From Gemmatimonadota bacterium (GTDB lineage: Bacteria > Gemmatimonadota > Gemmatimonadetes > Gemmatimonadales > GWC2-71-9): a DNA stretch of 64,000 nt. The DNA is taken from NCBI GenBank assembly GCA_003222035.1, contig QHUS01000048.1, forward strand, positions 1-64,000, written 5' to 3'. The notes under the pieces were generated by a model. The model did no database searches, was not told the DNA's origin, and saw only the letters and a list, made by a program, of their open reading frames with translations. The position numbers and the translations under genes were made by a program. Positions 1-64,000 of this stretch are shown here, in pieces (positions within the stretch are counted from its first letter, which is position 1; the number at the start of each line of letters is the position of its first letter).

Positions 1-522
1 GGACGTGCCGTTGACGATGAGGTTGGGCAGCCGGGCCGGGAGCACCGTGGGCTCCTGCAGCCGGTCGTCGAAGTTGGGGACGAAATCGACGGTGTTCTTG
101 TCGATGTCATCGAGCATCGTCATCGCGATGCGCGTCAGGCGGGCTTCGGTGTAGCGGTAGGCGGCCGGGGGATCCCCGTCCACCGAACCGAAGTTCCCCT
201 GACCGTCCACCAGCGGATAGCGCAGCGAGAAGGACTGCACCATGCGCACCAGCGAGTCGTACAGCGCGACGTCGCCGTGCGGGTGATACTTGCCGAGCAC
301 GTCGCCCACGACGGTCGCGCTCTTCTTGTAGGGGCGACCGGGGACGAGCCCCAGCTCGTTCATGGCGTACAGGATGCGGCGGTGCACGGGCTTGAGCCCA
401 TCGCGCACGTCCGGCAGCGCGCGCTGCACGATGACGCTCATCGAATAGTCGAGGAACGACTCCTTCAGCTCGTCTTCGATGAGGCGCGGGACGATCCGTT
501 CGCGGGCGTTGGGTGCGGTCAT
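1..522 (-). CDS. gyrA: DNA gyrase subunit A, N-terminal part (runs off the window)
   Basis: Type II topoisomerase breakage-reunion subunit that introduces negative supercoils with GyrB. The 174 visible residues match the GyrA N-terminal winged-helix region: a [20 protein letters not shown] start, the quinolone-determining motif [15 protein letters not shown] around residues 80-94, and the catalytic tyrosine in [10 protein letters not shown] (Tyr124 here, equivalent to E. coli Tyr122). The residue at the E. coli Ser83 position is valine (Val85), while the Asp87 equivalent (Asp89) is kept. The ATG lies 8 nt from a heptamer repeat and no clear Shine-Dalgarno is present before it. The C-terminal domain lies outside the window. 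Identification is secure. Confidence 0.97.
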
Positions 523-530
523 GGAGGAGC

Positions 531-562
531 GGGTGTCAGGTGTCGGGTGTCGGGTGTCCGGG
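531..562. repeat. Heptamer tandem repeat (TGTCGGG family) in the gyrA 5' leader
   Basis: About four and a half 7-bp units of the type TGTCGGG with single substitutions, read on the plus strand; on the gyrA mRNA strand they read CCCGACA. The array ends 8 nt before the gyrA start codon and replaces the position where a ribosome binding site is expected. The same unit recurs in eleven copies directly before thyX. The rest of the 292-base stretch up to the next gene holds a small GCCGC-CAA-GCGGC hairpin at about 566-578 and an A/T-rich patch near 585-605 that could carry the gyrA promoter; I could not identify boxes with confidence. Confidence 0.8.
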
Positions 563-814
563 AATGCCGCCAAGCGGCCTAAGTTCCTAAAAAATAATCA
601 CTTAGACAGTGAAAGGCAACGCGGCAACGCACGTTAAAACGGCACACGGCGAGTCACTTTTACGGAACTGCGTTGATGATCGGTTGACGGCGTCGTGCCA
701 TCGTGAGCCAACCGGAGCGCCGGCGGGCGCCGTCCCGAGCGCGTCGAGCGAAGCGGGGTCAGCGAAGCGAAGCGCGTTTCTGATGGCGTCGCCGCGCCCC
801 GGCGCCCCGCTGCC

Positions 815-1787
815 TCACGGTGCGATCTCCACCACGATTTTCCCGAGCTGCTCTCCCCGCGCGAGCCGCTCGAACGCCCCCCGCGCTTCGTTGAACGGGA
901 ACACTCGATCGACGATCGGCCGCAGCTCACCGGTGGCGAGCAGGCGCACAATCGCTTCGTACTCGGCGGCGTTGCCCATCGTGGCCGCAGGTCACGAGGC
1001 GGCCGCCTCGCCCCAGGCTCCGCAGCGACTCGTCCCACGTCGCCTCCCCGACATCGTCGATGACCACGTTGGCCCCGCGCTGTTCCGTCAGCGCGCGGAC
1101 CTCCTGCGACACCTTCTGCGTCCGGTGATTGAGAGTCGCGTCCGCGCCGTGGCGGCGGGCTTCCGCAAGCTTTGCATCGCTCGATGAAGTGACGATAACC
1201 CGCGCGCCTTTGAGCTTGGCGATCCGCAGCGCCGCGAGCGCTACGCCGCCACCGATCCCCCAGATCAGCACCGTTTCTCCCGCGGCGAGCTGCGCGCGGG
1301 TGACCACCATGCGCCAGGCCGTGAGCGTAACCAAGGAGAAGGCCGCCGCTTCGGCCCACCTGAGCGATGTCGGCAGTGTCGGAATGATGGCGAGGTTCTG
1401 CTCGGGGACGACGACGTATGGGGCGATGGTCCCGGGGAGGTGCTCCCCGAGAATGCCGTAGTTACGACACAGGGAGTGCTCGCCGGCGCGGCAGTAGTCG
1501 CAGGTGTAATCCGGGATGCCCGGATTGATCATCACATGGTCGCCGGGCCGGACGGTCTGGACCTCGGGCCCGACGGCGTCCACCACGCCGGCCCCATCCG
1601 CGCCGACGACGTGAGGGAACCGATACTCGTGGGGGAGCCCCTGCAGCACGAAGAGATCGAGGTGATTGAGCGCGGCGGCGCGGAGCGCAACGCGCACCTC
1701 GCGCGCGCGCAGGGGACCGGGATCCGGGACCTCGGCGAGCTCGAGATGTTCCACGCCGCCGGTCCCGCGGATCACCCAGGCGCGCAT
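815..1787 (-). pseudogene. Zinc-type MDR alcohol dehydrogenase/quinone reductase, frameshifted
   Basis: Medium-chain dehydrogenase/reductase that would transfer hydride between an alcohol or quinone and NAD(P)H. The N-terminal GroES-like half has three clustered cysteines (YTCDYCRAGEHSLC) of a structural zinc lobe; the Rossmann half has the GIGGGVALAALRIAK nucleotide loop. After GGRLVTCG, near position 987, the reading frame shifts: the expected C-terminus (MGNAAEYEAIVRLLATGELR to KIVVEIAP) continues in another frame and stops at the left coordinate. A one-base insertion or two-base deletion explains it. Either the gene is broken or the assembly has an indel. It starts 11 nt after the stop of the upstream Ig/propeller gene, so the two were probably co-transcribed. 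Confidence 0.8.
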
Positions 1788-1798
1788 GGCGGCGCCCG

Positions 1799-4084
1799 TT
1801 ACGGCATGAAGGCCGGAGACACCATCTGCTCGGCGCCGGTCGTCGGGATCGCCACCGGCGCGCCCATTCCCGCCGCTCCTCCTACGGCGACCGGCTGGAC
1901 GTAGACCCTGAACGTGTTCTTCTGCACGGCGACGACTAGGCCGAGCAAATCACCAGCCGCTGAGACCGTGAAGTCGGCGATCACGAGATCCGTGCCCGAG
2001 ATGGGCGTCGCTTTTCCAGTGGCGACATCCGCTTTGACGACCTGGGTCACCGTGCGGCCGCTCTGTTTCTGCTCCACGAGGTAGGCAAGGGAACCGTCCC
2101 GCAGAAAATGCGGCGCCGACTCCTTGCTCTGCGGGCCCCGAGTGAAGGCATGCTGGTTCGACCCGTCCTTCGACATCAGCCAAATGTGACTGTTACCCTC
2201 ACGGTTCGAGACGAAGGCGATGGTCTCGCCGTCGGGGGACTCGGTCGGCTGCGAGTTGTCGGCAGGCTCCTGCGTCAGCCGCACTGCGTCCGAGCTGGTG
2301 ATCGACTGCAGGAAAATCTGCCGGTGTCCGGTACGCTGGGCGTGGAACACCACGGAAAGGCCGTCCGCGGTGAACGACGCATCGCCGTCCGGTCCCGGAG
2401 AGTTCGTGAGCCGGGAAACGTTAGCTCCGTCGGCGTCCATGACGTAAATCTCGGGCTGGCCGTCGCGGGTCGACGTGAACGCGAGGCGCGAGCCATCCGG
2501 TGAGAACGCGGGCTCGGTGGCGACCGCCGTGTCATCCATGACCTTCCGGACCTGCGCCAGGTTGGCGCGCTCCGCCGCATACAACTGGAAGCGGCCCGTG
2601 CGCGAGCTCGCCACCACGATCTCACCCTGGACGAACACCTCGGCTACCGCACGCCGGCCCCCGGGCGCCGTGGCGACGATGTGTGTGTGACCGTACGACG
2701 CCGTCGAGACCGTGCCGTCCTCGGACACGGTCGCGACCGCGGGGTTGTCGGATGTCCACGAGACCCCCGTCGCCGGCCCGATCACCGCGCCGGTCTCGTC
2801 CGCGAAGCTCGCCTTCAGAGCGTAGCGCCGGCCAAGCCCCGATCCGACTCGCGCCGCCGAAAGCTTGAGATTCGCCGCGATCACCCGCACCTGCCAGGTC
2901 ACGACGAGACCGGAGCCCGGGCCCTTCACCGTCACCGTCGTCTTCCCCGCTCGCTTCCCCGTGAGCACGCCCGAGGATGGATCGAACGTCGCCAGCGAGG
3001 TATCGGCTACGCTCCAGCGGAACGGCGCCTCCGGCACCGGGCTCTTGTCGGCCGCGAGCGCCTGCACCTGGAACTTCGCGGTGCCCTGGATCGGCAGCGG
3101 CAACTCGGTTTTCGATGTGGGAGAGACCGTCAGCGCCTCGACCGTCTTGTGCACCACGACGTCGACGCTTTTGGACTGCAACAGGCCTGAGACAGTGAGC
3201 GTGGTGCGGCCAGGGGCAACCGCCGTGACGACGCCGGTGAAGCTCACCCGGGCGACGCCGGGCTCCGCCGCCGACCACTGGAGCGCGAGCGGATTCACGA
3301 GGCGCGCGTTCTGCGCCGGCACCGTCACGTGCAGCGTGTCCAGGTCCCCGGGGGACAGCACGAGCGGGACCGACTCCTGCACCGCGATCTCGCTCGCCTG
3401 CACGACGACCGGCGCCGTGGCCGTGACGCCGGTCGCACTCGTGACCTGTACGGTTCCCTGACCCGGAGCGAGTGCGACGACTACGCCGTTCTGGTCCACG
3501 CTCGCGATGTCCGGGCGCAGCGATTTCCAGGTCACGGCGACTGGGGCCGCGGCCGTTCCGTCGTCCTTCAGCGCGCGGGGAGAGACCCGGGTGTTCTCGG
3601 ATGGGAGGAGGTACACCGTCGGTGGTTCAATCCGCAACACTGTTGCCGGTCCGCTTCCGGCGGGCTGCCCGGTGAGGGGATCCGCTCCTCCGGCGTCGGC
3701 CGACGCCCGGCTAGCGGCCGCCGCGCCCGCTGCGGGCGCGCCCCCTGCCGCGGCGGAGGCACCCGGCGGGCCCACCACCTGGACCGCGGCCTGCCCTTTC
3801 CGCGTCCCCGCGTGCGCCTCGATGATGGCGACGCCGCCACCCACGCCGGTCACGGTACCGCTGTTGTCCACCTTGGCAACGGCCACGTTGTTGGACGACC
3901 AGGCGATGCGCACGGTGGGGATGACGTTGCCGACGCGGTCGAACGCCGTGGCGAGCAGCCCGCTGCGCTCACCGACCTTCATCGTGACCGACGGTGGGGC
4001 CACCTGCACTTCGGCGACATTCTGCGCGAGGAGTGCGCCCGGGAAGGCGGCGACTGCGAGGAGACGGACGCTCCGAGCCATCAT
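1799..4084 (-). CDS. Secreted protein with Ig-like (BIG_2) repeats and a TolB-type beta-propeller
   Basis: A 761-residue exported protein of unknown specific role. It begins with a signal peptide ending near LLAQ. Residues about 25-105, 150-230, 235-310, 315-400 and 405-490 are bacterial Ig-like repeats, each ending in the typical GVVTAVAPGRTTLTVSG-like strand. A 40-residue Ala/Gly/Pro linker separates the first two. Residues 490-760 hold WD40-like/TolB propeller blades (FSPDGSRLAFTSTRDG, IYVMDADGAN, SPDGETIAFVSNREG). Such proteins are usually envelope- or surface-associated and bind partners rather than catalyse reactions. Two adjacent ATGs (MM) make the exact start uncertain by one codon. 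It has a good -35/-10 pair just upstream and is the first gene of an apparent two-gene operon. Confidence 0.9.
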   Translation of the reverse strand: MMARSVRLLAVAAFPGALLAQNVAEVQVAPPSVTMKVGERSGLLATAFDRVGNVIPTVRIAWSSNNVAVAKVDNSGTVTGVGGGVAIIEAHAGTRKGQAAVQVVGPPGASAAAGGAPAAGAAAASRASADAGGADPLTGQPAGSGPATVLRIEPPTVYLLPSENTRVSPRALKDDGTAAAPVAVTWKSLRPDIASVDQNGVVVALAPGQGTVQVTSATGVTATAPVVVQASEIAVQESVPLVLSPGDLDTLHVTVPAQNARLVNPLALQWSAAEPGVARVSFTGVVTAVAPGRTTLTVSGLLQSKSVDVVVHKTVEALTVSPTSKTELPLPIQGTAKFQVQALAADKSPVPEAPFRWSVADTSLATFDPSSGVLTGKRAGKTTVTVKGPGSGLVVTWQVRVIAANLKLSAARVGSGLGRRYALKASFADETGAVIGPATGVSWTSDNPAVATVSEDGTVSTASYGHTHIVATAPGGRRAVAEVFVQGEIVVASSRTGRFQLYAAERANLAQVRKVMDDTAVATEPAFSPDGSRLAFTSTRDGQPEIYVMDADGANVSRLTNSPGPDGDASFTADGLSVVFHAQRTGHRQIFLQSITSSDAVRLTQEPADNSQPTESPDGETIAFVSNREGNSHIWLMSKDGSNQHAFTRGPQSKESAPHFLRDGSLAYLVEQKQSGRTVTQVVKADVATGKATPISGTDLVIADFTVSAAGDLLGLVVAVQKNTFRVYVQPVAVGGAAGMGAPVAIPTTGAEQMVSPAFMP

Positions 4085-4095
4085 AGTGGCGCCGA

Positions 4096-4124
4096 ACGTA
4101 AGCGCTCGTAAGTGCCGTTGTCAA
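4096..4124 (-). promoter_or_regulatory. Putative sigma-70-type promoter for the Ig/propeller gene
   Basis: On the minus strand a perfect TTGACA is followed after exactly 17 nt by TTACGT, 11 nt before the start codon of the Ig/propeller gene. The -35 box is strong, the -10 box weak. A second TTGTCA copy lies beside it on the plus strand. The spacing to the ATG is short, which would give a nearly leaderless message. Confidence 0.45.
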
Positions 4125-4184
4125 GCTAACTTGTCACGGAATGGACGGAACGACTCGCGGCCGCCGAGTGGGGTGCAAGTCCAC

Positions 4185-4212
4185 TTGCGTGGCAGCATTC
4201 GCAAGGTAAGCT
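4185..4212 (+). promoter_or_regulatory. Weak candidate promoter for the basic tail protein
   Basis: TTGCGT followed after 16 nt by TAAGCT (with TATAGG overlapping it), about 45 nt upstream of the next ATG. Only partial matches to the consensus, so this is tentative. Confidence 0.3.
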
Positions 4213-4254
4213 ATAGGCCACGGCCACCGACCAACAGCGAGGAGAGACCATCCG

Positions 4255-4515
4255 ATGCTCGCGTCAACCGATTTTTCGGAGAGCAGCTGGACGGGCTCCG
4301 GCATGATGGAGCCGATGTATCCGCCGGCACCGCCCACGCCTCCCGCTCCTGCACCCATGAGGGACGAGCCGATGTCGGCGCCGCGGCCGAAGCCGGCAAA
4401 GAGGCGGAAGGCGTCGAGACCGAAGGCGAAGAAAAAGGCCGCGAAGAAGCGGCCCAAGGCCAAAGCGAAGCGGGGGGGTACGCGGAAGAAGGCGTCGAGA
4501 AAGCGTCGCCGCTAG
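4255..4515 (+). CDS. Small Lys/Arg/Ala/Pro-rich histone-like tail protein
   Basis: An 86-residue protein with a short mixed N-terminus (to about residue 20), a Pro-rich stretch (PPAPPTPPAPAPM) and a strongly basic C-terminal half built of KK/PKAK/KRR blocks ending in RKRRR. There is no signal peptide or fold I can name; the C-terminus resembles histone H1-type or HU-extension tails that bind nucleic acid, so a nucleoid or ribosome-associated role is plausible but inferred. The ATG is preceded by GAGGAGAG at good spacing, which supports translation. It stands alone, divergent from the Ig/propeller gene, and is followed by a strong hairpin. Low-complexity coding in GC-rich DNA can arise by chance, which limits confidence. 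Confidence 0.6.
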   Translation: MLASTDFSESSWTGSGMMEPMYPPAPPTPPAPAPMRDEPMSAPRPKPAKRRKASRPKAKKKAAKKRPKAKAKRGGTRKKASRKRRR

Positions 4516-4533
4516 CACAGCTCGAGGTCATCG

Positions 4534-4587
4534 CGCGGGAGCGCCTCTTTGGATGGCTATCGGCCATCTCCTCGAGGCGCTCCCGCG
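4534..4587. terminator. Long cruciform-type hairpin after the basic tail gene
   Basis: A perfect 14-bp inverted repeat (CGCGGGAGCGCCTC at 4534-4547 with its complement at 4574-4587) encloses a second small hairpin, GATGGC-TATCG-GCCATC. No T-tract follows, so it is either a Rho-independent-like terminator without U-run, a processing site or a cruciform. Confidence 0.6.
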
Positions 4588-4628
4588 GCACGTTTCCGTC
4601 CCCGTGTAGGAGATCTGGTACGATCCGC

Positions 4629-5087
4629 ATGCGACACCGGGGCCGCTGGTGGCGTTCGACTTTCATGCTACTCGTCGCCTGCACGGCCCCGAAGGTCGCG
4701 CCGGGAAATCCGCAGGCTGAAATCTCCACGCTGCTCGAGCGGAGCGCCGCCGACTGGAACCACGGCGACCTGTCGGGTTTCATGAACGACTACGCGAAAG
4801 ATTCGCTCACGAGCTACGTTACGCGCGGCCACGTACAATACGGTTGGCAGGCGCTGTACGACCGCTATCAGAAGACTTACTTTGCGCCCGGCCAGCACCG
4901 CGATTCCCTCGCCTTCACCGAAGTCCGCGTACGACCGCTGACGCCTGATCTGGCGCTGTGTACCGCTCGGTTCGAGCTGCGCCGCGGGGACTCGGTCACG
5001 GCGAGCGGACCCTTCACCCTCGTGCTGCAGAAGCGCGGAGACCGCTGGCTCATTCTCCACGACCATACGTCCCCCGACCCGAAGTGA
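4629..5087 (+). CDS. NTF2-like (SnoaL/DUF4440-type) lipoprotein
   Basis: A 152-residue protein. The N-terminus carries a short basic region and a lipobox (MLLVAC, Cys at about residue 18), indicating a lipoprotein anchored in the cell envelope. The mature part has the cone-shaped NTF2 fold pattern of DUF4440 proteins: ISTLLERSAADWNHGDLSGFMNDYAKD at the start, a GWQALYDRYQ helix, and the closing strands GPFTLVLQKRGDRWLILHDHTS. Members bind small hydrophobic ligands or act as enzymes in pathways, but no catalytic residue can be named here. Its stop overlaps the GTG start of the next amidohydrolase (GTGA), so the two are translationally coupled. Confidence 0.8.
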   Translation: MRHRGRWWRSTFMLLVACTAPKVAPGNPQAEISTLLERSAADWNHGDLSGFMNDYAKDSLTSYVTRGHVQYGWQALYDRYQKTYFAPGQHRDSLAFTEVRVRPLTPDLALCTARFELRRGDSVTASGPFTLVLQKRGDRWLILHDHTSPDPK

Positions 5088-6451
5088 CCCATCCCGCAGC
5101 CCGCTCCCCGTTCGGCCTCCTGCTGCTCGCTGTGCTCGTCGGGTGTGGGTCCTCCGGCGGCGACGTCATCGCGCTCGAGGGTGCGACGCTCATCGATGGA
5201 TCGGGCGGCGCGCCGGTGCAGGACGCTCTGGTCATCGTCAAGGATCGGCATGTGCAGGCCGTCGCCCGGGTGAACGAGGTGCGGGTGCCGCGCGGCGCGC
5301 AGGTCGTGAACCTGATCGGGAAGACGATCATCCCGGGGTTGATTGACTCGCACGCGCACGTCGAGCGCTGGGCGGCGCAGCGCTATCTCGCGTGGGGTGT
5401 CACGACCGTCCGTGACCTCGGCGCGGCCAGCACCGACTCCGCCATCGCGATCAAGAATGATTTCGATCTGGGCTCGGTGCTCGGCCCGCGTGTCCTGACC
5501 GCCGGCGCCATGATCGACGGCACACCACCCACGTACCCGACGGCCACCGCCGTGCGGACGGGCACCGAGATCCGCCGCGCGGTCGACCAACGTGCCGTGG
5601 CCGGGGCGGAGCTCGTCAAGATATACACGAAGGTCACGCCCGACCTGCTGCCGCCACTCATGGACGAGGCGAACACGCTCCGCCTGCCCGTGGCGGCGCA
5701 TCTCGGAAAGATCGACGCGCTCACTGCCGCCCGGGCGGGCGTCGCCTCACTCGAGCACATGGCCGGGGTCGTCGCCACCGCGAGTGGTAACCCCGGTCCG
5801 TATGCCAGGGCGCATGACCAATTCCTGCGCGGCTGGACCACCGAGGAAATGGGTTGGGCCTCGCTCGACTCCGGTGCGGTCGCTCGCACGGCGCGCGCGC
5901 TGGCGGCGACCCGCGTCGCAATCGTGCCCACCCTGGTGGTGCACGAGATGCTCTCGCGGCTCGACAATCCGACCTTGCTGTCGCGTCCGGGCATGGAAGA
6001 CGTGCCCGCCGGCGCCGCCACCGTGCGCGACGTCGCCGGACTGTTGCGCCGGAGCGGATGGCGTACCACGGAGCTCCAGGCGTTTCGGCGCTCGCGCCGG
6101 CGACAGGACCAGTTCGTGCGCGAGTTCGCCCGTGCCGGCGGCGGCATCGCCGCGGGGTCCGACGCGGCCAACCAGCTGCTCGTGCCCGGCCTCTCGCTGC
6201 ACGAAGAGATGAGCCTGCTCGTCGCCGCGGGGCTCACACCGATCGAAGCGATCACCGCCGCCACCCGCAAGGGAGCCGAGCTGTTGCGCGCCGATTCGCT
6301 GGGGTGGGTGGCGGCGGGGAAGGTGGCGGATCTCGTGGTGCTGGACGGTAACCCGGCCGCGGGGATCGGGAACACGCGACGCATCGCCTGGGTCATGGTC
6401 CGGGGCCGGATCCTGTATCCTGATTCGTTGAGGAGAACATGGGCAAAATGA
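5084..6451 (+). CDS. Amidohydrolase lipoprotein (imidazolonepropionase/prolidase-like)
   Basis: Metal-dependent hydrolase of the amidohydrolase superfamily, 455 residues, probably cleaving a cyclic amide or dipeptide in the periplasm. GTG start chosen because it gives a lipoprotein signal ending LLLLAVLVGC. Visible metal and active-site motifs: DSHAHVE (HxH), AELVKIYTK (candidate bridging lysine), VAAHLGK and SLEHM (histidines), and GSDAAN (aspartate), in the family order. The N-terminal beta-sandwich IDGSGGAPVQDALVIVKD and the C-terminal GKVADLVVLDGNP strands are typical. It is the second of a three- to four-gene operon with another amidohydrolase directly downstream (13-nt overlap). The exact substrate cannot be told from sequence. 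Confidence 0.9.
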   Translation: MTHPAARSPFGLLLLAVLVGCGSSGGDVIALEGATLIDGSGGAPVQDALVIVKDRHVQAVARVNEVRVPRGAQVVNLIGKTIIPGLIDSHAHVERWAAQRYLAWGVTTVRDLGAASTDSAIAIKNDFDLGSVLGPRVLTAGAMIDGTPPTYPTATAVRTGTEIRRAVDQRAVAGAELVKIYTKVTPDLLPPLMDEANTLRLPVAAHLGKIDALTAARAGVASLEHMAGVVATASGNPGPYARAHDQFLRGWTTEEMGWASLDSGAVARTARALAATRVAIVPTLVVHEMLSRLDNPTLLSRPGMEDVPAGAATVRDVAGLLRRSGWRTTELQAFRRSRRRQDQFVREFARAGGGIAAGSDAANQLLVPGLSLHEEMSLLVAAGLTPIEAITAATRKGAELLRADSLGWVAAGKVADLVVLDGNPAAGIGNTRRIAWVMVRGRILYPDSLRRTWAK

Positions 6452-8160
6452 GGATGGCGCTTGTCGCGCTGCTCGGAGTCGTAGCGTGCGGGAAGGGGAG
6501 GGGGGACGCGGGACAGGGGACCGGTGGTCCATACGACCTCGTGCTCAAGGGCGGCTGGATCATCGACGGCAGCGGAAACCCGCGCTACCGGGGGGACGTC
6601 GCGATCCGGGGCGACCGCATCGCCGGGGTCGGCTTCCTGAGCGGCGCCGCCGCCCGCGAGACCGTCGACGTGCGCGGCCTGGTGGTGGCTCCCGGCTTCA
6701 TCGACATGATGGGCCAGTCGGAAATCAACGTCCTGATCGACAATCGCGTGCTCAGCAAGATCACGCAGGGCGTCACCACCGAAGTGACCGGCGAAGGCGG
6801 GTCTGTCGCACCGCTCACGGACCGGCTCGCGCAGGACGACTCGGACGCGATGAAGAAGTGGCATTATCGCGAGGACTGGCGCGACCTGGACGGTTATTTC
6901 GCGCAGCTCGCCAAGCAGGGTTCCACGCTCAACATCGCGACGTTCGTGGGCGCGACGCAGGTTCGGATGGCGGTCGTTGGGAAGGACGACCGGCAGCCGA
7001 CGCCCGCGGAGCTCGCGCACATGGCCGCGATCGTCGACACGCTCATGCAGCAGGGGGCGCTCGGTGTGTGGACGGCGCTCGAGTACGCCCCCGCGAGCTA
7101 CTCCAAGACGGAGGAGATCATCGCGCTCGCGATAGCGGCGCGGCGGCGCGGTGGCAGCTACGCCTCACACATGCGCAACGAGGGCGTCCGGATCGACGAT
7201 GCGCTGGATGAGGTGTTCCGCATCGCGCGCGAGGCGGACATCCCGGCGGAGATTTCTCACCTGAAGGTTTCGGGCCGCCAGAGCTGGGGGCGCATGGGGC
7301 GCGTGCTCGCGCGCATCGATTCGGCGCGCGCGGCCGGGCTCGATGTGACGGCGGACCAGTATCCCTACACGCGTGCGGCGACCGCGCTCGACGCCTCGAT
7401 TCCCACGTGGGCGGAAAGCGGCGGGTGGGATTCGTTGCTCGCCCGGCTGCGGAATCCCGCCACGCGGGCACGGCTCCGCGACGAAATGCTCAATCCCCGG
7501 GATATGGAAAGCTTCTATCACGAGGCGGGCGGTGGAGCAGGCGTGCTCATCACCGGGACCTTTCGGGACTCACTGCGCTACCTGCAGGGAAAGACCGTCG
7601 CCGAGATCGCGGCGGCGCGCCACCGCGACCCGGTCGAGACGCTGTTCGACATCGTCCTCGCCGAAGGCGGTCATCGCACCGACGCGGTGTATGCCGTGAT
7701 GGACGAGCCTGACGTGCAGGCCGCGATGAAGACCTGGTGGGTGGCCGTGAACACCGACTTCGGAGGCGTGGCGCCCGACGGACCATTCGGGACCCAGTCG
7801 GCGCACCCGCGCGCCTACGGCACGTTCGCCCGGATCCTCGGCCACTACAGCCGCGACCTCAAACTCTTCCCGCTCGAGTTCGCGGTGCGCAAGATGACGT
7901 CGCTAGCGGCGCAGCGCGTGGGCCTTTTCGACCGCGGACTGTTGCGGCGCGGGATGGCGGCCGACATCACCGTGTTCGATGCGGCGACTGTGGCCGACAA
8001 GGCCACCTTCGAGCAGCCGCATCAGCAGTCGGTCGGGTTCGCGTACGTGTTCGTGAACGGTCAAAAAGTGCTCGACCACGGCAAGCTCACTGCCGCGCGC
8101 CCCGGGCGCGGGTTGCGCGGGCCGGGCTATCTCCCGCCGGAGCGCCGCGCGCCGCGGTGA
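6439..8160 (+). CDS. D-aminoacylase-type amidohydrolase lipoprotein lacking the HxH motif
   Basis: A 573-residue member of the N-acyl-D-amino-acid deacylase branch of the amidohydrolases, exported as a lipoprotein (LLGVVACGKG). The overall order of segments matches the family: DLVLKGGWIIDGSGN, ITQGVTTEVTGEGGS, EISHLKVSGRQSWG, DQYPYTRAAT, and the C-terminal GMAADITVFD. However, the usual GFIDxHTH metal site reads GFIDMMGQSE, and the NCG cysteine loop is replaced by TGEGGS, so the standard zinc ligands are missing. Just after the lipobox the sequence GKGRGDAGQGTGG is encoded by a GGGGAC-type tandem repeat. Co-translated with the upstream amidohydrolase; probably a peptide or amino-acid derivative scavenging pair. 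Confidence 0.88.
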   Translation: MGKMRMALVALLGVVACGKGRGDAGQGTGGPYDLVLKGGWIIDGSGNPRYRGDVAIRGDRIAGVGFLSGAAARETVDVRGLVVAPGFIDMMGQSEINVLIDNRVLSKITQGVTTEVTGEGGSVAPLTDRLAQDDSDAMKKWHYREDWRDLDGYFAQLAKQGSTLNIATFVGATQVRMAVVGKDDRQPTPAELAHMAAIVDTLMQQGALGVWTALEYAPASYSKTEEIIALAIAARRRGGSYASHMRNEGVRIDDALDEVFRIAREADIPAEISHLKVSGRQSWGRMGRVLARIDSARAAGLDVTADQYPYTRAATALDASIPTWAESGGWDSLLARLRNPATRARLRDEMLNPRDMESFYHEAGGGAGVLITGTFRDSLRYLQGKTVAEIAAARHRDPVETLFDIVLAEGGHRTDAVYAVMDEPDVQAAMKTWWVAVNTDFGGVAPDGPFGTQSAHPRAYGTFARILGHYSRDLKLFPLEFAVRKMTSLAAQRVGLFDRGLLRRGMAADITVFDAATVADKATFEQPHQQSVGFAYVFVNGQKVLDHGKLTAARPGRGLRGPGYLPPERRAPR

Positions 8161-8516
8161 CGCTGACGCGCCTGTTCCTGGCCTGGGTGCCCGTGGCGGT
8201 GGTGTTTGCTGCGGTCGGCGGACTCGGCGCGGGCTTGGCGAAGCTCAGTCCCACCGAGGCTCCCGACGAATGGCGGAAGATGGCCTTGTGGCGCTCGCTC
8301 GAGGCTGCCGCCGTCACGTTGTTCGCGTCACTGTGGTTCGACTCGCTCGGGCACGGAGGATGGTGGCTCCTCTTCTCGCTCCTGGGACTCACGGTCGCGC
8401 TGGCGCAGCAGCCAGGCCCCGGCACGGTGATCGGCGGGACGCCGCTCGCTCGCGCGACACGCGACGTGGCGCGCTACCTCGTCGCCGGCGCCATTCTCGC
8501 CTGGAGACTCAGTTAG
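8157..8516 (+). CDS. Small membrane protein, unknown function
   Basis: A 119-residue protein starting from a GTG that overlaps the stop of the upstream amidohydrolase. Hydrophobic stretches at about residues 5-28, 42-58, 62-80 and 98-117 suggest four membrane helices, with charged connectors (PTEAPDEWRKM). I recognise no family. The overlap indicates translational coupling to the two amidohydrolases, so an accessory or unrelated operon role is possible. No motif points to transport or catalysis. Confidence 0.65.
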   Translation: MTLTRLFLAWVPVAVVFAAVGGLGAGLAKLSPTEAPDEWRKMALWRSLEAAAVTLFASLWFDSLGHGGWWLLFSLLGLTVALAQQPGPGTVIGGTPLARATRDVARYLVAGAILAWRLS

Positions 8517-8535
8517 GGTATCTTCGGTAGACCGT

Positions 8536-9591
8536 ATGTCCACGGCGCCCATGACTGCCATCCGGCTGACGCGCTACTCACACGGCGCGGGCTGAGCCTG
8601 CAAACTCGGGGCTCCCGAGTTGGCGCAGGTCTTGCGCCACGTGCCGGTCGCGACGGATCCCCGGATCCTGGTCGACGCTTCGAGCCGCGACGATGCCGCG
8701 GTGTTCCGCCTGACACCGGATCGCGCGATCGTGGCGTCGGTGGATTTCTTCACGCCCATCGTGGACGACGCGTACAACTTCGGGCGCATCGCCGCGACCA
8801 ACGCGTTTTCGGACATCTACGCCATGGGCGCGACGCCCCTGTTCGCGCTCAACCTCGTCGGGTGGCCCCGCGAGGGGCTCCCGTTCGATCTGCTGGGCGA
8901 GGTGCTGCGCGGGGGGGCCGACACGACGCGAGCAGCGGGCGCGTTCCTCCTGGGCGGGCACTCCGTGGACGATCCCGAGCCCAAGTACGGGATGGCGGTG
9001 ATCGGCGAGGTGCACCCGGATCGCATCGTGACCAACGCGGGCGCGCGCGCCGGCGATGCGCTGGTGCTGACGAAGCCGATCGGCACGGGGGCGCTGACGA
9101 CGGCGTTGAAGCGCGATCTCCTGAGCGAGGCCGACCTCGCGCCCGCGGTCGCCGCGATGACAACCCTCAACGCCGGCGCTGCCCGCGCCATGTCGGAGGT
9201 CGGGGTGCACGCCGCGACGGACGTCACGGGCTTTGGCCTGCTCGGCCACCTGCGTACGCTGCTCGAGGCGAGCGCCGCCGCGGCGGAGCTGCGCGCGGCC
9301 GCCGTGCCGCTCCTCGGGGGCGCACGCGACGCCGTGGAGCGCGGAGCCATACCGGGAGGCACCCAGCGCAACGCCGACAATGTGGCCGACACGGTCACCT
9401 TCGCCCCCGGCGTGAACGCGACGACGCGGGTTTTGCTCGCGGATGCGCAGACGTCCGGCGGGCTCCTGATCGCCGTCGCGCCGGAGCGGGCGGACGCGCT
9501 CATGGCCGCCCTGGGGCGCGAGGCCACCCCCGCGGCGGCGCTCATCGGCCGCGTGGTCGCGGGCACGCCCGGGCGGATCACGGTCACATGA
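8536..9591 (+). CDS. selD: Selenide, water dikinase, itself a selenoprotein (in-frame TGA)
   Basis: Makes monoselenophosphate from selenide and ATP, the selenium donor for Sec-tRNA and 2-selenouridine synthesis. Translating from the ATG gives MSTAPMTAIRLTRYSHGAG, then TGA, then ACKLGAPELAQVL: exactly the SelD active-site loop in which the UGA stands at the catalytic Cys/Sec position (residue 20 here). Downstream the family motifs are present: DDAAVF, ASVDFFTPIVDD, FSDIYAMGATP, LLGGHSVDDPEPKYG, GTGALTTALK, DVTGFGLLGHL and DAQTSGGLLIA. Automatic gene callers would begin at the ATG after the UGA and lose the nucleophile. A hairpin right after the UGA fits a bacterial SECIS. A second in-frame ATG five codons in (8551) is an alternative start. 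Confidence 0.95.
8593..8629 (+). promoter_or_regulatory. Sec codon (UGA) and SECIS-like hairpin in selD
   Basis: UGA at 8593-8595 is followed by a stem-loop: outer pairs CCTGC (8597-8601) with GCAGG (8625-8629), inner pairs AACTCGGG (8603-8610) with CCCGAGTT (8614-8621), apical loop GCT. A short apical loop beginning with G roughly 15 nt after the UGA is close to the known bacterial SECIS arrangement, where SelB binds to deliver Sec-tRNA. The stem is coding sequence as well. Confidence 0.8.
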
Positions 9592-9839
9592 CGAGGCCTC
9601 CGCTGAAGGCCATCCCGGAATTCCGGAGCCTCACCCCCGAGGCCCTGGACGCGCTGGAGCGGGCGGTGCGGGAGCGCCGCAGGGTGGCCCTGCGCCGGCG
9701 CGGCACGGAATACGTGGTCGTCGCCGAGCGGCTCGAGACGGTGACGCGCGAGGAAGCCCTCGAAGGACGGCTGCCGATGACGGGCGAGCTGCTGGCGTTC
9801 CCGTTGCGCGAGCTCGAGTCGTTCGCCGTCCTGCCCTAG
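9588..9839 (+). CDS. Conserved-looking 83-residue protein coupled to selD
   Basis: Starts at an ATG overlapping the selD stop (ATGA), so translation is coupled. The protein has a helical N-terminus (IPEFRSLTPEALDALERAV), an arginine-rich turn (RERRRVALRRRGTEYVVV) and a C-terminal strand-helix part (GELLAFPLRELESFAVL). No membrane segment, cysteine or known motif. I do not recognise the family. Its placement suggests a role near selenium metabolism or simply an unrelated co-transcribed protein; the next gene, a Usp protein, begins 2 nt later. Confidence 0.7.
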   Translation: MTRPPLKAIPEFRSLTPEALDALERAVRERRRVALRRRGTEYVVVAERLETVTREEALEGRLPMTGELLAFPLRELESFAVLP

Positions 9840-9841
9840 CC

Positions 9842-10594
9842 ATGTTCACGCGCCTGCTGGTGGGACTCGACGGCAGTCCGCGGGCCGATGCAGCGTTCGA
9901 GCAGGCGGTGGTGCTCGGCAAGCGGTTCGGCAGCACGATCATCGTCGCGTACGTCCGCGAACGGGGCGCGACAGTCCCGGACACCGCTGCGATGCTCGAC
10001 CGAGCGCGCGAGCGTGTCCTGGCGGCCGACCTCCAGGTCGAGGTGACCGCGCTGACCGGGGACGCGGACGTGGAGCTCGCGGAGCTCGCCAAGACCGTGG
10101 ACGCGGTGTTCGTGGGGCGCCGCGGCGTGACCACCAAAGGCGCCGCGCTCGGCCCCACCGTGACGTCCCTCATCCGCATCGCGGAGCGGTGCGTGGTGGT
10201 GTGCGCCGGCCAGCCCTCGCCGATGCAGGCGATCGCCGTGGCGTTCGACGGCCGGGACACGAGCCGCCGGGCGCTCGAGCTGGCCATGCAGTTCGCGACG
10301 GTGACCGGGGGGACGGTCCATATCATCCACGCGAACGCGGACCGCGAGGCGGGACTCAAGGTGGTGGGCGTTGCCGAGGCGGCCCTGTCGATGCAGCGAG
10401 TGCCGTTCGTGACGCACGTCGAGCCCGGGAAGCCGGGCGAGGTCGTGGCCCGAGTGATCAAGCAAACCCGCTGCGACTCGCTGTTCGCCGGCGCGCACAT
10501 GAGTCAGGTCGCGGGCCGGCCCAGTGCCGTGGTGATATCCCACGCGGAGGAAATCCTGCAGCACACCGATCTCCCGGTGGTCATCCAGCCCTGA
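9842..10594 (+). CDS. Tandem universal stress protein (two UspA domains)
   Basis: A 250-residue protein with two Usp alpha/beta domains. The first starts FTRLLVGLDGSPRADAAFEQAV, the second AIAVAFDGRDTSRRALELAMQF; both have the LVGxDGS-like first strand. In the first, the region before PTVTSLIRIAERCVVV matches the phosphate-binding end of the fold; in the second it is GRPSAVVISHAEEILQHTDLPVVI, with the GxxS pattern changed, so ATP binding is uncertain. Cytoplasmic, commonly stress- or stationary-phase-related. It follows the selD pair by 2 nt and precedes an RNase H by 1 nt, so the block 8536-11685 probably forms one transcript. Confidence 0.9.
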   Translation: MFTRLLVGLDGSPRADAAFEQAVVLGKRFGSTIIVAYVRERGATVPDTAAMLDRARERVLAADLQVEVTALTGDADVELAELAKTVDAVFVGRRGVTTKGAALGPTVTSLIRIAERCVVVCAGQPSPMQAIAVAFDGRDTSRRALELAMQFATVTGGTVHIIHANADREAGLKVVGVAEAALSMQRVPFVTHVEPGKPGEVVARVIKQTRCDSLFAGAHMSQVAGRPSAVVISHAEEILQHTDLPVVIQP

Positions 10595-10595
10595 C

Positions 10596-11195
10596 ATGCC
10601 CCGTGCGCGCGGCGTGGAGCAGGCACCCCTCGTACTGGTCCACGCCGACGAGAGCTGCCTCGGAAACGACAGCTCCAAACCGAGTCCCGGCGGCAACGCC
10701 GCGCTGATCGAGGCGCCCGCGGGAGACAGCGTCGCGCGATGGGACTTCTACGAGTCCTCTCCGCAAACGACGAACAACCGGATGGCCCTGGCAGGCGCGA
10801 TCGCTACCTTGGAGTGGATTCGCCGGCAGTGGAAGCGCGGCCGCGTCACGTACGTTTCCGACTCGCAATACCTCGTGAAGGGAATGAGCGAGTGGGTGGA
10901 GGGGTGGCAAGCCCGCGGCTGGAAACGCAAGGGCGGGGCGCTCGAGAACCTGGAGCTGTGGCAGAAGCTCGTCCAGGCCGCGGCGGCGCACGACGTCTCG
11001 TGGCGCTGGATCGAAGGGCACGCGGGCCACGCGAAGAACGAGTACGCGAACGACCTCGCCGTGCAGGCCGCCGAGCGTCAAGAGCGCTCCAACGGTCTGG
11101 TGCCGTCGGCGTTCGACGCCTGGCTCGCGGCGGGGCGGGCGCGTGGGCACTATCAGAACTACGATCCCGATGCGGAGCTGTATGAGCGTCTATAA
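10596..11195 (+). CDS. RNase HI-family protein with altered active-site residues
   Basis: A 199-residue ribonuclease H fold protein. Compared with E. coli RNase HI the first catalytic Asp is kept in HADESCLGN (but Gly11 has become Glu), the catalytic Glu48 position in TTNNRMAL is Ala, Asp70 is kept in VSDSQYLVKGMSEWV, the flexible-loop His is kept in EGHAGHAKN, and the Asp134 position in NEYANDLA is Asn followed by Asp. A new Glu next to the first Asp may replace the missing carboxylate. The basic handle (WQARGWKRKGGALENLELW) that binds RNA/DNA hybrids is present. So it is probably an active but atypical RNase H subfamily; loss of activity cannot be excluded. Confidence 0.88.
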   Translation: MPRARGVEQAPLVLVHADESCLGNDSSKPSPGGNAALIEAPAGDSVARWDFYESSPQTTNNRMALAGAIATLEWIRRQWKRGRVTYVSDSQYLVKGMSEWVEGWQARGWKRKGGALENLELWQKLVQAAAAHDVSWRWIEGHAGHAKNEYANDLAVQAAERQERSNGLVPSAFDAWLAAGRARGHYQNYDPDAELYERL

Positions 11196-11685
11196 GGACG
11201 GCGTGACCGGCAACACGCACTTCTTGAACGTGCTCCCCGACGGCGCCACGGCTCCGCCGGTCGAGCGGATTCCCTTGTATGAGGTGTACATGCGCATGGC
11301 CGAGGAGCTCGCGAAGCGCTCAACCTGCGTGCGGCTTCAGGTGGGTACGGTGGTGACGGACCAGGTGCTCGAGAACGTCCTCGCGATCGGGTACAACGGC
11401 AATGCGCGCGGCCTCCCGAATAAGTGCGATTCGGCCGTACCGGGGAGCTGTGGCTGCATTCACTCGGAGATGAACGCGCTGGTCAAAGCGCCGGGAGCGG
11501 TGCGCGACAAGGTCGTGTTCGTGAGCGCCTCACCCTGCGTAATGTGCGCGAAGCTGATCATCAATTCGGGCGTGACCCACGCCTTTTACCGCAAGGCGTA
11601 CCGCGATCCGTCCGGTATCGAAGTGCTGCAGCAAGGCGGGGTCGTCCCCGTGCTGTATGATCGCTGGGTGCGGGAGTGGCGGTAG
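11182..11685 (+). CDS. dCMP deaminase-family zinc enzyme (ComEB-like)
   Basis: Cytidine/deoxycytidylate deaminase superfamily, 167 residues, expected to turn dCMP into dUMP for thymidylate synthesis. The zinc site is visible as CIHSEMNAL (His ligand and catalytic Glu) and SPCVMCAK (two Cys ligands). LAIGYNGNARGLP and a TCVRLQVGTVV segment match the dCMP deaminase core. The ATG was chosen inside the end of the RNase H gene (14-nt overlap), because it gives the natural length. A flavin-dependent thymidylate synthase elsewhere in the window could use its product. Binding of an allosteric dCTP cannot be judged. Confidence 0.9.
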   Translation: MSVYKDGVTGNTHFLNVLPDGATAPPVERIPLYEVYMRMAEELAKRSTCVRLQVGTVVTDQVLENVLAIGYNGNARGLPNKCDSAVPGSCGCIHSEMNALVKAPGAVRDKVVFVSASPCVMCAKLIINSGVTHAFYRKAYRDPSGIEVLQQGGVVPVLYDRWVREWR

Positions 11686-11687
11686 AC

Positions 11688-11708
11688 ATTGCGGATTGCG
11701 AATTGTCC
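11688..11708. repeat. Heptamer repeat, ATTGCGG family (three units)
   Basis: Three 7-bp units (ATTGCGG, ATTGCGA, ATTGTCC) immediately after the dCMP deaminase stop. A related four-unit array (ATTCTCA, ATTCCCT, ATTGCGC, ATCGCTT) lies at 24272-24299 after thyX. It is short, so chance is possible, but the period matches the other arrays here. Confidence 0.5.
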
Positions 11709-11739
11709 AGGCCGAGGGTCTCTGCAAAGGAGGTGCGCC

Positions 11740-12807
11740 GTGAAGCGTGCTCCGTTCATTCTGCTCACATTCGTCGCTGCCGCGCCGGTCGGCGCGCAAT
11801 CGCTCCTGTACCGGGCGCCCAACATGGGCGGTGTGTGGGTGCCCGACGGCGGCGTGGTGCAGTTCAATTTCCTCCATCGCTTCTACGTCTCCCCGGCGCC
11901 GTCGCACACCGTGGTCAACTATCCGAGCTTCACCCTCGCGGCGGGATTCGGACACCAGATCGCGCTCGGCGGCCGATTCGCGACCAAGTCGCTGGTCGGA
12001 ACGGGCGCAGGTGCGGAGACGACCAACGAGACCGAGATCTACGTGCGGTGGGGCGCGATCGGCGCGGAAGGCAAGGACGGGTTCGCCGTCGCGCTCACCC
12101 CCGCGTACAACTTTCTGGCGAAGAGCGTCGACGGCGAGCTCGCGGTGGACTGGACTCGGGGAGCGCTCACCCTCCAGGGCGCCGTTCGGGGCATCAGTCG
12201 TGCGCTCGGAACGCCGGAGAAGCAGCAAATGGCCGTCGCGGGCGGCGTCGTCGCTCGCCTGACACGCTACATCGCCGTGACCGCCGACCTCGGCTCATTC
12301 GTGGCTCCGGTCGAACAGCGGGCGGCCTGGAGCGCGGCGATCAATTTCCTGATTCCGGGATCTCCCCATACGTTCTCGCTTCAGGCCAGCAACGCGACGA
12401 GCGTGAGCATCCAAGGCGCGTCGGTGGGGTACGCGCCCACCGGGTCGAACGAGATCATCTACGGGTTCGAGTTCACCATCCCGCTCCACTTGAAGCGCTT
12501 CAGTCCCTGGTTCCATGGCTCCCCCAAACCCGTCGCGCTCGGAGCGGTGGGAGCCACCGTGGCGGCGGAGGTCGACATGGCCGCGGTGAAGTATGGCAAG
12601 GACACGGTCACCATTTCCGTCGGGCAGGCCGTGCGCTGGACCAACCGCGACCCGGTCGAGCACACCGTGACGTTCGACCGCACCGAGCCCGGATCGCCCG
12701 TGATTCCCCCGAATGGCTCGTACATCCACCGGTTCGACAAGGCGGGAACGTACACGTATCACTGCACACCGCATCCGTTCATGACGGGCGTGGTGGTCGT
12801 GAAATGA
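11740..12807 (+). CDS. Outer-membrane-type beta-barrel fused to a C-terminal cupredoxin domain
   Basis: A 355-residue exported protein. The GTG is preceded by AAAGGAGGT at ideal spacing and gives the signal peptide KRAPFILLTFVAAAPVGAQ. Residues about 20-260 have alternating amphipathic strands (FNFLHRFYVS, SFTLAAGFGHQIALGGRF, TEIYVRWGAI) like DUF5777-type barrels. Residues about 265-355 form a plastocyanin-like domain: VSVGQ-type strand, HTVTFDR with a candidate copper His, and YTYHCTPHPFMTG containing Cys, His and Met ligands of a type 1 copper site. The combination suggests a copper-binding electron carrier tethered to an outer-membrane barrel. Redox partner unknown; neighbours give no hint. 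Confidence 0.82.
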   Translation: MKRAPFILLTFVAAAPVGAQSLLYRAPNMGGVWVPDGGVVQFNFLHRFYVSPAPSHTVVNYPSFTLAAGFGHQIALGGRFATKSLVGTGAGAETTNETEIYVRWGAIGAEGKDGFAVALTPAYNFLAKSVDGELAVDWTRGALTLQGAVRGISRALGTPEKQQMAVAGGVVARLTRYIAVTADLGSFVAPVEQRAAWSAAINFLIPGSPHTFSLQASNATSVSIQGASVGYAPTGSNEIIYGFEFTIPLHLKRFSPWFHGSPKPVALGAVGATVAAEVDMAAVKYGKDTVTISVGQAVRWTNRDPVEHTVTFDRTEPGSPVIPPNGSYIHRFDKAGTYTYHCTPHPFMTGVVVVK

Positions 12808-12838
12808 GGGACGAGGGACGGGGGACGAGACACGGGTA
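12804..12838. repeat. Heptamer repeat (ACGAGGG family) ending at a start codon
   Basis: Five consecutive 7-bp units (ATGAGGG, ACGAGGG, ACGGGGG, ACGAGAC, ACGGGTA). The first overlaps the stop codon of the barrel-cupredoxin gene and the last abuts the ATG of the zinc-ribbon gene, so the entire intergenic region is repeat. The reverse complement family appears at 43684-43718. Confidence 0.85.
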
Positions 12839-13510
12839 ATGGCCGACGACCTCGACCGGCTGTTCGAGCGGTTGGTGAGCGTGCTGGCCGCCGACGCGCC
12901 CGGCCGGCTCGCCGTGCCGTTCCCCGCGGCGGAGGTCTACGAGCGATTGGTGCCGTACCGCTCGAACCGCTCGGTCTTGAAGGTCGCCACGCACCAGGAC
13001 TACGAGATGGCGGTGCTCCGGCTGCTCGCGGGCGAGCGGGGGTACGCATCGCTCGAGCCCGCCGAAGTGCAGGACGCGCTGCGGCGGGAAGCGGGCGAAT
13101 CCAATCCCGACGCCGGCCTGTTCCGGCACTTCCCCGACGCGATCCTGAGTCTCAATCGCCTGGCCGCCGAGCGTTCGCTGCGGGGGGATCGGGCGTATGC
13201 GCCGCCGTCGCCCGCTCCTCTCGCTCCTCCCCCGGAATCGAGCGACGCTGCCGAGCGGGAGGAAGCAGAAGGAGAGCAGGCGGAGAAAGCCCCGCTCGCG
13301 GGCGCCGCGTTCGAGCTCGCGGAGCAGAGCGAGTCGCCGCGTCAGTGCCCCTACTGCGGCGAGACGCTCCCGGGCAGCCGCAAGGTCAACTTCTGCCCGC
13401 AATGTGGCCAGCCGCCCTCGGGCGAGCTCCGCTGCCCCGCCTGTGGCGGCGAGGTGGACGTCGGCTGGCGCTATTGCGTGAGCTGCGGCCGAGCGACCGG
13501 TTTCGAGTGA
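12839..13510 (+). CDS. Zinc-ribbon protein with helical N-terminal domain
   Basis: A 223-residue cytoplasmic protein. Residues 1-105 are helical and charged (DDLDRLFERLVSVLAADAP, DYEMAVLRLLAGERGY), residues 110-160 are a low-complexity acidic Pro/Ala/Glu linker, and residues 165-223 carry three CxxC pairs forming a double zinc ribbon (CPYCGE, FCPQCGQ, CPACGG, YCVSCGR). Function unknown; such ribbons often mediate protein or nucleic-acid contacts. The five-unit repeat ends exactly at its ATG so no Shine-Dalgarno of the usual type is present, although the G-rich repeat could pair with anti-SD sequence. Its stop overlaps the next gene's GTG. Confidence 0.8.
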   Translation: MADDLDRLFERLVSVLAADAPGRLAVPFPAAEVYERLVPYRSNRSVLKVATHQDYEMAVLRLLAGERGYASLEPAEVQDALRREAGESNPDAGLFRHFPDAILSLNRLAAERSLRGDRAYAPPSPAPLAPPPESSDAAEREEAEGEQAEKAPLAGAAFELAEQSESPRQCPYCGETLPGSRKVNFCPQCGQPPSGELRCPACGGEVDVGWRYCVSCGRATGFE

Positions 13511-14538
13511 AGCACGACCACAAGATCGCGGTGATCGCCGGAGACGGGATCGGCCCGGAGGTCATCGAGGCGGCCATCCCGGTGCTCGACCGCGCCGCCA
13601 CCCAGCACGGCGTCGCGCTCGGCTGGGAGCGGCTCCCCTACGGAGCGGATCATTACCTGAAGACGAAGGAGACGCTCCCCGAGCACGCATTCCGTTACCT
13701 CCGAGACGACGTCGACGCCGTCTTCCTCGGCGCGATCGGCGATCCCAGAGTGCCGGGTAACGAACACGCCCGTGACATCCTGCTCGGTCTGCGGTTCAAG
13801 CTGGACCTCTACATCAACTTCCGGCCGGTGCGTTTGCTGCATCCCGACCTGACCCCGCTGCGGTCTGGCAAGATGATCGACTTCACGATCTTCCGGGAGA
13901 ACACGGAGGGAGTCTACACCGGGAAGGGCCGCACTGAGGGGGAGACGTATATCGCCGAGGAGATCAACACCGCGCGAGGCGTCGATCGGATCATCCGCGC
14001 GGCCTTCCAATGGGCCAGAACGCACGGCAAGACCAGGGTGACCATGAGCGACAAGGCGAACGCCGTGCCAGCGCACCGCATCTGGCAGGAGACCTTCAGG
14101 CGCGTCGCCGCCGAGTTCACCGGCATCGACGCCGAGCACCGCTACGTGGACGCGCTCGCGATGGAGCTGGTGCGCGAGCCCGAGCGGTTTCAGGTCATCG
14201 TCACCAACAACCTGTACGGCGATATCCTCTCGGACTTGGGGGCGGGCCTGGTCGGCGGGCTCGGGCTCGCCGCCAGCGCGAATCTTCATCCGGGCCGGGC
14301 GGGACTGTTCGAGCCGGTGCACGGCTCGGCTCCGCCGCTCGCGGGCAAGGGCATCGCGAACCCGATGGCCGCGGTGCTCACGGGCGCTCTGATGTTCGAG
14401 CAGCTGGGTCATCCGGAGGCGGCCCGCGACCTCGAGGGCGCGGTGAAGCAGACGCTCGCCGCCGGTGTGCGTACGCCCGATATCGGCGGCAAGGCGACGA
14501 CGAGCCAGGTCGCGAAGGCCCTTGCCCGCGAGCTCTGA
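13507..14538 (+). CDS. Isocitrate/isopropylmalate dehydrogenase-family enzyme
   Basis: NAD(P)-dependent beta-decarboxylating dehydrogenase of 343 residues. Family motifs: IAVIAGDGIGPEV at the N-terminus, FRENTEGVYTGKG, KANAVPAHRIWQETF, and VTNNLYGDILSDLGAGLVGG with the Mg-binding aspartates; EPVHGSAPPLAGKGIANP is the cofactor region. The substrate loop RFKLDLYINFRPVRLL followed by FTIFRENTEG is closer to NAD-isocitrate/homoisocitrate/tartrate-type enzymes than to typical LeuB (which reads ELTGGIYFG), so I do not assign leuB. The GTG start overlaps the preceding stop by 4 nt. No leucine or lysine pathway genes lie nearby to fix the substrate. Confidence 0.88.
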   Translation: MKHDHKIAVIAGDGIGPEVIEAAIPVLDRAATQHGVALGWERLPYGADHYLKTKETLPEHAFRYLRDDVDAVFLGAIGDPRVPGNEHARDILLGLRFKLDLYINFRPVRLLHPDLTPLRSGKMIDFTIFRENTEGVYTGKGRTEGETYIAEEINTARGVDRIIRAAFQWARTHGKTRVTMSDKANAVPAHRIWQETFRRVAAEFTGIDAEHRYVDALAMELVREPERFQVIVTNNLYGDILSDLGAGLVGGLGLAASANLHPGRAGLFEPVHGSAPPLAGKGIANPMAAVLTGALMFEQLGHPEAARDLEGAVKQTLAAGVRTPDIGGKATTSQVAKALAREL

Positions 14539-15775
14539 CGAGGCCCCGACGACGCGGGACCTGGTTCGCGTTCTGACGCTCCGCGACCTCGTCTTGGTCG
14601 GGAGCGTGCTCGCGCTGCTCGGGGCGGTCACGTTCGGTGAGCTGGGGGCCATGCTCCCCGACGCGGGGGGCAGCTACGTCTACGTGCGCGAAGCATTCGG
14701 CCGCCTGCCCGCGTTCCTGCTCGGCTGGACCTTGTTCCTCGCGATCAATACCGGCTCGACGGCAACGCTCGCCGTGGCGTTCGCAAACTATCTGCGTGAG
14801 CTCCTCCCCCTCACGACCGTCACCCACACGCTCGCGTCGGTCGGGATGATCGCGGCGGTCACGGCCGTGAACATCCGGGGCGTGCGTCATGCCGCGTCCG
14901 TCCAGAACTGGAGTACCGCGCTCAAGGTGGGAGCGATTCTCGCGCTCGCCGTCGCGGGGTTTGCGCTGGGCGACGGCTTTCACCGCTCCGATACGCGCGC
15001 GTTCACCACGCCCCTCACGCTCTCACGGCTCTCCGCCGCGGGCGTGGGCCTGCTGGGCGTGCTCTGGGCCTACGAAGGCTGGCAGAACGTGACGAACTCG
15101 GCGGGCGAGGCGGCGGACCCGCAGCGCACCTTCGCACGCGGAATCGGTCTCGGGACCGCGGCGCTCGTGGCCATCTATCTGACGGCGAATGTGGGATACG
15201 TCGCGGCGGTTGGCGCCCCGGGCGTTACGCGGTCCGACCAGATCGCAGCGGATGTCGTGCGGGCCTTGTTCGGCCCCGGGCCGGCGACTGTCGTTACGCT
15301 GGTCATCCTCGTCTCGATCTTCAGCGCCGCCAACGGGCTCGCGCTTACGGGCCCGCGGATGTACTTCGCCATGGCGCGGGACGAGGTGTTCTTCCGGTCG
15401 CTCGCCGAGGTGCATCCCCGGTTCGGCACCCCGGCGCTGGCCGTCGCGGCGAGCGCGGTCTGGGCGTCAGTGCTCGCCCTGAGCGGCACCTTCGAGCAGC
15501 TGTTCACCTACGTGGTTTTCGCGAGCTGGATCTTCGCGGCCCTCGCCGCCGCCAGCGTGTTCGTACTGCGTCGGCGCCGCCCGGAGGCCCCGCGCCCGTT
15601 TCGCGTGCCCGGCTACCCAGTGACTCCGGCGCTGTTCATCGCCGCCGCTGCCGCCATCGTCGTGAACACCATCGTCGCGCGTCCGGTGCAGGCACTGATC
15701 GGGCTGGGTATCGTGGCGACCGGTGTGCCGGCATATGTGCTCTGGATGTGGCGTCGTCGTCGCGCGCGCGAGTGA
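14522..15775 (+). pseudogene. APC amino-acid permease with N-terminal internal deletion
   Basis: Amino acid-polyamine-organocation transporter. From VLALLGAVTFGELGAMLPDAGG onward it matches the family through about ten membrane helices (GSYVYVREAFG, KVGAILALAVAGF, FSAANGLALTGPRMYFAMARD). But the N-terminus reads LTLRDLVLVG directly joined to SVLALLGAVTFGEL: the roughly 40 residues that normally hold helix 1 with the substrate-binding GSGIF motif and the start of helix 2 are absent. The best start is a TTG overlapping the previous gene by 17 nt; no upstream sequence supplies the missing part. A transporter lacking helix 1 should be inactive, so this is a deletion remnant or an assembly collapse. 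Confidence 0.72.
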
Positions 15776-15779
15776 GACT

Positions 15780-15858
15780 CGCGGCTCGGCGTCTGCCCGT
15801 AAACGGGCCTGAGTAAGCCGTTTTAGCGGCACGGGCCGAGCCGCGGCTCTCAGCCGCG
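15780..15858. other. Three-way-junction RNA-like structure with an overlapping alternative hairpin
   Basis: An 11-bp stem (CGCGGCTCGGC at 15780-15790 with 15835-15845) encloses two hairpins: GCCCG-TAAA-CGGGC (15795-15808) and GCCGT-TTTA-GCGGC (15817-15830). The right arm of the outer stem is shared with a competing hairpin CGCGGCT-CTC-AGCCGCG (15842-15858), so the two folds are mutually exclusive. No T-tract follows. It lies in the 186-bp gap before the thiolase operon and could be a terminator, attenuator or a structured leader. Confidence 0.6.
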
Positions 15859-15961
15859 ACCCCGACGGAAACAACCTCTGCATCAACGGTACAACGAGGT
15901 TCCGCCCTACCGCGCCCCCCCGATCCCCCTGATATTCCGTGACTGACGCGGAGCTTCCCCC

Positions 15962-17167
15962 ATGAAGACCCAAGGTTCCAATACAGACGTCGTATTCCTC
16001 TCGGGCGTCCGCACCGGCTTCGGCACCTTCGGCGGCACCCTGAAAGACCTGTCCGCCATCGAGCTGGGCGCCGTCGCCGCCAGGCACGCGCTCGAGCGCG
16101 CCGGTGTTCCCGCGCCGGAGATCGGCCATGCGGTGTTCGGCAACGCCCTCCAGACGTCGGCCGACGCGATCTACTGCGCCCGCCACATCGGCCTCAAAGC
16201 AGGGCTCCCGATCGAGGTCCCCGCCGTGACGGTCAACCGGCTGTGTGGGTCCGGGTTCGAGGCGATCACGCAGGGTGCCCAGCTCATCATGCTGGGCGAG
16301 GCGCTAGCGGTGCTCGCGGGTGGCACGGAGTCGATGAGCCAGGCCCCGCACGTCGTGCGGGGCGCGCGCTGGGGGCTGCGCCTCGGGCCCGCGCCCCTCG
16401 AGGACCTCCTGTGGGAAGCGCTGAAGGACCCGCAGTGCGGCTTATCGATGGCCGAGACCGCCGAGGGGCTCGCCGAAAAGTACAAGCTCACCCGCAAAGA
16501 GGTCGACGAGGTGGCGCTCGCGTCGCAGCAGCGCGCGAAGCAGGCTTGGGACGCGTGCGTATTTCAGGACGAGGTGGTGCCCGTGACAGTGAAGGGAAAG
16601 AAGGGTGAGCCGGTCGAATACCGCGCTGACGAGCACATGCGACCCAGCACCACACTCGACGTGCTGCTCTCGCTCAAGCCGTACTTCAAGAAGGACGGCC
16701 TCGTTACCGCGGGGAACGCGTCAGGCATCGTGGACGGAGCGGCCGCCACCGTGATCGCGAGCGCCGACTACGCCAAGGCGCACGGCCTGAAGCCCCTTGG
16801 CCGGCTGGTGGCGTGGGCGGTGGCCGGCGTCGAGCCGCGCTACATGGGCATTGGACCCGCGCCGGCGGCGCGCAAGGCGCTCCAGAAGGCCGGGATGAAA
16901 CTCGAGCAGATGGATCTCGTCGAGGTGAACGAAGCGTTCGCGCCGCAGTATCTCGCCGTAGAGAAGGAGCTCGGATTGGACCGCAACAAGACCAACGTGC
17001 ACGGCGGCGCGATCGCCATCGGGCATCCCCTCGCCGCCACGGGCACACGCGTCACGATCCACTTGCTTCACGCGCTGCGTCGCGCCAAGCAACGGTTCGG
17101 GCTTGGCTCCGCCTGCATCGGCGGCGGCCAGGGCGCGGCGGTGATCGTGGAAGCCTTCCCGGGTTAA
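15962..17167 (+). CDS. Acetyl-CoA C-acetyltransferase (thiolase)
   Basis: Condenses two acetyl-CoA to acetoacetyl-CoA or cleaves 3-ketoacyl-CoA. A 401-residue thiolase with the nucleophilic cysteine in [10 protein letters not shown] (Cys95), the catalytic histidine in [15 protein letters not shown] and the second cysteine in [23 protein letters not shown] and [17 protein letters not shown] are family landmarks. It leads a block with a slipin, an uncharacterised membrane protein and a 3-hydroxyacyl-CoA dehydrogenase, which together point to short-chain acyl-CoA or PHB/butyrate-type metabolism. A structured element precedes it. Whether biosynthetic or degradative cannot be decided by sequence alone. 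Confidence 0.95.
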
Positions 17168-17177
17168 GGGCAAATAC

Positions 17178-18008
17178 ATGGACGTCGTCCTGACCGCGGC
17201 CCTCGCGATCGTCTTCTTGTACGTCCTCTCCGGACTCCGCGTTTTCAAGGAATACGAACGCGGCGTGCTGTTCGTCCTCGGCCGATCGTGGGGTGCGAAA
17301 GGCCCCGGGCTGAGGTTTCTGCCACCGCTGCTCACGAAGGTTCAGACTGTGTCGTTGCGCGTCGTGGCGATGGACGTCCCGCCGCAGGACGTGATCACCC
17401 GCGACAACATCTCGATCAAGGTGAACGCCGTTCTCTACATGCGGGTGAACGATCCGGTGAAGGCGGTCATCGGCGTCGAGAACTTCCTGTACGCGACGAG
17501 CCAGCTCGCGCAGACCACGCTGCGCTCGGTGCTGGGCGAAACCGAGCTGGACGAGCTGCTGATGAATCGCGAGAAGATCAACAACATCCTGAAGAACATC
17601 ATCGACAAGCGCGCCGAGGACTGGGGCATCGAGGTATCCGCCGTCGAAGTGAAGGACGTGGACCTGCCGCCCGAAATGAAGCGCGCGATGGCGCGGCAGG
17701 CCGAGGCGGAGCGCGAGCGGCGCGCCAAGGTCATCAACGCCGAAGGCGAGCTGCAAGCCTCAGAAAAGCTCGCCCAAGCCGCCCGGATCATCGGCGCGGA
17801 GCCGGCGGCCATCCAGCTGCGCTATCTGCAAACGGTGACCGAGATCTCCTCCGAGAACAACTCGACGACGTTCTTCCCGATCCCCATCGACCTGTTCAAG
17901 GGATTCCTCGACGCGGTGTCCCGGAAGCCCGTGACACCGGCGCTCCCCGAGACGACCTCGGGCGAGACACTCCCAGCCGAGCTGAAGAAGAGCAAGGCCG
18001 GGGCGTAG
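17178..18008 (+). CDS. Slipin/stomatin-like SPFH protein
   Basis: A 276-residue membrane-anchored scaffold of the SPFH (band 7) superfamily. One N-terminal hydrophobic helix ([18 protein letters not shown]) is followed by the band 7 domain ([48 protein letters not shown]) and a helical oligomerisation region rich in Glu/Arg/Ala ([20 protein letters not shown]). The C-terminus is polar. Usually paired with a NfeD protein; here instead the next gene, 2 nt after, encodes an unrelated two-helix membrane protein. Slipins form membrane microdomains and protect membrane integrity; a substrate is not expected. Confidence 0.93.
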
Positions 18009-18010
18009 CG

Positions 18011-18841
18011 ATGGCAGGCGAGCTGATCCAGCGCGAGGTGCTCGAGCGGATCATCCAGCGCGCCGCCGAGCTGCAAGCCGGATCCCACGACATCGGCGAA
18101 GGGCTCACCGAGGCCGAGCTGCTGGCGCTCGGCCAGGACGTCGGCATCCCCGACCGCTACCTGCGGCAGGCGTTGCTCGAGGAGCGGACGCGATCGCCGG
18201 AGAGCCCGGAAGGGGGGGGCCTGGCGCGCTGGCTCGTAGGTCCCCGACGGCTGTTGGCCCAGCGCGTGGTCGCCGGGGACGCTCCGACGGTGGACCGCGC
18301 GCTCGGCTCCTGGATGCAGGGAGAAGAGCTGCTGCAGGTGAAGCGCCGCTACGCCGATCGCACCACCTGGGAGCCGAAGGTCGGCGCCTTCGCGTCGATT
18401 CAGCGGGCACTGGGCTCGGGGGGCCGGCGCTTCGCCCTGGCGCGAGCAACCGAGATTGCCAGCCAGGTCGTCCCGCTCGAGGCCGGCTTCTGCCATGTGC
18501 AGCTACTCGCCGACGTACGCAACATCCGGCGGGAGCGGGTCACCGGTGCCGGTGTGCTGCTCGGCGCGGGAGGTGCGGCGACGGCCGCACTGGTGGCGAT
18601 GGGCGTGCTCGCGCCGTTCCCGTGGCTGCCGCTCGTGGTGCTCGGGCCCGCAGCCGTGGCGGTGCTCCGCAGCCACCGTCACCAGCACGAGCAGATCCAG
18701 ACCGGGCTGGAGCAGGTGCTCGATCGGCTCGAGCGCGGGGAGATCAAGCCGGAGCACGCCCTGCCGAGCCCCAAGGCAGGCGCGTTCGAGCGTATTGCGA
18801 ACGAGATCCGCCGGACGATCGACCACCTGAGCGAGACATGA
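18011..18841 (+). CDS. Uncharacterised protein with C-terminal membrane helices
   Basis: A 276-residue protein beginning 2 nt after the slipin stop. The N-terminal 60 residues (LIQREVLERIIQRAAELQA, GLTEAELLALGQDVGIPDRYLRQAL) look like a helical DNA-binding-like or SHOCT-like module also seen in membrane-associated proteins. A middle soluble part follows, then two hydrophobic helices around residues 178-195 and 197-215 (GAGVLLGAGGAATAALVAMG, APFPWLPLVVLGPAAVAVL) and a basic/acidic helical tail. No enzyme motif is seen. Tight spacing suggests it works with the slipin. Its stop overlaps the next ATG. Confidence 0.75.
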   Translation: MAGELIQREVLERIIQRAAELQAGSHDIGEGLTEAELLALGQDVGIPDRYLRQALLEERTRSPESPEGGGLARWLVGPRRLLAQRVVAGDAPTVDRALGSWMQGEELLQVKRRYADRTTWEPKVGAFASIQRALGSGGRRFALARATEIASQVVPLEAGFCHVQLLADVRNIRRERVTGAGVLLGAGGAATAALVAMGVLAPFPWLPLVVLGPAAVAVLRSHRHQHEQIQTGLEQVLDRLERGEIKPEHALPSPKAGAFERIANEIRRTIDHLSET

Positions 18842-19725
18842 CCGACATCAAACGAGTGGGGGTGCTGGGCTGCGGGCTCATGGGAAGCGGGATCGCGCAA
18901 GTGGCCGCGACGGCGGGATACGACACGCTGGTGCGGGACGTGTCCCAACAGGTCTGGGACAAGGCGCGCGCCGGGATCGAGAAGTCGCTCGCGAAGTTCG
19001 TCGAAAAAGGCAAGCTCGCGCCGGCAGATCGCGACGCGACGCTCAAGCGCCTGCGCTTCACGACCACGACCCCGGACCTGAAGGACCGCGACATCGTCGT
19101 CGAAGCCGTCACCGAGGACCTCGACCTCAAGAATACCCTCTGGAAGGAGCTCGACGGGCTGTGCGGTCCGGCGACCATCTTCGCTTCGAACACGTCGAGC
19201 CTCACGATCGCGGCGATGGCGGCGGCGACCAAGCGCGGCGACCGCTTCGTGGGCCTGCACTTCTTCAACCCCGTGCCGCTCATGCCCCTCGTCGAGGTCG
19301 TCCGGACGGTGACGACTTCGGAGGAGACGCTGGGCCGCGCGTTCGCGTTCGCGAGATCGCTCGGCAAGGATCCCGTGGCCGCCAAGGACACCTCCGGGTT
19401 TCTCGTGAACCTGCTGCTCGTCCCCTACCTGCTCGACGCCATCCGCGCGGTCGAGCGCGGCGTGGGAAGCGTCCCCGACATCGACAAGGCGATGCAGCTC
19501 GGTTGCGGTTATCCGATGGGTCCCCTCACGCTGCTCGACCTCGTCGGCCTGGACACCACCTACAAAATCGCGGAAATCATGTTCACCGAATACCGCGAGT
19601 CGCGGTACGCGCCCCCGCCCCTGCTCAAACGGATGGTCCTGGCGGGGATGAACGGCCGCAAGAGCGGCAAGGGGTTCTACGACTACTCCGTCGATCCGCC
19701 GAAGGTCGTGGCCCTCGGCGTCTGA
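18838..19725 (+). CDS. 3-hydroxybutyryl-CoA dehydrogenase-type enzyme
   Basis: Oxidises (S)-3-hydroxyacyl-CoA with NAD(P) or the reverse. 295 residues: Rossmann loop GVLGCGLMGSGIAQVAA, DIVVEAVTEDLDLK, the catalytic serine/asparagine segment FASNTSSLTI, catalytic His in GLHFFNPVPLMPLVEVV, and the C-terminal CGYPMGPLTLLDLVGLDTTY and GRKSGKGFYDY. This single-function length matches PaaH/Hbd enzymes rather than the fused FadB. With the thiolase at the head of the same gene block it can catalyse the first two steps from acetyl-CoA to 3-hydroxybutyryl-CoA. A short heptamer-type C/T-rich stretch follows at about 19730-19758 before the next gene. Confidence 0.94.
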   Translation: MTDIKRVGVLGCGLMGSGIAQVAATAGYDTLVRDVSQQVWDKARAGIEKSLAKFVEKGKLAPADRDATLKRLRFTTTTPDLKDRDIVVEAVTEDLDLKNTLWKELDGLCGPATIFASNTSSLTIAAMAAATKRGDRFVGLHFFNPVPLMPLVEVVRTVTTSEETLGRAFAFARSLGKDPVAAKDTSGFLVNLLLVPYLLDAIRAVERGVGSVPDIDKAMQLGCGYPMGPLTLLDLVGLDTTYKIAEIMFTEYRESRYAPPPLLKRMVLAGMNGRKSGKGFYDYSVDPPKVVALGV

Positions 19726-19729
19726 CTTG

Positions 19730-19758
19730 CCCCCACTCCCTGGTCCCCGTCCCCCCCC
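19730..19758. repeat. C-rich heptamer-like repeat (TCCCCGT family)
   Basis: About four degenerate 7-bp units (CCCCCAC, TCCCTGG, TCCCCGT, CCCCCCC) between the dehydrogenase stop and the next ATG. More degraded than the other arrays; included for its position 15 nt before a start codon. Confidence 0.4.
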
Positions 19759-19772
19759 ATCCAAGGACCCGC

Positions 19773-20354
19773 ATGTTCGGCTACGACTGGCCCCGGTTCC
19801 ACGCCGCGGTGAACGACCTCCCCGCGGCGCTGCTGTTCGTAACGGTGCTGTTCGAGATCGGTGGCTGGCTCACCAAGCGCGCCTCGCTCAAGGCGGCGGC
19901 ACTCTGGACCCTGTGGGCCGGTGTGGTCGGCGGGTGGGTGGCGGTGCTCGCCGGCCTGAAAGCGGAAGACGTCATCGAGCACGGCGAAGCCATTCACGAG
20001 CTCATGGAGCAGCACGAGCGGCAGGCACTCATCACCATGGGGATTTTCACCGTCGTGCTGGTGTGGAAGCTCTACCGCCGCTTCCAGCTGGCTCCCATCG
20101 AGGACCTGGTGCTACGCGGGCTGAGCGTGTTGGGCTTCGTCGGCCTCCTGTACACGGCCACGATCGGCGGAAAGCTCGCGTTCGAGCACGCCGCAGGCGT
20201 CCCTTCGGCGACGCTCAAGGTCGAGCTCGAGAACCGCGAGGCGGGCCACCATCACGCGGCTGGAGAGGCCGACGCAGACGAGCATGAGCAGGCCGATTCA
20301 ACGAAACCGCCGGCGCACACGCACGCGCCGGGGACGCCGGAGCACAAACACTAA
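19773..20354 (+). CDS. DUF2231-type four-helix membrane protein with His-rich tail
   Basis: A 193-residue inner-membrane protein. The first helix begins FHAAVNDLPAALLFVTVLFE, with a conserved-looking His near the membrane entry, as in DUF2231 proteins; further helices lie at about 38-60, 85-105 and 112-132. After residue 150 comes a cytoplasmic or periplasmic tail loaded with His, Glu and Asp (GHHHAAGEADADEHEQ, THAPGTPEHKH) which could bind divalent metal ions. Function of the family is not established; some members are linked to heme or metal handling. Its stop codon TAA shares bases with the ATG of the next lipoprotein. Confidence 0.8.
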   Translation: MFGYDWPRFHAAVNDLPAALLFVTVLFEIGGWLTKRASLKAAALWTLWAGVVGGWVAVLAGLKAEDVIEHGEAIHELMEQHERQALITMGIFTVVLVWKLYRRFQLAPIEDLVLRGLSVLGFVGLLYTATIGGKLAFEHAAGVPSATLKVELENREAGHHHAAGEADADEHEQADSTKPPAHTHAPGTPEHKH

Positions 20355-20454
20355 TGCGGAACGCGGAACGCGGAACGCGGAACAGAAGGGTGTGCCTCGC
20401 TGCGCACGACCTAACCTTGCTGTTCCGCGTTCCCACTTCCGCGTTCCGCGTTTG
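20354..20454. repeat. Inverted heptamer arrays (GCGGAAC family) around a 31-bp spacer
   Basis: Left arm: five 7-bp units (ATGCGGA, three ACGCGGA, ACAGAAG) at 20354-20388. Right arm: reverse-complement units (TTCCGCG type) at 20420-20454. Together they can form a long imperfect hairpin. The same family in the same inverted layout occurs at 32380-32492, where it lies between convergent genes instead. Confidence 0.85.
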
Positions 20455-20923
20455 CCTTCTCCTCGCCGCCTGCACCCCCGTCACCACCCGTCCTCCATTT
20501 TTCCCTGACCCGCAGGCTCTGGTCGTGATCCTCGATGCGCGGCCGGACCGGGTGACGGCGATACTCGATAGCCTGGTGCCCGCCGAAAGCCTCGAAGTGG
20601 CGCACTCCAACCTGCGGGACGGCTACGTGGAGACGGCCTGGTATGACACGCAGGCCCGCCGCAGCCGCCATCACGAGCACGAGATCGCGAGCCTCGCCCA
20701 AACGGTGAAGATCCGTTTCTGGGCCGACCCCTGGGTCCCGGGCCAGACCCGGCTCACCGTCGAGCCGATGTACCGCCCGCGCTACGATCCGTCGCGCGGG
20801 GAGCGCGCTCTCGAGGCGATCGTGGACAAGGACCACGCTGGCTACAAGCTGGCGCAGCAGTTCGTGGACGGACTGAAAAAGCGATTCGGAGTACCGAAGG
20901 CAGCCCAGGAGCCGACGCGCTAG
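20354..20923 (+). CDS. Lipoprotein whose N-terminus is encoded by an inverted heptamer repeat
   Basis: A 189-residue protein of unknown function. The ATG is the first base of a GCGGAAC repeat array, and the first 32 residues (MRNAERGTRNRR, then FRVPTSAFRV) are translated from its two inverted arms; immediately after comes a lipobox-like CLLLAACTP. The body (LVVILDARPDRVTAILDSL, RHHEHEIASLAQTVKIRFWA, RLTVEPMYRPRYDP) looks like a folded periplasmic domain with a C-terminal helix QFVDGLKKRFG. The ancestral start was probably nearer the lipobox, and the repeat now supplies start codon and part of the signal. Alternative: translation begins at a GTG nearer the lipobox. The stop shares CTAG with the convergent gene. 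Confidence 0.7.
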   Translation: MRNAERGTRNRRVCLAAHDLTLLFRVPTSAFRVCLLLAACTPVTTRPPFFPDPQALVVILDARPDRVTAILDSLVPAESLEVAHSNLRDGYVETAWYDTQARRSRHHEHEIASLAQTVKIRFWADPWVPGQTRLTVEPMYRPRYDPSRGERALEAIVDKDHAGYKLAQQFVDGLKKRFGVPKAAQEPTR

Positions 20924-21732
20924 GCTCCGACCCAGGTCTTCACCCACCGCTCCATGACGTCGAGATCGAGCATCGCATCGCGGCACGGACCGTTGGGGAG
21001 GCGCATGGTGAGCCCGAGGACGGGCAGCCGGCCCGCCACGTCCCGGAGCCCGGTCATCATGTCGCGCTCGCACGCGACCGCGACCACGGCGCGCGGGCGG
21101 CGTTCCCTGATCACACGCCGCGCGAGCTGCCCCCGGGTAGCGACGAACACGGGCACCTCGTAGCGTCCCGCGATCGCCAGCACGCCGTCGAGCGCCTGCT
21201 TCGACAGACAACGGGGAATGAGCACCAGCAGCTCCCCCTTGCCGACGGTACGCCCGCGCCGCTCCACGAGCGCGTTATACACGTCGATCGCCGCGTGCTC
21301 CACCCAATCGCGCTTGCCGAACGCCCGCGCGACCTGCGACGTGAGGTTCATGAGGGCGAGGTACGGTCCTCGCTCGAGCGAGCGCTCGGGGAGCCAGACC
21401 GCTCCTCCATAGAAGGAAAGGATCAGCACTCCGAACCAGAGCCAGCTCGCGGCGGCTACCGCCCCCAAGGCGGGCCAGAGGGCGCGCGGTAGCAGCAACC
21501 ACACGGAACCGAGACGCGGCGCGAGCAGAAAGAGGACCGCGGCCCCCGCCGCCATCCCGAGACCCAGGGTCAGCGCCGCAAAGCGGAAGAAGAGTCCCGG
21601 CGGGGCGGAGAAGTCGCCGCCGCGGGGAAGCGGCCGACCGTCCCACTCGTCCCACTCGTGGCCGAGTCGGCGGTCGGTCTCGATGTGGATGAGCTGGGCG
21701 CGGGGCGGGGGCGCAGCTGCGTTGGCGGTCAT
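20920..21732 (-). CDS. DUF116 membrane-anchored protein
   Basis: A 270-residue protein of the DUF116 family. Two hydrophobic helices at about residues 48-70 and 80-108 anchor it; the cytoplasmic domain follows with the conserved cysteine-containing segments LIPRCLSKQALDGV, AVACERDMMTGLRD and LPNGPCRDAMLD. These cysteines suggest a metal or Fe-S site; DUF116 proteins are often near lipoate or radical SAM genes, but nothing like that is adjacent here. An ATG five codons upstream (21747) is an alternative start. The stop is shared with the convergent lipoprotein through a CTAG palindrome. The gene is divergent from an FAD oxidase across a repeat. Confidence 0.85.
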   Translation of the reverse strand: MTANAAAPPPRAQLIHIETDRRLGHEWDEWDGRPLPRGGDFSAPPGLFFRFAALTLGLGMAAGAAVLFLLAPRLGSVWLLLPRALWPALGAVAAASWLWFGVLILSFYGGAVWLPERSLERGPYLALMNLTSQVARAFGKRDWVEHAAIDVYNALVERRGRTVGKGELLVLIPRCLSKQALDGVLAIAGRYEVPVFVATRGQLARRVIRERRPRAVVAVACERDMMTGLRDVAGRLPVLGLTMRLPNGPCRDAMLDLDVMERWVKTWVGA

Positions 21733-21779
21733 ACGCGGGTCAAGCATCACCCGCGCCGCTGGTGGTGTCAAGCGTGAAT

Positions 21780-21848
21780 GGTGCGTGGTGGGTGGTGCGT
21801 GGTAACTTCCGTGCACGTGACAGACCACGTACCACGCACTACGCACCC
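21780..21848. repeat. Inverted heptamer arrays (GGTGCGT family) in a divergent intergenic region
   Basis: Left arm: GGTGCGT, GGTGGGT, GGTGCGT, GGTAACT at 21780-21807; right arm: complementary ACCACGT/ACCACGC/ACTACGC units at about 21823-21848. The arms can pair around a short spacer. The array ends 3 nt before the TTG start proposed for the FAD oxidase and fills nearly the entire region between two divergent genes, so promoters must overlap it or lie inside neighbouring coding DNA. Confidence 0.8.
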
Positions 21849-21851
21849 GGG

Positions 21852-23432
21852 TTGACGCAGCCTCAGCCTGCTCTCCTGACCGATATTCGCAGCCGAGCCG
21901 CATACTCGGAGGGCGCCGGGATCTATCGGATCGTCCCGAAGGCCGTTGCCGTCCCACAGGGCGTGGAAAAGCTGCAGGAGCTGGTCCGTTGGGCCGCAGC
22001 GACCGGCAGGGCGCTCGTGCCACGGGGGGCCGGCAGCGGGATGGCGGGCGGGAGCGTGGGGCGCGACATCGTGGTCGACCTGAGCCAGGGGTTCCGTTGG
22101 ATGGCACCCGACTGGCCCGGGCGCTCGCTGTGGGCCGGCGCGTCGGTCACGTGGGCCGATGTGACGGCCGCCGCCCGTCCCTTCGGGCTCCGGCTCCCCC
22201 CCGATCCGTCCTCCGGCGCGTTCGCCACCTCCGGGGGCATGATCGCCACGAACGCCGCGGGCCCACGCTCCGTCCGATGTGGCAGCGTGCGGCGCTGGGT
22301 GGACGCGATAGAGATAATCGGCGCTGACGGGGAAGCGCGGCGCATCAAGCGGGGAGAGGGGAGATGGGAGAGGTTCGCCCTGTCGGCGGACCAGCAGAAG
22401 CTCGTGGAGGCGCGATTCCCGAAGACGCGCAAGAGCTCGGCGGGCTATGCGCTCGATCGGTACGCGCGCTCCGGCGACGAGCTCGACCTTCTGATCGGGT
22501 CGGAGGGGACGCTTGCTCTGGTGACTGCCGTGCAGTGGCGGCTCGAGCCGATCCCCAGCGATGTGGCCGGCGCCGCCCTGGGGTTCGGGGACTTGGAGCG
22601 GCTCGCCGCAGCCGTCCCCTACCTCGTGGCGTTGAACCCGTCCGCTGTCGAGCTGCTCGATCGAACGCTGCTCGACTTCGTGCGGGAGGCCGGCACCGCG
22701 CTCCCCGAGGGGCTCGAAGGGCTGCTGCTGATCGAGTTCGAGCGGGAGACGGCGGCGGCCGCGCGCGGTGTCGTCGGCGACGCCGTGCGCGGGTTGAACG
22801 ACCAGACGATCCACGTGGCGACGGCCGTGGACCGCGCGGGCCTCGAGACGCTGTGGACGGTTCGCAAGCTGGCGAGCCCGGCACTCGCCCGGCTTCCGGC
22901 CACGCAGCGCTCCCTCCAGCTGATCGAAGACGGCTGCGTGCCGCTGGAGGCTCTGGGGCGGTATATCGCCGGAGTCCGCGCGGCGGCGGCGCGGCGCGGC
23001 GTTCCTGTGGCGATCTTCGGGCACGCCGGCGATGGTCACGTGCACGTCAACGCGCTCCCCGATGTCACGAGCACCGGGTGGCGGGACGCCCTCGCGGGGC
23101 TGTACGGCGACGCCGCCGACCTGCTGCAACACCTGGGGGGGACACCGAGCGGGGAGCACGGGGTCGGACGCCTGCGTGCGGGCCTGCTCGAGCGGTTTTA
23201 CGGACCCGCTGTGATGGCGTTGTTCCGCGACGTGAAGGAGACGTACGACCCGCGCGGGATCCTCAACCCCGGTGTTATAATCCCCGCGCCCGATTGGACG
23301 CCCTTGGCCGATTTAAAGGTGGGTCCGGCGACGGCAGCGATTCCCGACGACATCGCGGCGAGGCTGCGCGAGGTCGAGCGGACCGCAGGCTGGGCCACTC
23401 CGAAGTACGAGCTGGCGAGGCCTGACACCTGA
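21852..23432 (+). CDS. FAD-linked oxidase (GlcD/lactate dehydrogenase type)
   Basis: A 526-residue flavoprotein of the FAD_binding_4 plus FAD-oxidase C family, expected to oxidise a 2-hydroxy acid such as glycolate or D-lactate. FAD-binding PRGAGSGMAGGSVG and DPSSGAFATSGGMIATNAAGPRS; catalytic-domain GHAGDGHVHVN and GTPSGEHGVGRLR; C-terminus GILNPGVI. The cysteine-rich domain of fused glycolate oxidases is absent. The TTG start gives the usual N-terminus QPALLTDIRSRAAYSEGAGIYR; an in-frame GTG at 21762 would add residues translated from the repeat. At RGEGRWE the coding sequence contains three GGGGAGA heptamers (21 bp, frame preserved), and the last residues RPDT come from the next repeat. 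Confidence 0.9.
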   Translation: MTQPQPALLTDIRSRAAYSEGAGIYRIVPKAVAVPQGVEKLQELVRWAAATGRALVPRGAGSGMAGGSVGRDIVVDLSQGFRWMAPDWPGRSLWAGASVTWADVTAAARPFGLRLPPDPSSGAFATSGGMIATNAAGPRSVRCGSVRRWVDAIEIIGADGEARRIKRGEGRWERFALSADQQKLVEARFPKTRKSSAGYALDRYARSGDELDLLIGSEGTLALVTAVQWRLEPIPSDVAGAALGFGDLERLAAAVPYLVALNPSAVELLDRTLLDFVREAGTALPEGLEGLLLIEFERETAAAARGVVGDAVRGLNDQTIHVATAVDRAGLETLWTVRKLASPALARLPATQRSLQLIEDGCVPLEALGRYIAGVRAAAARRGVPVAIFGHAGDGHVHVNALPDVTSTGWRDALAGLYGDAADLLQHLGGTPSGEHGVGRLRAGLLERFYGPAVMALFRDVKETYDPRGILNPGVIIPAPDWTPLADLKVGPATAAIPDDIAARLREVERTAGWATPKYELARPDT

Positions 23433-23497
23433 CACCCGACACCTGACACCCGACACCCGACACCCGACACCCGACACCCGACACCCAGCACCTGCCT
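23421..23497. repeat. Eleven-unit heptamer repeat (CCCGACA) before thyX
   Basis: Eleven consecutive 7-bp units, mostly CCCGACA with CCTGACA variants and two diverged units at the right end. It starts inside the last codons of the FAD oxidase, includes its stop codon and ends one base before the thyX ATG, so the whole intergenic region is repeat. The same unit is found in the gyrA leader in the same orientation relative to the gene. Confidence 0.93.
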
Positions 23498-23498
23498 C

Positions 23499-24251
23499 AT
23501 GGAAGTGTTCCGCGCCCCGCGCGTCAGCCTGATCGCCCGCCCCGAGTTCCTCGAGCCGGAGCACCTGCGTGTGCAATGGCAGGGCGACGCCTCCGCCGGT
23601 GAGCGGCTCGCCGAGTTTGCGGGACGGATCTGCTACATGAGCCAGCACAATCCAGCCAGCAGATCAACGGCCGAATACCTCGAGAACATCAAGAAGCAGG
23701 GCCACGGCTCGGTGCTGGAGCACGCCGTGTACGTGCTCTTGATCGAGGGCATCTCGCGATCGTGCTCGCACGAGCTGGTGCGGCACCGCGCCGGGTTCGG
23801 ATACTCACAGCTGTCGCAGCGCTACGTGGACGAGTCCCACGCCGCGTTCGTGCTGCCGCCCGCGATGCTGGGCGATCCGGCGCTCGAGGCCGAGTGGGAG
23901 CGCGAGATGGCCGACGCCCAGGCCGCGTACGTGCGGGCCGTTGAGGCACTGACGCAACGCTACGCGTGGGTCGCGGACAAGATTCACCGCCGCAAGCTGG
24001 CGCGCGAAGCGGCGCGCAGCGTTCTCCCGAACGCCACGGAGGTGAAGATCGTCGTCTCGGGGAACGCGCGTGCGTGGCGCACGATGCTCGAGCTGCGGAC
24101 GAGTGAAGGCGCGGAGCTCGAGATCCGGCGGATGGCGATCGCGTGCCTCCGCGTCCTGCAGCGCGAAGCGCCCGCGTTGTTCTCCGACTTCGAGATCTAC
24201 GTCGCCGACGACAAGCACGACGCCGCGCGGGTCGCGTATCACAAAGTCTGA
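23499..24251 (+). CDS. thyX: Flavin-dependent thymidylate synthase
   Basis: Methylates dUMP to dTMP using methylenetetrahydrofolate, FAD and NADPH; essential where ThyA is absent. 250 residues with the ThyX signature RHRAGFGYSQLSQRY (residues 95-109), which by my count has one residue more between RHR and SxR than the common RHRX7SxR form. YLENIKKQGHGSVLEHAVYV and LPNATEVKIVVSGNARAWRTML match flavin and substrate regions. No Shine-Dalgarno is visible: the eleven-unit repeat ends one base before the ATG. Together with the dCMP deaminase earlier in the window it covers dTMP supply. Confidence 0.95.
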   Translation: MEVFRAPRVSLIARPEFLEPEHLRVQWQGDASAGERLAEFAGRICYMSQHNPASRSTAEYLENIKKQGHGSVLEHAVYVLLIEGISRSCSHELVRHRAGFGYSQLSQRYVDESHAAFVLPPAMLGDPALEAEWEREMADAQAAYVRAVEALTQRYAWVADKIHRRKLAREAARSVLPNATEVKIVVSGNARAWRTMLELRTSEGAELEIRRMAIACLRVLQREAPALFSDFEIYVADDKHDAARVAYHKV

Positions 24252-24340
24252 CGCGTCGGCGCGCGAAAAAAATTCTCAATTCCCTATTGCGCATCGCTTC
24301 GGTGTGTCGTATTGTCTACTCGACAACGCGTTTTGATTCA

Positions 24341-24364
24341 CAGACCGCACGAGCGGCCTTTTTT
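24341..24364 (+). terminator. Rho-independent-like terminator between thyX and the ATP-grasp operon
   Basis: A short hairpin (GACCGC, loop ACGA, GCGGCC; one mismatch) is followed by six T residues at 24359-24364. Just upstream, TTGTC-TACTC-GACAA (24312-24326) is another inverted repeat and could be an operator or part of the structure. The next gene's Shine-Dalgarno GGGAGGT follows right after the T run, so this may be an attenuator rather than a simple end. Confidence 0.55.
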
Positions 24365-24386
24365 GTGGGAGGTAACCCGAGACCTC

Positions 24387-25460
24387 ATGCGAATCGGTCT
24401 CGCCTACAACGAAAAACCCGATCCCGCGCCCGACGCGGACTCCGACAGTAGCAGCGACGCGTTCGCCGAGTGGGACGACCCATCCACCATCGCTGCGGTG
24501 GCGCAGGCTCTCAGTCGCTTCGGTAGCGTCATCCGACTCAAAGCCGATCAATCCCTTCCCCAGAAGCTGGTCCGCGCCCGCCCCGATCTCGTCTTCAACA
24601 TGGCCGAAGGGCTCCATGGCCAGAGCCGCGAGGCGCTGGTCCCGGCGATCTGCGAGTACGTGAACATTCCGTACACGGGCTCGGACCCGCTCACGCTCGC
24701 GTTGTCGCTTCACAAGGGCCGCACCAAGGAGACGCTCGCCTATCGGGGCGTGCCCACGGCTCCGTTCACCTGTATGGAGACCATCGCGGACGTCGCGCGC
24801 TTGCCGCTGCCCTACCCCGTCTTCGTGAAGCCGGTGGCCGAAGGGTCGGGAAAAGGCGTGTTCGGGACGAACCTGTGCGCGGACACGGCGGCCCTGCGCG
24901 AGCGGGTCGCGTTCCTGCTGGGGCGGTACGCCGAGCCGGTGCTCGTGGAGACGTACCTCCCCGGCCCCGAGTTCACCGTCGCGATTCTGGGAAACGGCCC
25001 GGAGGCGTATTGCCTTCCGGTGATCGGGTTCGACTTCTCGAGCTTGCCGCACGGGGCACCGCCCGTCTACGGGTATGAAGCCAAGTGGGTGTGGGACCGC
25101 CCGGAGGCACCGCTCGCGATCTTCCAGTGCCCGGCGCAAATCCCCGCCGACCTGTACCGCGAGATCGAGCGCACCGCACTCGATGCCTACCACGCGCTGG
25201 GGTGCCGCGACTGGTGCCGCGTGGACCTCCGCGTGGACCGGTTCGGCGTGCCGAACGTCCTGGAGCTCAATCCGTTGCCGGGCGTCATTCCCGATCCGGC
25301 CATGAATTCGTGTTTCCCCAAGGCCGCTCGCGCGGCAGGGTTCGCGTACGATGAGCTGATTCAGGAGGTCGTCCGCCTCGCGTGGCGTCGGATCACCGGC
25401 CGGGAGCCAGGGGCAAGGCATGCCGTGCCCCCAGCGCGGGCGGCGGCGGTGCCGGCGTGA
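24387..25460 (+). CDS. ATP-grasp ligase, D-Ala-D-Ala ligase-like (first of two)
   Basis: Carboxylate-amine ligase of the Ddl-like ATP-grasp type, 357 residues. The ATG follows GGGAGGT. N-terminal domain: RIGLAYNEKPDPAP, then LVFNMAEGLHGQSREALVPAICEYVNIPYTGSDP as in Ddl. ATP-grasp core: YPVFVKPVAEGSGKGVF, PVLVETYLPGPEFTVAILG, CRVDLRVDRFG and VLELNPLPGVIPDPAMNS with Mg-binding acidic residues. It differs from true Ddl in the long acidic insert after residue 10 and in substrate loops, and is followed by a second paralogue, so a dipeptide other than D-Ala-D-Ala is likely. The stop overlaps the next GTG. Confidence 0.85.
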   Translation: MRIGLAYNEKPDPAPDADSDSSSDAFAEWDDPSTIAAVAQALSRFGSVIRLKADQSLPQKLVRARPDLVFNMAEGLHGQSREALVPAICEYVNIPYTGSDPLTLALSLHKGRTKETLAYRGVPTAPFTCMETIADVARLPLPYPVFVKPVAEGSGKGVFGTNLCADTAALRERVAFLLGRYAEPVLVETYLPGPEFTVAILGNGPEAYCLPVIGFDFSSLPHGAPPVYGYEAKWVWDRPEAPLAIFQCPAQIPADLYREIERTALDAYHALGCRDWCRVDLRVDRFGVPNVLELNPLPGVIPDPAMNSCFPKAARAAGFAYDELIQEVVRLAWRRITGREPGARHAVPPARAAAVPA

Positions 25461-26476
25461 AGATCGCGATCCTGTTCGACCCCGGGGCCGCCGACTGGAC
25501 ACCCGAGGACATCCGCGGCGTCATGAAAGCCGTGGACGAGATCGGCACGATCTTCGGGACGAAGGGGCACAAGATCCGCAAGATTCCGGTCCGCCACGAC
25601 ATGCGCTGGTTCCAGACGGCGCGACGGGCGGACCTCGTCTTCAACCTGTGCGAGGGTGTGCACGGCAAGAGCGAGTGGGAGGAACACGTCGTCGGGACGC
25701 TCGAGTTTGCGGGCATCCCGGTCACCGGTGCGAGCCTCTGGACGCTCGCCGCGTGCCGGCGCAAGCCGATCGCCAACTCCCTGCTGCAGCAGGCCGGGCT
25801 TCCCATCCCCCGCTGGACGGTGGCACAGGGGAAGATCGACGACGCGTTCCCGTTGCCGGCCATCGTCAAGCCGGCGGCCGAGGACGCGAGCGCCGGGGTG
25901 GACCGCGGGTCCGTGGTCAGCGACCGCAAGACGCTGCGCGCCCGGGTGGCGGCGATGACCGAGCAGTTCGACGAGGTGCTCGTCCAGGAGTACGTCGGCG
26001 GCCGCGAGTTCAACGTGGGGTTCGTCGGAAACCGGGTGCTGCCGATCGCGGAGATCGACTTCAGCCGCATGCCCGAGGGCGCGTGGCCGATCCTCACCTA
26101 CGCGGGGAAATGGGAAATCGGGTCCCCGGACGATCTGGGGAGCGTGCCCGTCTGCCCCGCGGCCGTCCCGCAGAAGCTCGCCGATCGGCTCGTCCGGATC
26201 GCCGACCTCTCCTGGCGCACGATGCAGGGAAAGGGCTACGGGCGCATCGACCTCCGGCTCGACGACGCGGGACGGCCCTGGGTGCTCGAGGTCAACCCCA
26301 ATCCCGACCTGAACGACGACGCCGGCCTGTCGCGCATGGCGAAGGCCGCCGGCTGGGACTACGCGGAGCTGGTGCGCCGGATCGCCGAGGTGGCACTCCG
26401 CGAAGCGCAGGGCGCCAAGGCGGCGCGTGAGCTGCTCGCTCCGTCCCGTCGGCCGCGCGCAACGCGGACCGCTTGA
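25457..26476 (+). CDS. ATP-grasp ligase, D-Ala-D-Ala ligase-like (second of two)
   Basis: A 339-residue paralogue of the previous ligase. RADLVFNLCEGVHGKSEWEE and LEFAGIPVTGASLWTLAACRRKPIAN give the N-terminal substrate domain; AIVKPAAEDASAGVDRGSV, LVQEYVGGREFNVGFVGN and GRIDLRLDDAGRPWVLEVNPNPDLNDDAG supply ATP and Mg sites. GTG start in a GTGA overlap, so tightly co-translated. Two different Ddl-like enzymes in series, next to an acetyltransferase and a lysine aminomutase, suggest stepwise assembly of a small peptide or amino-acid conjugate. The substrates are unknown. Confidence 0.85.
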   Translation: MKIAILFDPGAADWTPEDIRGVMKAVDEIGTIFGTKGHKIRKIPVRHDMRWFQTARRADLVFNLCEGVHGKSEWEEHVVGTLEFAGIPVTGASLWTLAACRRKPIANSLLQQAGLPIPRWTVAQGKIDDAFPLPAIVKPAAEDASAGVDRGSVVSDRKTLRARVAAMTEQFDEVLVQEYVGGREFNVGFVGNRVLPIAEIDFSRMPEGAWPILTYAGKWEIGSPDDLGSVPVCPAAVPQKLADRLVRIADLSWRTMQGKGYGRIDLRLDDAGRPWVLEVNPNPDLNDDAGLSRMAKAAGWDYAELVRRIAEVALREAQGAKAARELLAPSRRPRATRTA

Positions 26477-26898
26477 GCGACTCACGGCGGCCACCGGCCT
26501 GTTTCGGCCGGACGAGGTCGCCATCGCGGTGGAGCTACTCGACGAGGCGCTCGCCGGAGACGACGACTACCGCTTCGTCGGCGCGTATACGGACGACGCA
26601 CTCGTCGGATACGCTTGCTGGGGGCCCACGCCGGCGACCACCGGCACCTTCGATCTCTACTGGATCGTCGTCGACGCGGCGCGTCAGGGAGCGGGCATCG
26701 GGACCCAGCTCCTGCGCGCCGTCGAGGCCACACTGACGGCGGAAGACGGACGCCTGATCGTCGTCGAGACGTCGTCCCGTGCCGCGTACGCGCCCACCCG
26801 CGCGTTTTACGAGCGGCGCGGCTACACCCAGGCGGCCCGGCTCCCGGGCTACTACGCCCCCGGCGACGACCTGGTGATCTACCTCAAGGATCTGACGC

Positions 26899-26927
<29 letters not shown>
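26427..26927 (+). CDS. GNAT-family N-acetyltransferase
   Basis: A 166-residue acetyl-CoA-dependent acyltransferase. Core motif VDAARQGAGIGTQLLRAVE carries the Q/RxxGxG/A acetyl-CoA loop; strands LIVVETSSRA and APTRAFYERRGYTQAARLPGYYAPGDDLVIYLK complete the fold. Overlaps the upstream ligase by 50 nt and the downstream aminomutase by 29 nt. In the known N-epsilon-acetyl-beta-lysine pathway (AblA lysine 2,3-aminomutase plus AblB acetyltransferase) an acetyltransferase acts next to KamA; this protein is shorter than AblB, so the analogy is only suggestive. The GTG start was picked for continuity; later starts are possible. Confidence 0.82.
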
Positions 26928-28005
<1,078 letters not shown>

Positions 28006-28142
28006 GCTCTTCGCCGCCTGTTGCGGCGGCGCCACGTTTGGTGCGTGCCACGCCACATTTTCGCCCCTCCGTGCCCAAGAACACCCTATCGCTCTCGGGA
28101 GCGCGCTCCATGCTTCCGAAGTCGGCAACAGGGACGACTCCC

Positions 28143-30581
28143 ATGAGCAAGCCGTCGTTGATCTCGCTCGCCGCACTGCTGTCGCTCTGCTGCACCGTGC
28201 CGATCAGGGCGCAGACGAGTAGGGCCACCAGACCGGGACCCGGGACGGTCGATCACCTCGCCGCGGACCGCTACGACCCGGTCCTCGAGGGTTTGCGGAG
28301 CATGACGGCGGGGGAGCGGGCCGCCCCCGTCCGGAACCTCACCCTACGACGCGACGTCATCACATTCCACCTGGAAGACGGGATGCTCGTCCTCGCGACG
28401 CCCGTCGCGGGCCGCACGGTCGGCGCGACGTTCGTGGGACGCGGCTCCATCTCGTTCACGCCTCCGCTCGCGATCGAACGCGTGGAGCTGCTGCGTCTCC
28501 TTGGGGACTCCACCGTGCAGGCACAAATCTCGGCGGCCGCCTTCGTGTTCACCGATTCCACGCTGGCGGAGCTCCAGCGACAGCTCGAGTTCGCTCCCCT
28601 CCCGCGCCCCGTCGCGAGCCAGGCGTCCGGCGTTCTCGGAGACGCCGTCGAACACCTGGTGGATGGCCGTCGGGTGGTGCAACCCACTCTGATGACGGCA
28701 CTGCTGGACGGCGAGACCAACGGGTTCTTCTACGCCTACGTCAAGCGCGTGCAAGGCGAAAACCTGATGTTCGTGGTCGACCCAGAGGACGAAGAGCCGG
28801 TCATGCTCCTCCGCGCCGGCCGTGAGGGAGAGAAGATTCAAGTTCTGTCCGAGTTTCAGCGCGCCGAAGACCTGCCAGATACCATTCGCGCGGAGCCGGG
28901 GCGGCGTAACGCGCTCAAGCTCGGGGCGTACGAGATTGACGCGACCGTCGCCAAAGGGCTCGGGTTTGCGGCCACGGCCACGGTCCGGTTGACGGCACGC
29001 CGGGATGGGACGCACTGGGCCCGTTTCGATCTGCTCTCCGACCTGGCCGTGGACTCCGTGCGAGCGGACGGAGGCCGGGCCGCGACGTTCTTCCGCCCCA
29101 ACAAGACGTCGGAGTTCTGGGTTCGCATCGACCCCGCGCTGCGCGCGGGAGACACGCTCGCCCTACGCGTCGCGTATCACGGCGACCTCGTGGGCTACAC
29201 GTCGATCACGCAAAACATCACCCGCCATTGGCCAATGTCGGCCAGGGGCGATATCCCAGGAACGCCCGACAAGTGGTTGTACGTGAAGTCCTGCTACAGC
29301 TGGTTCCCCCGCTACGGAGGGCAAGCCGCGAGTGTGGACATCACGTTCCATACGCCGAAACGGTACCGTCTCGCGAGCATCGGCCGGCTACTGGATTCCC
29401 ACCCCCAGGGTGACGCGGTGACGTCGCACTGGGCCACGGTACGGCCCACCGATCAGGTGTGCTTCAGTCTGGGCGAGCTCGACGAATTCGAAATCCACGA
29501 CCCGCGTATTCCGCCGGTCACCGTCCACACGAACGGCGACGCGCATCGCCAGCTCGACCAGTTCTTTTTGACGCTGCAGAAGCAATTCGACGGGGCGCCG
29601 TTTTGGTCGCGCTTCGTCTCCTCGCGCTCACCCGAGCAGGAGGTGGGTGGCGACGTGGCGAACAGCCTCGCGTTCTTTACCCGCATCTACGGTCCGCCGT
29701 TGTTCGATCGCTACTACGCCGCCGAGATCCCGTTCGCCTACGGGCAGGCATTCCCGGGGCTCATCTACCTGCCGGTGTGGACGTTTCAGGCGATGAGCGA
29801 CAGCGGGTACGACGAGATCCTCCGCGCCCACGAGATGGCCCACCAGTGGTGGGGCATCGGGGTCGACCCCGCAAGCTACCGGGATCGCTGGTTGTCGGAG
29901 GGGTTCGCCGAATTCTCCGGGCTGTGGTACATGCAGCTGGTCCTCGGGGACAACGAGAAGTTCTTCCGACACCTCAAACACTGGCGCCGGGAGATTCGCG
30001 GGCGGCGCGACGCCGCGCCTCCGCTCGGCATCGGCTGGCGGGCGGAACAGCTGAATGCCCGGGACTCGAGGCTCACGACGTATTACAAGGGAGCCTGGGT
30101 GCTGCAAATGCTGCGGAACCTCATGCTCAACTTCCGTACCATGCAGGAGGACGCGTTCATCGCGACAATGCGGGATTTCTATGGCCAGTTTCGCGGCCGC
30201 CGGGCGTCGACGCGGGACTTCCAACGCGTGGTCGAACGTCACGTGGGGACGGACATGACCTGGTTCTTCGACGAGTGGGTCCGCGGCACCGCGATCCCCA
30301 GGTATGTCTTCTCGTGGCACGCCGAGCGCGGCGAGGGCGCCCAAGCCGGGCATTACGCGCTGCGGATGCGCATCCGGCAGGAGGACGTGCCGCGGGAGTT
30401 CACGATGCCGGTCCCGATCGAGATCACGTTCACCGACACGACGATGCACGCGTGGGTACGCGTGGAGGTGACCGGAACAGTGAGCGAGCTGACTCTCGAT
30501 CTCCCGGCCGAGCCCAAGCGGCTCGAGCTCAATCCGCTGGAGTCGGTGCTCGCCGACGTGAAAGAGGAGAGTTGGAACTAG
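28143..30581 (+). CDS. Secreted M1-family (gluzincin) aminopeptidase-like protein
   Basis: An 812-residue exported metallopeptidase-like protein. Start chosen to give the signal peptide SKPSLISLAALLSLCCTVPIRAQ. The first half (to about 290) is a family-specific domain; the catalytic part has HEMAHQWWG around residue 563 with a second glutamate in RWLSEGFAEFSGLWYMQ, the HExxH-x18-E gluzincin zinc site. The exopeptidase GAMEN motif is not evident: the equivalent strand reads GQAFPGLIYLPVWTF, so substrate preference differs from classic aminopeptidases. The C-terminal FSWHAERGEGAQAGHYALRMRIRQ is a Ig-like sandwich. Probably acts in the periplasm or outside. Its last codon overlaps the convergent regulator through CTAG. 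Confidence 0.88.
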   Translation: MSKPSLISLAALLSLCCTVPIRAQTSRATRPGPGTVDHLAADRYDPVLEGLRSMTAGERAAPVRNLTLRRDVITFHLEDGMLVLATPVAGRTVGATFVGRGSISFTPPLAIERVELLRLLGDSTVQAQISAAAFVFTDSTLAELQRQLEFAPLPRPVASQASGVLGDAVEHLVDGRRVVQPTLMTALLDGETNGFFYAYVKRVQGENLMFVVDPEDEEPVMLLRAGREGEKIQVLSEFQRAEDLPDTIRAEPGRRNALKLGAYEIDATVAKGLGFAATATVRLTARRDGTHWARFDLLSDLAVDSVRADGGRAATFFRPNKTSEFWVRIDPALRAGDTLALRVAYHGDLVGYTSITQNITRHWPMSARGDIPGTPDKWLYVKSCYSWFPRYGGQAASVDITFHTPKRYRLASIGRLLDSHPQGDAVTSHWATVRPTDQVCFSLGELDEFEIHDPRIPPVTVHTNGDAHRQLDQFFLTLQKQFDGAPFWSRFVSSRSPEQEVGGDVANSLAFFTRIYGPPLFDRYYAAEIPFAYGQAFPGLIYLPVWTFQAMSDSGYDEILRAHEMAHQWWGIGVDPASYRDRWLSEGFAEFSGLWYMQLVLGDNEKFFRHLKHWRREIRGRRDAAPPLGIGWRAEQLNARDSRLTTYYKGAWVLQMLRNLMLNFRTMQEDAFIATMRDFYGQFRGRRASTRDFQRVVERHVGTDMTWFFDEWVRGTAIPRYVFSWHAERGEGAQAGHYALRMRIRQEDVPREFTMPVPIEITFTDTTMHAWVRVEVTGTVSELTLDLPAEPKRLELNPLESVLADVKEESWN

Positions 30582-31270
30582 GCGCCTGGTTCGGCGAGCA
30601 GTCCGGTGCGCAGCGCGAAGCGCACGAGCTCCGGTCGCTGGGAGAGCCCCAGCCGATCCTTCAGCCGGGCACGGTGCTCGTCCACCGTGCGGGGGCTCAG
30701 CGCCAGCCGCCGGGCGATCTCTCTCGAGCTGTACCCCAGGGCCAGTAACCCCAACACCTGGCGTTCGCGTGCGCTGAGCCGATCCGCCGCCACCCGCTCG
30801 TCGTCGAGCTCACCCACCCTCCGGTACCGCTGCAGCACTACCAAGCGGGCCGCGTCCTCGTCCAGAAAGAGCCGGTCTTCGACCACGGTGTGAATCGCGC
30901 GTGTCAGGTCGTCGATGGGGGCGATCTTCCGCATGAAGCCGCTCGCGCCGGCCTCGAGCGCATCGCACAGCTGCGTTTCCTGGGGCAGCGCGGTCAGCAC
31001 GAGGACCTTGGTGCCGAGACCCAGTGCGACGATGCGACGCGTGGCTTCGATGCCGCCGCTCCCCGGCATCGCCAAGTCCATGAGGACGACGTGCGGTCGC
31101 GTGGCCTTGGCCAGCGTCACGGCTTCACTGCCGCTGCCAGCCTCGCCGACGATTACAAGATCGGACTCCTTCTCGAGCAACGCGCGCAGGCCTGCCCGCA
31201 CGACCGTGTGATCGTCCGCGAGAATCACCTTGATGAGCCGCCGCCCGGCGGCGGCGCCCGGCCTGAACAC
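30578..31270 (-). CDS. NarL/FixJ-type response regulator
   Basis: A two-component transcription regulator, 230 residues. GTG start chosen because GGAGGGAGG lies 8 nt before it. Receiver: VILADDHTVVRAGLRALLE with the acidic pair, phospho-Asp in VVLMDLAMPGSGG, Thr in LVLTALPQE and Lys in GASGFMRKIAPIDDL. Output: LuxR helix-turn-helix LSARERQVLGLLALGYSSREIARRLALSPRTVDEHRARLKDRLG. A GAF-PAS histidine kinase lies far away at the window end and is not obviously its partner. Regulator and alcohol dehydrogenase are divergent, with an 11-bp tandem repeat between them that could be its binding site. Confidence 0.93.
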   Translation of the reverse strand: MFRPGAAAGRRLIKVILADDHTVVRAGLRALLEKESDLVIVGEAGSGSEAVTLAKATRPHVVLMDLAMPGSGGIEATRRIVALGLGTKVLVLTALPQETQLCDALEAGASGFMRKIAPIDDLTRAIHTVVEDRLFLDEDAARLVVLQRYRRVGELDDERVAADRLSARERQVLGLLALGYSSREIARRLALSPRTVDEHRARLKDRLGLSQRPELVRFALRTGLLAEPGA

Positions 31271-31320
31271 CGCGACAACCTCCCTCCAGACCCGCTCTCT
31301 GCACGGGTAGCATGTTCCGT

Positions 31321-31343
31321 ACCCAGTCGGAACCCAGTCGGAA
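31321..31343. promoter_or_regulatory. Tandem 11-bp direct repeat, candidate operator
   Basis: ACCCAGTCGGA is repeated twice head to tail, one DNA helical turn apart, in the gap between the response regulator and the divergent alcohol dehydrogenase. Tandem sites at this spacing suit a dimeric LuxR-type regulator. No direct evidence of binding. Confidence 0.4.
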
Positions 31344-31391
31344 GAGTTGCGCGGCTGCAACACCGCGCACCTGCCCGAAGTAGTTTTCCGC

Positions 31392-32381
31392 ATGCGAGCG
31401 ATGCTGCTCGACGCGCCGCGTCGGCCCCTTCGGCTCAGCGCCAGCGCCACCCCGCCCCCCGAGCCCGGCCCGGGCCAGGTGCTTGTCGCCGTGAAGACAT
31501 GTGGCGTGTGCCGCACCGACCTGCATGTGCTCGACGGCGAGCTGCCGCATCCCAAGCTGCCGCTCGTCTTGGGCCACGAGATCGTCGGCACGGTCGAGCG
31601 CGTCGGCGCGGGCGTGGACCGGTTCACGGGGGGGCAGCGCGTCGGCGTCCCGTGGCTGGGCTGGACCTGCGGTGAATGCCGCTACTGCCGCGCCGGTCGC
31701 GAGAACCTGTGTGATGGCGCGCGCTTCACCGGCTACCTCATCGACGGCGGGTACGCCGAGTACACGGTCGCCGATGCGCGGTTTTGCTTCCCAATCCCGG
31801 ACGGCTACGACGATCTCGGGGCGGCGCCCCTCTTGTGCGCCGGCCTGATAGGGTACCGGGCGCTCGTCGCCGCCGGGGATGCGGAGCGGCTCGGGCTCTA
31901 CGGCTTCGGCGCCGCGGCGCACATCGTGGCGCAAGTGGCGCGACATCAGGGACGGCGTGTCTTCGCGTTCACGCGCCCGGGCGACGACCAGGCGCAGCAG
32001 TTCGCGCGCCGGCTCGGCGCGGCATGGGCGGGAGCATCGGATGCCCAGGCCCCCGAGCCCCTCGACGCCGCCATCATCTTCGCGCCCGTCGGCGCGCTGG
32101 TGCCGGCAGCGCTCCGCGCGGTCGCGAAGGGTGGAACGGTCGTCTGCGCGGGGATTCACATGAGCGACATTCCGTCACTCCCCTATGAGCGGCTTTGGGA
32201 GGAGCGCGTGCTCCGGTCCGTCGCGAACCTGACCCGCAGGGACGGCGCGGAATTCCTGGCGCTGGCTCCCAGGGTGCCCGTGCGGACCGAGGTGGAGGCG
32301 TACCCGCTCGAGCGGGCGAACGAGGCGCTGGAAAAGCTGCGGGCGGGAACAGTCCGGGGAGCTGCGGTCCTACAAGTTTGA
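31392..32381 (+). CDS. Zinc-dependent alcohol dehydrogenase (MDR)
   Basis: NAD(P)-dependent alcohol/aldehyde oxidoreductase of 329 residues. Catalytic zinc site CGVCRTDLH and GHEIVG; structural zinc lobe CGECRYCRAGRENLC with four cysteines; Rossmann loop LYGFGAAAHIVAQVARHQG. The nucleotide motif is GFGAAA instead of the usual GxGxxG, a variation seen in the AdhA-like subfamily with reduced length. Unlike the frameshifted MDR gene near the window start, this copy is intact. Divergent from a LuxR-type regulator. Its stop codon overlaps the first unit of a GAACGCG heptamer array. Confidence 0.92.
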   Translation: MRAMLLDAPRRPLRLSASATPPPEPGPGQVLVAVKTCGVCRTDLHVLDGELPHPKLPLVLGHEIVGTVERVGAGVDRFTGGQRVGVPWLGWTCGECRYCRAGRENLCDGARFTGYLIDGGYAEYTVADARFCFPIPDGYDDLGAAPLLCAGLIGYRALVAAGDAERLGLYGFGAAAHIVAQVARHQGRRVFAFTRPGDDQAQQFARRLGAAWAGASDAQAPEPLDAAIIFAPVGALVPAALRAVAKGGTVVCAGIHMSDIPSLPYERLWEERVLRSVANLTRRDGAEFLALAPRVPVRTEVEAYPLERANEALEKLRAGTVRGAAVLQV

Positions 32382-32492
32382 ACGCGGAACGCGGAAGGCG
32401 GAACAGATCGCGCGAGTCCTGAACCGGACGGCCGCCATCGACGATCGAACCGTCCCATCAGTTCCGCGTTCCGCGCTCCCCGTTCCGCGTTG
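32380..32492. repeat. Inverted heptamer arrays (GAACGCG family) between convergent genes
   Basis: Left arm of four 7-bp units (GAACGCG, GAACGCG, GAAGGCG, GAACAGA) at 32380-32407; right arm of complementary GTTCCGC units at 32461-32492; spacer about 53 bp. It spans the entire gap between the alcohol dehydrogenase and the oppositely oriented propeller lipoprotein and could form a long hairpin acting as a two-way terminator. Confidence 0.88.
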
Positions 32493-32494
32493 TC

Positions 32495-33481
32495 TCAAGG
32501 CAGCTGCCAGATCTCCACCCGGTTCCCCGTGAAGACGGGGATCAGCACGCGCCGGCGCTTGCCGTCGAAGCCGATGTCCGCGGGGCTGGGCACACCCGTG
32601 ATCACCTTCACTTCCTGTCCGGACTCGTAGCTCGAGACCGTCGAGTCGGCCCAGCTGGACACTAGGATCCGGTTGCCGACGATCTCGACGCCGTCGAACC
32701 CGCCCGGACCCTTGGCGATCACGCTGGGGGCCTTGTCGCCCGGCTTCCACGCGAGCACGGCGCGCCCGCCGAATTGCACGACGATGAACCGTTTGCCCAC
32801 CGAGTCCAGGGTGATGCCGTTGGGCCGACCCAGCGTGTCACCGCGCACCGCCACCGTCACCTGCCGGTCCGGCGCGATTCGGAAAATCCGATCGGGGCCG
32901 GGGTGCAGCACGTTGCCGACGTCGTCGAATCGGATGCCCGTATCCGTGATGTAAAGCGCGCCGGTCTGAGCGGTCGCGATGTCGTTCAGGAACACCGCTC
33001 CCAGGCCGGCGAGGCTCACCGTGTCTCGGGGCACCCCGGACTTCGCGTCGAAGGCACGGACCACGTCGATGTCCGCGACCCACAATGTGTCGCCGCGCAG
33101 CGCCATCCCCTTCGGCGCATTGAGCGTGACGCCGCTGTGCCCGCCCTCGACGAACTTGAGGTTTTCGACCGCGCCGTCCGGCCGCACGCGACTGATGAAG
33201 CCGTTGTTGTCCTTGGCCGTCGGCCCGCCGTTGATGTTCGAGACGAAGTAGATGTCTTGCGCCGGGTCGTACAGCACCGACTCGGGGGTGAGGAACCCTT
33301 CCACGACGCCGACCTTGGTCGCGCCGGGACTCGGCAGTGGCGCGGGTGGCGTCGGCTGCGCGACGGGCGCCACCGGCGTCGTGTCCGTCACGGACGTGTC
33401 GGCCTGGCGCTGCGCCGAACGCCGCTCCATCGGCGGGCAAGCGGCGCCGAGGACGGCGAGGCAGAGGACAGTCCCTCTCAT
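32495..33481 (-). CDS. Beta-propeller lipoprotein (SMP-30/NHL-like)
   Basis: A 328-residue lipoprotein: signal RGTVLCLAVLGAAC with the Cys lipobox, a Thr/Pro-rich linker (VTDTTPVAPVAQPTPPAP) and then a six-bladed propeller resembling SMP-30/gluconolactonase proteins (GFLTPESVLYDPAQDIYFVSNING, GMALRGDTLWVADIDVVRAFD, ALYITDTGIRF, GRPNGITLDS). The metal-binding Glu and Asn residues of lactonases are partly matched (PESVLYD; RPNGI), so hydrolase activity is possible but unproven. AGGAGG sits before the ATG. The preceding gene's stop overlaps its start, placing it downstream of fusA2 and the chimeric remnant. Confidence 0.88.
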   Translation of the reverse strand: MRGTVLCLAVLGAACPPMERRSAQRQADTSVTDTTPVAPVAQPTPPAPLPSPGATKVGVVEGFLTPESVLYDPAQDIYFVSNINGGPTAKDNNGFISRVRPDGAVENLKFVEGGHSGVTLNAPKGMALRGDTLWVADIDVVRAFDAKSGVPRDTVSLAGLGAVFLNDIATAQTGALYITDTGIRFDDVGNVLHPGPDRIFRIAPDRQVTVAVRGDTLGRPNGITLDSVGKRFIVVQFGGRAVLAWKPGDKAPSVIAKGPGGFDGVEIVGNRILVSSWADSTVSSYESGQEVKVITGVPSPADIGFDGKRRRVLIPVFTGNRVEIWQLP

Positions 33482-33899
33482 TGGTGTTCCTCCTCTTCGG
33501 CTCCTGCCTTGATGTGCCGCAGCACCCGCCGGTGGATCGCCGTGACCAGGCGGTCGGCGGGCAGCGTCCAGTAGCTCTGCGGAAACATGTCCAGCACGTA
33601 CCGCGTGCGCCCCTCCAGGCGGGTGCGGTGGCCCGGCAGCGCAATGAGTCGAAACTCCCCCTGGGTCGCTCGGAAGTACCCGTCCAGGTGCGGCGGGTTC
33701 ACTTCGCGGTACGGGCTCCACTCGCGCATCGGGGGGCCTGCGCGGAAGATCCACTCGTCAGGCTCGGGCAGGTCGGGGAACGCAACGACGTGGTGTCGTA
33801 CTTGAGCAGCATCAGGCCCGCGCCGTGCGGCAGGTCGGTGCGCCGGTCGACCGGATCGCGGAAGGAAAACCAGAGGCGCAGCCAGCGCCTCTCGCTCAC
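33478..33899 (-). pseudogene. Chimeric remnant: membrane-protein N-terminus joined to an SRPBCC C-terminus
   Basis: A GTG overlapping the fusA2 stop begins VSERRWLRLWFSFRDPVDRR followed by a potential first membrane segment (GAGLMLLKYD), a start typical of DUF805-like membrane proteins. The reading frame then breaks near 33800 (one base missing), and the other frame runs VVAFPDLPEPDEWIFRAGPP to SYWTLPADRLVTAIHRRVL and HIKAGAEEEEHQ, the C-terminal part of an SRPBCC/polyketide cyclase-type domain. The middle several hundred residues expected between the two are missing. So a longer gene has lost its centre, or an assembly collapse occurred. Its end overlaps the lipoprotein start. Confidence 0.65.
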
Positions 33900-35992
33900 G
33901 CCTTCGCCTCCTCCAGCTCTTTCTTCCGTACCTCGGCGACCTTCTGCGCCGCGTCGGGCGGGACCTCCTGGTACACATGAAACTTCGAGCGGTACGTGCC
34001 GCGGCCGTGCGTGATCGAGTGCAGCGTGGTGGCGTAGCGGTCCAGCTCGGCTTCGGGAACGAGCGCCTTGATCTTGACCTGGCGGCCCGCAGGCTCGGTG
34101 CCCAGGATCTGGCCGCGGCGCGACGAGAGATCGCCCATCACCGCGCCCTGGTAGTCGTCGGGTGTCCACACGTCGAGCTCGAGAATCGGCTCCAGCAGCA
34201 CGGGCCGGCAGTTCGGGCTGACGTTCCGGAAGGCCAGGATGCCGGCCATCTTGAACGACATTTCGTTCGAGTCCACGTCGTGGTAGGAGCCGTCGTACAG
34301 CTCCGCCTTGAAATCGACGACCGGGTATCCCGCCACCGGCCCGCGGGCCGCGGCCTCCTGGACCCCGCGCTCGACCGCCGGGATGTACTGTCGCGGGATC
34401 ACGCCGCCCACGATCTCGTCCACGAACTGGAAGCCCGATCCCCTGGGCAGCGGTGCGATGCGGATCCAGCAGTCACCGTACTGACCGCGGCCGCCGGTCT
34501 GCTTCTTGTGCTTCCCCTGGCCCTCGGCGCGGGCCTTGAACGTTTCGCGGTACGCGATCTTCGGCTTGCCGATCACGGCGTGCACCCCGAACTTGCGCGC
34601 CAGCCGCCCCACGATGATCTCCAGGTGCCGCTCCCCCAGACCGCGGATCAGGGTCTGCGACAGCTCGCCCGAGTACTCGTGCTGGAACGTCGGGTCTTCC
34701 TCATGCAGCTTGTGCAGGCCGGTCGAGAGCTTTTCCTCCTCACCACGCTGTTTCACCTCGATCGCCTCGGTGATCACCGGCTCTGGGAACGGGATCTTGG
34801 GGAGCACGATGGCCCGGTCCTTGGTCGACAGCGTGTCGTTGGTGTGGGTGTCACGGAGCTTGGCGACGACGCCCATGTCCCCCGCGTGCAGCTCGGCGAT
34901 CTCGAGTCGCTCCTTGCCGACCGTGACGCACAGGTGGTTCAGCTTCTCGACCGCCTCGCGCGGCGCGTTGTAGACGTCCTGGCCATTTCTCACGGTGCCG
35001 GAGTACAGCCGGAAGTAGGTCACGTCCCCCACATGCGGCTCCGAAATCGTCTTGAACACCTGCGCCACGAACGACGCCGCGTCCTCGGGCCTCAGGGTCA
35101 CCCGCTCGGCGCTGCCCCAACGCTGCGCCTCCACGGGCGGCCGCTCGTTCGGCGCGGGTACCAGCTCGACGAGCTTCGACAGCAGGGCCCGAGTCCCGAA
35201 GGTGAGCTCGGCGGCGCCGCAGAACAGGGGGAAGAGCTCCCCCTTGAGCATGCCCGCCTTCATCGCCGCGATCGCCTCGTCCCGCCCGATCTCCTCCCCG
35301 CCGAGGTATCGCTCGAGCAGCGTGTCGTCCGTTTCAGCGATGCGCTCGATCAGCTCCTTCGAGTACCGCTCGAAGCGCTCTTGGTACTCGGGTGGCACGT
35401 CGACCTCGTCGTACTCGCCGGCCTTGGTTCCCTTCTTGTACATGTGACACTTCTTCGAGAAGAGATTGACGATCCCGTGGAATTCGGGCCCCTCACCGAC
35501 GGGGATCTCGACCGGGATCACCTTGGGGGTGAGCCGGTCCTTGACCTGCGTGTAGACCCTCTCGAAGTTCGCGTGCTCCTTATCCATGAGCGAGACAAAG
35601 AACAGGCGCGGAATGCCCCGCTGCTCGCAGTAGTCCCACACCTTTTCCGTGCCCACCTCCACGCCGCCCGTCGCCGACACGACCACTACGGCGCCGTCGG
35701 CGGCGTACACGCCCGCCAGTGCTTCGCCCGTGAAGTCGAGATAGCCCGGGGTGTCGATCAAGTTGAGCTTTACGTCCATCCATTCGGCGACGGCGAGGGC
35801 GAGGTTGATCGAGTACTTGCGTTCGATTTCGTCCGGGGTGTAATCGGTAAGGGCGGTGCCGTCTTTCACGGATCCGTGTCGCTTGCTCGTGCCGGCCACG
35901 AACGCGAGGGCGTCGACCAGTGACGTCTTGCCGCTCGCGCCGTGGCCCACGACCGCCACATTGCGGATCTCCGGTGTCTTGTACACGCGCAT
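33896..35992 (-). CDS. Elongation factor G-like GTPase (EF-G2 type)
   Basis: A 698-residue translational GTPase of the EF-G-like (FusA2) group. G1 is GHGASGKTSLVDAL rather than the GHVDHGKT of true EF-G, G3 DTPGYLDF, and the G4 region reads LMDKEHAN instead of NKMD, so nucleotide use may differ. Domain III-V landmarks are present: GLGERHLEIIVGRLARKFGV, KKQTGGRGQYGDCWI, GWxDA-like DGSYHDVDSNEMSFKMAG, and SLTHGRGTYRSKF as SITHGRGTYRSKF. Such paralogues are not essential translocases; some act in ribosome rescue or recycling. First gene of a minus-strand block that includes the chimeric remnant and the propeller lipoprotein. Confidence 0.9.
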   Translation of the reverse strand: MRVYKTPEIRNVAVVGHGASGKTSLVDALAFVAGTSKRHGSVKDGTALTDYTPDEIERKYSINLALAVAEWMDVKLNLIDTPGYLDFTGEALAGVYAADGAVVVVSATGGVEVGTEKVWDYCEQRGIPRLFFVSLMDKEHANFERVYTQVKDRLTPKVIPVEIPVGEGPEFHGIVNLFSKKCHMYKKGTKAGEYDEVDVPPEYQERFERYSKELIERIAETDDTLLERYLGGEEIGRDEAIAAMKAGMLKGELFPLFCGAAELTFGTRALLSKLVELVPAPNERPPVEAQRWGSAERVTLRPEDAASFVAQVFKTISEPHVGDVTYFRLYSGTVRNGQDVYNAPREAVEKLNHLCVTVGKERLEIAELHAGDMGVVAKLRDTHTNDTLSTKDRAIVLPKIPFPEPVITEAIEVKQRGEEEKLSTGLHKLHEEDPTFQHEYSGELSQTLIRGLGERHLEIIVGRLARKFGVHAVIGKPKIAYRETFKARAEGQGKHKKQTGGRGQYGDCWIRIAPLPRGSGFQFVDEIVGGVIPRQYIPAVERGVQEAAARGPVAGYPVVDFKAELYDGSYHDVDSNEMSFKMAGILAFRNVSPNCRPVLLEPILELDVWTPDDYQGAVMGDLSSRRGQILGTEPAGRQVKIKALVPEAELDRYATTLHSITHGRGTYRSKFHVYQEVPPDAAQKVAEVRKKELEEAKA

Positions 35993-36033
35993 GGGCGCAG
36001 GTCACTCCGGCAGGGGGTGAGGAGAATATGAAC

Positions 36034-36137
36034 CGACAGGGAGGAAGACGGCTAGGCAGACGCCTAGGCGGGTAGCCGCCGAGTGGCCTCGGCGACTCAG
36101 CGTCTACCTTGCCCTCTGTCCGTCTGCCACGTCTGCC
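36034..36137. repeat. Inverted degenerate heptamer arrays (GGCAGACG family)
   Basis: Left arm of GGCAGAC/CCTAGGC-like units at about 36034-36075 and complementary right arm (GTCTGCC/CTTGCCC units) at about 36101-36137, around a GCCGAG-TGG-CTCGGC hairpin. The right arm encodes the last residues of the MFS protein (VADGQRAR). It sits between fusA2 and the MFS gene on the same strand. More degenerate than others. Confidence 0.55.
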
Positions 36138-37303
36138 GCTCGGTGCTCGACGGTCGGCACTCGCAGGCACGCCACTCCCCCCAGCGCCATCATCGCTCCC
36201 GCCGCCAAGAACGCCGCCGGGCGCGACACATCGTATACCTGTCCCATGACGAGCGGCCCGAGCAGGCGGCCCAGGGCCGCGAGGGCCTGCGCCGCCCCTA
36301 GCACCGTCCCCTGTTCAGTGGGGTCGGCGAACACCGACACCAGTCCGGTCGCGGCGGGTCCGAAGATGCTGTTCGAGAACGCGAGCACCGCCGTCCACCC
36401 GTACAGCGCGGCGCTCGAGCGCAACCCCGGAACCAGCGCGATAGTGGCCGCCATGCCGAACGCGCCCAGAATCAGCAGCACGCGCTCGCCGAAACGCCGG
36501 GCGAGCTTGCCGAACGCGTATCCCTGCACGATCGCCGCCGTCACCCCGATCACCGTGAAGAACCATCCGAGCTGCTGCTCCCGCCAACCAAACGTCACAC
36601 CGGCCCAGAGGGGCAGCGCCACGGTGTAGCCCGAGAACGCGAACGGCGCGAGCGCCCAGGCGATCATGAGCGGCGCGAGCCGCGGGTTTCGGATCGCCTC
36701 GCCGATGTGCGAGAAATCCCACAACTCCCGCTCCGTGCGATGCTCGGCTTGAAGCGACTCGGGAAGCACGACGTACGCCGATACGAAGTTGGCGAGCGAC
36801 AGCCCCGCCGCCACGAGCCCGGGGGCCGCCGGCCCGAGGTAGTGCGCCGACAGCCCGCCGATCGCGGGGCCGATGATGAACCCGAGGCCGAAGGCGGCCC
36901 CGATGATCCCCATCCCGCGCGACCGCTCCGCCGGCGACGTGATGTCCGCCATGTAAGCCTGGGCTGCGGAAATGTTGCCGCCGGCGAATCCCGAGACGAC
37001 CCGCGCGAAGAACAACACCACGTAGGAGTGTGCCGCGGCGAACAGCACGTATCCGAGCGCGTTCACGAGCATCGTCGCGAGGAGGATCGGGCGGCGGCCG
37101 ATGCGATCGGACGTACGACCCAGGATTGCTGTAGCCACGAACTGCATGGCCGAGAACACGCCGAGCAGGGCGCCCAGTCCGAGTCCCCCGGCGCCAAAGC
37201 GCTGCGCGTAGTAGGGCAGGATCGGGATGATGATACCAAACCCGATCAGGTCGATCAGCACCGTGAAGAAAATGACCGCAACGCGCGAGCGCGTGGTCGG
37301 CAT
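36104..37303 (-). CDS. MFS multidrug/tetracycline-type exporter
   Basis: A 399-residue twelve-helix major facilitator. The N-terminal half has the DHA1 pattern VIFFTVLIDLIGFGIIIPILPYY and the loop 2-3 motif GRTSDRIGRRPILL, followed by GFAGGNISAAQAYMADIT, all characteristic of TetA/MdtG-like H+ antiporters. No binding-site residues can be assigned to a drug. The last eight to ten residues come from a tandem repeat arm, so the native C-terminus has been extended. Divergent from the Rieske-flavodoxin gene with only 41 bp between. No TetR-type regulator is adjacent. Confidence 0.93.
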   Translation of the reverse strand: MPTTRSRVAVIFFTVLIDLIGFGIIIPILPYYAQRFGAGGLGLGALLGVFSAMQFVATAILGRTSDRIGRRPILLATMLVNALGYVLFAAAHSYVVLFFARVVSGFAGGNISAAQAYMADITSPAERSRGMGIIGAAFGLGFIIGPAIGGLSAHYLGPAAPGLVAAGLSLANFVSAYVVLPESLQAEHRTERELWDFSHIGEAIRNPRLAPLMIAWALAPFAFSGYTVALPLWAGVTFGWREQQLGWFFTVIGVTAAIVQGYAFGKLARRFGERVLLILGAFGMAATIALVPGLRSSAALYGWTAVLAFSNSIFGPAATGLVSVFADPTEQGTVLGAAQALAALGRLLGPLVMGQVYDVSRPAAFLAAGAMMALGGVACLRVPTVEHRAADVADGQRAR

Positions 37304-37344
37304 AGAGGCTAGAATCTACACCCCCCTGGAGGAGCGGGTGCGGT

Positions 37345-38463
37345 ATGACCACCTGGCATCGGCTCGGCAGCAAGTCGGAGCTGCTCGAACGCGTCCCGTT
37401 TTCGGTGAAGGTCGATCGTCATTCGGTCGCCGTCTTCTTCCACGACGGCCGGTTCCGCGCGATCAGCAACGTCTGCAACCACAAAGGCGGTCCACTGTGC
37501 GAGGGACGGGTGCGCGGTGAATTCGTCATGTGCCCGTGGCATGCGTGGGAATACAGCGTGATCACGGGCAAGGGACCAGAAGGCTTCGACGAAGAGCAGG
37601 TTCCCGTGTTCGCGGTGGAAGAGCGCGCGGATGGCGTATATGTGGAAACGCCGCCGGTCATGCCGCGCAAGCTCATCAAGCACAAGCCCTCCCACCTGCT
37701 CGAGCCGCACCCCAAGCCCGCCGGCGCCCCGCCGCGCGTGCTGGTGCTCTCGACCACGGCGATGGACGACGTCAACCCGCGCTTTTCCACGTCGGACGCG
37801 TTGCTCGAGCACGCCGTCGACCGGGCGAAGCGCCGCGGCGCCGACGTCCAGTTCATCAAGTTGCGCGACCTGAAGTTCCGGCATTGCGAGGGGAACTACT
37901 CCAAGGCCGCCCACGCCTGCACCTGGCCGTGCGCCATCACCGAGCGCGACCCCGAGGATCAGCTCACCCCCGTGTACGAGGGCCTGGTCCACTGGGCCGA
38001 CGTGGTGATCATCGGCACACCCATCCGCTGGGGGAATGCTTCGTCGCTCTACTACAAGATGATCGAGCGCCTGAACTGCGTGCAGAACCAGGTCACGATC
38101 CACAATCGGGTGCTGATCAAGAACAAGGTCGCCGCGTTCATCATCACCGGTGGGCAGGACAACATCCAGGCCGTGGCGGGCGCAATGTTCACCTTCTGGG
38201 CGGAGCTCGGCTGCGTATTTCCCCCCTTCCCATTCATCGCGCACTCGCGTGGCTGGGACGCCGAGGATATGCAGAACAACGTCCGGCAGGTGAAGATGAG
38301 CGACACACTCAAGGAAGCCGCCTTCGAGCTACTCGACAGGGCGCTCGACTTCTGGACCATCATCGACCGCCATAAGGCCGAGATGGACAAGCCTATGGAG
38401 CGGGCGGGGCGCAAAGCGAACACGCTCCCGGAGCCTGACGAGATCGCGGAGATCGCGGTATGA
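37345..38463 (+). CDS. Rieske ferredoxin fused to an NADPH-dependent FMN reductase-like flavodoxin domain
   Basis: A 372-residue soluble redox protein. Residues 1-105 form a Rieske [2Fe-2S] domain with both ligand pairs, VCNHKGGPLC (Cys-x-His) and CPWHAWEY (Cys-x2-His). Residues 128-350 form a flavodoxin-like NADPH:FMN reductase domain: VLVLSTTAMDDVNPRFST for phosphate binding, VVIIGTPIRWGNASSLYYKM and FIITGGQDNIQAVAGAM for the isoalloxazine. Cysteines in HCEGNYSKAAHACTWPCAI may add a metal or disulfide. The domain order suggests internal electron transfer between flavin and Fe-S cluster. The next gene overlaps its stop; substrate unknown. Confidence 0.9.
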   Translation: MTTWHRLGSKSELLERVPFSVKVDRHSVAVFFHDGRFRAISNVCNHKGGPLCEGRVRGEFVMCPWHAWEYSVITGKGPEGFDEEQVPVFAVEERADGVYVETPPVMPRKLIKHKPSHLLEPHPKPAGAPPRVLVLSTTAMDDVNPRFSTSDALLEHAVDRAKRRGADVQFIKLRDLKFRHCEGNYSKAAHACTWPCAITERDPEDQLTPVYEGLVHWADVVIIGTPIRWGNASSLYYKMIERLNCVQNQVTIHNRVLIKNKVAAFIITGGQDNIQAVAGAMFTFWAELGCVFPPFPFIAHSRGWDAEDMQNNVRQVKMSDTLKEAAFELLDRALDFWTIIDRHKAEMDKPMERAGRKANTLPEPDEIAEIAV

Positions 38464-38894
38464 GCCGGCGTCTGGAGCTCGCCCAGGCCTACGAGAAGGC
38501 GCTGTTCGCGGGAGACCGCGCCCGCGTCGCCCAACTGTTTTCCGATGACATCGTCTACTGGGTCGCCGGCGGCCCGCGCATCGGCGGCGAGTGGCGGGGG
38601 CGCGAGCGCGTGCTCGACGCCCTCTGGAATCGGGAGGCCGGCCTGGGCCCCGGCGATTGGGTCTCCGAAGACGTGTGGCGCGAGTGGTACGACGCGGACG
38701 ATCGCGTGATCGTGGAGATCCGCGAGCGCTCCTGGCTCAAGAGCCGCCCTAAAGACGTGATGGACCTGCGCACCTGCGTGGTGATCAGGCTCACCAGCGA
38801 CGCGATCGTCGACCTGCGAGAGTACACCGACAGCCACATCTATGAGGAGTTCGCGCGCCGGCACCGCGCCGAGTTGCCGAAGTTCAGAACGTGA
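38460..38894 (+). CDS. SnoaL-like (NTF2-fold) protein
   Basis: A 144-residue protein starting in an ATGA overlap with the Rieske-flavodoxin gene. LAQAYEKALFAGDRARVAQLF, DIVYWVAGGPRIGGEWRGRERVLDAL and VIRLTSDAIVDLREYTDSHIYEEF are the typical SnoaL helix-strand pattern. Asp and His residues in the cavity (REYTDSHIY) could be catalytic. Cytoplasmic, no signal peptide. Coupling to the redox fusion suggests it handles the same substrate, perhaps hydration or isomerisation, but that is inference. Confidence 0.82.
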   Translation: MSRRLELAQAYEKALFAGDRARVAQLFSDDIVYWVAGGPRIGGEWRGRERVLDALWNREAGLGPGDWVSEDVWREWYDADDRVIVEIRERSWLKSRPKDVMDLRTCVVIRLTSDAIVDLREYTDSHIYEEFARRHRAELPKFRT

Positions 38895-38962
38895 GGTGCA
38901 TCACGGGTTTAACGCCCCGGGTCGCCTAGCGTCTCACCTCCGAACCTCAACCGGGACGATAT

Positions 38963-39370
38963 ATGCGACGTTGCATCGCTCTCTTCGCCGTGCTGGCCTT
39001 CGCCACGAGCGCGCCTGCGCTCTTGTCCGCCCAGGACTCCGGCGAGGTCAAGCAGGACCGCAAGGAAGTCCGTCACGACCGCCGCGACTTGCGCGGCGAC
39101 CGCAAAGACATCCATCAGGACAACCGGGACATCCGCCAAGATCGGCGTGATATCCGTCAGGATCGCCGCGACATTCATCAGGACGTGAAGGACGGCGACC
39201 TGAAGGACGCGCGCCAAGACCGCCGGGACCTGCGGCAGGACCACGGCGACGTGCGGGAGGATCGGCGCGACCGGCGGCACGACGAGCGCGATAAGCGCTC
39301 GGATCGACGGGACCTGCGGCAGGACAAGAAAGACCTGCATCAAGGCGAACCCAAAGACAGTACGAAGTAA
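38963..39370 (+). CDS. Secreted protein of charged seven-residue repeats (QDRRDIR type)
   Basis: A 135-residue protein: signal peptide MRRCIALFAVLAFATSAPALLSAQ up to about residue 24, then about fourteen repeats of QDRRDIR/RDRRDLR-like heptads to the end. Positively and negatively charged residues alternate regularly (Arg/Lys next to Asp), with Ile/Leu at the seventh position, predicting a long single charged helix or coiled coil. No cysteine or known domain. The protein could be a periplasmic spacer, metal or RNA/peptidoglycan binder. The repeat period (21 bp in DNA) is distinct from the 7-bp DNA arrays and its codons vary, so it looks selected as protein. Isolated between other genes. Confidence 0.8.
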   Translation: MRRCIALFAVLAFATSAPALLSAQDSGEVKQDRKEVRHDRRDLRGDRKDIHQDNRDIRQDRRDIRQDRRDIHQDVKDGDLKDARQDRRDLRQDHGDVREDRRDRRHDERDKRSDRRDLRQDKKDLHQGEPKDSTK

Positions 39371-39387
39371 GGCAGGCAAGGCAACTT

Positions 39388-40614
39388 CTAGCTTATGATG
39401 TCCTGCTTTCTGTCACGCCGTCGTGCTATCCAGTACAGTGGAATCGCGAGTACTAGCGTGAGCCCGCTCCCGACCCATGCCTGCCCAATCGAGCGCGCCC
39501 GCGCGACCGCGCCCCACACCGACTGCCCGATCACCCCGCCCGTGCTCGCGAACATCGAGTCGAGCGAAATGATCGTCGCCCGCTGCGCCGACGGGATGTG
39601 GGCGTTGAGGTACGCCTGCTTCACGGGCATCGCGAGCCCGATGGCCGCGCCGTACAGCAGGTAGAGCGACACGACGACGAAGAAGTTCGTCAACAGGCCG
39701 CACAACACGATGAGCACCACCTGCGCTCCCACCGACACCATCAACAGGCCCGTACGTGTCCGGACGACCCGGGACAGCGGCGCGACGAGGACGTTCCCCG
39801 CGATGAGACTCAGGCCCACGAGCGAGCTGATGACCCCATCCACCCACACGAGGTCGCGTCCCAGCAAGTCGAGGAAATAGCGCTGCCAGCTGTAAAACCC
39901 GAAAATCATGAAGCTCATCGAGACGAGCGACGCGAGCATCACGGGTCGCACCACGGGATGGCTCAGGCCGTAGCGCAGCCCCTCGACGAACACTCGCTGA
40001 AGCTCCTCCGGCACACGTCGCAGCTCCAGGGCGCGAGGGGTGTAGCCCAGCTCCGGCATTTTGAACCACGCGAGGGCGAAGAGCGGCACCACGATGGCGG
40101 CGCGCACGAGGTACGGGATGTCGAGGCGGATCTGGCCCAACAATCCGCCGCCGATCGTGCCAAGCAGCATGCCGCCCCCGAAAAACATCTGACCCCGGGC
40201 GAATACCCGCTCGAGCGGTCCGGTGTAGCCCGTGGCCTTCAGCGCGTCTACCAACCAGGCGTCCACGGCCCCCGTGTAGAACGTGTAGCCCAGCCCGAGG
40301 AACACGGAGACCCATGCGAATGCCCAAAAACCCCACCCTCGCCACGCGATCGTCACGTACAGGAGCGTCGTGATGAACAGCGTGACGAGACACAGCAGCA
40401 GCGAGACCCGTCGTCCCACTGTGTCCGCGATCACGCCGGTGGGAATCTCGAACACCATCGAGCCGAGCGTGAACGCCGCGTTCGTCAGAAGCACCTGCTG
40501 GATGTCGAGCCCCGCGTGCATCTTGAAGAGCGTGTCGATCCCCCAGATGAGGGACATCGCCAGGTTGAAGAGCCCGGTGATCGCGTAATACGTGCGTATG
40601 ATGCTCCCGCTCAT
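39388..40614 (-). CDS. MFS transporter, last gene of the EgtD-led operon
   Basis: A 408-residue major facilitator with twelve helices. N-terminal ITGLFNLAMSLIWGIDTLF, FTLGSMVFEIPTGVIADTVGRR (loop 2-3 motif) and GYTFYTGAVDAWLVDAL resemble DHA-type exporters and the unassigned YcaD-like group. C-terminus is basic (ARRRDRKQDI). Start at the ATG overlapping the EamA stop (ATGA), so it is the sixth gene of a tightly coupled minus-strand operon. A role in export of a product made or imported by the operon is plausible; substrate unknown. Confidence 0.9.
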   Translation of the reverse strand: MSGSIIRTYYAITGLFNLAMSLIWGIDTLFKMHAGLDIQQVLLTNAAFTLGSMVFEIPTGVIADTVGRRVSLLLCLVTLFITTLLYVTIAWRGWGFWAFAWVSVFLGLGYTFYTGAVDAWLVDALKATGYTGPLERVFARGQMFFGGGMLLGTIGGGLLGQIRLDIPYLVRAAIVVPLFALAWFKMPELGYTPRALELRRVPEELQRVFVEGLRYGLSHPVVRPVMLASLVSMSFMIFGFYSWQRYFLDLLGRDLVWVDGVISSLVGLSLIAGNVLVAPLSRVVRTRTGLLMVSVGAQVVLIVLCGLLTNFFVVVSLYLLYGAAIGLAMPVKQAYLNAHIPSAQRATIISLDSMFASTGGVIGQSVWGAVARARSIGQAWVGSGLTLVLAIPLYWIARRRDRKQDIIS

Positions 40615-41468
40615 GCCGCCACGACCTGAGTATCGGTCCACGACTTGAGCGCGGTCGCCGTGAGTATGACAATGCTTCCGAGCAGAGCCAGCGGGCCCGG
40701 GGTCTCGCCGTGCGCGAGCCAGGCCCATACGGGGCTCAGCACCGGCTCGACCAGGAGATATAACGACGCCTCGAGGGCCGGCACGCGCGTGATGGCGCGG
40801 GACAGGAACACGTAGGCCAACCCGAGCTGAAACACGCCCAGATAAATCACGATCAGCCAGTCGACGGACCGGCCCGCCGCGAAGGGAAGCGCGCCCGGCA
40901 GGCACACGAGAAACACCATCAGGTTACCGCACGCCGCCGCGGCCGCGATCGGCCCGTGGTCTGCGCCTCCGTCGCGGGCCAGCCACCGGTAGCCCGTCAC
41001 CGTGAATGCCCAGGCGACCGCGCTGCCGGCCGCGAGCACGTTGCCGAGAAAGGGATCGGGTGCGGTGACGAAGTGTCGCTGTCCCCCGACGAACAAGAGC
41101 GCCAGGCCGACGGCCAGCACGGCCATGAACCGCAAGTCCGCGGCGCGCACGCGCTCGTGCAGGAGCCACGGCGCCAGGGCGACCACGAACAGGGGGTTGG
41201 TCGCCTGGAGGAAGACGGTGTTGGCCGCGGTGGTCAATTTGTTCGCGAACACGAACAGGAGGCCCGCCGCGGCGTACGCCACGCCCACGAGCGGGACACG
41301 CCAGCTCCAGCGGGCCCTGGCTTCGGGGATCAGAGCGAGGATCGCGAGCATCGCGACGAGGGCTCGGACCGCCGCGATCTGCCACGCGCTGAACGCGGAC
41401 CATTTGATGGCCGCGCCGGCCGTCGAGAAACACGCGGCGGCGAGTACCAGCTGCAGGCGAGCCTTCAC
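40611..41468 (-). CDS. EamA/DMT-family permease
   Basis: A 285-residue drug/metabolite transporter with ten predicted helices in two EamA halves. First half AAACFSTAGAAIKWSAFSAWQIAAVRALVA and FANKLTTAANTVFLQATNPLF; second half SAVAWAFTVTGYRWLA, and LEASLYLLVEPVLSPVWAWLAHGE with the conserved Glu/Pro turn. GTG start in an overlap with the solute-binding protein stop. DMT proteins usually export amino acids, nucleosides or related metabolites. Within the EgtD operon it may export an imported or modified amino acid. Confidence 0.9.
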   Translation of the reverse strand: MKARLQLVLAAACFSTAGAAIKWSAFSAWQIAAVRALVAMLAILALIPEARARWSWRVPLVGVAYAAAGLLFVFANKLTTAANTVFLQATNPLFVVALAPWLLHERVRAADLRFMAVLAVGLALLFVGGQRHFVTAPDPFLGNVLAAGSAVAWAFTVTGYRWLARDGGADHGPIAAAAACGNLMVFLVCLPGALPFAAGRSVDWLIVIYLGVFQLGLAYVFLSRAITRVPALEASLYLLVEPVLSPVWAWLAHGETPGPLALLGSIVILTATALKSWTDTQVVAA

Positions 41469-42334
41469 GGGCGCGGCGCCTGGAGCCAGTCCCGCGCGAT
41501 CCCGGCGATGTCCTTGTGCTCGACGTCCGCCAGGGCGTTGAGCCGACGCATCTCGGCGTCCGTGATCCGCCCGGCGAGCAGCGCGAGCGCCGTGCCGACC
41601 TCGGGGTGCGCGTCGAGCACCGCCTGCCGTATCACGGGCGCGGCCTCGTACGGCGGGAAGTAGTGCCGGTCGTCCTCGAGAACAACCAGGTCGAGCGCCT
41701 CGATCTGACCGTCCGTCGAGTTGCCGGCGATCACGTCCACCTTCCCTTCCGCCAGCGCGCGGTACGTCAAACCCAAGTCCATCGCAGTGGGTGGCGCGCT
41801 GAACCGCAGTCCGTACGCGTCCGCCAGGCCGCGGAAGCCGTCGGCCCGCTCCAGAAACTCGTATCCGAATCCCGCCTTCCAGCGGGACGCCACACGCGCC
41901 AGATCGGCGATGCGCGTAAGGCCGTACCGGGTTGCGTCGCGGCGTCGCACCGTGATGGCAAACGTGTTGTTGAAGCCGAACGGCTTGCCCCACGTGAGCC
42001 CGAAGCGCCGGGCATATTCGGCGGTGACCGCGCGCCGCACGCTGTCCGCGTCGTGCGCCGGCGGAAACTTGAGGACCGCCGTGTACGCAGTCCCCGTGTA
42101 CTCGACGTACAGGTCGATCTGACCGGACGTGATCGCGTGATGACACACGAACGTTCCGCCCAGATGGAACCGCCGCTCGACCGGCAGCCCGGTGCGCCGC
42201 TCGATCTGCTGTGCCACGATCTCCCCGAGCAGGTCGGACTCGCTGAAGTTCTTCGAGCCCACAACGATCCGGTCGGCGCGGCCGCACCCCGCGAGCAGCG
42301 TAGCGACGAAGACGATTGACTGTCCGACCGTCAT
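41465..42334 (-). CDS. OpuC/EgtU-type substrate-binding lipoprotein
   Basis: A 289-residue substrate-binding lipoprotein of the glycine betaine/choline class (OpuAC-like). Lipobox FVATLLAGC; binding-domain motifs VVGSKNFSESDLLGEIVAQQIE, LGGTFVCHHAITSGQIDLYVEYTGTAY, VIAGNSTDGQIEALDLVVLEDD, YFPPYEAAPVIR. The same family includes choline/betaine binders and the ergothioneine-specific EgtU. Aromatic-box residues cannot be assigned by eye. It is the fourth gene of the operon and directly precedes the two permease genes, so a complete ABC importer is encoded here. Confidence 0.88.
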   Translation of the reverse strand: MTVGQSIVFVATLLAGCGRADRIVVGSKNFSESDLLGEIVAQQIERRTGLPVERRFHLGGTFVCHHAITSGQIDLYVEYTGTAYTAVLKFPPAHDADSVRRAVTAEYARRFGLTWGKPFGFNNTFAITVRRRDATRYGLTRIADLARVASRWKAGFGYEFLERADGFRGLADAYGLRFSAPPTAMDLGLTYRALAEGKVDVIAGNSTDGQIEALDLVVLEDDRHYFPPYEAAPVIRQAVLDAHPEVGTALALLAGRITDAEMRRLNALADVEHKDIAGIARDWLQAPRP

Positions 42335-42969
42335 TTTCCCCGCCACGCGAGCCTCCGCTCCGCCAACCCCAGCAACCCGTCCGCCGCGAGCGCCATCAGG
42401 GCCGCGGGGAGCGCTCCGGCGAGGATCAGCGTGTCGTCCACAACGGCCACCCCGCGAAAGATGTAGACGCCGAGACCGCCGGCCCCGATCGCGGCCGCGA
42501 TCGTCGCGGTGCCGACGCTGACAACGGTGGCCACCCGCACGCCCGCCAAGATCACGCCGAAGCCGAGCGGCAGCTCGACCTGGGTGAGCAGCTGCCAGTC
42601 GGTCATGCCCATCCCACGCCCCGCCTCGCGCACGGCGGGGTCGACACCCGCGATCCCCGTGTACGTGTTGCGCACGATGGGCAGGAGGGCGTACAGCACG
42701 AGCGCGACGATGGCCGTCGATGCCCCGATCCCGCCGATGAAGGGAAGCGGGATGAGGAAACCGAACAGCGCGAGACTCGGCACGGTCTGGAACACGTTCG
42801 CGAGCCCGAGCACGGGCCGCTGCCATGCAGGCCGCCGCGTGAGCACGATGCCGAGGGGAATGCCGAGCGCGAACGCCAGGAGCGTCGAGACGGCGACCAG
42901 ATACAGGTGCTGGGCCACGAGTCCCAAGACTTCCTGGGCGTTGCGGGCGTAGAAGGCCAAGAGACTCAT
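42331..42969 (-). CDS. OpuC/EgtU-type ABC permease
   Basis: A 212-residue permease with about six helices. LLAFALGIPLGIVLTRRPAWQRPVLGLANVFQTVPSLALF and the EAA loop DPAVREAGRGMGMTDWQLLTQVELPLGFGVILAGVRVATV identify it as a proline/glycine-betaine/choline-type inner membrane subunit. In many relatives the permease is fused to the substrate-binding domain; here the binding protein is separate. The start was put at the ATG giving the normal length. The 28-nt gap between the ATPase gene and this one is the longest inside the operon. Confidence 0.9.
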   Translation of the reverse strand: MSLLAFYARNAQEVLGLVAQHLYLVAVSTLLAFALGIPLGIVLTRRPAWQRPVLGLANVFQTVPSLALFGFLIPLPFIGGIGASTAIVALVLYALLPIVRNTYTGIAGVDPAVREAGRGMGMTDWQLLTQVELPLGFGVILAGVRVATVVSVGTATIAAAIGAGGLGVYIFRGVAVVDDTLILAGALPAALMALAADGLLGLAERRLAWRGK

Positions 42970-42997
42970 GGCCCGCCCCGTGCGCGGCTGAAGCCGC

Positions 42998-43762
42998 TCA
43001 TGCCGCCGCCATGAACGCCCTGCACTCCGGGTGGTCCGAGCGCCGGAACTCCTCCGGCGTCCCGAGGAACGCGAGTCGCCCCTCGTGCATGAGCCCGATG
43101 CGCGTCCCCAGACGCAGGCCCTCGCGCACATCGTGCGTCACGAAGACCATACCCTTGCCGAGTCGACCCTCGAGCGCCTGGAACTCGCGCTGCAGCTCGA
43201 CGCGCGTGATCGGATCGAGCGCCCCGAATGGCTCGTCGAGCAGCAACAGCGGTGGATCAGCGGCGAGCGCGCGCGCGACTCCCACGCGTTGGCGTTGGCC
43301 TCCCGAGAGCTCGTGCGGGTACCGCGCCGCAAACCGCTCCGGGTCGAGACCCACGAGCGTCAGCAACTCGCGCACTCGCGCGGCGATGCGCGGCGGCGGC
43401 CACCCATCGAGCCGCGGAACGAGTCCCACGTTCCGCTCCACCGTGAAGTGCGGGAACAGCCCCACCTCCTGGATCACGTAGCCGATCCGGCGCCGCAGCT
43501 TCGTCGCCGGCACGTCAGCCGCCCGTTCCCCCGCGACGCGCACGTCGCCGGCGGTGGGCTCGAGCAACCGGTTGATCAACTTCAGTGTGGTGGTCTTGCC
43601 CGACCCGCTGCGCCCCAGCAGCACGAGCGTTTCGCCGGCGCCGACCGTGAACGACACGTCCTGCACGAGGGCGCGCCCGCCTTCCCGCCCCCGTCCCCCG
43701 TCCCTCGTCCCCCGTCCCGGCAGCTCGTAACTGAGCCCCCGTACCTCCAGGGCGGCCGTCAC
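42998..43762 (-). CDS. OpuC/EgtU-type ABC ATPase
   Basis: A 254-residue ATPase energising the importer. Walker A LLGRSGSGKTTTLKLIN, Q-loop VIQEVGLFP, signature LSGGQRQRVGVARALA, Walker B PLLLLDEPFGALDP, H-loop FVTHDVREGL. The lid segment LVPRLDGWPPPRI is a usual ABC glycine-betaine-type region; no CBS domains at the C-terminus, unlike ProV. A 15-residue insertion GRGTRDGGRGREGG after LSYELP near residue 16 is encoded by five GGGACGG-like heptamers (35 bp) and is absent from family consensus. It starts in a 4-nt overlap with the EgtD-like stop. Confidence 0.92.
   Translation of the reverse strand: MTAALEVRGLSYELPGRGTRDGGRGREGGRALVQDVSFTVGAGETLVLLGRSGSGKTTTLKLINRLLEPTAGDVRVAGERAADVPATKLRRRIGYVIQEVGLFPHFTVERNVGLVPRLDGWPPPRIAARVRELLTLVGLDPERFAARYPHELSGGQRQRVGVARALAADPPLLLLDEPFGALDPITRVELQREFQALEGRLGKGMVFVTHDVREGLRLGTRIGLMHEGRLAFLGTPEEFRRSDHPECRAFMAAA
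43684..43718. repeat. Heptamer repeat (CCGTCCC family) inside the ABC ATPase gene
   Basis: Five 7-bp units (CCCGCCC, CCGTCCC, CCGTCCC, TCGTCCC, CCGTCCC), the reverse complement family of the array at 12804-12838. The array is translated as a Gly/Arg/Asp linker close to the N-terminus of the ATPase, between two strands where a loop is tolerated. Confidence 0.85.
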
Positions 43763-44697
43763 GTCCGACCGGCCAGAACCATGAGAAACCGCTCGTCATC
43801 GCTCACGCCTTGCCACCGCGCGGCGAGACCTGCATCGGAGAGAATCCGGAGGAACGTATCGGCGGCGTACTTGTACGAGTGGTTCATGGCGACCCGCTCC
43901 CCCCGCTCGACGCGCATGGCTTCGCCGCCCATGGATGCCTCGACGTCGCGGGCGGCGCGGAAATGCTTGGGGATCAGGTGGAGGCCCGGCAGGCGGGGGT
44001 CGTCCGCCGCGCCGAAGACGAGCTCGCCATCCGTATCCCGAATGCCGACGGCGTTGAGCGGCGCCCACGCGAAACGACGGTTCAGCGGATTGTCATAGCC
44101 CGCGACCGTGGTGTCGCCGGCGTAGATCTCCCCGTCGACGAGCAGCACGTCATCCGGCCGGAGCAGTCGCGCGAGCTCCCGCGCCTCCGCAATGGGATCG
44201 AACGCGCCGAGGGTGTTGCCGATCAGCAGGATGAGGCGCCGTGGGGCTTCGGGCTCGGCAGCGAGCGCCGCCAGGTGGGCGGGCTTGGTGAAGTCAGCCT
44301 TGATCCCCTGCGCGGGGAAGCCCGCGCCGAGCGCGCCCGCGCACGCCATCTCGAGCAGCGCCTGGCTCGTGTCGACGGGGACGTAGGACACGCGCAGACC
44401 GCGCTCGCGCAACGCCTCGAGCAGGAGGAGGTCCTTGTCGCCCTGCCCCGCGCCGAGGCTCACCACCTCGAGAGGGGCGACCGGCAACAGCCGCGCGAGA
44501 TCGGCGCGGGCGCGTGCCATGAGAGAGCGTGAGCGCACGAAGTTGCGGTACGCGCCGTCCGAGCAAAGGGCCAGCCACGCGCGCACCGACAGCGGGAACC
44601 AGTAGAAGAATTTCTCGGGGAGACGGCGCTCCCCAAACGCGCGAACAAACTCGTCAGCGAGATCGTTCTCGGTGAGCAGCGCCTGAATCGAGATCAT
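43759..44697 (-). CDS. EgtD-like SAM-dependent methyltransferase
   Basis: A 312-residue protein of the Methyltransf_33/EgtD superfamily. SAM loop VVSLGAGQGDKDLLLLEAL, then VPVDTSQALLEMA, and the acidic loop GNTLGAFDPIAEARELARLL; C-terminal part MNHSYKYAADTFLRILSDAGL resembles the EgtD substrate end with Ser-x-Lys-Tyr. EgtD makes trimethylhistidine for ergothioneine; whether histidine is the substrate here is unknown, and no EgtB, EgtC or EgtE is in the window. It heads a six-gene operon with an OpuC/EgtU-type importer. The start is the ATG after a heptamer array; a further upstream ATG would translate the array. Confidence 0.78.
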   Translation of the reverse strand: MISIQALLTENDLADEFVRAFGERRLPEKFFYWFPLSVRAWLALCSDGAYRNFVRSRSLMARARADLARLLPVAPLEVVSLGAGQGDKDLLLLEALRERGLRVSYVPVDTSQALLEMACAGALGAGFPAQGIKADFTKPAHLAALAAEPEAPRRLILLIGNTLGAFDPIAEARELARLLRPDDVLLVDGEIYAGDTTVAGYDNPLNRRFAWAPLNAVGIRDTDGELVFGAADDPRLPGLHLIPKHFRAARDVEASMGGEAMRVERGERVAMNHSYKYAADTFLRILSDAGLAARWQGVSDDERFLMVLAGRT

Positions 44698-44699
44698 GC

Positions 44700-44727
44700 A
44701 GGGTTGAGAGTTACTGGTTGACGGGTT
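44700..44727. repeat. Heptamer repeat (GGTTGAC family) before the EgtD-like gene
   Basis: Four 7-bp units (AGGGTTG, AGAGTTA, CTGGTTG, ACGGGTT) that begin 2 nt upstream of the EgtD-like ATG and extend into the divergent promoter region; the -35 box proposed for the peptide gene overlaps the last two units. Confidence 0.6.
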
Positions 44728-44746
44728 CGACGGCAACCCGTAGCAT
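44718..44746 (+). promoter_or_regulatory. Candidate sigma-70-type promoter of the peptide cluster
   Basis: TTGACG and TAGCAT separated by exactly 17 nt, about 45 nt upstream of the peptide ATG. The spacer contains GGGTT and AACCC arms that can pair. The -35 lies inside a heptamer array, so the array may have created the promoter. Confidence 0.55.
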
Positions 44747-44791
44747 TCTCCGAACGGCCGTCCTTACTGATTCCTAGTCGAAGGAGGATGT

Positions 44792-44884
44792 ATGCAGATC
44801 GTCGAGACGCAGGAACTCGTCCCCAGCTGTCATCGTCCCGAAATCGTCGAGACGGCGGAGCTGGTACCTACCTGCCACTCCTAA
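44792..44884 (+). CDS. Candidate RiPP precursor peptide with duplicated IVETxELVPxCH core
   Basis: A 30-residue peptide, preceded by AAGGAGG. After Met-Gln it consists of two near-identical copies of IVETxELVPxCH joined by Arg-Pro-Glu, ending CHS. Each copy carries a single Cys followed by His. The second copy differs by Gln to Ala and Ser to Thr, with synonymous changes in several codons, so the repeat is kept at protein level. It is too short for usual gene calling and is overlapped by an out-of-frame ATG four bases earlier that runs on into the next gene. It precedes modification-enzyme genes of the MNIO type, which act on Cys-containing peptides. I see no distinct leader, so the enzyme recognition element may lie in the repeats. 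Confidence 0.78.
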   Translation: MQIVETQELVPSCHRPEIVETAELVPTCHS

Positions 44885-44895
44885 CGGAGCGGTCG

Positions 44896-46020
44896 ATGCG
44901 CCCGGGGGCCCGGATTGACGTCGGGCCCCCTTCGCGTTTTCTGGCGCCCGGACCCCGCCTCGGCTTCGGGGCGTGGGCGATCGGGGGAACCGACTGGGGT
45001 AGAGCCGGTGACGACGCCGATCGCCTCGCGACCGTCTGCTATGCGCTCGAGCGCGGCATCACCTTCTTCGACACGGCGCCCGCCTATGGGGACGGCGCTT
45101 CCGAGACCCTGCTCGGCCGGGCACTGCGCTCGGACCGCGCACGCGTCACCATCGCGACCAAGGTAGGCCCGCGTGACGACCCGAGGCGGTCCCTCGAGGC
45201 GTCGCTGCGGCGCCTGGCGACCGAGTACGTCGACCTGCTCCAGTTACACGAGACGCTGAGCGACTGGGAGCGGCAGCTCGAGCAGCTCGTCACACTGCAG
45301 CATGAAGGAAAGGCGCGGGCGGTCGGCCTGTGCAACGCGACGCATCGCCAGCTCGCGCGGGCGCTCGAGATCGCACCCCTCGCCGCGTACCAGGGTCCCT
45401 ACAACGTGATCGATCGCGACGTGGAGCAGCGAGAGTTGCCGCTGTGCCGGGACCGGGGGCTCGCGTTTCTCGCCTATCGGCCCCTTGCCTCGGGGTTGCT
45501 CACCGGCAAGTACGACGCGCCGCCGGCCTTCCCGGAGAACGACCATCGGCGCAAGCTCTATTGGTTCAAAGGAAGAGAGTTCGAGCGCCGACGGGCCGTG
45601 GTGGCCGGGCTGCGCCCGCTGGCACAGGATCTCGACCTGCCGCTCGCCGCACTCGCGCTCGCGTGGCTGCTGGCGCAGCCCGGCGTTTCCATCGTGCTGG
45701 CGGGTGCCCGCGGCAAGGCGCAGGTTGATGACAATCTCGCTGGCACCCGACCCCTGGCACCTGAAACCGTGTCGCGCATCGACGCCCTCGTCACCGCGAC
45801 ATTCCGGCTCCCACGTGCCACGGAGACGGTCCGGCAGCGGGCCGCGGCCTGGGGGGAGCGCGAGCGGTTCGTGGTCGAGCGGCTGGATGGACGGGCGAGC
45901 GCCGAGGCGGTGGCGGCCGCCTGGACCGACCGTGGCGGGGTGCCAATGGTTGCCGCGCAGGTCAAGGTGTTTTGTGACCAACTCGCCGAGCAGGGGTTAG
46001 TAGTAACAGACACCGCGTAA
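44896..46020 (+). CDS. Aldo-keto reductase fused to a PqqD-like (RRE) domain
   Basis: A 374-residue protein. Residues 15-300 are an aldo-keto reductase barrel: FFDTAPAYGDGASETLLGRAL with the catalytic Asp and Tyr, IATKVGPRDD with the Lys, LLQLHETLSDW with the His, and a C-terminal NADPH segment (SIVLAGARGKAQVDDNL). Residues about 319-374 (FVVERLDGRASAEAVAAAW, VFCDQLAEQGLVV) resemble PqqD-type RiPP recognition elements, a short winged-helix that binds precursor peptides. The insertion GTRPLAPETV is encoded by four TGGCACC-type heptamers. The ATG lies 11 nt after the peptide stop behind an ACGGAGCGG. It may reduce the modified peptide. Confidence 0.85.
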   Translation: MRPGARIDVGPPSRFLAPGPRLGFGAWAIGGTDWGRAGDDADRLATVCYALERGITFFDTAPAYGDGASETLLGRALRSDRARVTIATKVGPRDDPRRSLEASLRRLATEYVDLLQLHETLSDWERQLEQLVTLQHEGKARAVGLCNATHRQLARALEIAPLAAYQGPYNVIDRDVEQRELPLCRDRGLAFLAYRPLASGLLTGKYDAPPAFPENDHRRKLYWFKGREFERRRAVVAGLRPLAQDLDLPLAALALAWLLAQPGVSIVLAGARGKAQVDDNLAGTRPLAPETVSRIDALVTATFRLPRATETVRQRAAAWGERERFVVERLDGRASAEAVAAAWTDRGGVPMVAAQVKVFCDQLAEQGLVVTDTA

Positions 46021-46030
46021 CGGACGACGG

Positions 46031-46819
46031 ATGACGCAGGTCACGATCGGGGCGTTCTACAACCCCCACCTGGGCAAGGAATTGGCGCAGGCGGATGGCA
46101 TCGACCATCTCGCAATGGCCGACCCGCCGGCGACTGCCGATCCGTGGTGGCCAGCCATCCGCGAGCGTTACACGCTGCTGCTGCACGACTATTTGGGGCA
46201 GCTCTCCGAGCCGCTCGACGAGCGCTCGATACAGCGCGCTCGCGGGCTGGCGGAGCTGTACCGCACGCCCTGGGTGGCCGAGCACTTCCAGTGCCTGCAC
46301 ACCGAGGACGGTCGCTACAACCTCAACTACGTCTTCCCGCCGCTCTATACCGAGGAGTTTCTCGACCGCTTTGTCCGCAACGCGAACGCGCTCAAGGGCC
46401 GCCTCGACCAGCCGCTCGTTATGGAGAACATCCCGGGCTTCTTCGACGTCAAGGCAAGCCAGATGCTCGAGCCGGTGTGGCTGCGTCGGTTCTTCGAAGC
46501 GACGGGCGTCGGCTTCCTACTCGACCTGCCGCACGTCTGGCTGGAGGCGCACTACCACGATATTTCGCCGCGGCGCTGGCTCGTAGAGTTCCCCCTCGAT
46601 CACGTGGTGGAGCTACACGTCGCGGGTGTCGAGCACGACCGGGATCTCGACGGTCCCTGGATCGCGCCCGCCGAGCCGTCGGATGAAATGCTCGACTTCG
46701 CCGCGTATGCGGTGACCCGGTGTCCGCGGGCGCGCGCGGTCACGTTCGACGCGTTCTCCCCCTCGTTGACCGCCGAGGTCCTCCTCCGAAGCGTCGAGCG
46801 GATTCGAGGAGCGCTGTGA
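46031..46819 (+). CDS. Divergent DUF692 (MNIO) family protein
   Basis: A 262-residue TIM-barrel protein resembling DUF692 multinuclear non-heme iron oxidative enzymes, which modify cysteine-containing peptides (methanobactin MbnB, TglH and others). Matching segments in order: LLLHDYLGQLSEPLDERSI (HG-like His52), VAEHFQCLH (Glu84, His85), FPPLYTEEFLDRFVRN, PLVMENIPGFF (Glu132, Asn133), GFLLDLPHVWLEAHYHD (in place of LLDVNNVYV), HVVELHVAGVEHD (His196) and a closing AVTFDAFSP. The LLDVNN asparagine is replaced by Pro and the IDTH aspartate-histidine pair by DGPW, so the iron site may hold fewer metals. It follows the reductase by 10 nt and its stop overlaps the next gene. Confidence 0.82.
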   Translation: MTQVTIGAFYNPHLGKELAQADGIDHLAMADPPATADPWWPAIRERYTLLLHDYLGQLSEPLDERSIQRARGLAELYRTPWVAEHFQCLHTEDGRYNLNYVFPPLYTEEFLDRFVRNANALKGRLDQPLVMENIPGFFDVKASQMLEPVWLRRFFEATGVGFLLDLPHVWLEAHYHDISPRRWLVEFPLDHVVELHVAGVEHDRDLDGPWIAPAEPSDEMLDFAAYAVTRCPRARAVTFDAFSPSLTAEVLLRSVERIRGAL

Positions 46820-48015
46820 AAGCGATCGCCTTGCTGGTACTACTGCTGCAGGTAGAGGTTGTAGTGCCCGCGGGCACGCGCATTCCGATCCGCTTCGTAC
46901 AACGCATCACGAGCGGAAGAGACACGGTCGGCAGCGAGGTGCTGGTGCAAACGGTGGGGGCGGTGGTGCAGGATTCCTGCACGATCATCCCGCCGTACCT
47001 GCGCGCGAAGGGGCGGATCGTTCTCTCAAAAGGCGGAGGGCGGTTCGGCCGCCATGGCCAGCTGGGGCTGGAATTCGACTCGCTGGAGATCCGTCGCGGG
47101 CGCTGGGTCCCCATCTCAGGTGTCCTCGACACGCTCGAGTACGCCCATCCGGGGACGCTCACGGATTCCGGGTTCGTGTCCAGCGGAAAGATGTCGGTCG
47201 GCGGCGTCGGCAAGAAGCTCGTGCCCGCGGGCGTTGCGGTGGCGGCGGACTTGGCTGCTGTCCCGGTGGCCGTGATCGGGGGCGTTTCGCTCGCGCGTCG
47301 TGGGCCCCCAATGCGCATTTTCGTAGGGGAGCTCGGCGGCATCCGGCTCACCGAACCGCTCGTCTGGGCGAGCACGGAGGCGTGCCAGCCCGTGGCTCCG
47401 CACGCGGAGACGGCGGTGTTACCGGACCTGCCAACCTTCATGCCCCGCTCGGAGAACCGTACCGGGACTGTGCTGGGCGACCCCTTCAACGTGCTGTTGC
47501 TCGGCACGGCCGGGGAGATCGACAGCGCGTTCCGGGCCGCTGGCTGGCTCCCTGCCGACAAGCGATCGGTGCTCACGGTGACGCGTGAGATCACCGCCGC
47601 GATCGCGAGCCGACCAGCCAACACGGCGCCCGTGAGCACGCAATACTTCGATGGGCGACCGCAGGAGCTGGCGTACGAGCTCCCCGGACCGAACGTCCGG
47701 ATTCGTCATCACATCCGGATCTGGCAGCTGGACAGCCTGTCCCACGTCTGGGTCGGCGCGGCGAACAAGGACGTTGGCGTGATCTTCAAGCCCTGGGAAC
47801 CCGAGGCCACTCACCGCATCGAGCCGCACGTCGATTGGGAGCGGGACCGGATCGTGCACGACCTCGAGGCCAGCGGCTGTGCCGACTTGCTGGACTACAA
47901 GAGCCTCCCCGGCGCCATGACCGAGGGACGCAATGTTTCCGGTCAGAAGCTCTTCTCGGACGGGCGAACCGCTGTGGTGCGCCTGCGATCGTGTAACGAC
48001 CCGGAAACCCCGTGA
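46816..48015 (+). CDS. Secreted protein with LssY-like C-terminal domain
   Basis: A 399-residue exported protein from a GTG in a GTGA overlap. The N-terminal 20 residues (KAIALLVLLLQVEVVVPAG) form a signal or membrane anchor. Residues 20-130 form a beta-rich domain (TSGRDTVGSEVLVQTVGAVVQ, EFDSLEIRRGRWVPISGVL) with a helical membrane-proximal hairpin around 150-175. Residues about 230-385 match LssY_C: NVLLLGTAGEIDSAFRAAGW, ELAYELPGPNVRIRHHIRIWQL, VWVGAANKDVGVIFKP and EPHVDWERDRIVHDLE. Its role in the peptide pathway is unknown; it could process or export the product. Confidence 0.75.
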   Translation: MKAIALLVLLLQVEVVVPAGTRIPIRFVQRITSGRDTVGSEVLVQTVGAVVQDSCTIIPPYLRAKGRIVLSKGGGRFGRHGQLGLEFDSLEIRRGRWVPISGVLDTLEYAHPGTLTDSGFVSSGKMSVGGVGKKLVPAGVAVAADLAAVPVAVIGGVSLARRGPPMRIFVGELGGIRLTEPLVWASTEACQPVAPHAETAVLPDLPTFMPRSENRTGTVLGDPFNVLLLGTAGEIDSAFRAAGWLPADKRSVLTVTREITAAIASRPANTAPVSTQYFDGRPQELAYELPGPNVRIRHHIRIWQLDSLSHVWVGAANKDVGVIFKPWEPEATHRIEPHVDWERDRIVHDLEASGCADLLDYKSLPGAMTEGRNVSGQKLFSDGRTAVVRLRSCNDPETP

Positions 48016-48791
48016 CCGGCGGCCGGACCGACCGGGCCTTGCAGGACGACGTGATCCGCGCCCTGTCCGACGCCCGGTACCGCGCGTCGGCTGAATGGCG
48101 CCGCCGTGCGCTCGCGGACCCCGACCGGGTGGAGCGGTACGCGCGCTTTCTGGCGCGACACTTCTACTACGAGCGTGCCGTCCACTTCTTCAAGTACTCG
48201 CGCGCGCTCGCGCGGGTGACCGGCCGTCGACCCGAAGCCGCTCTCACGAGCTCGGCGTTCGACGCTCTGCTCCCCACCCTCGTGCTCGGCAGCCGGGAGA
48301 CCGCTGCCGCGGTCGCACGAATCGTCGTTGCGTACCTCGGGGCCGGACCCGCGGTGGTGCCGTATCTGCCAGATCTGCTGCGCTACGAGGAAGCGATGAT
48401 GGTGGTGGAAGCGGGGTCCCGGGTGTGGCGGGACGGAGGGAATGGGGACGACGGAAGAGGGAGGGGCGTGGCTCCGCGGACAGTCGAGGGTACGGTGCTA
48501 TTGGAGCTGGCGTACGACCTTCCCGCGGTCCTGCCCAAACTGCTGCAGCCCTGGATGGACGTACCGCCGGCCCCCGAGCGGCCTATTAAGCTGCTCGTCG
48601 CACGATCGCCACACGGGCGGGTCGCCGTGGCCCGCAGCGACGAGAGCGTGGCGGCGGTGATCGAGCTTGCGGACGGCAAGCGGACGCTCCAGGACCTCGC
48701 CACCGATGCCCGACTGGACCTCCCCACACTCGAAGCGACGGTCAAGAACCTCGTCGAGTTGGGTGCCGTCCGGTTCTCGACCGGAAGTTGA
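48012..48791 (+). CDS. DUF692-partner-like protein with C-terminal winged helix
   Basis: A 259-residue protein from a GTG overlap. Residues 1-140 are helical (RYARFLARHFYYERAVHFFKY, VAYLGAGPAVVPYLPDLLRYEEAMMVVEAG), reminiscent of the DUF2063-like partners (such as MbnC/TglI type) that bind the precursor for MNIO enzymes. Residues 175-259 contain a winged-helix/PqqD-like domain (VAVARSDESVAAVIELADGKRTLQDLATDARLD, LPTLEATVKNLVELGAV). Between them WRDGGNGDDGRGRG is translated from a GGGACGG-type repeat at about 48428-48470. Together with the preceding DUF692 protein it probably forms the modifying complex. The identification rests on pattern and context, not on a clear signature. Confidence 0.68.
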   Translation: MTGGRTDRALQDDVIRALSDARYRASAEWRRRALADPDRVERYARFLARHFYYERAVHFFKYSRALARVTGRRPEAALTSSAFDALLPTLVLGSRETAAAVARIVVAYLGAGPAVVPYLPDLLRYEEAMMVVEAGSRVWRDGGNGDDGRGRGVAPRTVEGTVLLELAYDLPAVLPKLLQPWMDVPPAPERPIKLLVARSPHGRVAVARSDESVAAVIELADGKRTLQDLATDARLDLPTLEATVKNLVELGAVRFSTGS

Positions 48792-48792
48792 C

Positions 48793-49155
48793 GTGGAGGT
48801 TCAGATCTTCGGAGTGAGAAAGAGCGCCGACACGCGCGCCGCGCTCCGCTTTTTTGCCGAGCGCCGGATCAGGACACATTTCGTGGATCTGAACGAGCGG
48901 GCGGCATCGGTCGGCGAGCTGCGGCGCTTCGCCACGAAGTTCGGCGCGCAGGCGCTGATCGACCTCGAGGGCAAGCGCTTCGCCGAGCTGGGCCTGAAAT
49001 CGGCGCAGCTCTCGGAGGAGCGCTGGCTCGAGCGCCTCAGCGTGGAGCCGCTGCTCCTCCGCATGCCCCTCGTGCGCCACCAGCAACAACTCACCGTGGG
49101 CCCGGCGGAAGAGAGCTGGCGCGCATGGGTCGCCGCCACGCGGACGCCCGCATAG
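48793..49155 (+). CDS. ArsC/Spx-like protein lacking the catalytic cysteine
   Basis: A 120-residue thioredoxin-fold protein of the ArsC/Spx family (VQIFGVRKSADTRAALRFFAERRI), beginning with a GTG one nucleotide after the preceding stop. The active-site Cys of arsenate reductases or the CxxC of Spx is replaced: the loop reads GVRKSADT instead of GIKNCDT. Later parts (SERWLERLSVEPLLLRMPLVRHQQQLTVG) match the family helix and cis-Pro strand. It therefore cannot reduce arsenate by the normal chemistry, and may be a protein-binding relative. It is placed at the end of the RiPP-like transcript. Confidence 0.82.
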   Translation: MEVQIFGVRKSADTRAALRFFAERRIRTHFVDLNERAASVGELRRFATKFGAQALIDLEGKRFAELGLKSAQLSEERWLERLSVEPLLLRMPLVRHQQQLTVGPAEESWRAWVAATRTPA

Positions 49156-49187
49156 CTTCCGTACCTGTCCCATCCCCGGAGCGGCTC

Positions 49188-49643
49188 GTGACCCCCAAGT
49201 ACGAAAGCGCCGATTTGCTGCTCAAGCTCTACGACCTGCGCCGTGAGCCGGTGTTGCGCAAGGCCCGCGCGTGGTTCCGCGCGCAGTTCGCGCCCGGCAG
49301 CGCGCAGGAGATACTGACGTTGTATCGCGGAAAAGCCAGCGCACCCTATCGCATGGTGACGACCTACTGGAACATGGCTGCCGCGCTTGTGCTGCACGGT
49401 GCCATCGATGAGCATATGTTCGCCGACGTGAACGGCGAGCACATCATGGTGTATGCGAAGATCCAACCGTTCATCGGTGAGCTACGTGCCGCATTCAACA
49501 ACCCCGGCTACCTCGACAAGCTGGAAGAGCTGATCCTGCGGATGCCCGACGCCCAGGCGCGCCTCGCGCGGTTCCAGCGACACGCGCCGTCCCAGAAGGC
49601 GGCGTCGAAGCGCCCCCCCCCCTCTCCCCGGAGGGCCGCATGA
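49188..49643 (+). CDS. Small helical protein, unknown function
   Basis: A 151-residue, mainly helical protein (SADLLLKLYDLRREPVLRKARAWF, APYRMVTTYWNMAAALVLHG, GYLDKLEELILRMPDAQARL). The GTG was chosen with GGAGCGG before it; an ATG at 49125 inside the previous gene is an alternative. The C-terminal 20 residues are basic and proline-rich from a C-run in the DNA. I recognise no family; a DUF4760-like or phasin-like helical bundle is possible. Its stop overlaps the DinB start. Confidence 0.68.
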   Translation: MTPKYESADLLLKLYDLRREPVLRKARAWFRAQFAPGSAQEILTLYRGKASAPYRMVTTYWNMAAALVLHGAIDEHMFADVNGEHIMVYAKIQPFIGELRAAFNNPGYLDKLEELILRMPDAQARLARFQRHAPSQKAASKRPPPSPRRAA

Positions 49644-50167
49644 CCGCCACCGCGATTCCCCGGCCCGCCGCCACCGAGCACTCACCGTATTACGCGACCT
49701 ACATCACCAAAGTCCCCGACGGCGACGTGCTCAAGATGCTGGAAGAGCAGCGCCGCGAGACGCAAGCGCTGCTGGCAGGCGTGTCCGACGCCAAGGCCCT
49801 GCACCGGTACGCGCCGGGCAAGTGGAGCGTCAAGGAGGTGATCGGTCACCTGTCGGACACCGAACGGGTGTTCTGTTACCGCGCGCTGACCTTCGCGCGC
49901 GGCGACGAGACCGCGTTGCCGGGCTTCGACGAAAAGGGCTGGACGCCTGCGGGGCGGTTCGATGGCCGTTCCCTCATGGATCTCGCCGGCGAATTCGACG
50001 CCGTGCGACGCGCGACGATCGCGCTGTTCTCGGGGATGGACGCGGAAGCGCTGGCGCGTCGCGGGACGGCCAACAAGAACCCGATCACGGTCCGCGCGCT
50101 CGCGTGGATCATTGCCGGGCACGAACGTCACCACGTCGCGATACTGCGCGAGCGCTACCTGGCATGA
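49640..50167 (+). CDS. DinB-family metal-binding protein
   Basis: A 175-residue four-helix bundle of the DinB superfamily. YAPGKWSVKEVIGHLSDTERVFCYRAL carries the first metal histidine, AWIIAGHERHHVAILRERYL the other two. Family members act as bacillithiol or mycothiol-type thiol transferases or have unknown roles. No signal peptide. Coupled by ATGA to the upstream gene and nearly overlapping the next hydrolase (4 nt), which suggests one long operon from 44792 to 51638. The thiol cofactor of this organism is not known. Confidence 0.9.
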   Translation: MTATAIPRPAATEHSPYYATYITKVPDGDVLKMLEEQRRETQALLAGVSDAKALHRYAPGKWSVKEVIGHLSDTERVFCYRALTFARGDETALPGFDEKGWTPAGRFDGRSLMDLAGEFDAVRRATIALFSGMDAEALARRGTANKNPITVRALAWIIAGHERHHVAILRERYLA

Positions 50168-51216
50168 CGCCGGCGAGCTTCCTGCTCGTCGCCGCCCTGG
50201 CGGCGCAGGGAGACACCGCCAGCTTCGTGGTCAACGACTTCCGGTTCGCGAGCGGCGAGACGCTCCCGCGGCTCCGGTTGCACTACCGGACGCTGGGACA
50301 TCCCCGGCGCGACCCCGCGGGCGTGGTCCGCAACGCGGTGTTGATCCTGCACGGCACGGGCGGATCGGGCGGCCAATTCCTGTCACCGCTGTTCGCCAGC
50401 GAGCTGTACGGCTCCGGCCAGCCGCTCGACACCACGGCGTATTACGTCATCTTGCCGGACAACATCGGGCACGGCCGCTCCTCCAAGCCTAGCGACGGAT
50501 TGCACGCCCGCTTCCCGCACTACGCGTATGCGGACATGGTGGCCGCTCAGTACCGGCTGGTCGTCGAGGGGCTGCGCGTGAACCACCTGCGGCTCGTGAT
50601 GGGCACGTCGATGGGCTGCATGCACAGCTGGCTCTGGGCCGAGCGGTATCCCGACTTCATGGACGGGGTGGTGCCTCTCGCCTGCCTGCCGACACAGATT
50701 GCCGGGCGGAACCGGATGTGGCGGCGCATGCTCATCGATGACATCCGGACCGATCCAGATTGGAAAGGCGGCGAGTACACCACCCAACCACGCGGGCTGC
50801 GCGCGGCGCTCCAACTCCTGTTTACCGCGGGCAGCGCCCCGCTGGTGCAGCAGCGCGTCGGTCCCACCCGCGACTCGGCGGATGCCTACATCACCAACTG
50901 GCTCGATACGCGGTTCGCCCAGACGGACGCGAACGATCTCCTATACCAGGTGGACGCCTCACGCGACTACGATCCGAGCGGCGCCCTCGACCGCGTCAGG
51001 GCCCCCGTCCTCGCCATCAACTCTGCCGACGATTTCATCAACCCGCCGGAGCTCGGCGTCATGGAGCGGTTGATTCCGAAGGTGCAGGGCGCCCGCTATG
51101 TGCTCATTCCAACGAGCGACCGCACGCGGGGGCATGGGACCCACACCGCAGCCGCCGTGTGGAAGGAGTACTTCACGCCGTTCCTGACCGGGCTGGAGCA
51201 GCGGCCCGCCCTATGA
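50164..51216 (+). CDS. Alpha/beta hydrolase, homoserine O-acetyltransferase-like
   Basis: A 350-residue protein of the MetX/acetyltransferase-like alpha/beta hydrolase fold, exported by a short N-terminal signal (TPASFLLVAALAAQ). Nucleophile in GTSMGCMHSW, Asp in NSADDFINPPELG, His in RTRGHGTHTAA. VLILHGTGGSGGQFL is the oxyanion-hole strand. MetX itself is cytoplasmic and lacks a signal, so this is a secreted hydrolase or acyltransferase of unknown substrate. Start is the ATG overlapping DinB; an earlier start would lose the signal. Confidence 0.88.
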   Translation: MTPASFLLVAALAAQGDTASFVVNDFRFASGETLPRLRLHYRTLGHPRRDPAGVVRNAVLILHGTGGSGGQFLSPLFASELYGSGQPLDTTAYYVILPDNIGHGRSSKPSDGLHARFPHYAYADMVAAQYRLVVEGLRVNHLRLVMGTSMGCMHSWLWAERYPDFMDGVVPLACLPTQIAGRNRMWRRMLIDDIRTDPDWKGGEYTTQPRGLRAALQLLFTAGSAPLVQQRVGPTRDSADAYITNWLDTRFAQTDANDLLYQVDASRDYDPSGALDRVRAPVLAINSADDFINPPELGVMERLIPKVQGARYVLIPTSDRTRGHGTHTAAAVWKEYFTPFLTGLEQRPAL

Positions 51217-51638
51217 GCGTGACGGCGGGACAGAGGGCACGACGCAGCCTCACCCTCACGGCCGACCACGTGAAAACCTTCGCGCAGCTCACGGGCGACT
51301 ACAATCCGCTCCACTTCGACCCGGAGTTCGCGGGCCGGACGAAGTTCGGCAAGCTGGTCGTGCAGGGCGGGCTGACCACCGGGCTGCTGCATGCGCTGGT
51401 CGCCATGGACCTTCCGGGGCCGGGCTCCGTGTTCCTGAGCCAGAACTGGAAGTTCGCGGCACCGGTGTTCATCGGCGACACGATTACCGCGGAAGCCGAG
51501 GTGGTGAGCGTCCATCCGACGAAGCCGGTCTATCAGTTGCGGATCGACGTGAAGCGGCAGACCGGCGAGACGGTGCTGGAGGGAGAGGCCTGGTGCTACC
51601 GGTTGGCGCCTAGCGGTACCCCGCCGCCTGGAGACTGA
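51213..51638 (+). CDS. MaoC-type (R)-enoyl-CoA hydratase-like protein
   Basis: A 141-residue hot-dog-fold protein of the MaoC dehydratase family. The catalytic pair sits in LTGDYNPLHFDPEFAGRTKFG (Asp and His), followed by VVQGGLTTGLLHAL and VFLSQNWKFAAPVFIGDTITAEAEV. It would hydrate (R)-enoyl-CoA, feeding PHA synthesis or lipid degradation. Coupled to the hydrolase by an ATGA overlap. It overlaps the convergent ABC exporter gene by 29 nt at its 3' end. Confidence 0.9.
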   Translation: MSVTAGQRARRSLTLTADHVKTFAQLTGDYNPLHFDPEFAGRTKFGKLVVQGGLTTGLLHALVAMDLPGPGSVFLSQNWKFAAPVFIGDTITAEAEVVSVHPTKPVYQLRIDVKRQTGETVLEGEAWCYRLAPSGTPPPGD

Positions 51639-53496
51639 ACAGCTCGGCGTACAACCCGCCCCGGGCGACCAGCTCTTCGTGCGTTCCGTGGTCCACGAGC
51701 TCGCCACCTTGCAGAACCAGGATCCGGTCCGCCATCCGCACGGTCGAAAAACGATGGGAGATGAGCACGGCCATCCGTCCCTTCGTCAGCTCGGCGAACC
51801 GCAGGAACACTTCATATTCCGCGCGCGCATCGAGGGACGCGGTCGGCTCGTCCAGGATCAGCACCTGTGCGTCGCGCATGTAGGCGCGCCCCAGCGCGAT
51901 CTTCTGCCACTCGCCCCCCGACAGCTCCACCCCACCGTCGAACCTCCGCCCGAGCATCTGGTCGTAGCCTTTTTCGAGGCGCGAGGCCACCGCGTCGGCG
52001 AGACTGCGACGCGCGGCCTCCCGCACGCGCCCGTCGTCCTCCAGCGCCTCGACCTGACTGACCCCGATGTTCTCCTTCAGCATGAAATCGTAGCGCACGA
52101 AATCCTGGAAGATCACGCCGATGTTCTTCCGCAGGCTGGTCAGGTCGTAGTCCCGCAGGTCGACGCCGTCCAGCAGGATCCGGCCTTCGTCCGGGTCGTA
52201 CAGTCGCGCCAGGAGCTTGACGAGCGTCGTCTTCCCAGCCCCGTTCTCGCCCACCAGCGCGATCCGCTCCTCGGGCTCGAAGGTGAAAGTGAGATGTCGC
52301 ACCGCCCAGCGGTCCGAGCCCGGGTACCGAAAGCCGACGTCGTGAAACTCGAACCCCCGGCGAATGGGCACGGGCACGGGACGCGCTCCCGGCTGGGACG
52401 TCACTCGCGGCTGGACGTCGAAGAACGTGAACAGGTCCGACAGATACAGGCTCTGCTCGAACACTTGCGACAACGAGAGGAGAATCCGCTGGATCAGGTC
52501 GCGGCTCTGCCGGAACGACCCCGCCAGGAACGTCAGCGCGCCGATCGTGAACCGGCCCAGTACGGTCAAATAGATCGTCACGGCGTAGGCGCCGTAGTAG
52601 CCGAGCGTGCCGAGCGTGACGAACACGGTGGACACGACGTTCCGCTTGATCGCCAGACTCTTGTTGGCGTCGTAAAACTCGTCGGAGAGCCTGGCGTACC
52701 GGCCCACCAGGAAGCTGGACAGGTCGAACAGCTTGACCTCTTTGGCCATCTCGTCGGAGGCGCCCGCGTAGCGCAGGTAGTCGAGCAACCGCCGCTCCGG
52801 CGTCCATTGGAACAGGAGCGAGTAGCCCAGCGCCGCGTAGTGTGTCTCGCCGAGAAACGACGGCACGACCGCCACCACCAGGAGGAGCAACAACCAGGGG
52901 AGCTGCACCGCCAGCACGGCTGCGAGGGAGATGAGCGTGACGAGGTCCTGCGCCGTGGACAGCAGCAGCGCGACGAGCCCGATCCGCCCCACCGTCTGGC
53001 GGCGTGCCCGCTCCAGGTGGTCGTACGTCTCGGCATCCTCGTACTGCGCGAGGTCGAGCGTCGCGGCGTGCTGCATGAGTCGCACACTGATACGGTTCGA
53101 GAACAGATCGCCGAGCAGGCTCTCGAACAGCGACGAGAGGCGCGCCAGGCCTTCGCCCCCGACGGCGATGGCGAGCTCGAGCCCCACGAGGCCGCCGAGT
53201 GACCACCAATCCACGGTGCCCCCGCTCGCGCGCACCTGTATGCCCGCGATCACGCCGTCGATGATGAGCTTGCCGATCCACAGGACCGCGAGCGGGACGA
53301 ACGAGCGGACGGCACGCAACGCCAGGATCGCGATGGTGTAGCCACGGTGGGTCTGGTATACGAGCTGGAGAAGGGGCGGCACGTACTTCAGGGCCTGCAG
53401 CCGCTCCGACCAGGTGGGCGGCTTGCCGTCGGACCCGCCGAGCGGGCTACGGGCGCGCGGCATGAGGCCGTGTGGAATGAAGCGGGGGACGGTCAC
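51610..53496 (-). CDS. ABC exporter, fused transmembrane and ATPase domains
   Basis: A 628-residue half-transporter. Six membrane helices lie between residues 45 and 330 (LALRAVRSFVPLAVLWIGKLI, LVTLISLAAVLAVQLPWLLLLLVVAVV). ATPase: Walker A LVGENGAGKTTLVKLL, Q-loop VIFQDFVRYDF, signature VELSGGEWQKIALGRAYM, Walker B VLILDEPTASLD, H-loop LISHRFSTVRMADRI. The exporter functions as a dimer, usually for lipids, peptides or drugs. It might export the peptide made by the adjacent cluster on the opposite strand, but the genes are convergent so not co-transcribed. The first 12 residues could be trimmed to an inner ATG. Confidence 0.92.
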   Translation of the reverse strand: MTVPRFIPHGLMPRARSPLGGSDGKPPTWSERLQALKYVPPLLQLVYQTHRGYTIAILALRAVRSFVPLAVLWIGKLIIDGVIAGIQVRASGGTVDWWSLGGLVGLELAIAVGGEGLARLSSLFESLLGDLFSNRISVRLMQHAATLDLAQYEDAETYDHLERARRQTVGRIGLVALLLSTAQDLVTLISLAAVLAVQLPWLLLLLVVAVVPSFLGETHYAALGYSLLFQWTPERRLLDYLRYAGASDEMAKEVKLFDLSSFLVGRYARLSDEFYDANKSLAIKRNVVSTVFVTLGTLGYYGAYAVTIYLTVLGRFTIGALTFLAGSFRQSRDLIQRILLSLSQVFEQSLYLSDLFTFFDVQPRVTSQPGARPVPVPIRRGFEFHDVGFRYPGSDRWAVRHLTFTFEPEERIALVGENGAGKTTLVKLLARLYDPDEGRILLDGVDLRDYDLTSLRKNIGVIFQDFVRYDFMLKENIGVSQVEALEDDGRVREAARRSLADAVASRLEKGYDQMLGRRFDGGVELSGGEWQKIALGRAYMRDAQVLILDEPTASLDARAEYEVFLRFAELTKGRMAVLISHRFSTVRMADRILVLQGGELVDHGTHEELVARGGLYAELFSLQAAGYR

Positions 53497-53539
53497 GAAA
53501 CCTTAACTTCCCACTGGGACGGTTCGTCAATATAACCGC

Positions 53540-55180
53540 ATGAAACCCTATGTCGTGGCGTATCTCGGCGCATTGGCGGCGGTTCCCGCCGGCCTCAGGT
53601 GCCAGCAGCCGGGCCTCACCTCGCAGGACTCCGCCTTCCAGGCCTTGAACCGCCTGGCGTACGGACCGCGACCCGGCGAGGTGACGCGCGTGGCCGCCGC
53701 TGGTGTGATGCAGTGGATCGACCGGCAGCTCTCGCCCGACCGGATCGACGACGACGTGCTCGCCCAGCGGGAGCGCCAGTTCACCCTCCTCGACTATGAC
53801 CGCGGCGACCTTGCGGCGATGTACGCCGAGGCGCAGCGGGAACGGCGCGACCGCAAGCAATCGGCAGCGCAGCAGGACACCACGCCGACCCCGACGCAGC
53901 GCAAGGGCAGGCGCCTCGCGGGTGAATTCGCGGATCTTGCCGTCGTCCGCGCGGTCCTCTCGGAGCGCCAGCTCTACGAAGTCATGGTGGACTTCTGGTT
54001 CAATCACTTCAACGTCTACCTGGCGAAGGGCGCCGACCGGTTTCTCACCCCCGATTACGTCGAGCACACGATCCGCCCCCACGCGATGGGCAAGTTCGCG
54101 GACCTTCTGATCGCGACCGCCAAGAGTCCCGCGATGCTCTTCTACCTCGACAACTGGGAAAGCGTCGCGCCGGGCGCAACACCCCCTGCGGCCACACGGA
54201 TGGGCGTCCGACCGTTCTTCGGCCGTCGGCCCCTCCTGTTTGCGCCGCCGGGTGACCCGGCCCGCATGGATTCCCTGCGTCCGCGAGCGGCCGCGCGACA
54301 GGCGAAGGGCCTCAACGAGAACTACGCCCGCGAGTTGCTCGAGCTGCACACCCTCGGCGTGGACGGGGGATACACGCAGCAGGACGTGATTGCGGTCGCC
54401 CGCATCTTCACCGGCTGGAGCATTCGCCGTCCCCAACGGGGCGGCGACTTCGAGTTCCACGACTGGGCGCACGACAGGGGCGAAAAGCAGGTGCTGGGTG
54501 TCACCTTTCCGGAGGGCCACGGGATGGACGAGGGCATCCGACTCCTGAAGATGCTCGCGAGTCACCCAGCGACGATGCATCACGTCAGCCGGCAGCTGTG
54601 CCAACGGTTCGTCAATGACGATCCACCGGACGGCTGCGTCGACGACGCTGTAGCCGCGTGGAAGCGCTCCGACGGCGACATCCGCGAGGTGCTGCGCGCC
54701 ATCTTTCACGGCCCCGATTTCTGGGCGCCGGAAAACGTGCGAGCCAAGGTCAAGAGCCCGCTCGAATTCGTCGCCAGCGCCGCGCGCGCCGTCGGCGCCG
54801 AGCCCGATACGTCGCCCCGCCTGGCGCAAGTCGTCGCGCGGCTCGGTGAGCCCCTGTACCTGCACGTCGCCCCCGACGGATACCCCGAGCGGGAGGACGC
54901 ATGGGTGAACAGCGGCGCGCTGCTCGATCGCATGAACGCCGCCGTCGCCCTCGCGGCCGGCAAGCTCCCGGGCCTCACGGTCAATCTCGACGCCTTCCCA
55001 TCCGGGCTCGACACCGAGCAATTGATCGGCGCGGTCGACGCGCAGATCTTGGGTGGGAAGATGACCGAGAACTCCAAGCGAGTGGTGAGAAACCAGCTGT
55101 CGGATATCGGCGATCCCGTGCAAGCGCGTGCCCTCGCCGTGGGTCTGGCGATCGGGGGACCGGAATTCCAAAGACAATGA
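53540..55180 (+). CDS. DUF1800 exported protein
   Basis: A 546-residue DUF1800 protein with an N-terminal Sec signal (MKPYVVAYLGALAAVPAGL). Landmarks: NRLAYGPRPGEVTRVAAAG, MVDFWFNHFNVYLAKGAD, LNENYARELLELHTLGVDGGYTQQDVIAVARIFTGWS, and FVNDDPPDGCVDDAV. DUF1800 proteins are typically encoded next to DUF1501 proteins, as here, and are thought to be secreted or outer-membrane linked; a catalytic role is not established. The last residues and stop codon precede a decamer repeat array of the next gene's leader. Confidence 0.92.
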   Translation: MKPYVVAYLGALAAVPAGLRCQQPGLTSQDSAFQALNRLAYGPRPGEVTRVAAAGVMQWIDRQLSPDRIDDDVLAQRERQFTLLDYDRGDLAAMYAEAQRERRDRKQSAAQQDTTPTPTQRKGRRLAGEFADLAVVRAVLSERQLYEVMVDFWFNHFNVYLAKGADRFLTPDYVEHTIRPHAMGKFADLLIATAKSPAMLFYLDNWESVAPGATPPAATRMGVRPFFGRRPLLFAPPGDPARMDSLRPRAAARQAKGLNENYARELLELHTLGVDGGYTQQDVIAVARIFTGWSIRRPQRGGDFEFHDWAHDRGEKQVLGVTFPEGHGMDEGIRLLKMLASHPATMHHVSRQLCQRFVNDDPPDGCVDDAVAAWKRSDGDIREVLRAIFHGPDFWAPENVRAKVKSPLEFVASAARAVGAEPDTSPRLAQVVARLGEPLYLHVAPDGYPEREDAWVNSGALLDRMNAAVALAAGKLPGLTVNLDAFPSGLDTEQLIGAVDAQILGGKMTENSKRVVRNQLSDIGDPVQARALAVGLAIGGPEFQRQ

Positions 55181-55370
55181 CGGTAGAGGGCGGGAGAGGC
55201 CGGTAGAGGTACCAGAGGAGGGAAGCGATGTCGATTTCGAGACGAGTATTCGTGAAGTCGGGCGGCTTGGCTCTCGTGAGCTTCGGCCTCGATCCGCTGT
55301 TCCTGGCCCGCGCTGCGTTCGCCTCCTCCCGCCCTCTCCCGCCCTCTCGCGCCCTATCCCGCCCTATTCT
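55181..55370. repeat. Inverted decanucleotide arrays flanking the DUF1501 start
   Basis: Left arm: four 10-bp units (such as CGGTAGAGGG, CGGGAGAGGC) at 55181-55222, in the leader of the DUF1501 gene. Right arm: five 10-bp units of the complementary type (such as GCCCTCTCCC, GCCCTATCCC) at 55321-55370, inside the coding sequence. They face each other around the first 98 bp including the start codon and Tat signal. The right arm is translated as Ser/Arg/Pro/Leu (SRPLPPSRALSRP) in frame. This is the only array with a 10-bp period. Confidence 0.85.
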
Positions 55371-56490
55371 CGTCTGTCTCTTCCAGCGCGGTGCCGTGGA
55401 CGGACTCAACATGATCGTTCCGCACGGCGACCCGCTCTACTACAGCGAGCGCCCCCGGATCGCGGTGCCCCGGAGCGACGTCGTGGATCTGGATGGCTAC
55501 TTCGGCCTGCATCCGCGCCTGGCGGCGCTGAAGCCGCTGTGGGACGAGAAGAGCCTCACCGCGCTCCATGCGGTCGGCTCGCCAGATGCGACCCGCAGCC
55601 ACTTCGATGCCCAGGACTACATGGAGTCGGGCACGCCGGGGGTGAAGGCGACCAGCGACGGCTGGCTCAACCGCTACTGCCAGCACGACCGCGAGCACGA
55701 GAACACGCCGTTTCGCGCTGTGGCGTTCGGCCCGCAACTGCCCCGCATCCTGGCGGGAAGCGCGCCGAGCCTTGCCATCGAGGATCTCCAGGCGTTCGGC
55801 ATGCGCGGCCCGCAGCCGGCCGGGCGCGACCGGCTCACTCGCGCGTTCGAAGAGCTCTACGCCGGTTCGGCGACGGGCCTGCTCTCGACGTCATCCCGTG
55901 AGGCCTTCGAGGCGGTCCAGACCCTCAAACGCCTGGATCCCGCGCAGTACCGTCCGGCGGACGGCGTCGACTACCCGCGCGGCAGGCTCGGCAAGGCGTT
56001 GCTCGAGATCGCGCAGCTGATCAAGGCCGACGTGGGCCTGCAGGTGGCGTTCGCCGACGCGACCGGCTGGGACACGCACGTGAATCAGGGAGCGAGCGAA
56101 GGGCAGCTCGCGGCGCGGCTCGACGAGCTGGGCCTGGCGCTGGCCGCGTTCGCGCGAGATCTGGGCGCCCGCATGCGGGACGTCGTGGTATGCACCATGT
56201 CGGAGTTCGGGCGTACGGTGCGAGAGAACGGAAACTCCGGCACCGACCACGGGCACGCGACGGCGATGCTCGTGCTCGGCGGCCCCGTGAACGGGGGAAA
56301 CATGCTCGGCAAGTGGCCGGGACTCGATCCCGCGCAGCGCTTCGAGGGCCGGGACGTCGCGGTGACGACCGACTTCCGCGACCTGTTCGCCGAGCTCGTG
56401 TCGCGTCACCTCGGCGCGCGCGACCTCGGCGCCATTTTCCCCGGGTTCACCGCCGATCAGGCGCGCTTCCCGGGGGTGATCAGGGCATAA
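55228..56490 (+). CDS. DUF1501 protein with Tat signal
   Basis: A 420-residue DUF1501 (sulfatase-like fold) protein. Tat signal SRRVFVKSGGLALVSFGL. Motifs: LVCLFQRGAVDGLNMIVPHGD, SHFDAQDYMESGTPG, FADATGWDTHVNQGA, VVCTMSEFGRTVRENGNSGTDHGHATAM, and GGNMLGKWPGLD. The family metal-binding Asp/His set (GWDTH, TDHGHA) is present. Paired with DUF1800 as usual. The 20-residue stretch after FASSR comes from the decamer repeat and lies just after the signal cleavage region, where extra loop residues are harmless. Overlaps the convergent DsbA-like gene by 34 nt. Confidence 0.92.
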   Translation: MSISRRVFVKSGGLALVSFGLDPLFLARAAFASSRPLPPSRALSRPILVCLFQRGAVDGLNMIVPHGDPLYYSERPRIAVPRSDVVDLDGYFGLHPRLAALKPLWDEKSLTALHAVGSPDATRSHFDAQDYMESGTPGVKATSDGWLNRYCQHDREHENTPFRAVAFGPQLPRILAGSAPSLAIEDLQAFGMRGPQPAGRDRLTRAFEELYAGSATGLLSTSSREAFEAVQTLKRLDPAQYRPADGVDYPRGRLGKALLEIAQLIKADVGLQVAFADATGWDTHVNQGASEGQLAARLDELGLALAAFARDLGARMRDVVVCTMSEFGRTVRENGNSGTDHGHATAMLVLGGPVNGGNMLGKWPGLDPAQRFEGRDVAVTTDFRDLFAELVSRHLGARDLGAIFPGFTADQARFPGVIRA

Positions 56491-57014
56491 ATCGCGGCGA
56501 CCAGAGTCTCCTCGTCCCACGCGCCGTCGTACCGGACCCCGTTGATGAAGAACGTCGGGGTGCCGTTCACGCCGCTCCGCACGCCGCTCCGGAAGTCTTC
56601 CCGCACGCGCGGCTCATACACGCGCCCGACCAGCTCGGCCCGGAATCGCTCGACGTCGAGACCGAGGTCGCCGGCATACTCGATCAGATACTCGTCGTCC
56701 AGCGCGAACTGGCGCTCGAACAGCCGGTCGTGCATCTCCCAGAACCTGCCCTGCGCTCCCGCCGCTTCGGCCGACTCGGCCGCGCGCTGCGCATGGGGAT
56801 GGCTCTCGCGCAGCGGGAAGTTGCGGAACACGAAGCGCAGCTCGTTCCCCACGCGCCCCTGAACGGCTTTCACGATCGGGTAGGCGCGCCCGCAATGAGG
56901 ACATTCGTAGTCACCGTACTCGACGAGCGTGACCGGCGCGTTGCTCGGACCCCGGACGTGGTCCCGTTCGCCGACTGGGAGCGTCAGATGCCCGCCGGCC
57001 CTGCGTTCCGTCAC
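56457..57014 (-). CDS. DsbA-like thioredoxin-fold oxidoreductase
   Basis: A 185-residue thioredoxin-fold protein. Active site CPHC in LVEYGDYECPHCGRAYPIV, then helical insertion and GVNGTPTFFINGVRYDGAWDEETLVAAI with the cis-Pro loop. The length and helix pattern match DsbA-type proteins. No signal peptide appears in the chosen GTG start (overlapping the peroxiredoxin stop), so it may be cytoplasmic, or the true start may be missed. It is co-transcribed with peroxiredoxin and an HtrA-like protease. Confidence 0.9.
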   Translation of the reverse strand: MTERRAGGHLTLPVGERDHVRGPSNAPVTLVEYGDYECPHCGRAYPIVKAVQGRVGNELRFVFRNFPLRESHPHAQRAAESAEAAGAQGRFWEMHDRLFERQFALDDEYLIEYAGDLGLDVERFRAELVGRVYEPRVREDFRSGVRSGVNGTPTFFINGVRYDGAWDEETLVAAIYALITPGKRA

Positions 57015-57514
57015 GTCGCCGTGCTCTGCGGAGCGAGCGCCTCCAGCGCCTGCAGAATCCCATCCGCGCCGGGATTGACGCTCAGCGGCGACACGTAGCT
57101 CCAACGGATGATCCCGTCGCTATCCAGAACGAAGAGAGCCCGCTCCGAAACTCCCTCGCCCTCGCGATACGCGCCGTAGCGCCGCGAGACCTCCCCCTTG
57201 GGCTCGAAGTCGGAGAGCAGCGGAAAATGGAGATTGCGGCGCTGCGCGAACTCCGCGTGGCACCATACGCCATCTACGGAAACGCCGAGCAGTTGAGCGC
57301 CGTATCGCGCAAACTCCTCGAGCACCTCGTTATAGAGCGTCAGCTGATCCCCGCACACCGGGCTCCAGTCCGCCGGATAGAACGCCAGAATGACCGGCCG
57401 GCCGCGGTAGTCATGGAGCGAGATCGTCTGACCCGGCGCGCTACCGAGCGTGAAGTCGGGCGCCGGTGTCCCGACCGGGAGCGCGCCCGTCGCGACCCGA
57501 TGCGTGTCGGTCAT
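57011..57514 (-). CDS. Peroxiredoxin (AhpC/TSA family)
   Basis: A 167-residue peroxide reductase. The peroxidatic cysteine sits in FYPADWSPVCGDQL, an Ala/Asp/Trp variant of the usual PxxxTxxC with Ser for Thr; PVGTPAPDFTLGSAPGQ is the N-terminal strand and GVWCHAEFAQRRNLHFPLLSDF contains a second cysteine, which could resolve the disulfide. It belongs to a three-gene minus operon with the HtrA-like protease upstream (4-nt overlap) and the DsbA-like protein downstream, so a stress response to oxidised or misfolded proteins is probable. Confidence 0.92.
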   Translation of the reverse strand: MTDTHRVATGALPVGTPAPDFTLGSAPGQTISLHDYRGRPVILAFYPADWSPVCGDQLTLYNEVLEEFARYGAQLLGVSVDGVWCHAEFAQRRNLHFPLLSDFEPKGEVSRRYGAYREGEGVSERALFVLDSDGIIRWSYVSPLSVNPGADGILQALEALAPQSTAT

Positions 57515-58515
57515 TTGGGTTCCTGTTCCAAGTTAGCTCGCGTCCCGGACTCTTCCGGGACGATCGGCAACTCCAGCCGGTCGGCGCGGCGCAGCACGAC
57601 GATCGTCGTGGGCGCGCCGATCCGCTCGGTGACGAGCAGGCGATGCAGGTCGTCGATGCCCGACACGCCGTGCCCGTCGAAGGCGACAATAATGTCCCCC
57701 GCGGCGAGACCCGCCCGCGCCGCCGGGCTGTCCGGCTCCACCCCCGTGACCAGCACACCGCTCTTCGCCTCTACCCCGAGCGCCCGCTGCGCGAGCCGCA
57801 GCAGAGGCACGTGTTGACCGGCCACGCCGAGTCGCCCGCGGCGGATCCTGCCGTGGCGCATGAGCTGGCCGGTGACGACCTTGGCCGTATTGATCCCGAC
57901 CGCAAAGCAGATCCCCTGGGCAGGGAGGATCACCGCGGTGTTCACCCCGATCACGCGGCCGCGACCGTCCACCAGGGGCCCGCCCGAATTGCCCGGGTTC
58001 AAGGCGGCGTCGGTTTGGATCACATCATCGATGAGACGCCCCGTGACCGCGCGGAACGAACGACCCAGGGCGCTCACGACACCGGCGGTCACGGTACTCT
58101 GGAACCCGAGGGGGTTACCGATCGCCACGACGAGCTGGCCGACCCGCAGCCCTGCCGAGTCTCCCAGCTCCGCGGCGGCGACCGACTGCGGCTCGGCCCG
58201 CAGCACCGCGAGGTCGGTGTCGGGATCGTCGCCCACCAGCTCGGCGCGCACACGGCGCCCGTCGCCGAACGCGACGTCGACCTGCGTCGCATCGTGGACC
58301 ACGTGGCTGTTCGTGAGAATGAACCCGTCGGGCGTAAACACGAATCCCGAGCCGTGACCGGGAACCTCTCGCGTCGCGCGTCCCCGCCGCTCCACCCGAC
58401 GCCGCATTTCCACACTGACGACCGCCGGACCAACTCGCTCCGCCGCCCCCGTCACCGCCTCTGAGTAGGCATCGAGCGCCTGCTCGTCGGAGACGAGCGT
58501 GATATCCGCATTCAT
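57511..58515 (-). CDS. HtrA/DegP-like serine protease with one PDZ domain
   Basis: A 334-residue trypsin-like protease. Triad visible: TNSHVVHD (His), DPDTDLAVL (Asp), GNSGGPLVDG (Ser), with the classic IGNPLGFQSTVTAGVVSALGR. PDZ domain at about residues 235-320 (GVLVTGVEPDSPAARAGLAAGDIIVAF). No N-terminal signal or membrane helix is seen, so it might be cytoplasmic, unlike DegP. AAGGGAGG lies 10 nt before the ATG. It is the first gene of the peroxiredoxin/DsbA operon. The usual transmembrane segment of DegS-type enzymes is missing. Confidence 0.92.
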   Translation of the reverse strand: MNADITLVSDEQALDAYSEAVTGAAERVGPAVVSVEMRRRVERRGRATREVPGHGSGFVFTPDGFILTNSHVVHDATQVDVAFGDGRRVRAELVGDDPDTDLAVLRAEPQSVAAAELGDSAGLRVGQLVVAIGNPLGFQSTVTAGVVSALGRSFRAVTGRLIDDVIQTDAALNPGNSGGPLVDGRGRVIGVNTAVILPAQGICFAVGINTAKVVTGQLMRHGRIRRGRLGVAGQHVPLLRLAQRALGVEAKSGVLVTGVEPDSPAARAGLAAGDIIVAFDGHGVSGIDDLHRLLVTERIGAPTTIVVLRRADRLELPIVPEESGTRANLEQEPK

Positions 58516-58590
58516 GAAGTCGAGGCCTCCCTTCTATCTAGAGATCAACACCACCGGGTTCCCCGCCGAGGCGTGATATATTTCCGGCGT

Positions 58591-59304
58591 ATGGATCTAG
58601 CGGGCTCCCGCGCTGTGGTGACCGGTGCGACGGAGGGGATCGGTCGTGCCACCGCGTTCGCTCTGGGACAGGCCGGCGCCAAGGTCGCCGTCTGCGCCCG
58701 CACCGAAGCCAACGTACACGCCACCGTCCGCGAGCTGAAAGCCGCGGGGATCGACGCCATCGGCATGCCGTGTGACGTATCCGACCCGGCGTGCGTGGAC
58801 GCGTTTGCGGCATTCGTGATCAGCGAGCGCGGGACGCCGCAGGTCCTGGTGAACAACGCCGGGATCGGCCGGTTCAACCCGCTCGTGGATTTGTCATTGG
58901 CGGACTGGGACGACACGATGGGAGTGAACGTACGCTCGCTGTATCTGGTGACGCGGGCGTTCCTCAAGGGGATGCTGGACGCCGGGACCGGCACCATCGT
59001 GAATATCGCCTCGCTCGCGGGCAAGAACGGCGTGGAGGGCGGAACCGCCTACTGCGCGTCCAAACACGCCGTGCTCGGCTTCTCGAAGGCCCTCATGCTC
59101 GAAGTGCGCAAGCGGGGGGTGCGCGTCGTGGCGGTCTGCCCGGGATCGGTCGCCACCCCGTTCGCGGAGAAGGGGGCGCGGGTGCGCCACAACCGGGATC
59201 GGGTGCTCATGGCCGAAGACGTAGCGCACGCAGTGCTTGCGACGCTGACGGCCTCGGATCGGGCGATGATCTCGGAGCTGGATATTCGGCCGACGAATCC
59301 TTAG
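58591..59304 (+). CDS. Short-chain dehydrogenase/reductase (FabG-like)
   Basis: A 237-residue SDR. Cofactor loop VVTGATEGIGRATAFALGQ, NNAGIGRFNPLVDLS, Ser in NIASLAGKNG and catalytic YCASKHAVLGFSKAL (Tyr-x3-Lys). Residue composition of the first strand (CARTEANV) suggests NADP preference. Could be a 3-oxoacyl reductase or sugar/steroid dehydrogenase; substrate unknown. ATG chosen because translation from an upstream GTG would add a poorly conserved segment. Convergent with an OmpA-family gene, 32 bp apart. Confidence 0.9.
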   Translation: MDLAGSRAVVTGATEGIGRATAFALGQAGAKVAVCARTEANVHATVRELKAAGIDAIGMPCDVSDPACVDAFAAFVISERGTPQVLVNNAGIGRFNPLVDLSLADWDDTMGVNVRSLYLVTRAFLKGMLDAGTGTIVNIASLAGKNGVEGGTAYCASKHAVLGFSKALMLEVRKRGVRVVAVCPGSVATPFAEKGARVRHNRDRVLMAEDVAHAVLATLTASDRAMISELDIRPTNP

Positions 59305-59336
59305 CAGCGACGTTGCGTGACGCCTTTGCGAGGCTG

Positions 59337-60293
59337 CTAGGGCTGATCTCTCAGTTGAATCCGGTTGTTCTTCGCCCTTCCCTCCGGCGTGTCGTTGCTC
59401 ACGATCGGTTGATCGGGTCCGATGCCCACCGTCGTCAGGCGGTTCGCCGCGATGCCCTTGGAAATGAAATAGTCGCGTACCGCGTCCGCCCGTTCCTTGG
59501 ACAGCCGGATGTTCGCATCCCGGCTGCCGACGTTGTCGGTATGCCCTTCGATCAACACGCGCAGATCACCGCGCTCGCGGAGCCTGACGATCGCGCGATC
59601 GAGCGGGGCCTGCGCGCTCAAGGCGAGCTTCGCGGTCCCGGGCAAGAACGTGACGCCCTCGAGGACCAGGGCCGCCGCCACCGGCGCCAAGGCGGGCGAT
59701 ACCGGTTTCGCCTGCGTAGTGTCCTTCACCGGTGGCGTCGGCGCTTCCTCTTTACGGGGCCCGGCACCGAGCAACAGGCTGACACCGGCCTGGAAGGCGT
59801 AGTGCAGGTTCGGGTCGGCAGCGACCGCCTGGTCGAACATGTAATCCGCCAATGCTTCGCCACGCAACGCGAAGCGGTTGCCCATACGGATCCGCAACCC
59901 GGCCACTCCTCCGATCCCGTTTTCACTCGCGCTCAATCCGTTACTGAAGCTGTTGTACGCATAGCCGCCGCCCAGCACCAGGGCCAGGCGCGACCCCAGC
60001 ACGACGTTGCCCATGAACCGGATGTGCACAGGGACGTGATCCACGTCGGCACTGGTGGCCTTGATCGTGGTGGGGACGAAGCCGCCATCCGCTTCGATCG
60101 ACCAGTTGTCGGAAAAGAACCACCCCAGCCGCCCCCCGAACCCCGTGCCATCGTCCAGACCGATGTCGGTGTCGTAGACACTGTAGTGGGCAAACGCGCC
60201 AAGCTCGAGCGTCCCACGGCGCTGTGCGTGCGCCGGGACGAATGCCCCAGCCATCGTTGCAATGATGAGCACGAAGGGTCGTGTCACAGACAT
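59337..60293 (-). CDS. OmpA-family outer membrane protein
   Basis: A 318-residue protein with Sec signal (RPFVLIIATMAGAFVPAHAQ). Residues 25-175 show an eight-strand barrel pattern (LELGAFAHYSVYDTDIGLD, GGRLGWFFSDNWSIEADGGF), then a Pro/Thr linker (EEAPTPPVKDTTQAKP), and residues 205-318 the OmpA peptidoglycan-binding domain with VLIEGHTDNVGSRDANIRLSKERADAVRDYF and NRLTTVGIG, including the Asp/Arg pair that binds diaminopimelate. It anchors outer membrane to cell wall. Divergent from the next gene with a 20-bp palindrome between. Confidence 0.95.
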   Translation of the reverse strand: MSVTRPFVLIIATMAGAFVPAHAQRRGTLELGAFAHYSVYDTDIGLDDGTGFGGRLGWFFSDNWSIEADGGFVPTTIKATSADVDHVPVHIRFMGNVVLGSRLALVLGGGYAYNSFSNGLSASENGIGGVAGLRIRMGNRFALRGEALADYMFDQAVAADPNLHYAFQAGVSLLLGAGPRKEEAPTPPVKDTTQAKPVSPALAPVAAALVLEGVTFLPGTAKLALSAQAPLDRAIVRLRERGDLRVLIEGHTDNVGSRDANIRLSKERADAVRDYFISKGIAANRLTTVGIGPDQPIVSNDTPEGRAKNNRIQLRDQP

Positions 60294-60362
60294 GGGCGCT
60301 CTCTCCTCTGTTCGGGGCAGCGTCGCGGAGTCGCACGATGCGCAGGGGGCCGCCAGGCTGGC

Positions 60363-60382
60363 AATACGCCCTTAGGCGTATT
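60363..60382. promoter_or_regulatory. 20-bp perfect palindrome in a divergent region
   Basis: AATACGCC, CTTA, GGCGTATT: an 8-bp perfect inverted repeat with a 4-bp centre located between ompA-like (minus) and a secreted-protein gene (plus). The rest of this 128-bp gap contains nothing else I can identify. It can be an operator for a dimeric regulator or a hairpin terminating neither gene. Confidence 0.5.
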
Positions 60383-60421
60383 CCGGCTCCCGCACGCTGA
60401 GGCGAGGATTACATTCGAGCC

Positions 60422-62515
60422 ATGTCCGCATTGACCAGGGCAGTTGCCGGCGGTATGACACCGCTACTGCTGTGCACGTCTGCGCTACGCGCGCAGGACT
60501 ACAGCTGGCCGCGACAGATCGCGGTGTCCGCCGGCACCATCGTGCTGTACCAACCCCAGGCCGAGAAGCTCATCGGCAACGAGCTGACCGCGCGGGGAGC
60601 CATCGCGCTCAAGGTGACCGGCCGAGCCGATCCGATCTTCGGCGCCATGTGGATGACGGCCACGGTCGACGTGGATCGCGACTCCGGGATCGTCTGGCTC
60701 ACGAATCTCAAGGTCACGCGAGTGCGCTGGCCTGACGCAAAGCCGGAGCAGCAGCAGCGGTTCACCCAGTTCGTCGAGTCGGACTTCCCCACCACCGGGT
60801 TTCGCACCACCCTCGCGCGGTTTCAGGCGAGCCTGGCGTCGGCAGAGGCGGAGCGCACCCACACCGAGGGGCTGAAGGCCGACGCGCCGAAGATCGTCTT
60901 CGTCGAACAGCTCGCCGTGCTGCTGCTATACGACGGCGAGCCTCGGACGAAGCCGATCGAGAACACCGGCCTCGCGGTCGTGATCAACACGCCCTTCGGG
61001 GTGATAAAGGACACGGCCAGCGGCACCTACTGGCTGGGAGGGGGCAAAAAGGTCTGGTACTCGGCGACGGATGCCAAGGGCCCGTGGACAGCTGGGGGCA
61101 CGCCGCCGGACGACATCTTGAAGATGGCGCCGGCGGACACCGCGTCAGCGCGAGCAGACACGTCGACCGCGCGGGCAGACACCTCGCCACACCCGCCCCC
61201 GCCAGTGATCGTGACCGCGACGGAACCGACCGAGCTGGTGGTCACGCAAGGTCCACCCAAGTGGCAGACGACCGCCGGCGGCAAGCTGCTCTACGTGGAA
61301 AACACCGAGACGCCATGGATCCGAGAAACCGAGGGGCAGTATAACTACCTCCTCATCGCGGGACGGTGGTTCCGCAGCTCATCCACCCTGGGGCCGTGGA
61401 GCTCCGTCCGGGCAGACTCGCTCCCTAAGGCGTTTCAGGACATCCCGGCCGAGTCCCCGATCGGCGGCGTCCGGAGCTCGGTCGCGCTCACCGTGGAAGC
61501 CCAAGACGCGCTCCTCGATCTCGAGATCCCGCAGACGACCGCAGTGCAGCGCAGCAAGGCGACGCTGACGGTGAAGTACGACGGCGAGCCCAAGTTCACC
61601 GACATCGCGGGCACGTCGGTGGCGTACGCCGTCAACACGCAATCGCAGGTGCTACGGGTGGCCGGCGCGTACTTCGCGTGCGACAACGCCGTCTGGTTCA
61701 AGTCCTGGAGCCCGCAGGGGCCTTGGACGGTCGCCGACAGCATCCCCAAGGCCGAGATCGGCAAGATCCCGCCCAGCTCTCCGGTCTACAACCTGACCTT
61801 CGTGGATGTGTATGGCTCGACTCCCGACGTCGTGTATGTGGGTTACACGCCGGGGTATACGGGGTCCTACGCCTACTACGGCGTCCCCGTCTACGGCACG
61901 GGCTACTACTATCCGCCGTACGTGGGCCCGACCGTGTACTACCCGTACCCCGTGACGTACGGCGTGGCCGTGAGCTACAACCCCTATACGGGTTACGGCA
62001 TGGGTGCAACATGGGCCACGGGGTTTTTCGCCTTCAGTGTCGGCTTCGCGATCGGTAACAGCCACAATTACTATCCGGCGGGCGGCTACCGCAGCTGTTT
62101 CAACTGCACGGTCAACGTGAACCGGGGAAACAACAACGTCAACATCGGGAACTCGGCCGGCGGTGGTAACCGGCAGCGGCCCGGGAACAGACCATCACAG
62201 CAGCCCGCCAACTCGAACTTGTACAATCGTCCGGAGAACAAGGCCCGCACCGCGAACCACGGGAGCCGGGATGCCGCGGCGGGTCAACGCGGGGCCAATC
62301 AGACGGCGCGCGGCTCTAACAACGTGTTCGCCGACCCCAACGGCGGCGTCCATCGCCGCACGCAGAACGGGGGGTGGGAATCGCGCCAGGGCGGCGGCTG
62401 GTCGCAGGACCGGTCGGCCGGCAACCGGGGGATGGAGCGCGAGTATCAGGCGCGACAGCGCAGCTCAACCCGCTCCTCCGGCGGTGCTCGCGGAGGCGGA
62501 GGGCGCCGCCGGTAG
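60422..62515 (+). CDS. Large secreted protein with Tyr/Gly/Pro-rich C-terminus
   Basis: A 697-residue exported protein (signal SALTRAVAGGMTPLLLCTSALRAQ). Residues 30-480 repeat modules with VLYQPQAEKL-, LLYDGEPRTK- and LTVKYDGEPKFTDI-like sequences followed by YWLGGGKKVWYSATDAKGPW or FRSSSTLGPWSS, similar to proteins annotated carbohydrate-binding family V/XII. Residues 490-600 are a Tyr/Pro/Gly-rich hydrophobic stretch (YTPGYTGSYAYYG, YYYPPYVGP) with a hydrophobic core TWATGFFAFSVGFAIG. The rest is Asn/Gln/Arg/Gly-rich and disordered (NRGNNNVNIGNSAGG). Surface or matrix protein is plausible; no catalytic motif is seen. Confidence 0.85.
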   Translation: MSALTRAVAGGMTPLLLCTSALRAQDYSWPRQIAVSAGTIVLYQPQAEKLIGNELTARGAIALKVTGRADPIFGAMWMTATVDVDRDSGIVWLTNLKVTRVRWPDAKPEQQQRFTQFVESDFPTTGFRTTLARFQASLASAEAERTHTEGLKADAPKIVFVEQLAVLLLYDGEPRTKPIENTGLAVVINTPFGVIKDTASGTYWLGGGKKVWYSATDAKGPWTAGGTPPDDILKMAPADTASARADTSTARADTSPHPPPPVIVTATEPTELVVTQGPPKWQTTAGGKLLYVENTETPWIRETEGQYNYLLIAGRWFRSSSTLGPWSSVRADSLPKAFQDIPAESPIGGVRSSVALTVEAQDALLDLEIPQTTAVQRSKATLTVKYDGEPKFTDIAGTSVAYAVNTQSQVLRVAGAYFACDNAVWFKSWSPQGPWTVADSIPKAEIGKIPPSSPVYNLTFVDVYGSTPDVVYVGYTPGYTGSYAYYGVPVYGTGYYYPPYVGPTVYYPYPVTYGVAVSYNPYTGYGMGATWATGFFAFSVGFAIGNSHNYYPAGGYRSCFNCTVNVNRGNNNVNIGNSAGGGNRQRPGNRPSQQPANSNLYNRPENKARTANHGSRDAAAGQRGANQTARGSNNVFADPNGGVHRRTQNGGWESRQGGGWSQDRSAGNRGMEREYQARQRSSTRSSGGARGGGGRRR

Positions 62516-62519
62516 AGTC

Positions 62520-64000
62520 ATGCTTGACCCCATTCGGAGGCTACTAGCGGAAGCCGGCAAGGCCAAGCAGACCCGGGCCTTCTGGCAGGCGGCAACCGAC
62601 ATCCTGAGCGAGTGGGCCGGCGGCGCCCGGGTCCACCTCAGCTACAAGGGCCTGAACGAGTCGGGCAGTATCGAGGCCGGCACCCCCGGCAAGGACGGTG
62701 AGACGTTCCTCACCGACTATCATGACGCCGAGGGACGGCATGTCAGCGCGCGCTTCGAGGGACTTCCCGCCGGGACCCCCGGCGACGTGCTGCGCTCGGG
62801 CGTCGAGATCGCGACGCACCTCGCGGTCATGGTGGCGCGACGCAGCGGGCTCGAGCGTGAGCGCCGGCTCGGCACCTTTCTGGTCGAGCTCTCGCGCTGG
62901 CTCCTGGCGGCGCCCGAGCGCGAGCTGCTGTTGCGCTACACCCTGCAAAGCGTCACGAGTCTGGTCGACGCGCAGGGCGCCTACGTCGTGCTGCGCGCCG
63001 CGGACCAGGGTATGCTCCGAGTCGCGTCGACGGTCGGACAATGCGCCGAGTTCGATGTCGCCGAGATCCCTATCGACGCGAGCGTGACGGGCCGCGTCAT
63101 CCAGACGGGCGAGCCACTCCTGACCGATAACATCCTGAAGGAGGCCGGTGCCCGGAGCGACCTTTCGCCCTCCGGAACGGCGCGCGCGGCCATGATCGCC
63201 CCGCTACGCACATCGAGCGGGGTCGCTGGAGCCGTCGGCGTCGTGCGCTACGTGAGGCCCGGCTCGGAGGAGCCACCCCCCTTCACCCTGCTCGAGCTCC
63301 AATATCTCACCGCGGTGGCGGCCTACATCGCGGGGGGACTCGAGTTGTCGGAGGCCGTCAGCGGCGCCCGCGCCGCCGCCGAGCGAGCGCATGCCATGGT
63401 AGATGGGAGCCCCCTGCCGATGGCACTGGTGGATCGGAGCGGCCGTGTGCAGCAGCTGAACCAGGCGGCGTGCCGGCTGCTTGGGATCGCCTTCGAAGGG
63501 CAGGCGCTCGGGACCCACCTCGAGGCACTCGGCCTGTCGCCCAGCGAAATGTCGCTGCACCTGGTCCTCGCCCGGCCCCGCGACGGCCACCCGTGGCACG
63601 GTCGGGTGCTCGTGACGCAGCCGTCCGGCGACCGGCGTATCTGCGACTGCACGATCACCGGCTTGTCGGGCGTCGGACCGGACAGCCTGCTGGTGGCCCT
63701 GTACGACCGGACCGATGAGCTGCGCGCCCAGCGCGAGCTGATCGCGCGCGAGAAGCTCGCGACCGTCGGCGAGATCGCGAGCGGCGTGGCGCACGAGGTG
63801 AACAACCCGCTCGCGGCCATTCGCATGGAGGCGGAGCTGCTCGGCCGCGCCAGCAAGGACCCCGAAACGACCACCACGGCGGCGACCATAACGCGCGAGG
63901 TGGACCGCGCCGCGCGCATCGTCCGCAGCCTGCTCCGCTTGGCGCGCCGCGCCGACACCACCCCGACTCGCGTGCAGGTGAACGACCTGGTGCACGACGT
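62520..64000 (+). CDS. GAF-PAS histidine kinase, cut by the window end
   Basis: Partial sensor kinase, 493 residues visible, reading frame open to the last base. N-terminal helical region, then a GAF domain at about residues 130-275 (LLAAPERELLLRYTLQSVTSLV, VTGRVIQTGEPLLTDNILKEA), a PAS domain at about 290-400 (MVDGSPLPMALVDRSGRVQQLNQAACRLLG) and the HisKA helix with the phosphorylated histidine in VGEIASGVAHEVNNPLAAIRMEAELLG. No transmembrane segment, so likely soluble. The ATP-binding domain lies outside the window. Starts 5 nt after the preceding stop; a cognate receiver is not visible. Confidence 0.92.
   Translation, partial: MLDPIRRLLAEAGKAKQTRAFWQAATDILSEWAGGARVHLSYKGLNESGSIEAGTPGKDGETFLTDYHDAEGRHVSARFEGLPAGTPGDVLRSGVEIATHLAVMVARRSGLERERRLGTFLVELSRWLLAAPERELLLRYTLQSVTSLVDAQGAYVVLRAADQGMLRVASTVGQCAEFDVAEIPIDASVTGRVIQTGEPLLTDNILKEAGARSDLSPSGTARAAMIAPLRTSSGVAGAVGVVRYVRPGSEEPPPFTLLELQYLTAVAAYIAGGLELSEAVSGARAAAERAHAMVDGSPLPMALVDRSGRVQQLNQAACRLLGIAFEGQALGTHLEALGLSPSEMSLHLVLARPRDGHPWHGRVLVTQPSGDRRICDCTITGLSGVGPDSLLVALYDRTDELRAQRELIAREKLATVGEIASGVAHEVNNPLAAIRMEAELLGRASKDPETTTTAATITREVDRAARIVRSLLRLARRADTTPTRVQVNDLVHD

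Follow-up and report, generated by a model that had tools for sequence, protein, structure and literature searches.

The window, a 64,000-nucleotide stretch of Gemmatimonadota DNA, contains a 30-aa ORF (MQIVETQELVPSCHRPEIVETAELVPTCHS) that is followed head to tail by genes for an aldo-keto reductase (AKR), an MNIO enzyme, an LssY_C protein and an MNIO partner protein (Table 1). The spacings between these five genes are 11, 10, -4 and -4 nt, in agreement with the gaps or overlaps of at most 11 nt described in the original prediction for this DNA, and the Shine-Dalgarno sequence and promoter-like boxes that it placed before the short gene were both located. On the other strand lie an EgtD-like methyltransferase gene and the genes of an ABC importer.

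Table 1 Features of the peptide locus (window positions)
Feature	Position	Strand	Remarks
Substrate-binding protein (SBP), OsmF/OpuC/EgtU quaternary-amine family	41465..42340	-	
ABC permease, choline/betaine type	42331..43131	-	Limits are those of the ORF; real start probably lies within it
ABC transporter ATPase, betaine/choline (ProV) type	42998..43762	-	
EgtD-like SAM methyltransferase	43759..44736	-	Divergent from peptide
Sigma-70-like promoter of peptide	44718..44746	+	TTGACG-17-TAGCAT
Shine-Dalgarno-like sequence	44781..44787	+	AAGGAGG, 5' of peptide ORF
Precursor peptide, 30 aa	44792..44884	+	Two 12-residue units, IVETQELVPSCH + IVETAELVPTCH
AKR, sub-threshold PqqD-like tail	44896..46020	+	Accessory; seen only in Gemmatimonadota
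GC-rich hairpin directly 3' of peptide	44904..44930	+	
MNIO (DUF692, PF05114) enzyme	46031..46819	+	Separate monophyletic subfamily
LssY_C protein	46816..48015	+	Not core; window's genus only among 18 holders
MNIO partner protein	48012..48791	+	TglI/NGO1945-like fold (model); ApyI-like by sequence, below cut-off

Results

The promoter-like site is the only one within 44600-45000, for which shuffled sequence gives a mean of 0.0, and its motif (TTGACGGGT..GGCAACCC) is present upstream in 19 of 24 Gemmatimonadota regions. A hairpin comparable to the one behind the peptide occurs at 24 of 24 Gemmatimonadota loci folded (without a shuffle control), two orphan peptide copies that lack an AKR gene among them; it probably sets a high peptide-to-enzyme ratio. 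Pfam and NCBIfam profiles gave no credible match to the peptides, and the 30-aa peptide has no hydrophobic stretch and no signal peptide visible by eye. The idea that the peptide is an artefact of an overlapping 410-aa frame was rejected from the ORF map and a codon-level comparison of Gemmatimonadota loci.

As the original prediction anticipated, a conserved peptide lies beside homologous DUF692 genes. It stands beside the MNIO gene in every one of the 18 Gemmatimonadota genomes in which members of this MNIO subfamily were found (the holders), and at six loci of two other phyla, where peptides of 1-4 units recur, it is present in 6/6. The broad unit consensus is [IV]VExx[EN]LxPx[C/U]H, with 1-4 units per peptide; two of the 30 pattern loci, L078 and L080, were false positives caused by simple repeats. 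Across 23 Gemmatimonadota loci, which are not 23 different genomes and leave out the four-unit peptide of G228 and the contig-edge copy L036, the 30-aa ORF has 20 distinct DNA sequences and 12 distinct peptides. Variable sites at codon positions 1, 2 and 3 number 8, 5 and 20 of 30, the dN/dS ratio is 0.21 (188 pairs), and by this measure of the sequences conservation of the ORF exceeds chance.

That residues other than Cys and His are conserved as well is difficult to reconcile with a regulatory leader peptide, whose attenuator hairpin would sense the supply of Cys and His (or Sec) and which no enzyme would modify. A short ORF 5' of biosynthetic genes with a hairpin directly behind it in the 24 loci folded has the layout of such a leader, but the number of units varies from 1 to 4, copies occur without the operon in the stretch examined (L054 and L057), and an MNIO plus an RRE-type partner imply a peptide substrate. 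We consider a leader very improbable.

The 262-aa protein, described earlier as a divergent DUF692 protein, matches PF05114 above the cut-off (2.3e-26, 93.1 bits vs 25); this match and the peptide-MNIO pairing, the two points on which the original prediction could have failed, support the predicted MNIO-type, RiPP-like pathway on a Cys-His peptide. In a tree that took in 12 of the in-group MNIOs, a 100/100 branch separates these rows from 33 other MNIOs, and E-values show a clear step, for Acidobacteriota between 1e-116 and 2e-29 and for Nitrospirota between 1e-130 and 3e-23, in searches with a model that contains rows from G404 and G405 and none from G784 or G801. At H52, H85, E132, D165 and H196, which we take to be the iron ligands, the aligned TglH has the same residues, and none of the five varies among 15 rows. 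The MNIO gene of the metagenome-assembled genome G036 loses its reading frame shortly before the end and is therefore counted as an orthologue with a frameshift.

The AlphaFold model of the partner (pLDDT 89.5) has as its top three PDB neighbours 8hi7 (E 3.3e-5), 8hci (1.1e-4) and 3dee (1.1e-3), with TM scores to the top neighbours of 0.55-0.56 by query length; the neighbours are NGO1945 and, from the TglHI complex, a chain of 268-269 residues that we take to be TglI on account of its length. In this model the partner carries a TglI/NGO1945-like fold, as expected for the partner-like protein first proposed. The set of peptide, MNIO and partner is shared by uncultured bacteria of three phyla.

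In two Acidobacteriota genomes (G801 and G784; loci L151 and L152) the peptide is a single unit with the motif NLVPT-UGA-His-stop and a hairpin 3' of it, and the in-frame UGA falls exactly at the Cys of the homologous peptides. A 25-nt identical run spans the UGA in the two genomes, compared with a longest run of 13 in their MNIO alignment (542 of 790 nt identical). CAC-TAG is retained 3' of the UGA, the MNIO frames are open, the partner genes are present, and SelB and tRNA-Sec exceed their cut-offs in both genomes; among control genomes tRNA-Sec does so in 5/14 and SelB in 2/14, which makes tRNA-Sec the weaker control. The hairpins have 8-bp stems and GUU/GUA loops and lie 25 nt after the UGA. 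Their energies are -15.6 and -13.7 kcal/mol, with 0/200 shuffles each as stable, on 27-nt pieces that were chosen after the hairpins had been seen. Both satisfy the bSECIS model of PMC13188914 (loop 3-9 nt with G in its first two positions, stem 4-16 bp, spacing 16-37 nt, MFE <= -7.5). Folded in full, the 45 nt behind the UGA prefer another structure in L152 and do no better than shuffles in L151. Rfam gave no SECIS match on L151 or L152 and one match below its gathering score. Among relatives of G801, a search for further Sec cases found the MNIO in 0/175 additional genomes (only G801 and G784 of 177).

These sequences make it likely that the Acidobacteriota peptide, in its two examples, is read with selenocysteine replacing the reactive Cys. 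The original prediction had named the Cys-His pair as the modification site, and the replacement of precisely its Cys by UGA (probably Sec) in these two genomes supports Cys as the reactive residue. UGA is of course a stop codon, and in L152 the full 45 nt favour a structure other than the SECIS-like hairpin; a plain stop ending truncated or decayed peptides is nevertheless quite unlikely, given the 25 nt around the UGA that are identical although the two genomes have diverged, the kept CAC-TAG, the open MNIO frames, the partner genes, and the presence of SelB and tRNA-Sec.

Two genes of the row fall outside the core. The AKR was identified correctly (PF00248, 1e-60), but its PqqD-like tail, at 17.6 bits, falls short of the curated cut-off of 23.4 and appears at E<=0.1 in 7 of 14 aligned orthologues. 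The gene is missing in G036 and reduced to a 105-aa remnant in G228, and is thus lost or truncated in 2/18 Gemmatimonadota. The LssY_C protein, likewise correctly named (2.4e-39), is genus-specific and found in 7/18 Gemmatimonadota genomes. Neither was matched at E<=1 in the stretches searched of the six other-phyla loci. On this distribution both were rejected as core parts, so that of the gene set originally proposed the peptide, MNIO and partner stand, the AKR and LssY_C fall away, and the EgtD-like gene and ABC importer had been overlooked.

The EgtD-like gene lies beside the peptide in all 18 Gemmatimonadota holders, counted in G270 on contig C119 (L048), the second contig of the genome whose copy L036 begins inside the peptide. 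It is on the contig at five of the six other-phyla loci, and the sixth contig ends before that place. OpuC/EgtU-type ABC genes accompany it in 16/18 Gemmatimonadota holders and at 5/6 other-phyla loci, one of which has ATPase and permease only, up to the contig end; none were found on the 25-kb contig of G255, within 0.75 kb after the EgtD-like gene in G228 or beside L056. In L152 the EgtD-like gene, ATPase, permease, SBP, peptide, MNIO and partner all stand on one strand. The SBP of the window matches EgtUC at 177.6 bits and a natural choline/betaine binder at 176.7 (engineered sensors <=207), and for the L152 SBP choline/betaine binders outscore EgtUC (174 vs 145), which indicates a match at family level and not specifically to EgtU. 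Taken together, these sequence associations suggest that peptide, MNIO, partner, EgtD-like gene and usually the importer very probably form one functional system.

The structure model of the methyltransferase (pLDDT 94) has solved EgtD structures as its top 15 hits (TM 0.77-0.86), but the sequence misses the EgtD equivalog cut-off by far (69.5 of 290.9 bits). In EgtD, histidine is bound by N166, E282, Y206 and S284, with N166 at the alpha-amine (PMC8593015). We assigned these positions by profile alignment and motif in 19 rows (L032, L035, L037, L048, L059, L072, L074 and others left out), with L152 compared apart. The N166 position is Ala/Gly and the E282 position Asn/Ser/Gly in 19/19 rows and L152, while Y206 and S284 are kept in all of them; amine- and imidazole-side residues are replaced and the two carboxylate-side residues retained. 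With two substrate residues replaced, EgtD-type histidine trimethylation cannot be assumed, and judging from these positions plain histidine is an unlikely substrate. EgtB at E<=1e-50 is found in 0/18 holders vs 144/377 other genomes and EgtD above its cut-off in 0/18 vs 160/377, a difference confounded by ancestry because 17 of the 18 holders belong to one family. No EgtB profile match above cut-off was found in the window's own genome. One further genome, G014, has a weak EgtD-like match and no MNIO match.

The same replacements would suit Cys-derived or C-terminal chemistry of the ApyH/TglH type, in which the C-terminal part becomes a small amino acid without the His imidazole and is then methylated. 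The best NCBIfam matches are ApyH for the MNIO (2e-28) and ApyI for the partner (1e-5), both far below cut-off, and pearlins do free small molecules from peptide scaffolds (PMC11002830). Against it, the His after Cys/Sec is invariant in every peptide seen (the pattern search demanded His; loci found via the MNIO alone carried no such demand), and internal units exist, so that a free C-terminus is unnecessary for all units. We regard this chemistry as unlikely.

Discussion

We take the gene set to be a new system for the modification of a peptide by an MNIO. The explanation we favour, to which we would give a little less than an even chance, is that MNIO and partner oxidise Cys/Sec and that a released sulfur or selenium compound is methylated and imported. 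The peptide would be made in excess from its own promoter, with a hairpin or terminator 5' of the enzyme genes, and its conserved IVExxELxP part would be bound by partner and MNIO. With iron and O2, the MNIO would oxidise the Cys/Sec adjoining the invariant His, perhaps shifting S/Se onto the imidazole. Proteolysis would free a small S/Se amino-acid derivative, which the EgtD-like enzyme would methylate to a betaine, to be imported or recycled via the ABC system. The AKR of Gemmatimonadota would be an add-on, for example for reduction of an oxidised intermediate. We tentatively predict a small betaine as product, not a modified peptide. Its identity as thio- or selenohistidine betaine is a more doubtful prediction, and a peptide-templated route, in which the MNIO moves S/Se onto His and the EgtD-like enzyme forms the betaine, is similarly speculative.

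A modified peptide could instead act as a metallophore, with each x-Cys converted to thiooxazole or oxazolone/thioamide, units and His chelating copper much like bufferins/captophorins or methanobactin, and the EgtD-like gene and transporter unrelated. The MNIO does match the BufB profile (6e-24) and the CH repeats appear chelating. However, no signal peptide is visible by eye, unlike in most such precursors (PMC12452194), the EgtD-like gene keeps its place near the MNIO across three phyla, on one contig in the same orientation, and the single unit of the Sec type would make a poor multidentate chelator. A metallophore seems fairly improbable.

If the betaine reading is true, a peptide-templated route would replace EgtB or selenoneine (SenABC) routes in these bacteria. 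To our knowledge it would also be the first MNIO pathway whose selenium substrate is genetically encoded. The system brings together the chemistry of MNIOs on peptides, the decoding of Sec, and betaine methyltransferases of the EgtD type combined with transport of quaternary amines. Nature's own exchange of Cys for Sec at the site of the predicted reaction makes it possible to test MNIO chemistry directly and points to an undescribed selenium metabolite from uncultured bacteria. In the literature covered, which excludes most subscription journals, we found nothing joining MNIO chemistry, Sec decoding and EgtD-type methylation, and nothing that connects MNIOs to an AKR, to Gemmatimonadetes, to ergothioneine or to selenium.

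Comparison with known systems

Most MNIO RiPP precursors bear Sec-dependent signal peptides, and DUF2063 proteins are the most frequent partners (PMC12452194). Bufferins and captophorins share with our system an MNIO acting on Cys peptides, but the BufB equivalog cut-off is not reached (84.7 of 310 bits), and bufferin-type precursors carry such a signal peptide whereas the 30-aa peptide has none by eye. Aminopyruvatide (ApyH/ApyI) offers the best NCBIfam matches for MNIO and partner, and a further point in common is that no signal peptide is visible. Here the ApyH cut-off is not reached (99.1 of 400 bits), and the peptides end in CHS, CHA, CHQ, CHR, CH or UH in place of the C-terminal Asp of the aminopyruvatide precursor; the P450 and B12-rSAM of its cluster (PMC11002830) are not among the genes seen.

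The pearlin/3-thiaglutamate system (TglA, TglHI) has an MNIO and a TglI-like partner in common, and its peptide scaffold for a small sulfur-containing product is the analogy we propose; here, Cys/Sec is encoded and not appended, His stands next to it, and an EgtD-like enzyme and importer are added. Thio(seleno)oxazole RiPPs, cited in PMC13188914 and PMC12668002, also have a UGA-bearing precursor and a downstream Sec insertion element, but use the radical SAM enzyme SbtM where an MNIO is found here (PMC11002830); no radical SAM gene is among the seven genes of the L152 cluster. With the ergothioneine and selenoneine pathways and EgtU transport the system shares an EgtD-fold methyltransferase, the quaternary-amine SBP family and the pairing of S/Se with His, and it differs in that the EgtD cut-off is missed, two key residues are replaced, and both S/Se and His are peptide-borne.

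Conservation of the peptide and its MNIO

The original prediction, a RiPP pathway built on a duplicated Cys-His peptide with an aldo-keto reductase (AKR), a DUF692 enzyme (MNIO), an LssY_C protein and a partner, named genes that were all found with the spacing it gave. A search of the window's phylum (395 genomes) gave MNIO matches at E<=1e-10 in 26 genomes; 8 of these had weak matches only and 18 (hereafter holders) had strong orthologues, 67-86% identical with the window itself not counted in the range. Seventeen holders come from one family and the other, G228, from another family of the same order. The MNIO subfamily is rare in the Nitrospirota search (1 of 245 genomes, the search centre itself) and in the Acidobacteriota search (3 of 297, one being the search centre), in which G784 and G801 were drawn from the phylum of the genome of locus L056. 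A branch with 100/100 support splits 12 MNIOs of the system from 33 others, in a tree with a midpoint root only and very long branches on two outgroup rows.

The short peptide ORF is a genuine gene; when 23 loci are compared, most of the variation in the 30-aa ORF falls on third codon positions (dN/dS 0.21). Its units share the broad consensus [IV]VExx[EN]LxPx[CU]H and number two in family f1 Gemmatimonadota and Nitrospirota, four in G228, three in L056 and one each in the Acidobacteriota loci L151 and L152. A separate leader is absent, and the conserved part of the unit, IVExxELxP, is probably the recognition sequence. Because a dyad lies in the promoter region and 19 of the 24 upstream regions from Gemmatimonadota carry the motif TTGACGGGT..GGCAACCC, a dedicated regulator may possibly serve the peptide promoter.

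Additional peptide copies occur in L054 and L057 with no MNIO within the stretch examined, each followed by a GC hairpin of the same type and a similar downstream gene, which may be DM13-like. By accession prefix, L054 belongs to the same MAG as the full cluster L052, and its copy sits after a gene that by eye is disulfide-reductase-like.

Features with coordinates
Location	Feature
window:44718-44746	dyad ACGGGTT-7-AACCCGT between -35 and -10 boxes
window:44792-44884 (+)	30-aa peptide gene
window:41465-42340	SBP, family with GGTFxCH (invariant Cys, nearly invariant His; 10 rows)
L046:7635-8348 (G036)	MNIO frame; AKR gone
L047:2155-2469 (G228)	AKR as open 105-aa frame, N-terminus fused to last residues, like an internal deletion
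L054:6451-6540	additional peptide copy
L057:7709-7798	additional peptide copy

Genes that travel together

Co-occurrence was scored by tblastn of 15 window genes against 20 fetched stretches and 30 peptide-pattern loci, of which 24 are from Gemmatimonadetes, 3 from Nitrospirae and 1 from Acidobacteria; the other 2 are false positives. Peptide, MNIO and an EgtD-like methyltransferase adjoining the peptide are present in 18/18 holders. The partner is found in 17/18 (the contig of G261 stops before its position), and a full-length AKR in 16/18, G036 having none and G228 a 105-aa remnant. LssY_C, counted in the predicted set, occurs in only 7/18 holders. ABC transporter genes accompany 16/18, on the opposite side of the cluster in G266; G255 lacks them throughout its 25-kb contig, and G228, whose contig is 4.5 kb long, lacks them in the 0.75 kb that follow the EgtD-like gene. 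Since the MNIO frame of G036, a MAG, begins with residues resembling the first fourteen of the AKR, the hairpin region was retained at AKR loss; the same frame is interrupted close to its end.

Outside the phylum, MNIO and peptide are present in all six loci, three from Nitrospirota (L062, L069, L073) and three from Acidobacteriota (L056, L151, L152), and the examined stretches gave no match to AKR or LssY_C at E<=1. The EgtD-like gene is found in five, the L151 contig stopping within the ATPase before its position. L152 holds the complete set on one strand, and in L056 about 1.7 kb separates the EgtD-like gene from the peptide, with no ABC genes seen in 8,000 of 8,616 bases.

Probable selenocysteine in two Acidobacteriota peptides

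The units of L152 and L151 read VVEKANLVPT-UGA-His-UAG and VVERENLVPT-UGA-His-UAG, the only two cases of this type. The loci share an identical 25 nt, AACCTCGTCCCGACCTGACACTAGT, and their MNIO genes share 542/790 aligned nt with no exact run longer than 13. An 8-bp hairpin, with its GUU or GUA loop 25 nt past the UGA and a compensatory change in the last pair, agrees with the bacterial SECIS model given in PMC13188914. The 27-nt hairpin pieces, chosen after the hairpins were seen, are each stabler than 200/200 shuffles; over the full 45 nt another fold is preferred in L152 (z -2.0), L151 hardly differs from its shuffles (z 0.07), and an Rfam search of both loci gave no SECIS match. Further on in L152, ahead of the MNIO gene, lies another hairpin that resembles a terminator and has a T run.

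Both genomes exceed the cut-offs for SelB (383 and 380 bits vs 242) and tRNA-Sec (73 and 76 bits vs 47), vs 2/14 and 5/14 control genomes, respectively. Cysteine is thus probably swapped for selenocysteine at the proposed reaction site. Four Gemmatimonadota genomes (G000, G282, G036, G228) also have SelB and tRNA-Sec over cut-off, yet their peptides carry Cys.

Relation to ergothioneine enzymes

The methyltransferase is Methyltransf_33 by Pfam, and the nearest structure to its AlphaFold model is solved EgtD. In EgtD, Tyr206 and Ser284 hold the substrate carboxylate and Asn166 the amine, and Glu282 is also named (PMC8593015). In a profile alignment with EgtD orthologues from the window's phylum (18% identity), the Tyr206 and Ser284 positions are kept in 19/19 aligned EgtD-like methyltransferases, whereas Asn166 is Ala/Gly and Glu282 Asn/Ser/Gly in 19/19; the L152 enzyme shows the same picture. 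The substrate is therefore probably a carboxylate-bearing compound other than plain histidine.

EgtB at E<=1e-50 was found in 0/18 holders vs 144/377 other genomes (Fisher p 2.7e-4), and EgtD over cut-off in 0/18 vs 160/377 (p 8.7e-5), a pattern weakened by shared ancestry because 17 holders come from one family; that family has EgtB in 20 other genomes. The window's own genome gave only low EgtB matches (84.5 bits or less vs 360), with the cluster gene as sole EgtD match, and EgtD over cut-off was found in 0/6 genomes behind L054, L056, L057, L062, L069 and L073.

The SBP is a member of the OpuC/EgtU family. For that of the window, the score of EgtUC (177.6) is nearly the same as that of a natural choline/betaine binder (176.7) and engineered sensors score higher; for that of L152, choline/betaine binders outscore EgtUC. 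The Cys and His of its GGTFxCH motif are unlike the solved relatives compared.

The main text of PMC12452194 does not mention methyltransferase, ergothioneine, aldo, PqqD, Gemmatimonad or Nitrospir, and among the matches listed no report connects MNIO enzymes to ergothioneine, to selenoneine or to the set of genes seen here. The prediction of an undescribed pathway stands as a real MNIO pathway for which no prior description was found, but its core extends upstream into divergent genes that had been left out. The most striking finding combines an EgtD-like enzyme with a probable exchange of Cys for Sec where the reaction is proposed to occur.

Follow-up and report, generated by a model that had tools for sequence, protein, structure and literature searches.

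The window, by which we mean the whole 64,000-nucleotide stretch analysed (contig QHUS01000048.1 of a Gemmatimonadota soil bacterium, assembly GCA_003222035.1), carries a short ORF on its forward strand (44792-44884) that encodes a 30-aa peptide, MQIVETQELVPSCHRPEIVETAELVPTCHS, with an ATG start and a ribosome-binding site (AAGGAGG, 44781-44787). Downstream on the same strand lie an aldo/keto reductase (44896-46020, ATG at 44896; PF00248), an MNIO (DUF692) enzyme (46031-46819; PF05114, 93.1 bits vs. a cut-off of 25), an LssY_C-domain gene (46816-48015; Pfam) and a 259-aa RRE-containing MNIO partner resembling TglI and PME-type 2 proteins (48012-48791). Gene order is conserved in Gemmatimonadota (peptide, reductase, MNIO and TglI-like partner) and across four phyla; locus comparison confines the reductase itself to Gemmatimonadota, which excludes it as a core part, and the LssY_C gene to the window's own genus, which probably excludes that gene as well. 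Also restricted to this genus is an ArsC/Spx-like gene after the partner (48787-49155), apparently without the catalytic Cys motif. Divergent from the peptide, on the reverse strand, we found an EgtD-family SAM methyltransferase (43759-44697, its ORF extending to 44736; PF10017), followed by an OpuC-type ABC ATPase (42998-43762), a permease (42331-42966; BPD_transp_1) and a substrate-binding protein of the OpuC/quaternary-ammonium type (41465-42334; PF04069). Neither a dedicated protease nor an exporter turned up in the clusters.

The promoter of the peptide operon, near-invariant in Gemmatimonadota loci, consists of a -35 element TTGACG (44718-44723), a 17-bp spacer and a -10 element TAGCAT (44741-44746) on the forward strand. 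Between the two elements sits a perfect, operator-like 7-7-7 inverted repeat, ACGGGTT-N7-AACCCGT (44721-44741), which is conserved in Gemmatimonadota and has its sole match in the window here (0 mismatches; 0.17 expected by chance); such a conserved repeat within the promoter suggests a dedicated repressor. On the 3' side of the peptide, a forward-strand hairpin (GGGGGCCCG..CGGGCCCCC, 44904-44930; z -1.8) of attenuator- or terminator-like form overlaps the start of the reductase gene and is present in all Gemmatimonadota loci. A hairpin at this position is usual in RiPP operons, where it sets the stoichiometry between precursor and enzymes.

The peptide, which has no signal sequence and matches no precursor name in NCBIfam or Pfam, is built from two 15-residue copies, QIVETQELVPSCHR (44795-44836, forward strand) and EIVETAELVPTCHS (44840-44881, forward strand). 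At a lag of 15 it matches itself at 10 of 14 residues, a value reached by none of 20,000 composition shuffles (maximum 9), and the duplication reported in the earlier note is thereby borne out. That note had also held that the protein repeat was retained after the DNA of the copies diverged; this applies to ELVP and CH, whose six codons differ synonymously throughout, but not to IVET, which is encoded identically in both copies (ATC GTC GAG ACG). Conservation across loci is the stronger evidence for the repeat. The gene is present in one copy in the window's own genome, in 9/9 other sampled genomes of the genus and in G019, and wherever related Gemmatimonadota genera have the MNIO they have the peptide too, always with 30 aa and two copies. 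The 19 distinct Gemmatimonadota gene sequences all share this length and copy number (pN/pS 0.27), and across ten divergent members there is no variation at 19 of the 30 columns, among them the two P, two C and two H positions. A small gene-encoded precursor with a conserved core and adjoining modifying enzymes is one mark of a RiPP, and the locus bears it.

When the MNIO alignment was used to scan GTDB contigs, 33 loci emerged, in MAGs that carry the labels Gemmatimonadetes, Acidobacteria, Planctomycetota and Nitrospirae. The scan used 8-residue patterns (GIDHLAMA, LLHDYLGQ) and missed enzymes with LLHDYIGQ or LLHDFIGQ, so that the single-unit loci of selenocysteine (Sec) type described below are probably undercounted in other phyla. 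Two units are found in the window's Gemmatimonadota relatives and in the ‘Nitrospirae’ loci L088 and L089 (METKAINLEVVETEELQPTCHQLDIVDLEELVPTCHQ), three in the Acidobacteria loci L080-L086 and L092 (e.g. MKIVETSEISPTCHANFKLVETAEVSPTCHAEFKLVEAAEVAPTCH), four in L079, from one Gemmatimonadaceae MAG, and one in L087 (Planctomycetota) and in L169, L170 and L171 (Acidobacteriota). The unit consensus is (V/I)(V/L)(E/D)xx(E/N)(L/V)xP(T/S)-C/U-H, and P-x-C-H is kept in every unit of the Cys-type peptides, across phyla and copy numbers. Unit number thus varies from one to four while the MNIO, its partner and the methyltransferase stay constant, as they should if every unit serves as a core, and this supports the earlier proposal of two cores in the peptide. 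The same proposal supposed that no separate leader exists and that recognition may lie inside the copy; the Planctomycetota precursor, at 18 aa, is a single unit and nothing else (MPEIVLVDAVELVPT-U-HN), so recognition must lie within the unit. Single-copy homologues, which the earlier note had advised looking for, do exist, but they are conserved at these positions (NLVPT or ELVPT, then U or C, then H), so the case that the note named as refuting, one copy with unconserved sequence, does not arise. One unit would accordingly be a complete substrate.

The very small size of the ORF, the hairpins that separate it from the next gene and the terminator-like hairpins of L169 and L170 would also fit a regulatory leader peptide or attenuator of the downstream operon that is not itself modified. 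We consider this highly improbable given conservation at the amino-acid level, a P-x-C-H motif that is invariant across phyla and copy numbers, and neighbours that are RiPP enzymes of the MNIO/RRE type.

In all four single-unit loci an in-frame TGA stands exactly at the Cys position, in each case within ACC-TGA-CAC (PT-UGA-H). Read as Sec, the TGA yields MPEIVLVDAVELVPT-U-HN in L087 (6850-6910), where the standard code gives no CH peptide, ...ERENLVPT-U-H in L169 (1940-2600, reverse strand), ...EKANLVPT-U-H in L170 (4100-4660) and ...EQKNLVPT-U-H in L171 (3140-3700, reverse strand); the last three come from a phylum sample of Acidobacteriota. Each UGA is followed by a hairpin, GCCUCC-AGGU-GGAGGC in L087, with its loop starting 18 nt after the UGA, and CGGCU/AGCYG in the other three. 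The published bSECIS constraints (loop 16-37 nt after the UGA, 3-9 nt long, with G in its first two positions, and a stem of at least 4 bp; PMC13188914) are passed by 4/4 UGA loci, with stems of 6-9 bp. Shuffled sequences pass at 11-28% per locus and Cys-type loci at 8/29, and hairpins alone are therefore moderate evidence; the main evidence for Sec is that in four diverged loci UGA exactly replaces Cys, with the His codon next to it. Separate terminator-like hairpins occur further downstream of the precursor in L169 and L170.

Could the TGA nevertheless be a genuine stop, the peptides ending in ...LVPT and both the CAC and the hairpin following by chance? Another stop does occur within one or two codons of the UGA in 4/4 loci, and the shuffle rates per locus are as just given. 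We nonetheless judge a genuine stop very unlikely: TGA at the exact Cys position together with CAC recurs in 4/4 loci from two separate clades of the MNIO tree, the hairpin is present in all four with a joint probability of about 6e-4 (per-locus shuffle rates multiplied), the partner, methyltransferase and MNIO are intact, and elsewhere nothing but P-x-C-H is retained by all units. In addition, selB is above cut-off in G121, G893 and G910, three of the four genomes, and G121 has a tRNA-Sec (anticodon TCA). G1119, a 1.9-Mb MAG, gave no selB match, but it gave no EF-Tu match either, which makes this absence uninformative. The single-copy precursors thus appear to use Sec in place of Cys. In the MNIO tree, L087 is sister to the two-copy loci L088 and L089 (99/99) and L169-L171 form another clade; the outgroup attaches by a long branch, and the branching does not give the direction of change. 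Class-level searches of two Acidobacteriota classes returned no Sec loci beyond L169-L171, and among 343 Planctomycetota genomes this MNIO subfamily was seen in G121 only.

AlphaFold models of the MNIO (pLDDT 88) and of the partner (pLDDT 89) have their best PDB matches in TglH/MbnB (Foldseek, 8hi7_B, TM 0.80) and in TglI (8hci_A) and NGO1945 (3dee), respectively; the L169 MNIO scores 92.4 bits against PF05114. The partner matches no Pfam family, DUF2063 included, and combines a helical N-terminal domain with an RRE, as PME-type 2 proteins do. Aligned with the Fe1/Fe2 ligands of TglH (H71, H107, E151, D184, H216 and E258; PMC10880893), H52, H85, E132, D165 and H196 are invariant and the counterpart of E258 is probably D240, whereas the third-iron ligands of TglH and MbnB are changed in the alignment (N187 to H168, D229 to P209, H231 to I211). 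A di-iron centre or an altered third site is therefore possible, and the chemistry may differ from that of the studied MNIOs. Some MNIOs work with two irons, and the third site bears more on chemistry than on membership of the family.

In G044 (L090/L051), a locus that lacks the reductase, an in-frame junction links the MNIO with the start region of the reductase; this MNIO is itself frameshifted near codon 214, possibly through decay or assembly error. The MNIO of L092 (7001-7587) has an internal deletion (about residues 109-163) beside an intact three-unit peptide. Directly downstream of the partner, L083 has a Pfam-confirmed Fe/Mn superoxide dismutase gene (8863-9465), and clustered homologues of it occupy the same place in L084, L085 and L092, these being part of the Acidobacteriota loci.

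The top NCBIfam models for the MNIO and the partner are ApyH (99 bits) and ApyI (25 bits) of the aminopyruvatide pathway, but both scores are far below the cut-offs (400 and 200), no P450 is present here, and assignments as ApyH, BufB or ApyI are excluded on score. The Apy enzymes act on a peptide with a C-terminal Asp. In fold, the closest enzymes are TglH and TglI of the pearlin/3-thiaglutamate pathway, which likewise pairs an MNIO with an RRE partner; here, as there, a peptide scaffold may give rise to a small Cys-derived molecule. TglA, however, gains its C-terminal Cys non-ribosomally, whereas here Cys or Sec is encoded, next to His and in one to four units; Asn73 of TglH corresponds to Tyr54, and the Fe3 ligands differ. 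The encoded Cys and the Tyr54 substitution place the family outside the pearlins. TglA carrying Sec inhibited TglHI in vitro (PMC9016710).

The methyltransferase adjoins the cluster, in four phyla, at every locus with enough sequence. It shares a one-strand operon with the other genes in L170 (methyltransferase-ABC-peptide-MNIO-partner) and comes after them in L171 (peptide-MNIO-partner-methyltransferase), and thus belongs to the system. Its scores are 82 bits against PF10017 (cut-off 23) and 69 bits against the EgtD model TIGR03438, far below the cut-off of 290.9. EgtD and EasF are members of a methyltransferase family whose substrates are free aromatic amino acids, modified at the alpha-amine. 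Of the substrate residues of EgtD (Tyr206 and Ser284, which bind the carboxylate, Asn166 and Glu282; PMC8593015), Tyr206 and Ser284 appear to be kept while Asn166 is replaced by Ala/Gly and Glu282 by Asn/Ser, the C-terminal part being aligned by motif only; a substrate among the free amino acids, though not plain His itself, is thus plausible. The ABC ATPase adjoins the cluster in L088, L169 and L170 as well, whereas the flanking sequence examined at L087, L171 and the three-copy loci of Acidobacteriota shows no transporter; together with the restriction of the reductase to Gemmatimonadota, this means that neither is core. At motif positions matching the ergothioneine determinants of EgtU (G244, F293, Y341 and Y419; PMC9732360), the binding protein has F12, Y61, F107 and N/D187, which excludes an EgtU ortholog and, by alignment, leaves its place in the class of quaternary-amine binders only. 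An invariant Cys (LGGTFxC, alignment position 46) lies near its ligand cleft in all seven clusters compared.

The sequences establish the repeat and its conservation, copy numbers of one to four, the replacement of Cys by UGA with SECIS-like hairpins, and a constant MNIO, RRE partner and EgtD-family methyltransferase. On this basis we think that the peptide is probably a RiPP precursor with several cores and no leader, in which each unit of ~15 residues joins a recognition strand to a Cys-His or Sec-His core. The RRE partner would hold the IVETxELVP strand and feed C/U-H into the MNIO, where the thiolate or selenolate would bind Fe1, as in MbnB and TglH, and Cys or Sec, possibly with its His, would be oxidatively rearranged once per unit. 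Less certainly, release of the modified residue or dipeptide might yield a small molecule that the EgtD-like enzyme then N-alpha-methylates; in Gemmatimonadota the aldo/keto reductase would perhaps tailor it further, and the OpuC-type ABC system may handle this product or an amine related to it. With tandem Cys units each round of translation would deliver several products, and the Sec gene would be kept to one unit by the requirement for a SECIS after its UGA.

The main rival is that the peptide remains intact, as a metallophore or stress peptide like the bufferins and captophorins (MNIO-PME1 systems making 5-thiooxazole copper peptides, among them fontiphorin and oxazolin), with Cys converted to a 5-thiooxazole or its Se analogue and His completing a copper site. 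Cys-His is a good soft-metal ligand pair, the superoxide dismutase genes noted above would fit a stress function, and the products known from Cys-type MNIOs are thiooxazole peptides that bind copper, some of which contain short tandem repeats (EGKCG in FonA; PMC13097082); there a Cys-targeting MNIO modifies several sites per peptide, as it would here. Captophorin substrates with several sites, tandem repeats included, mean that multi-core precursors as such are not new (PMC13097082). Yet the signal peptide and DUF2063 partner typical of bufferins (PMC12452194) are both lacking, the motif is C-H and not EGKCG or Lys-Cys, a methyltransferase and a transporter are added, and no exporter was found in the clusters. 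With neither a DUF2063 match nor a Sec signal sequence, the family falls outside the bufferins and captophorins. An intact metallophore also leaves unexplained why an EgtD-like methyltransferase lies alongside in each of the four phyla and how the system works with one to four units, and we regard it as unlikely, if a serious competitor.

That a small molecule is released seems to us more likely than that the peptide stays intact. Our grounds are the variable number of units with otherwise constant machinery, the location of His in the last unit, at the C-terminus or close to it, the family of the methyltransferase and the quaternary-amine type of the transporter. Against release stand the lack of a protease in the cluster and a binding protein without the EgtU determinants. 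Ergothioneine and selenoneine biosynthesis (EgtD, with the EgtU importer) offers a parallel in its Cys/Sec and His source atoms, its EgtD-family N-alpha-methyltransferase and an OpuC-type transporter; here, by contrast, the source is encoded in a peptide, the methyltransferase is below the EgtD cut-off with altered residues, and the binding protein differs as described. At its boldest, the small-molecule reading becomes a ribosomal route to an S- or Se-substituted histidine betaine, in which the MNIO would move S/Se to His or fuse it with His before release and trimethylation by the EgtD-like enzyme. We offer this speculatively and consider it unlikely; if true, ergothioneine- and selenoneine-like compounds would have a second, peptide-templated origin in which the codon (UGU/UGC vs. 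UGA) picks the chalcogen.

Sec-containing RiPP precursors are known from the selenobacteriocins (TIGR04081, SGUG motif, radical SAM thio(seleno)oxazoles), cited in PMC13188914, which differ from this family in relying on radical SAM and not MNIO enzymes and in having two Sec in SGUG; we found no sequence match to them. None of the precursor groups described in the accessible part of the MNIO landscape paper (PMC12452194) matches C/U-H units, and in the open-licence literature searched we found no earlier description of this family or of a Sec-bearing MNIO substrate. This looks like the first MNIO substrate to contain Sec. The MNIO RiPP family to which it belongs is marked by a core motif of its own (C/U-H) and by core numbers that naturally run from one to four among homologous precursors, and it points to an undescribed sulfur or selenium natural product derived from a peptide. 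Because the Sec peptides end at an apparent stop codon, gene finders would miss them. The natural exchange of Sec for Cys points at the atom on which the enzyme works, and the existence of two separate UH clades, one of them beside two-unit CH loci, makes a link between chalcogen and copy number testable.

The window's own genome (G000) has selB (C130:36448-38295) and a tRNA-Sec (C40:44423-44512), and its precursor uses Cys.
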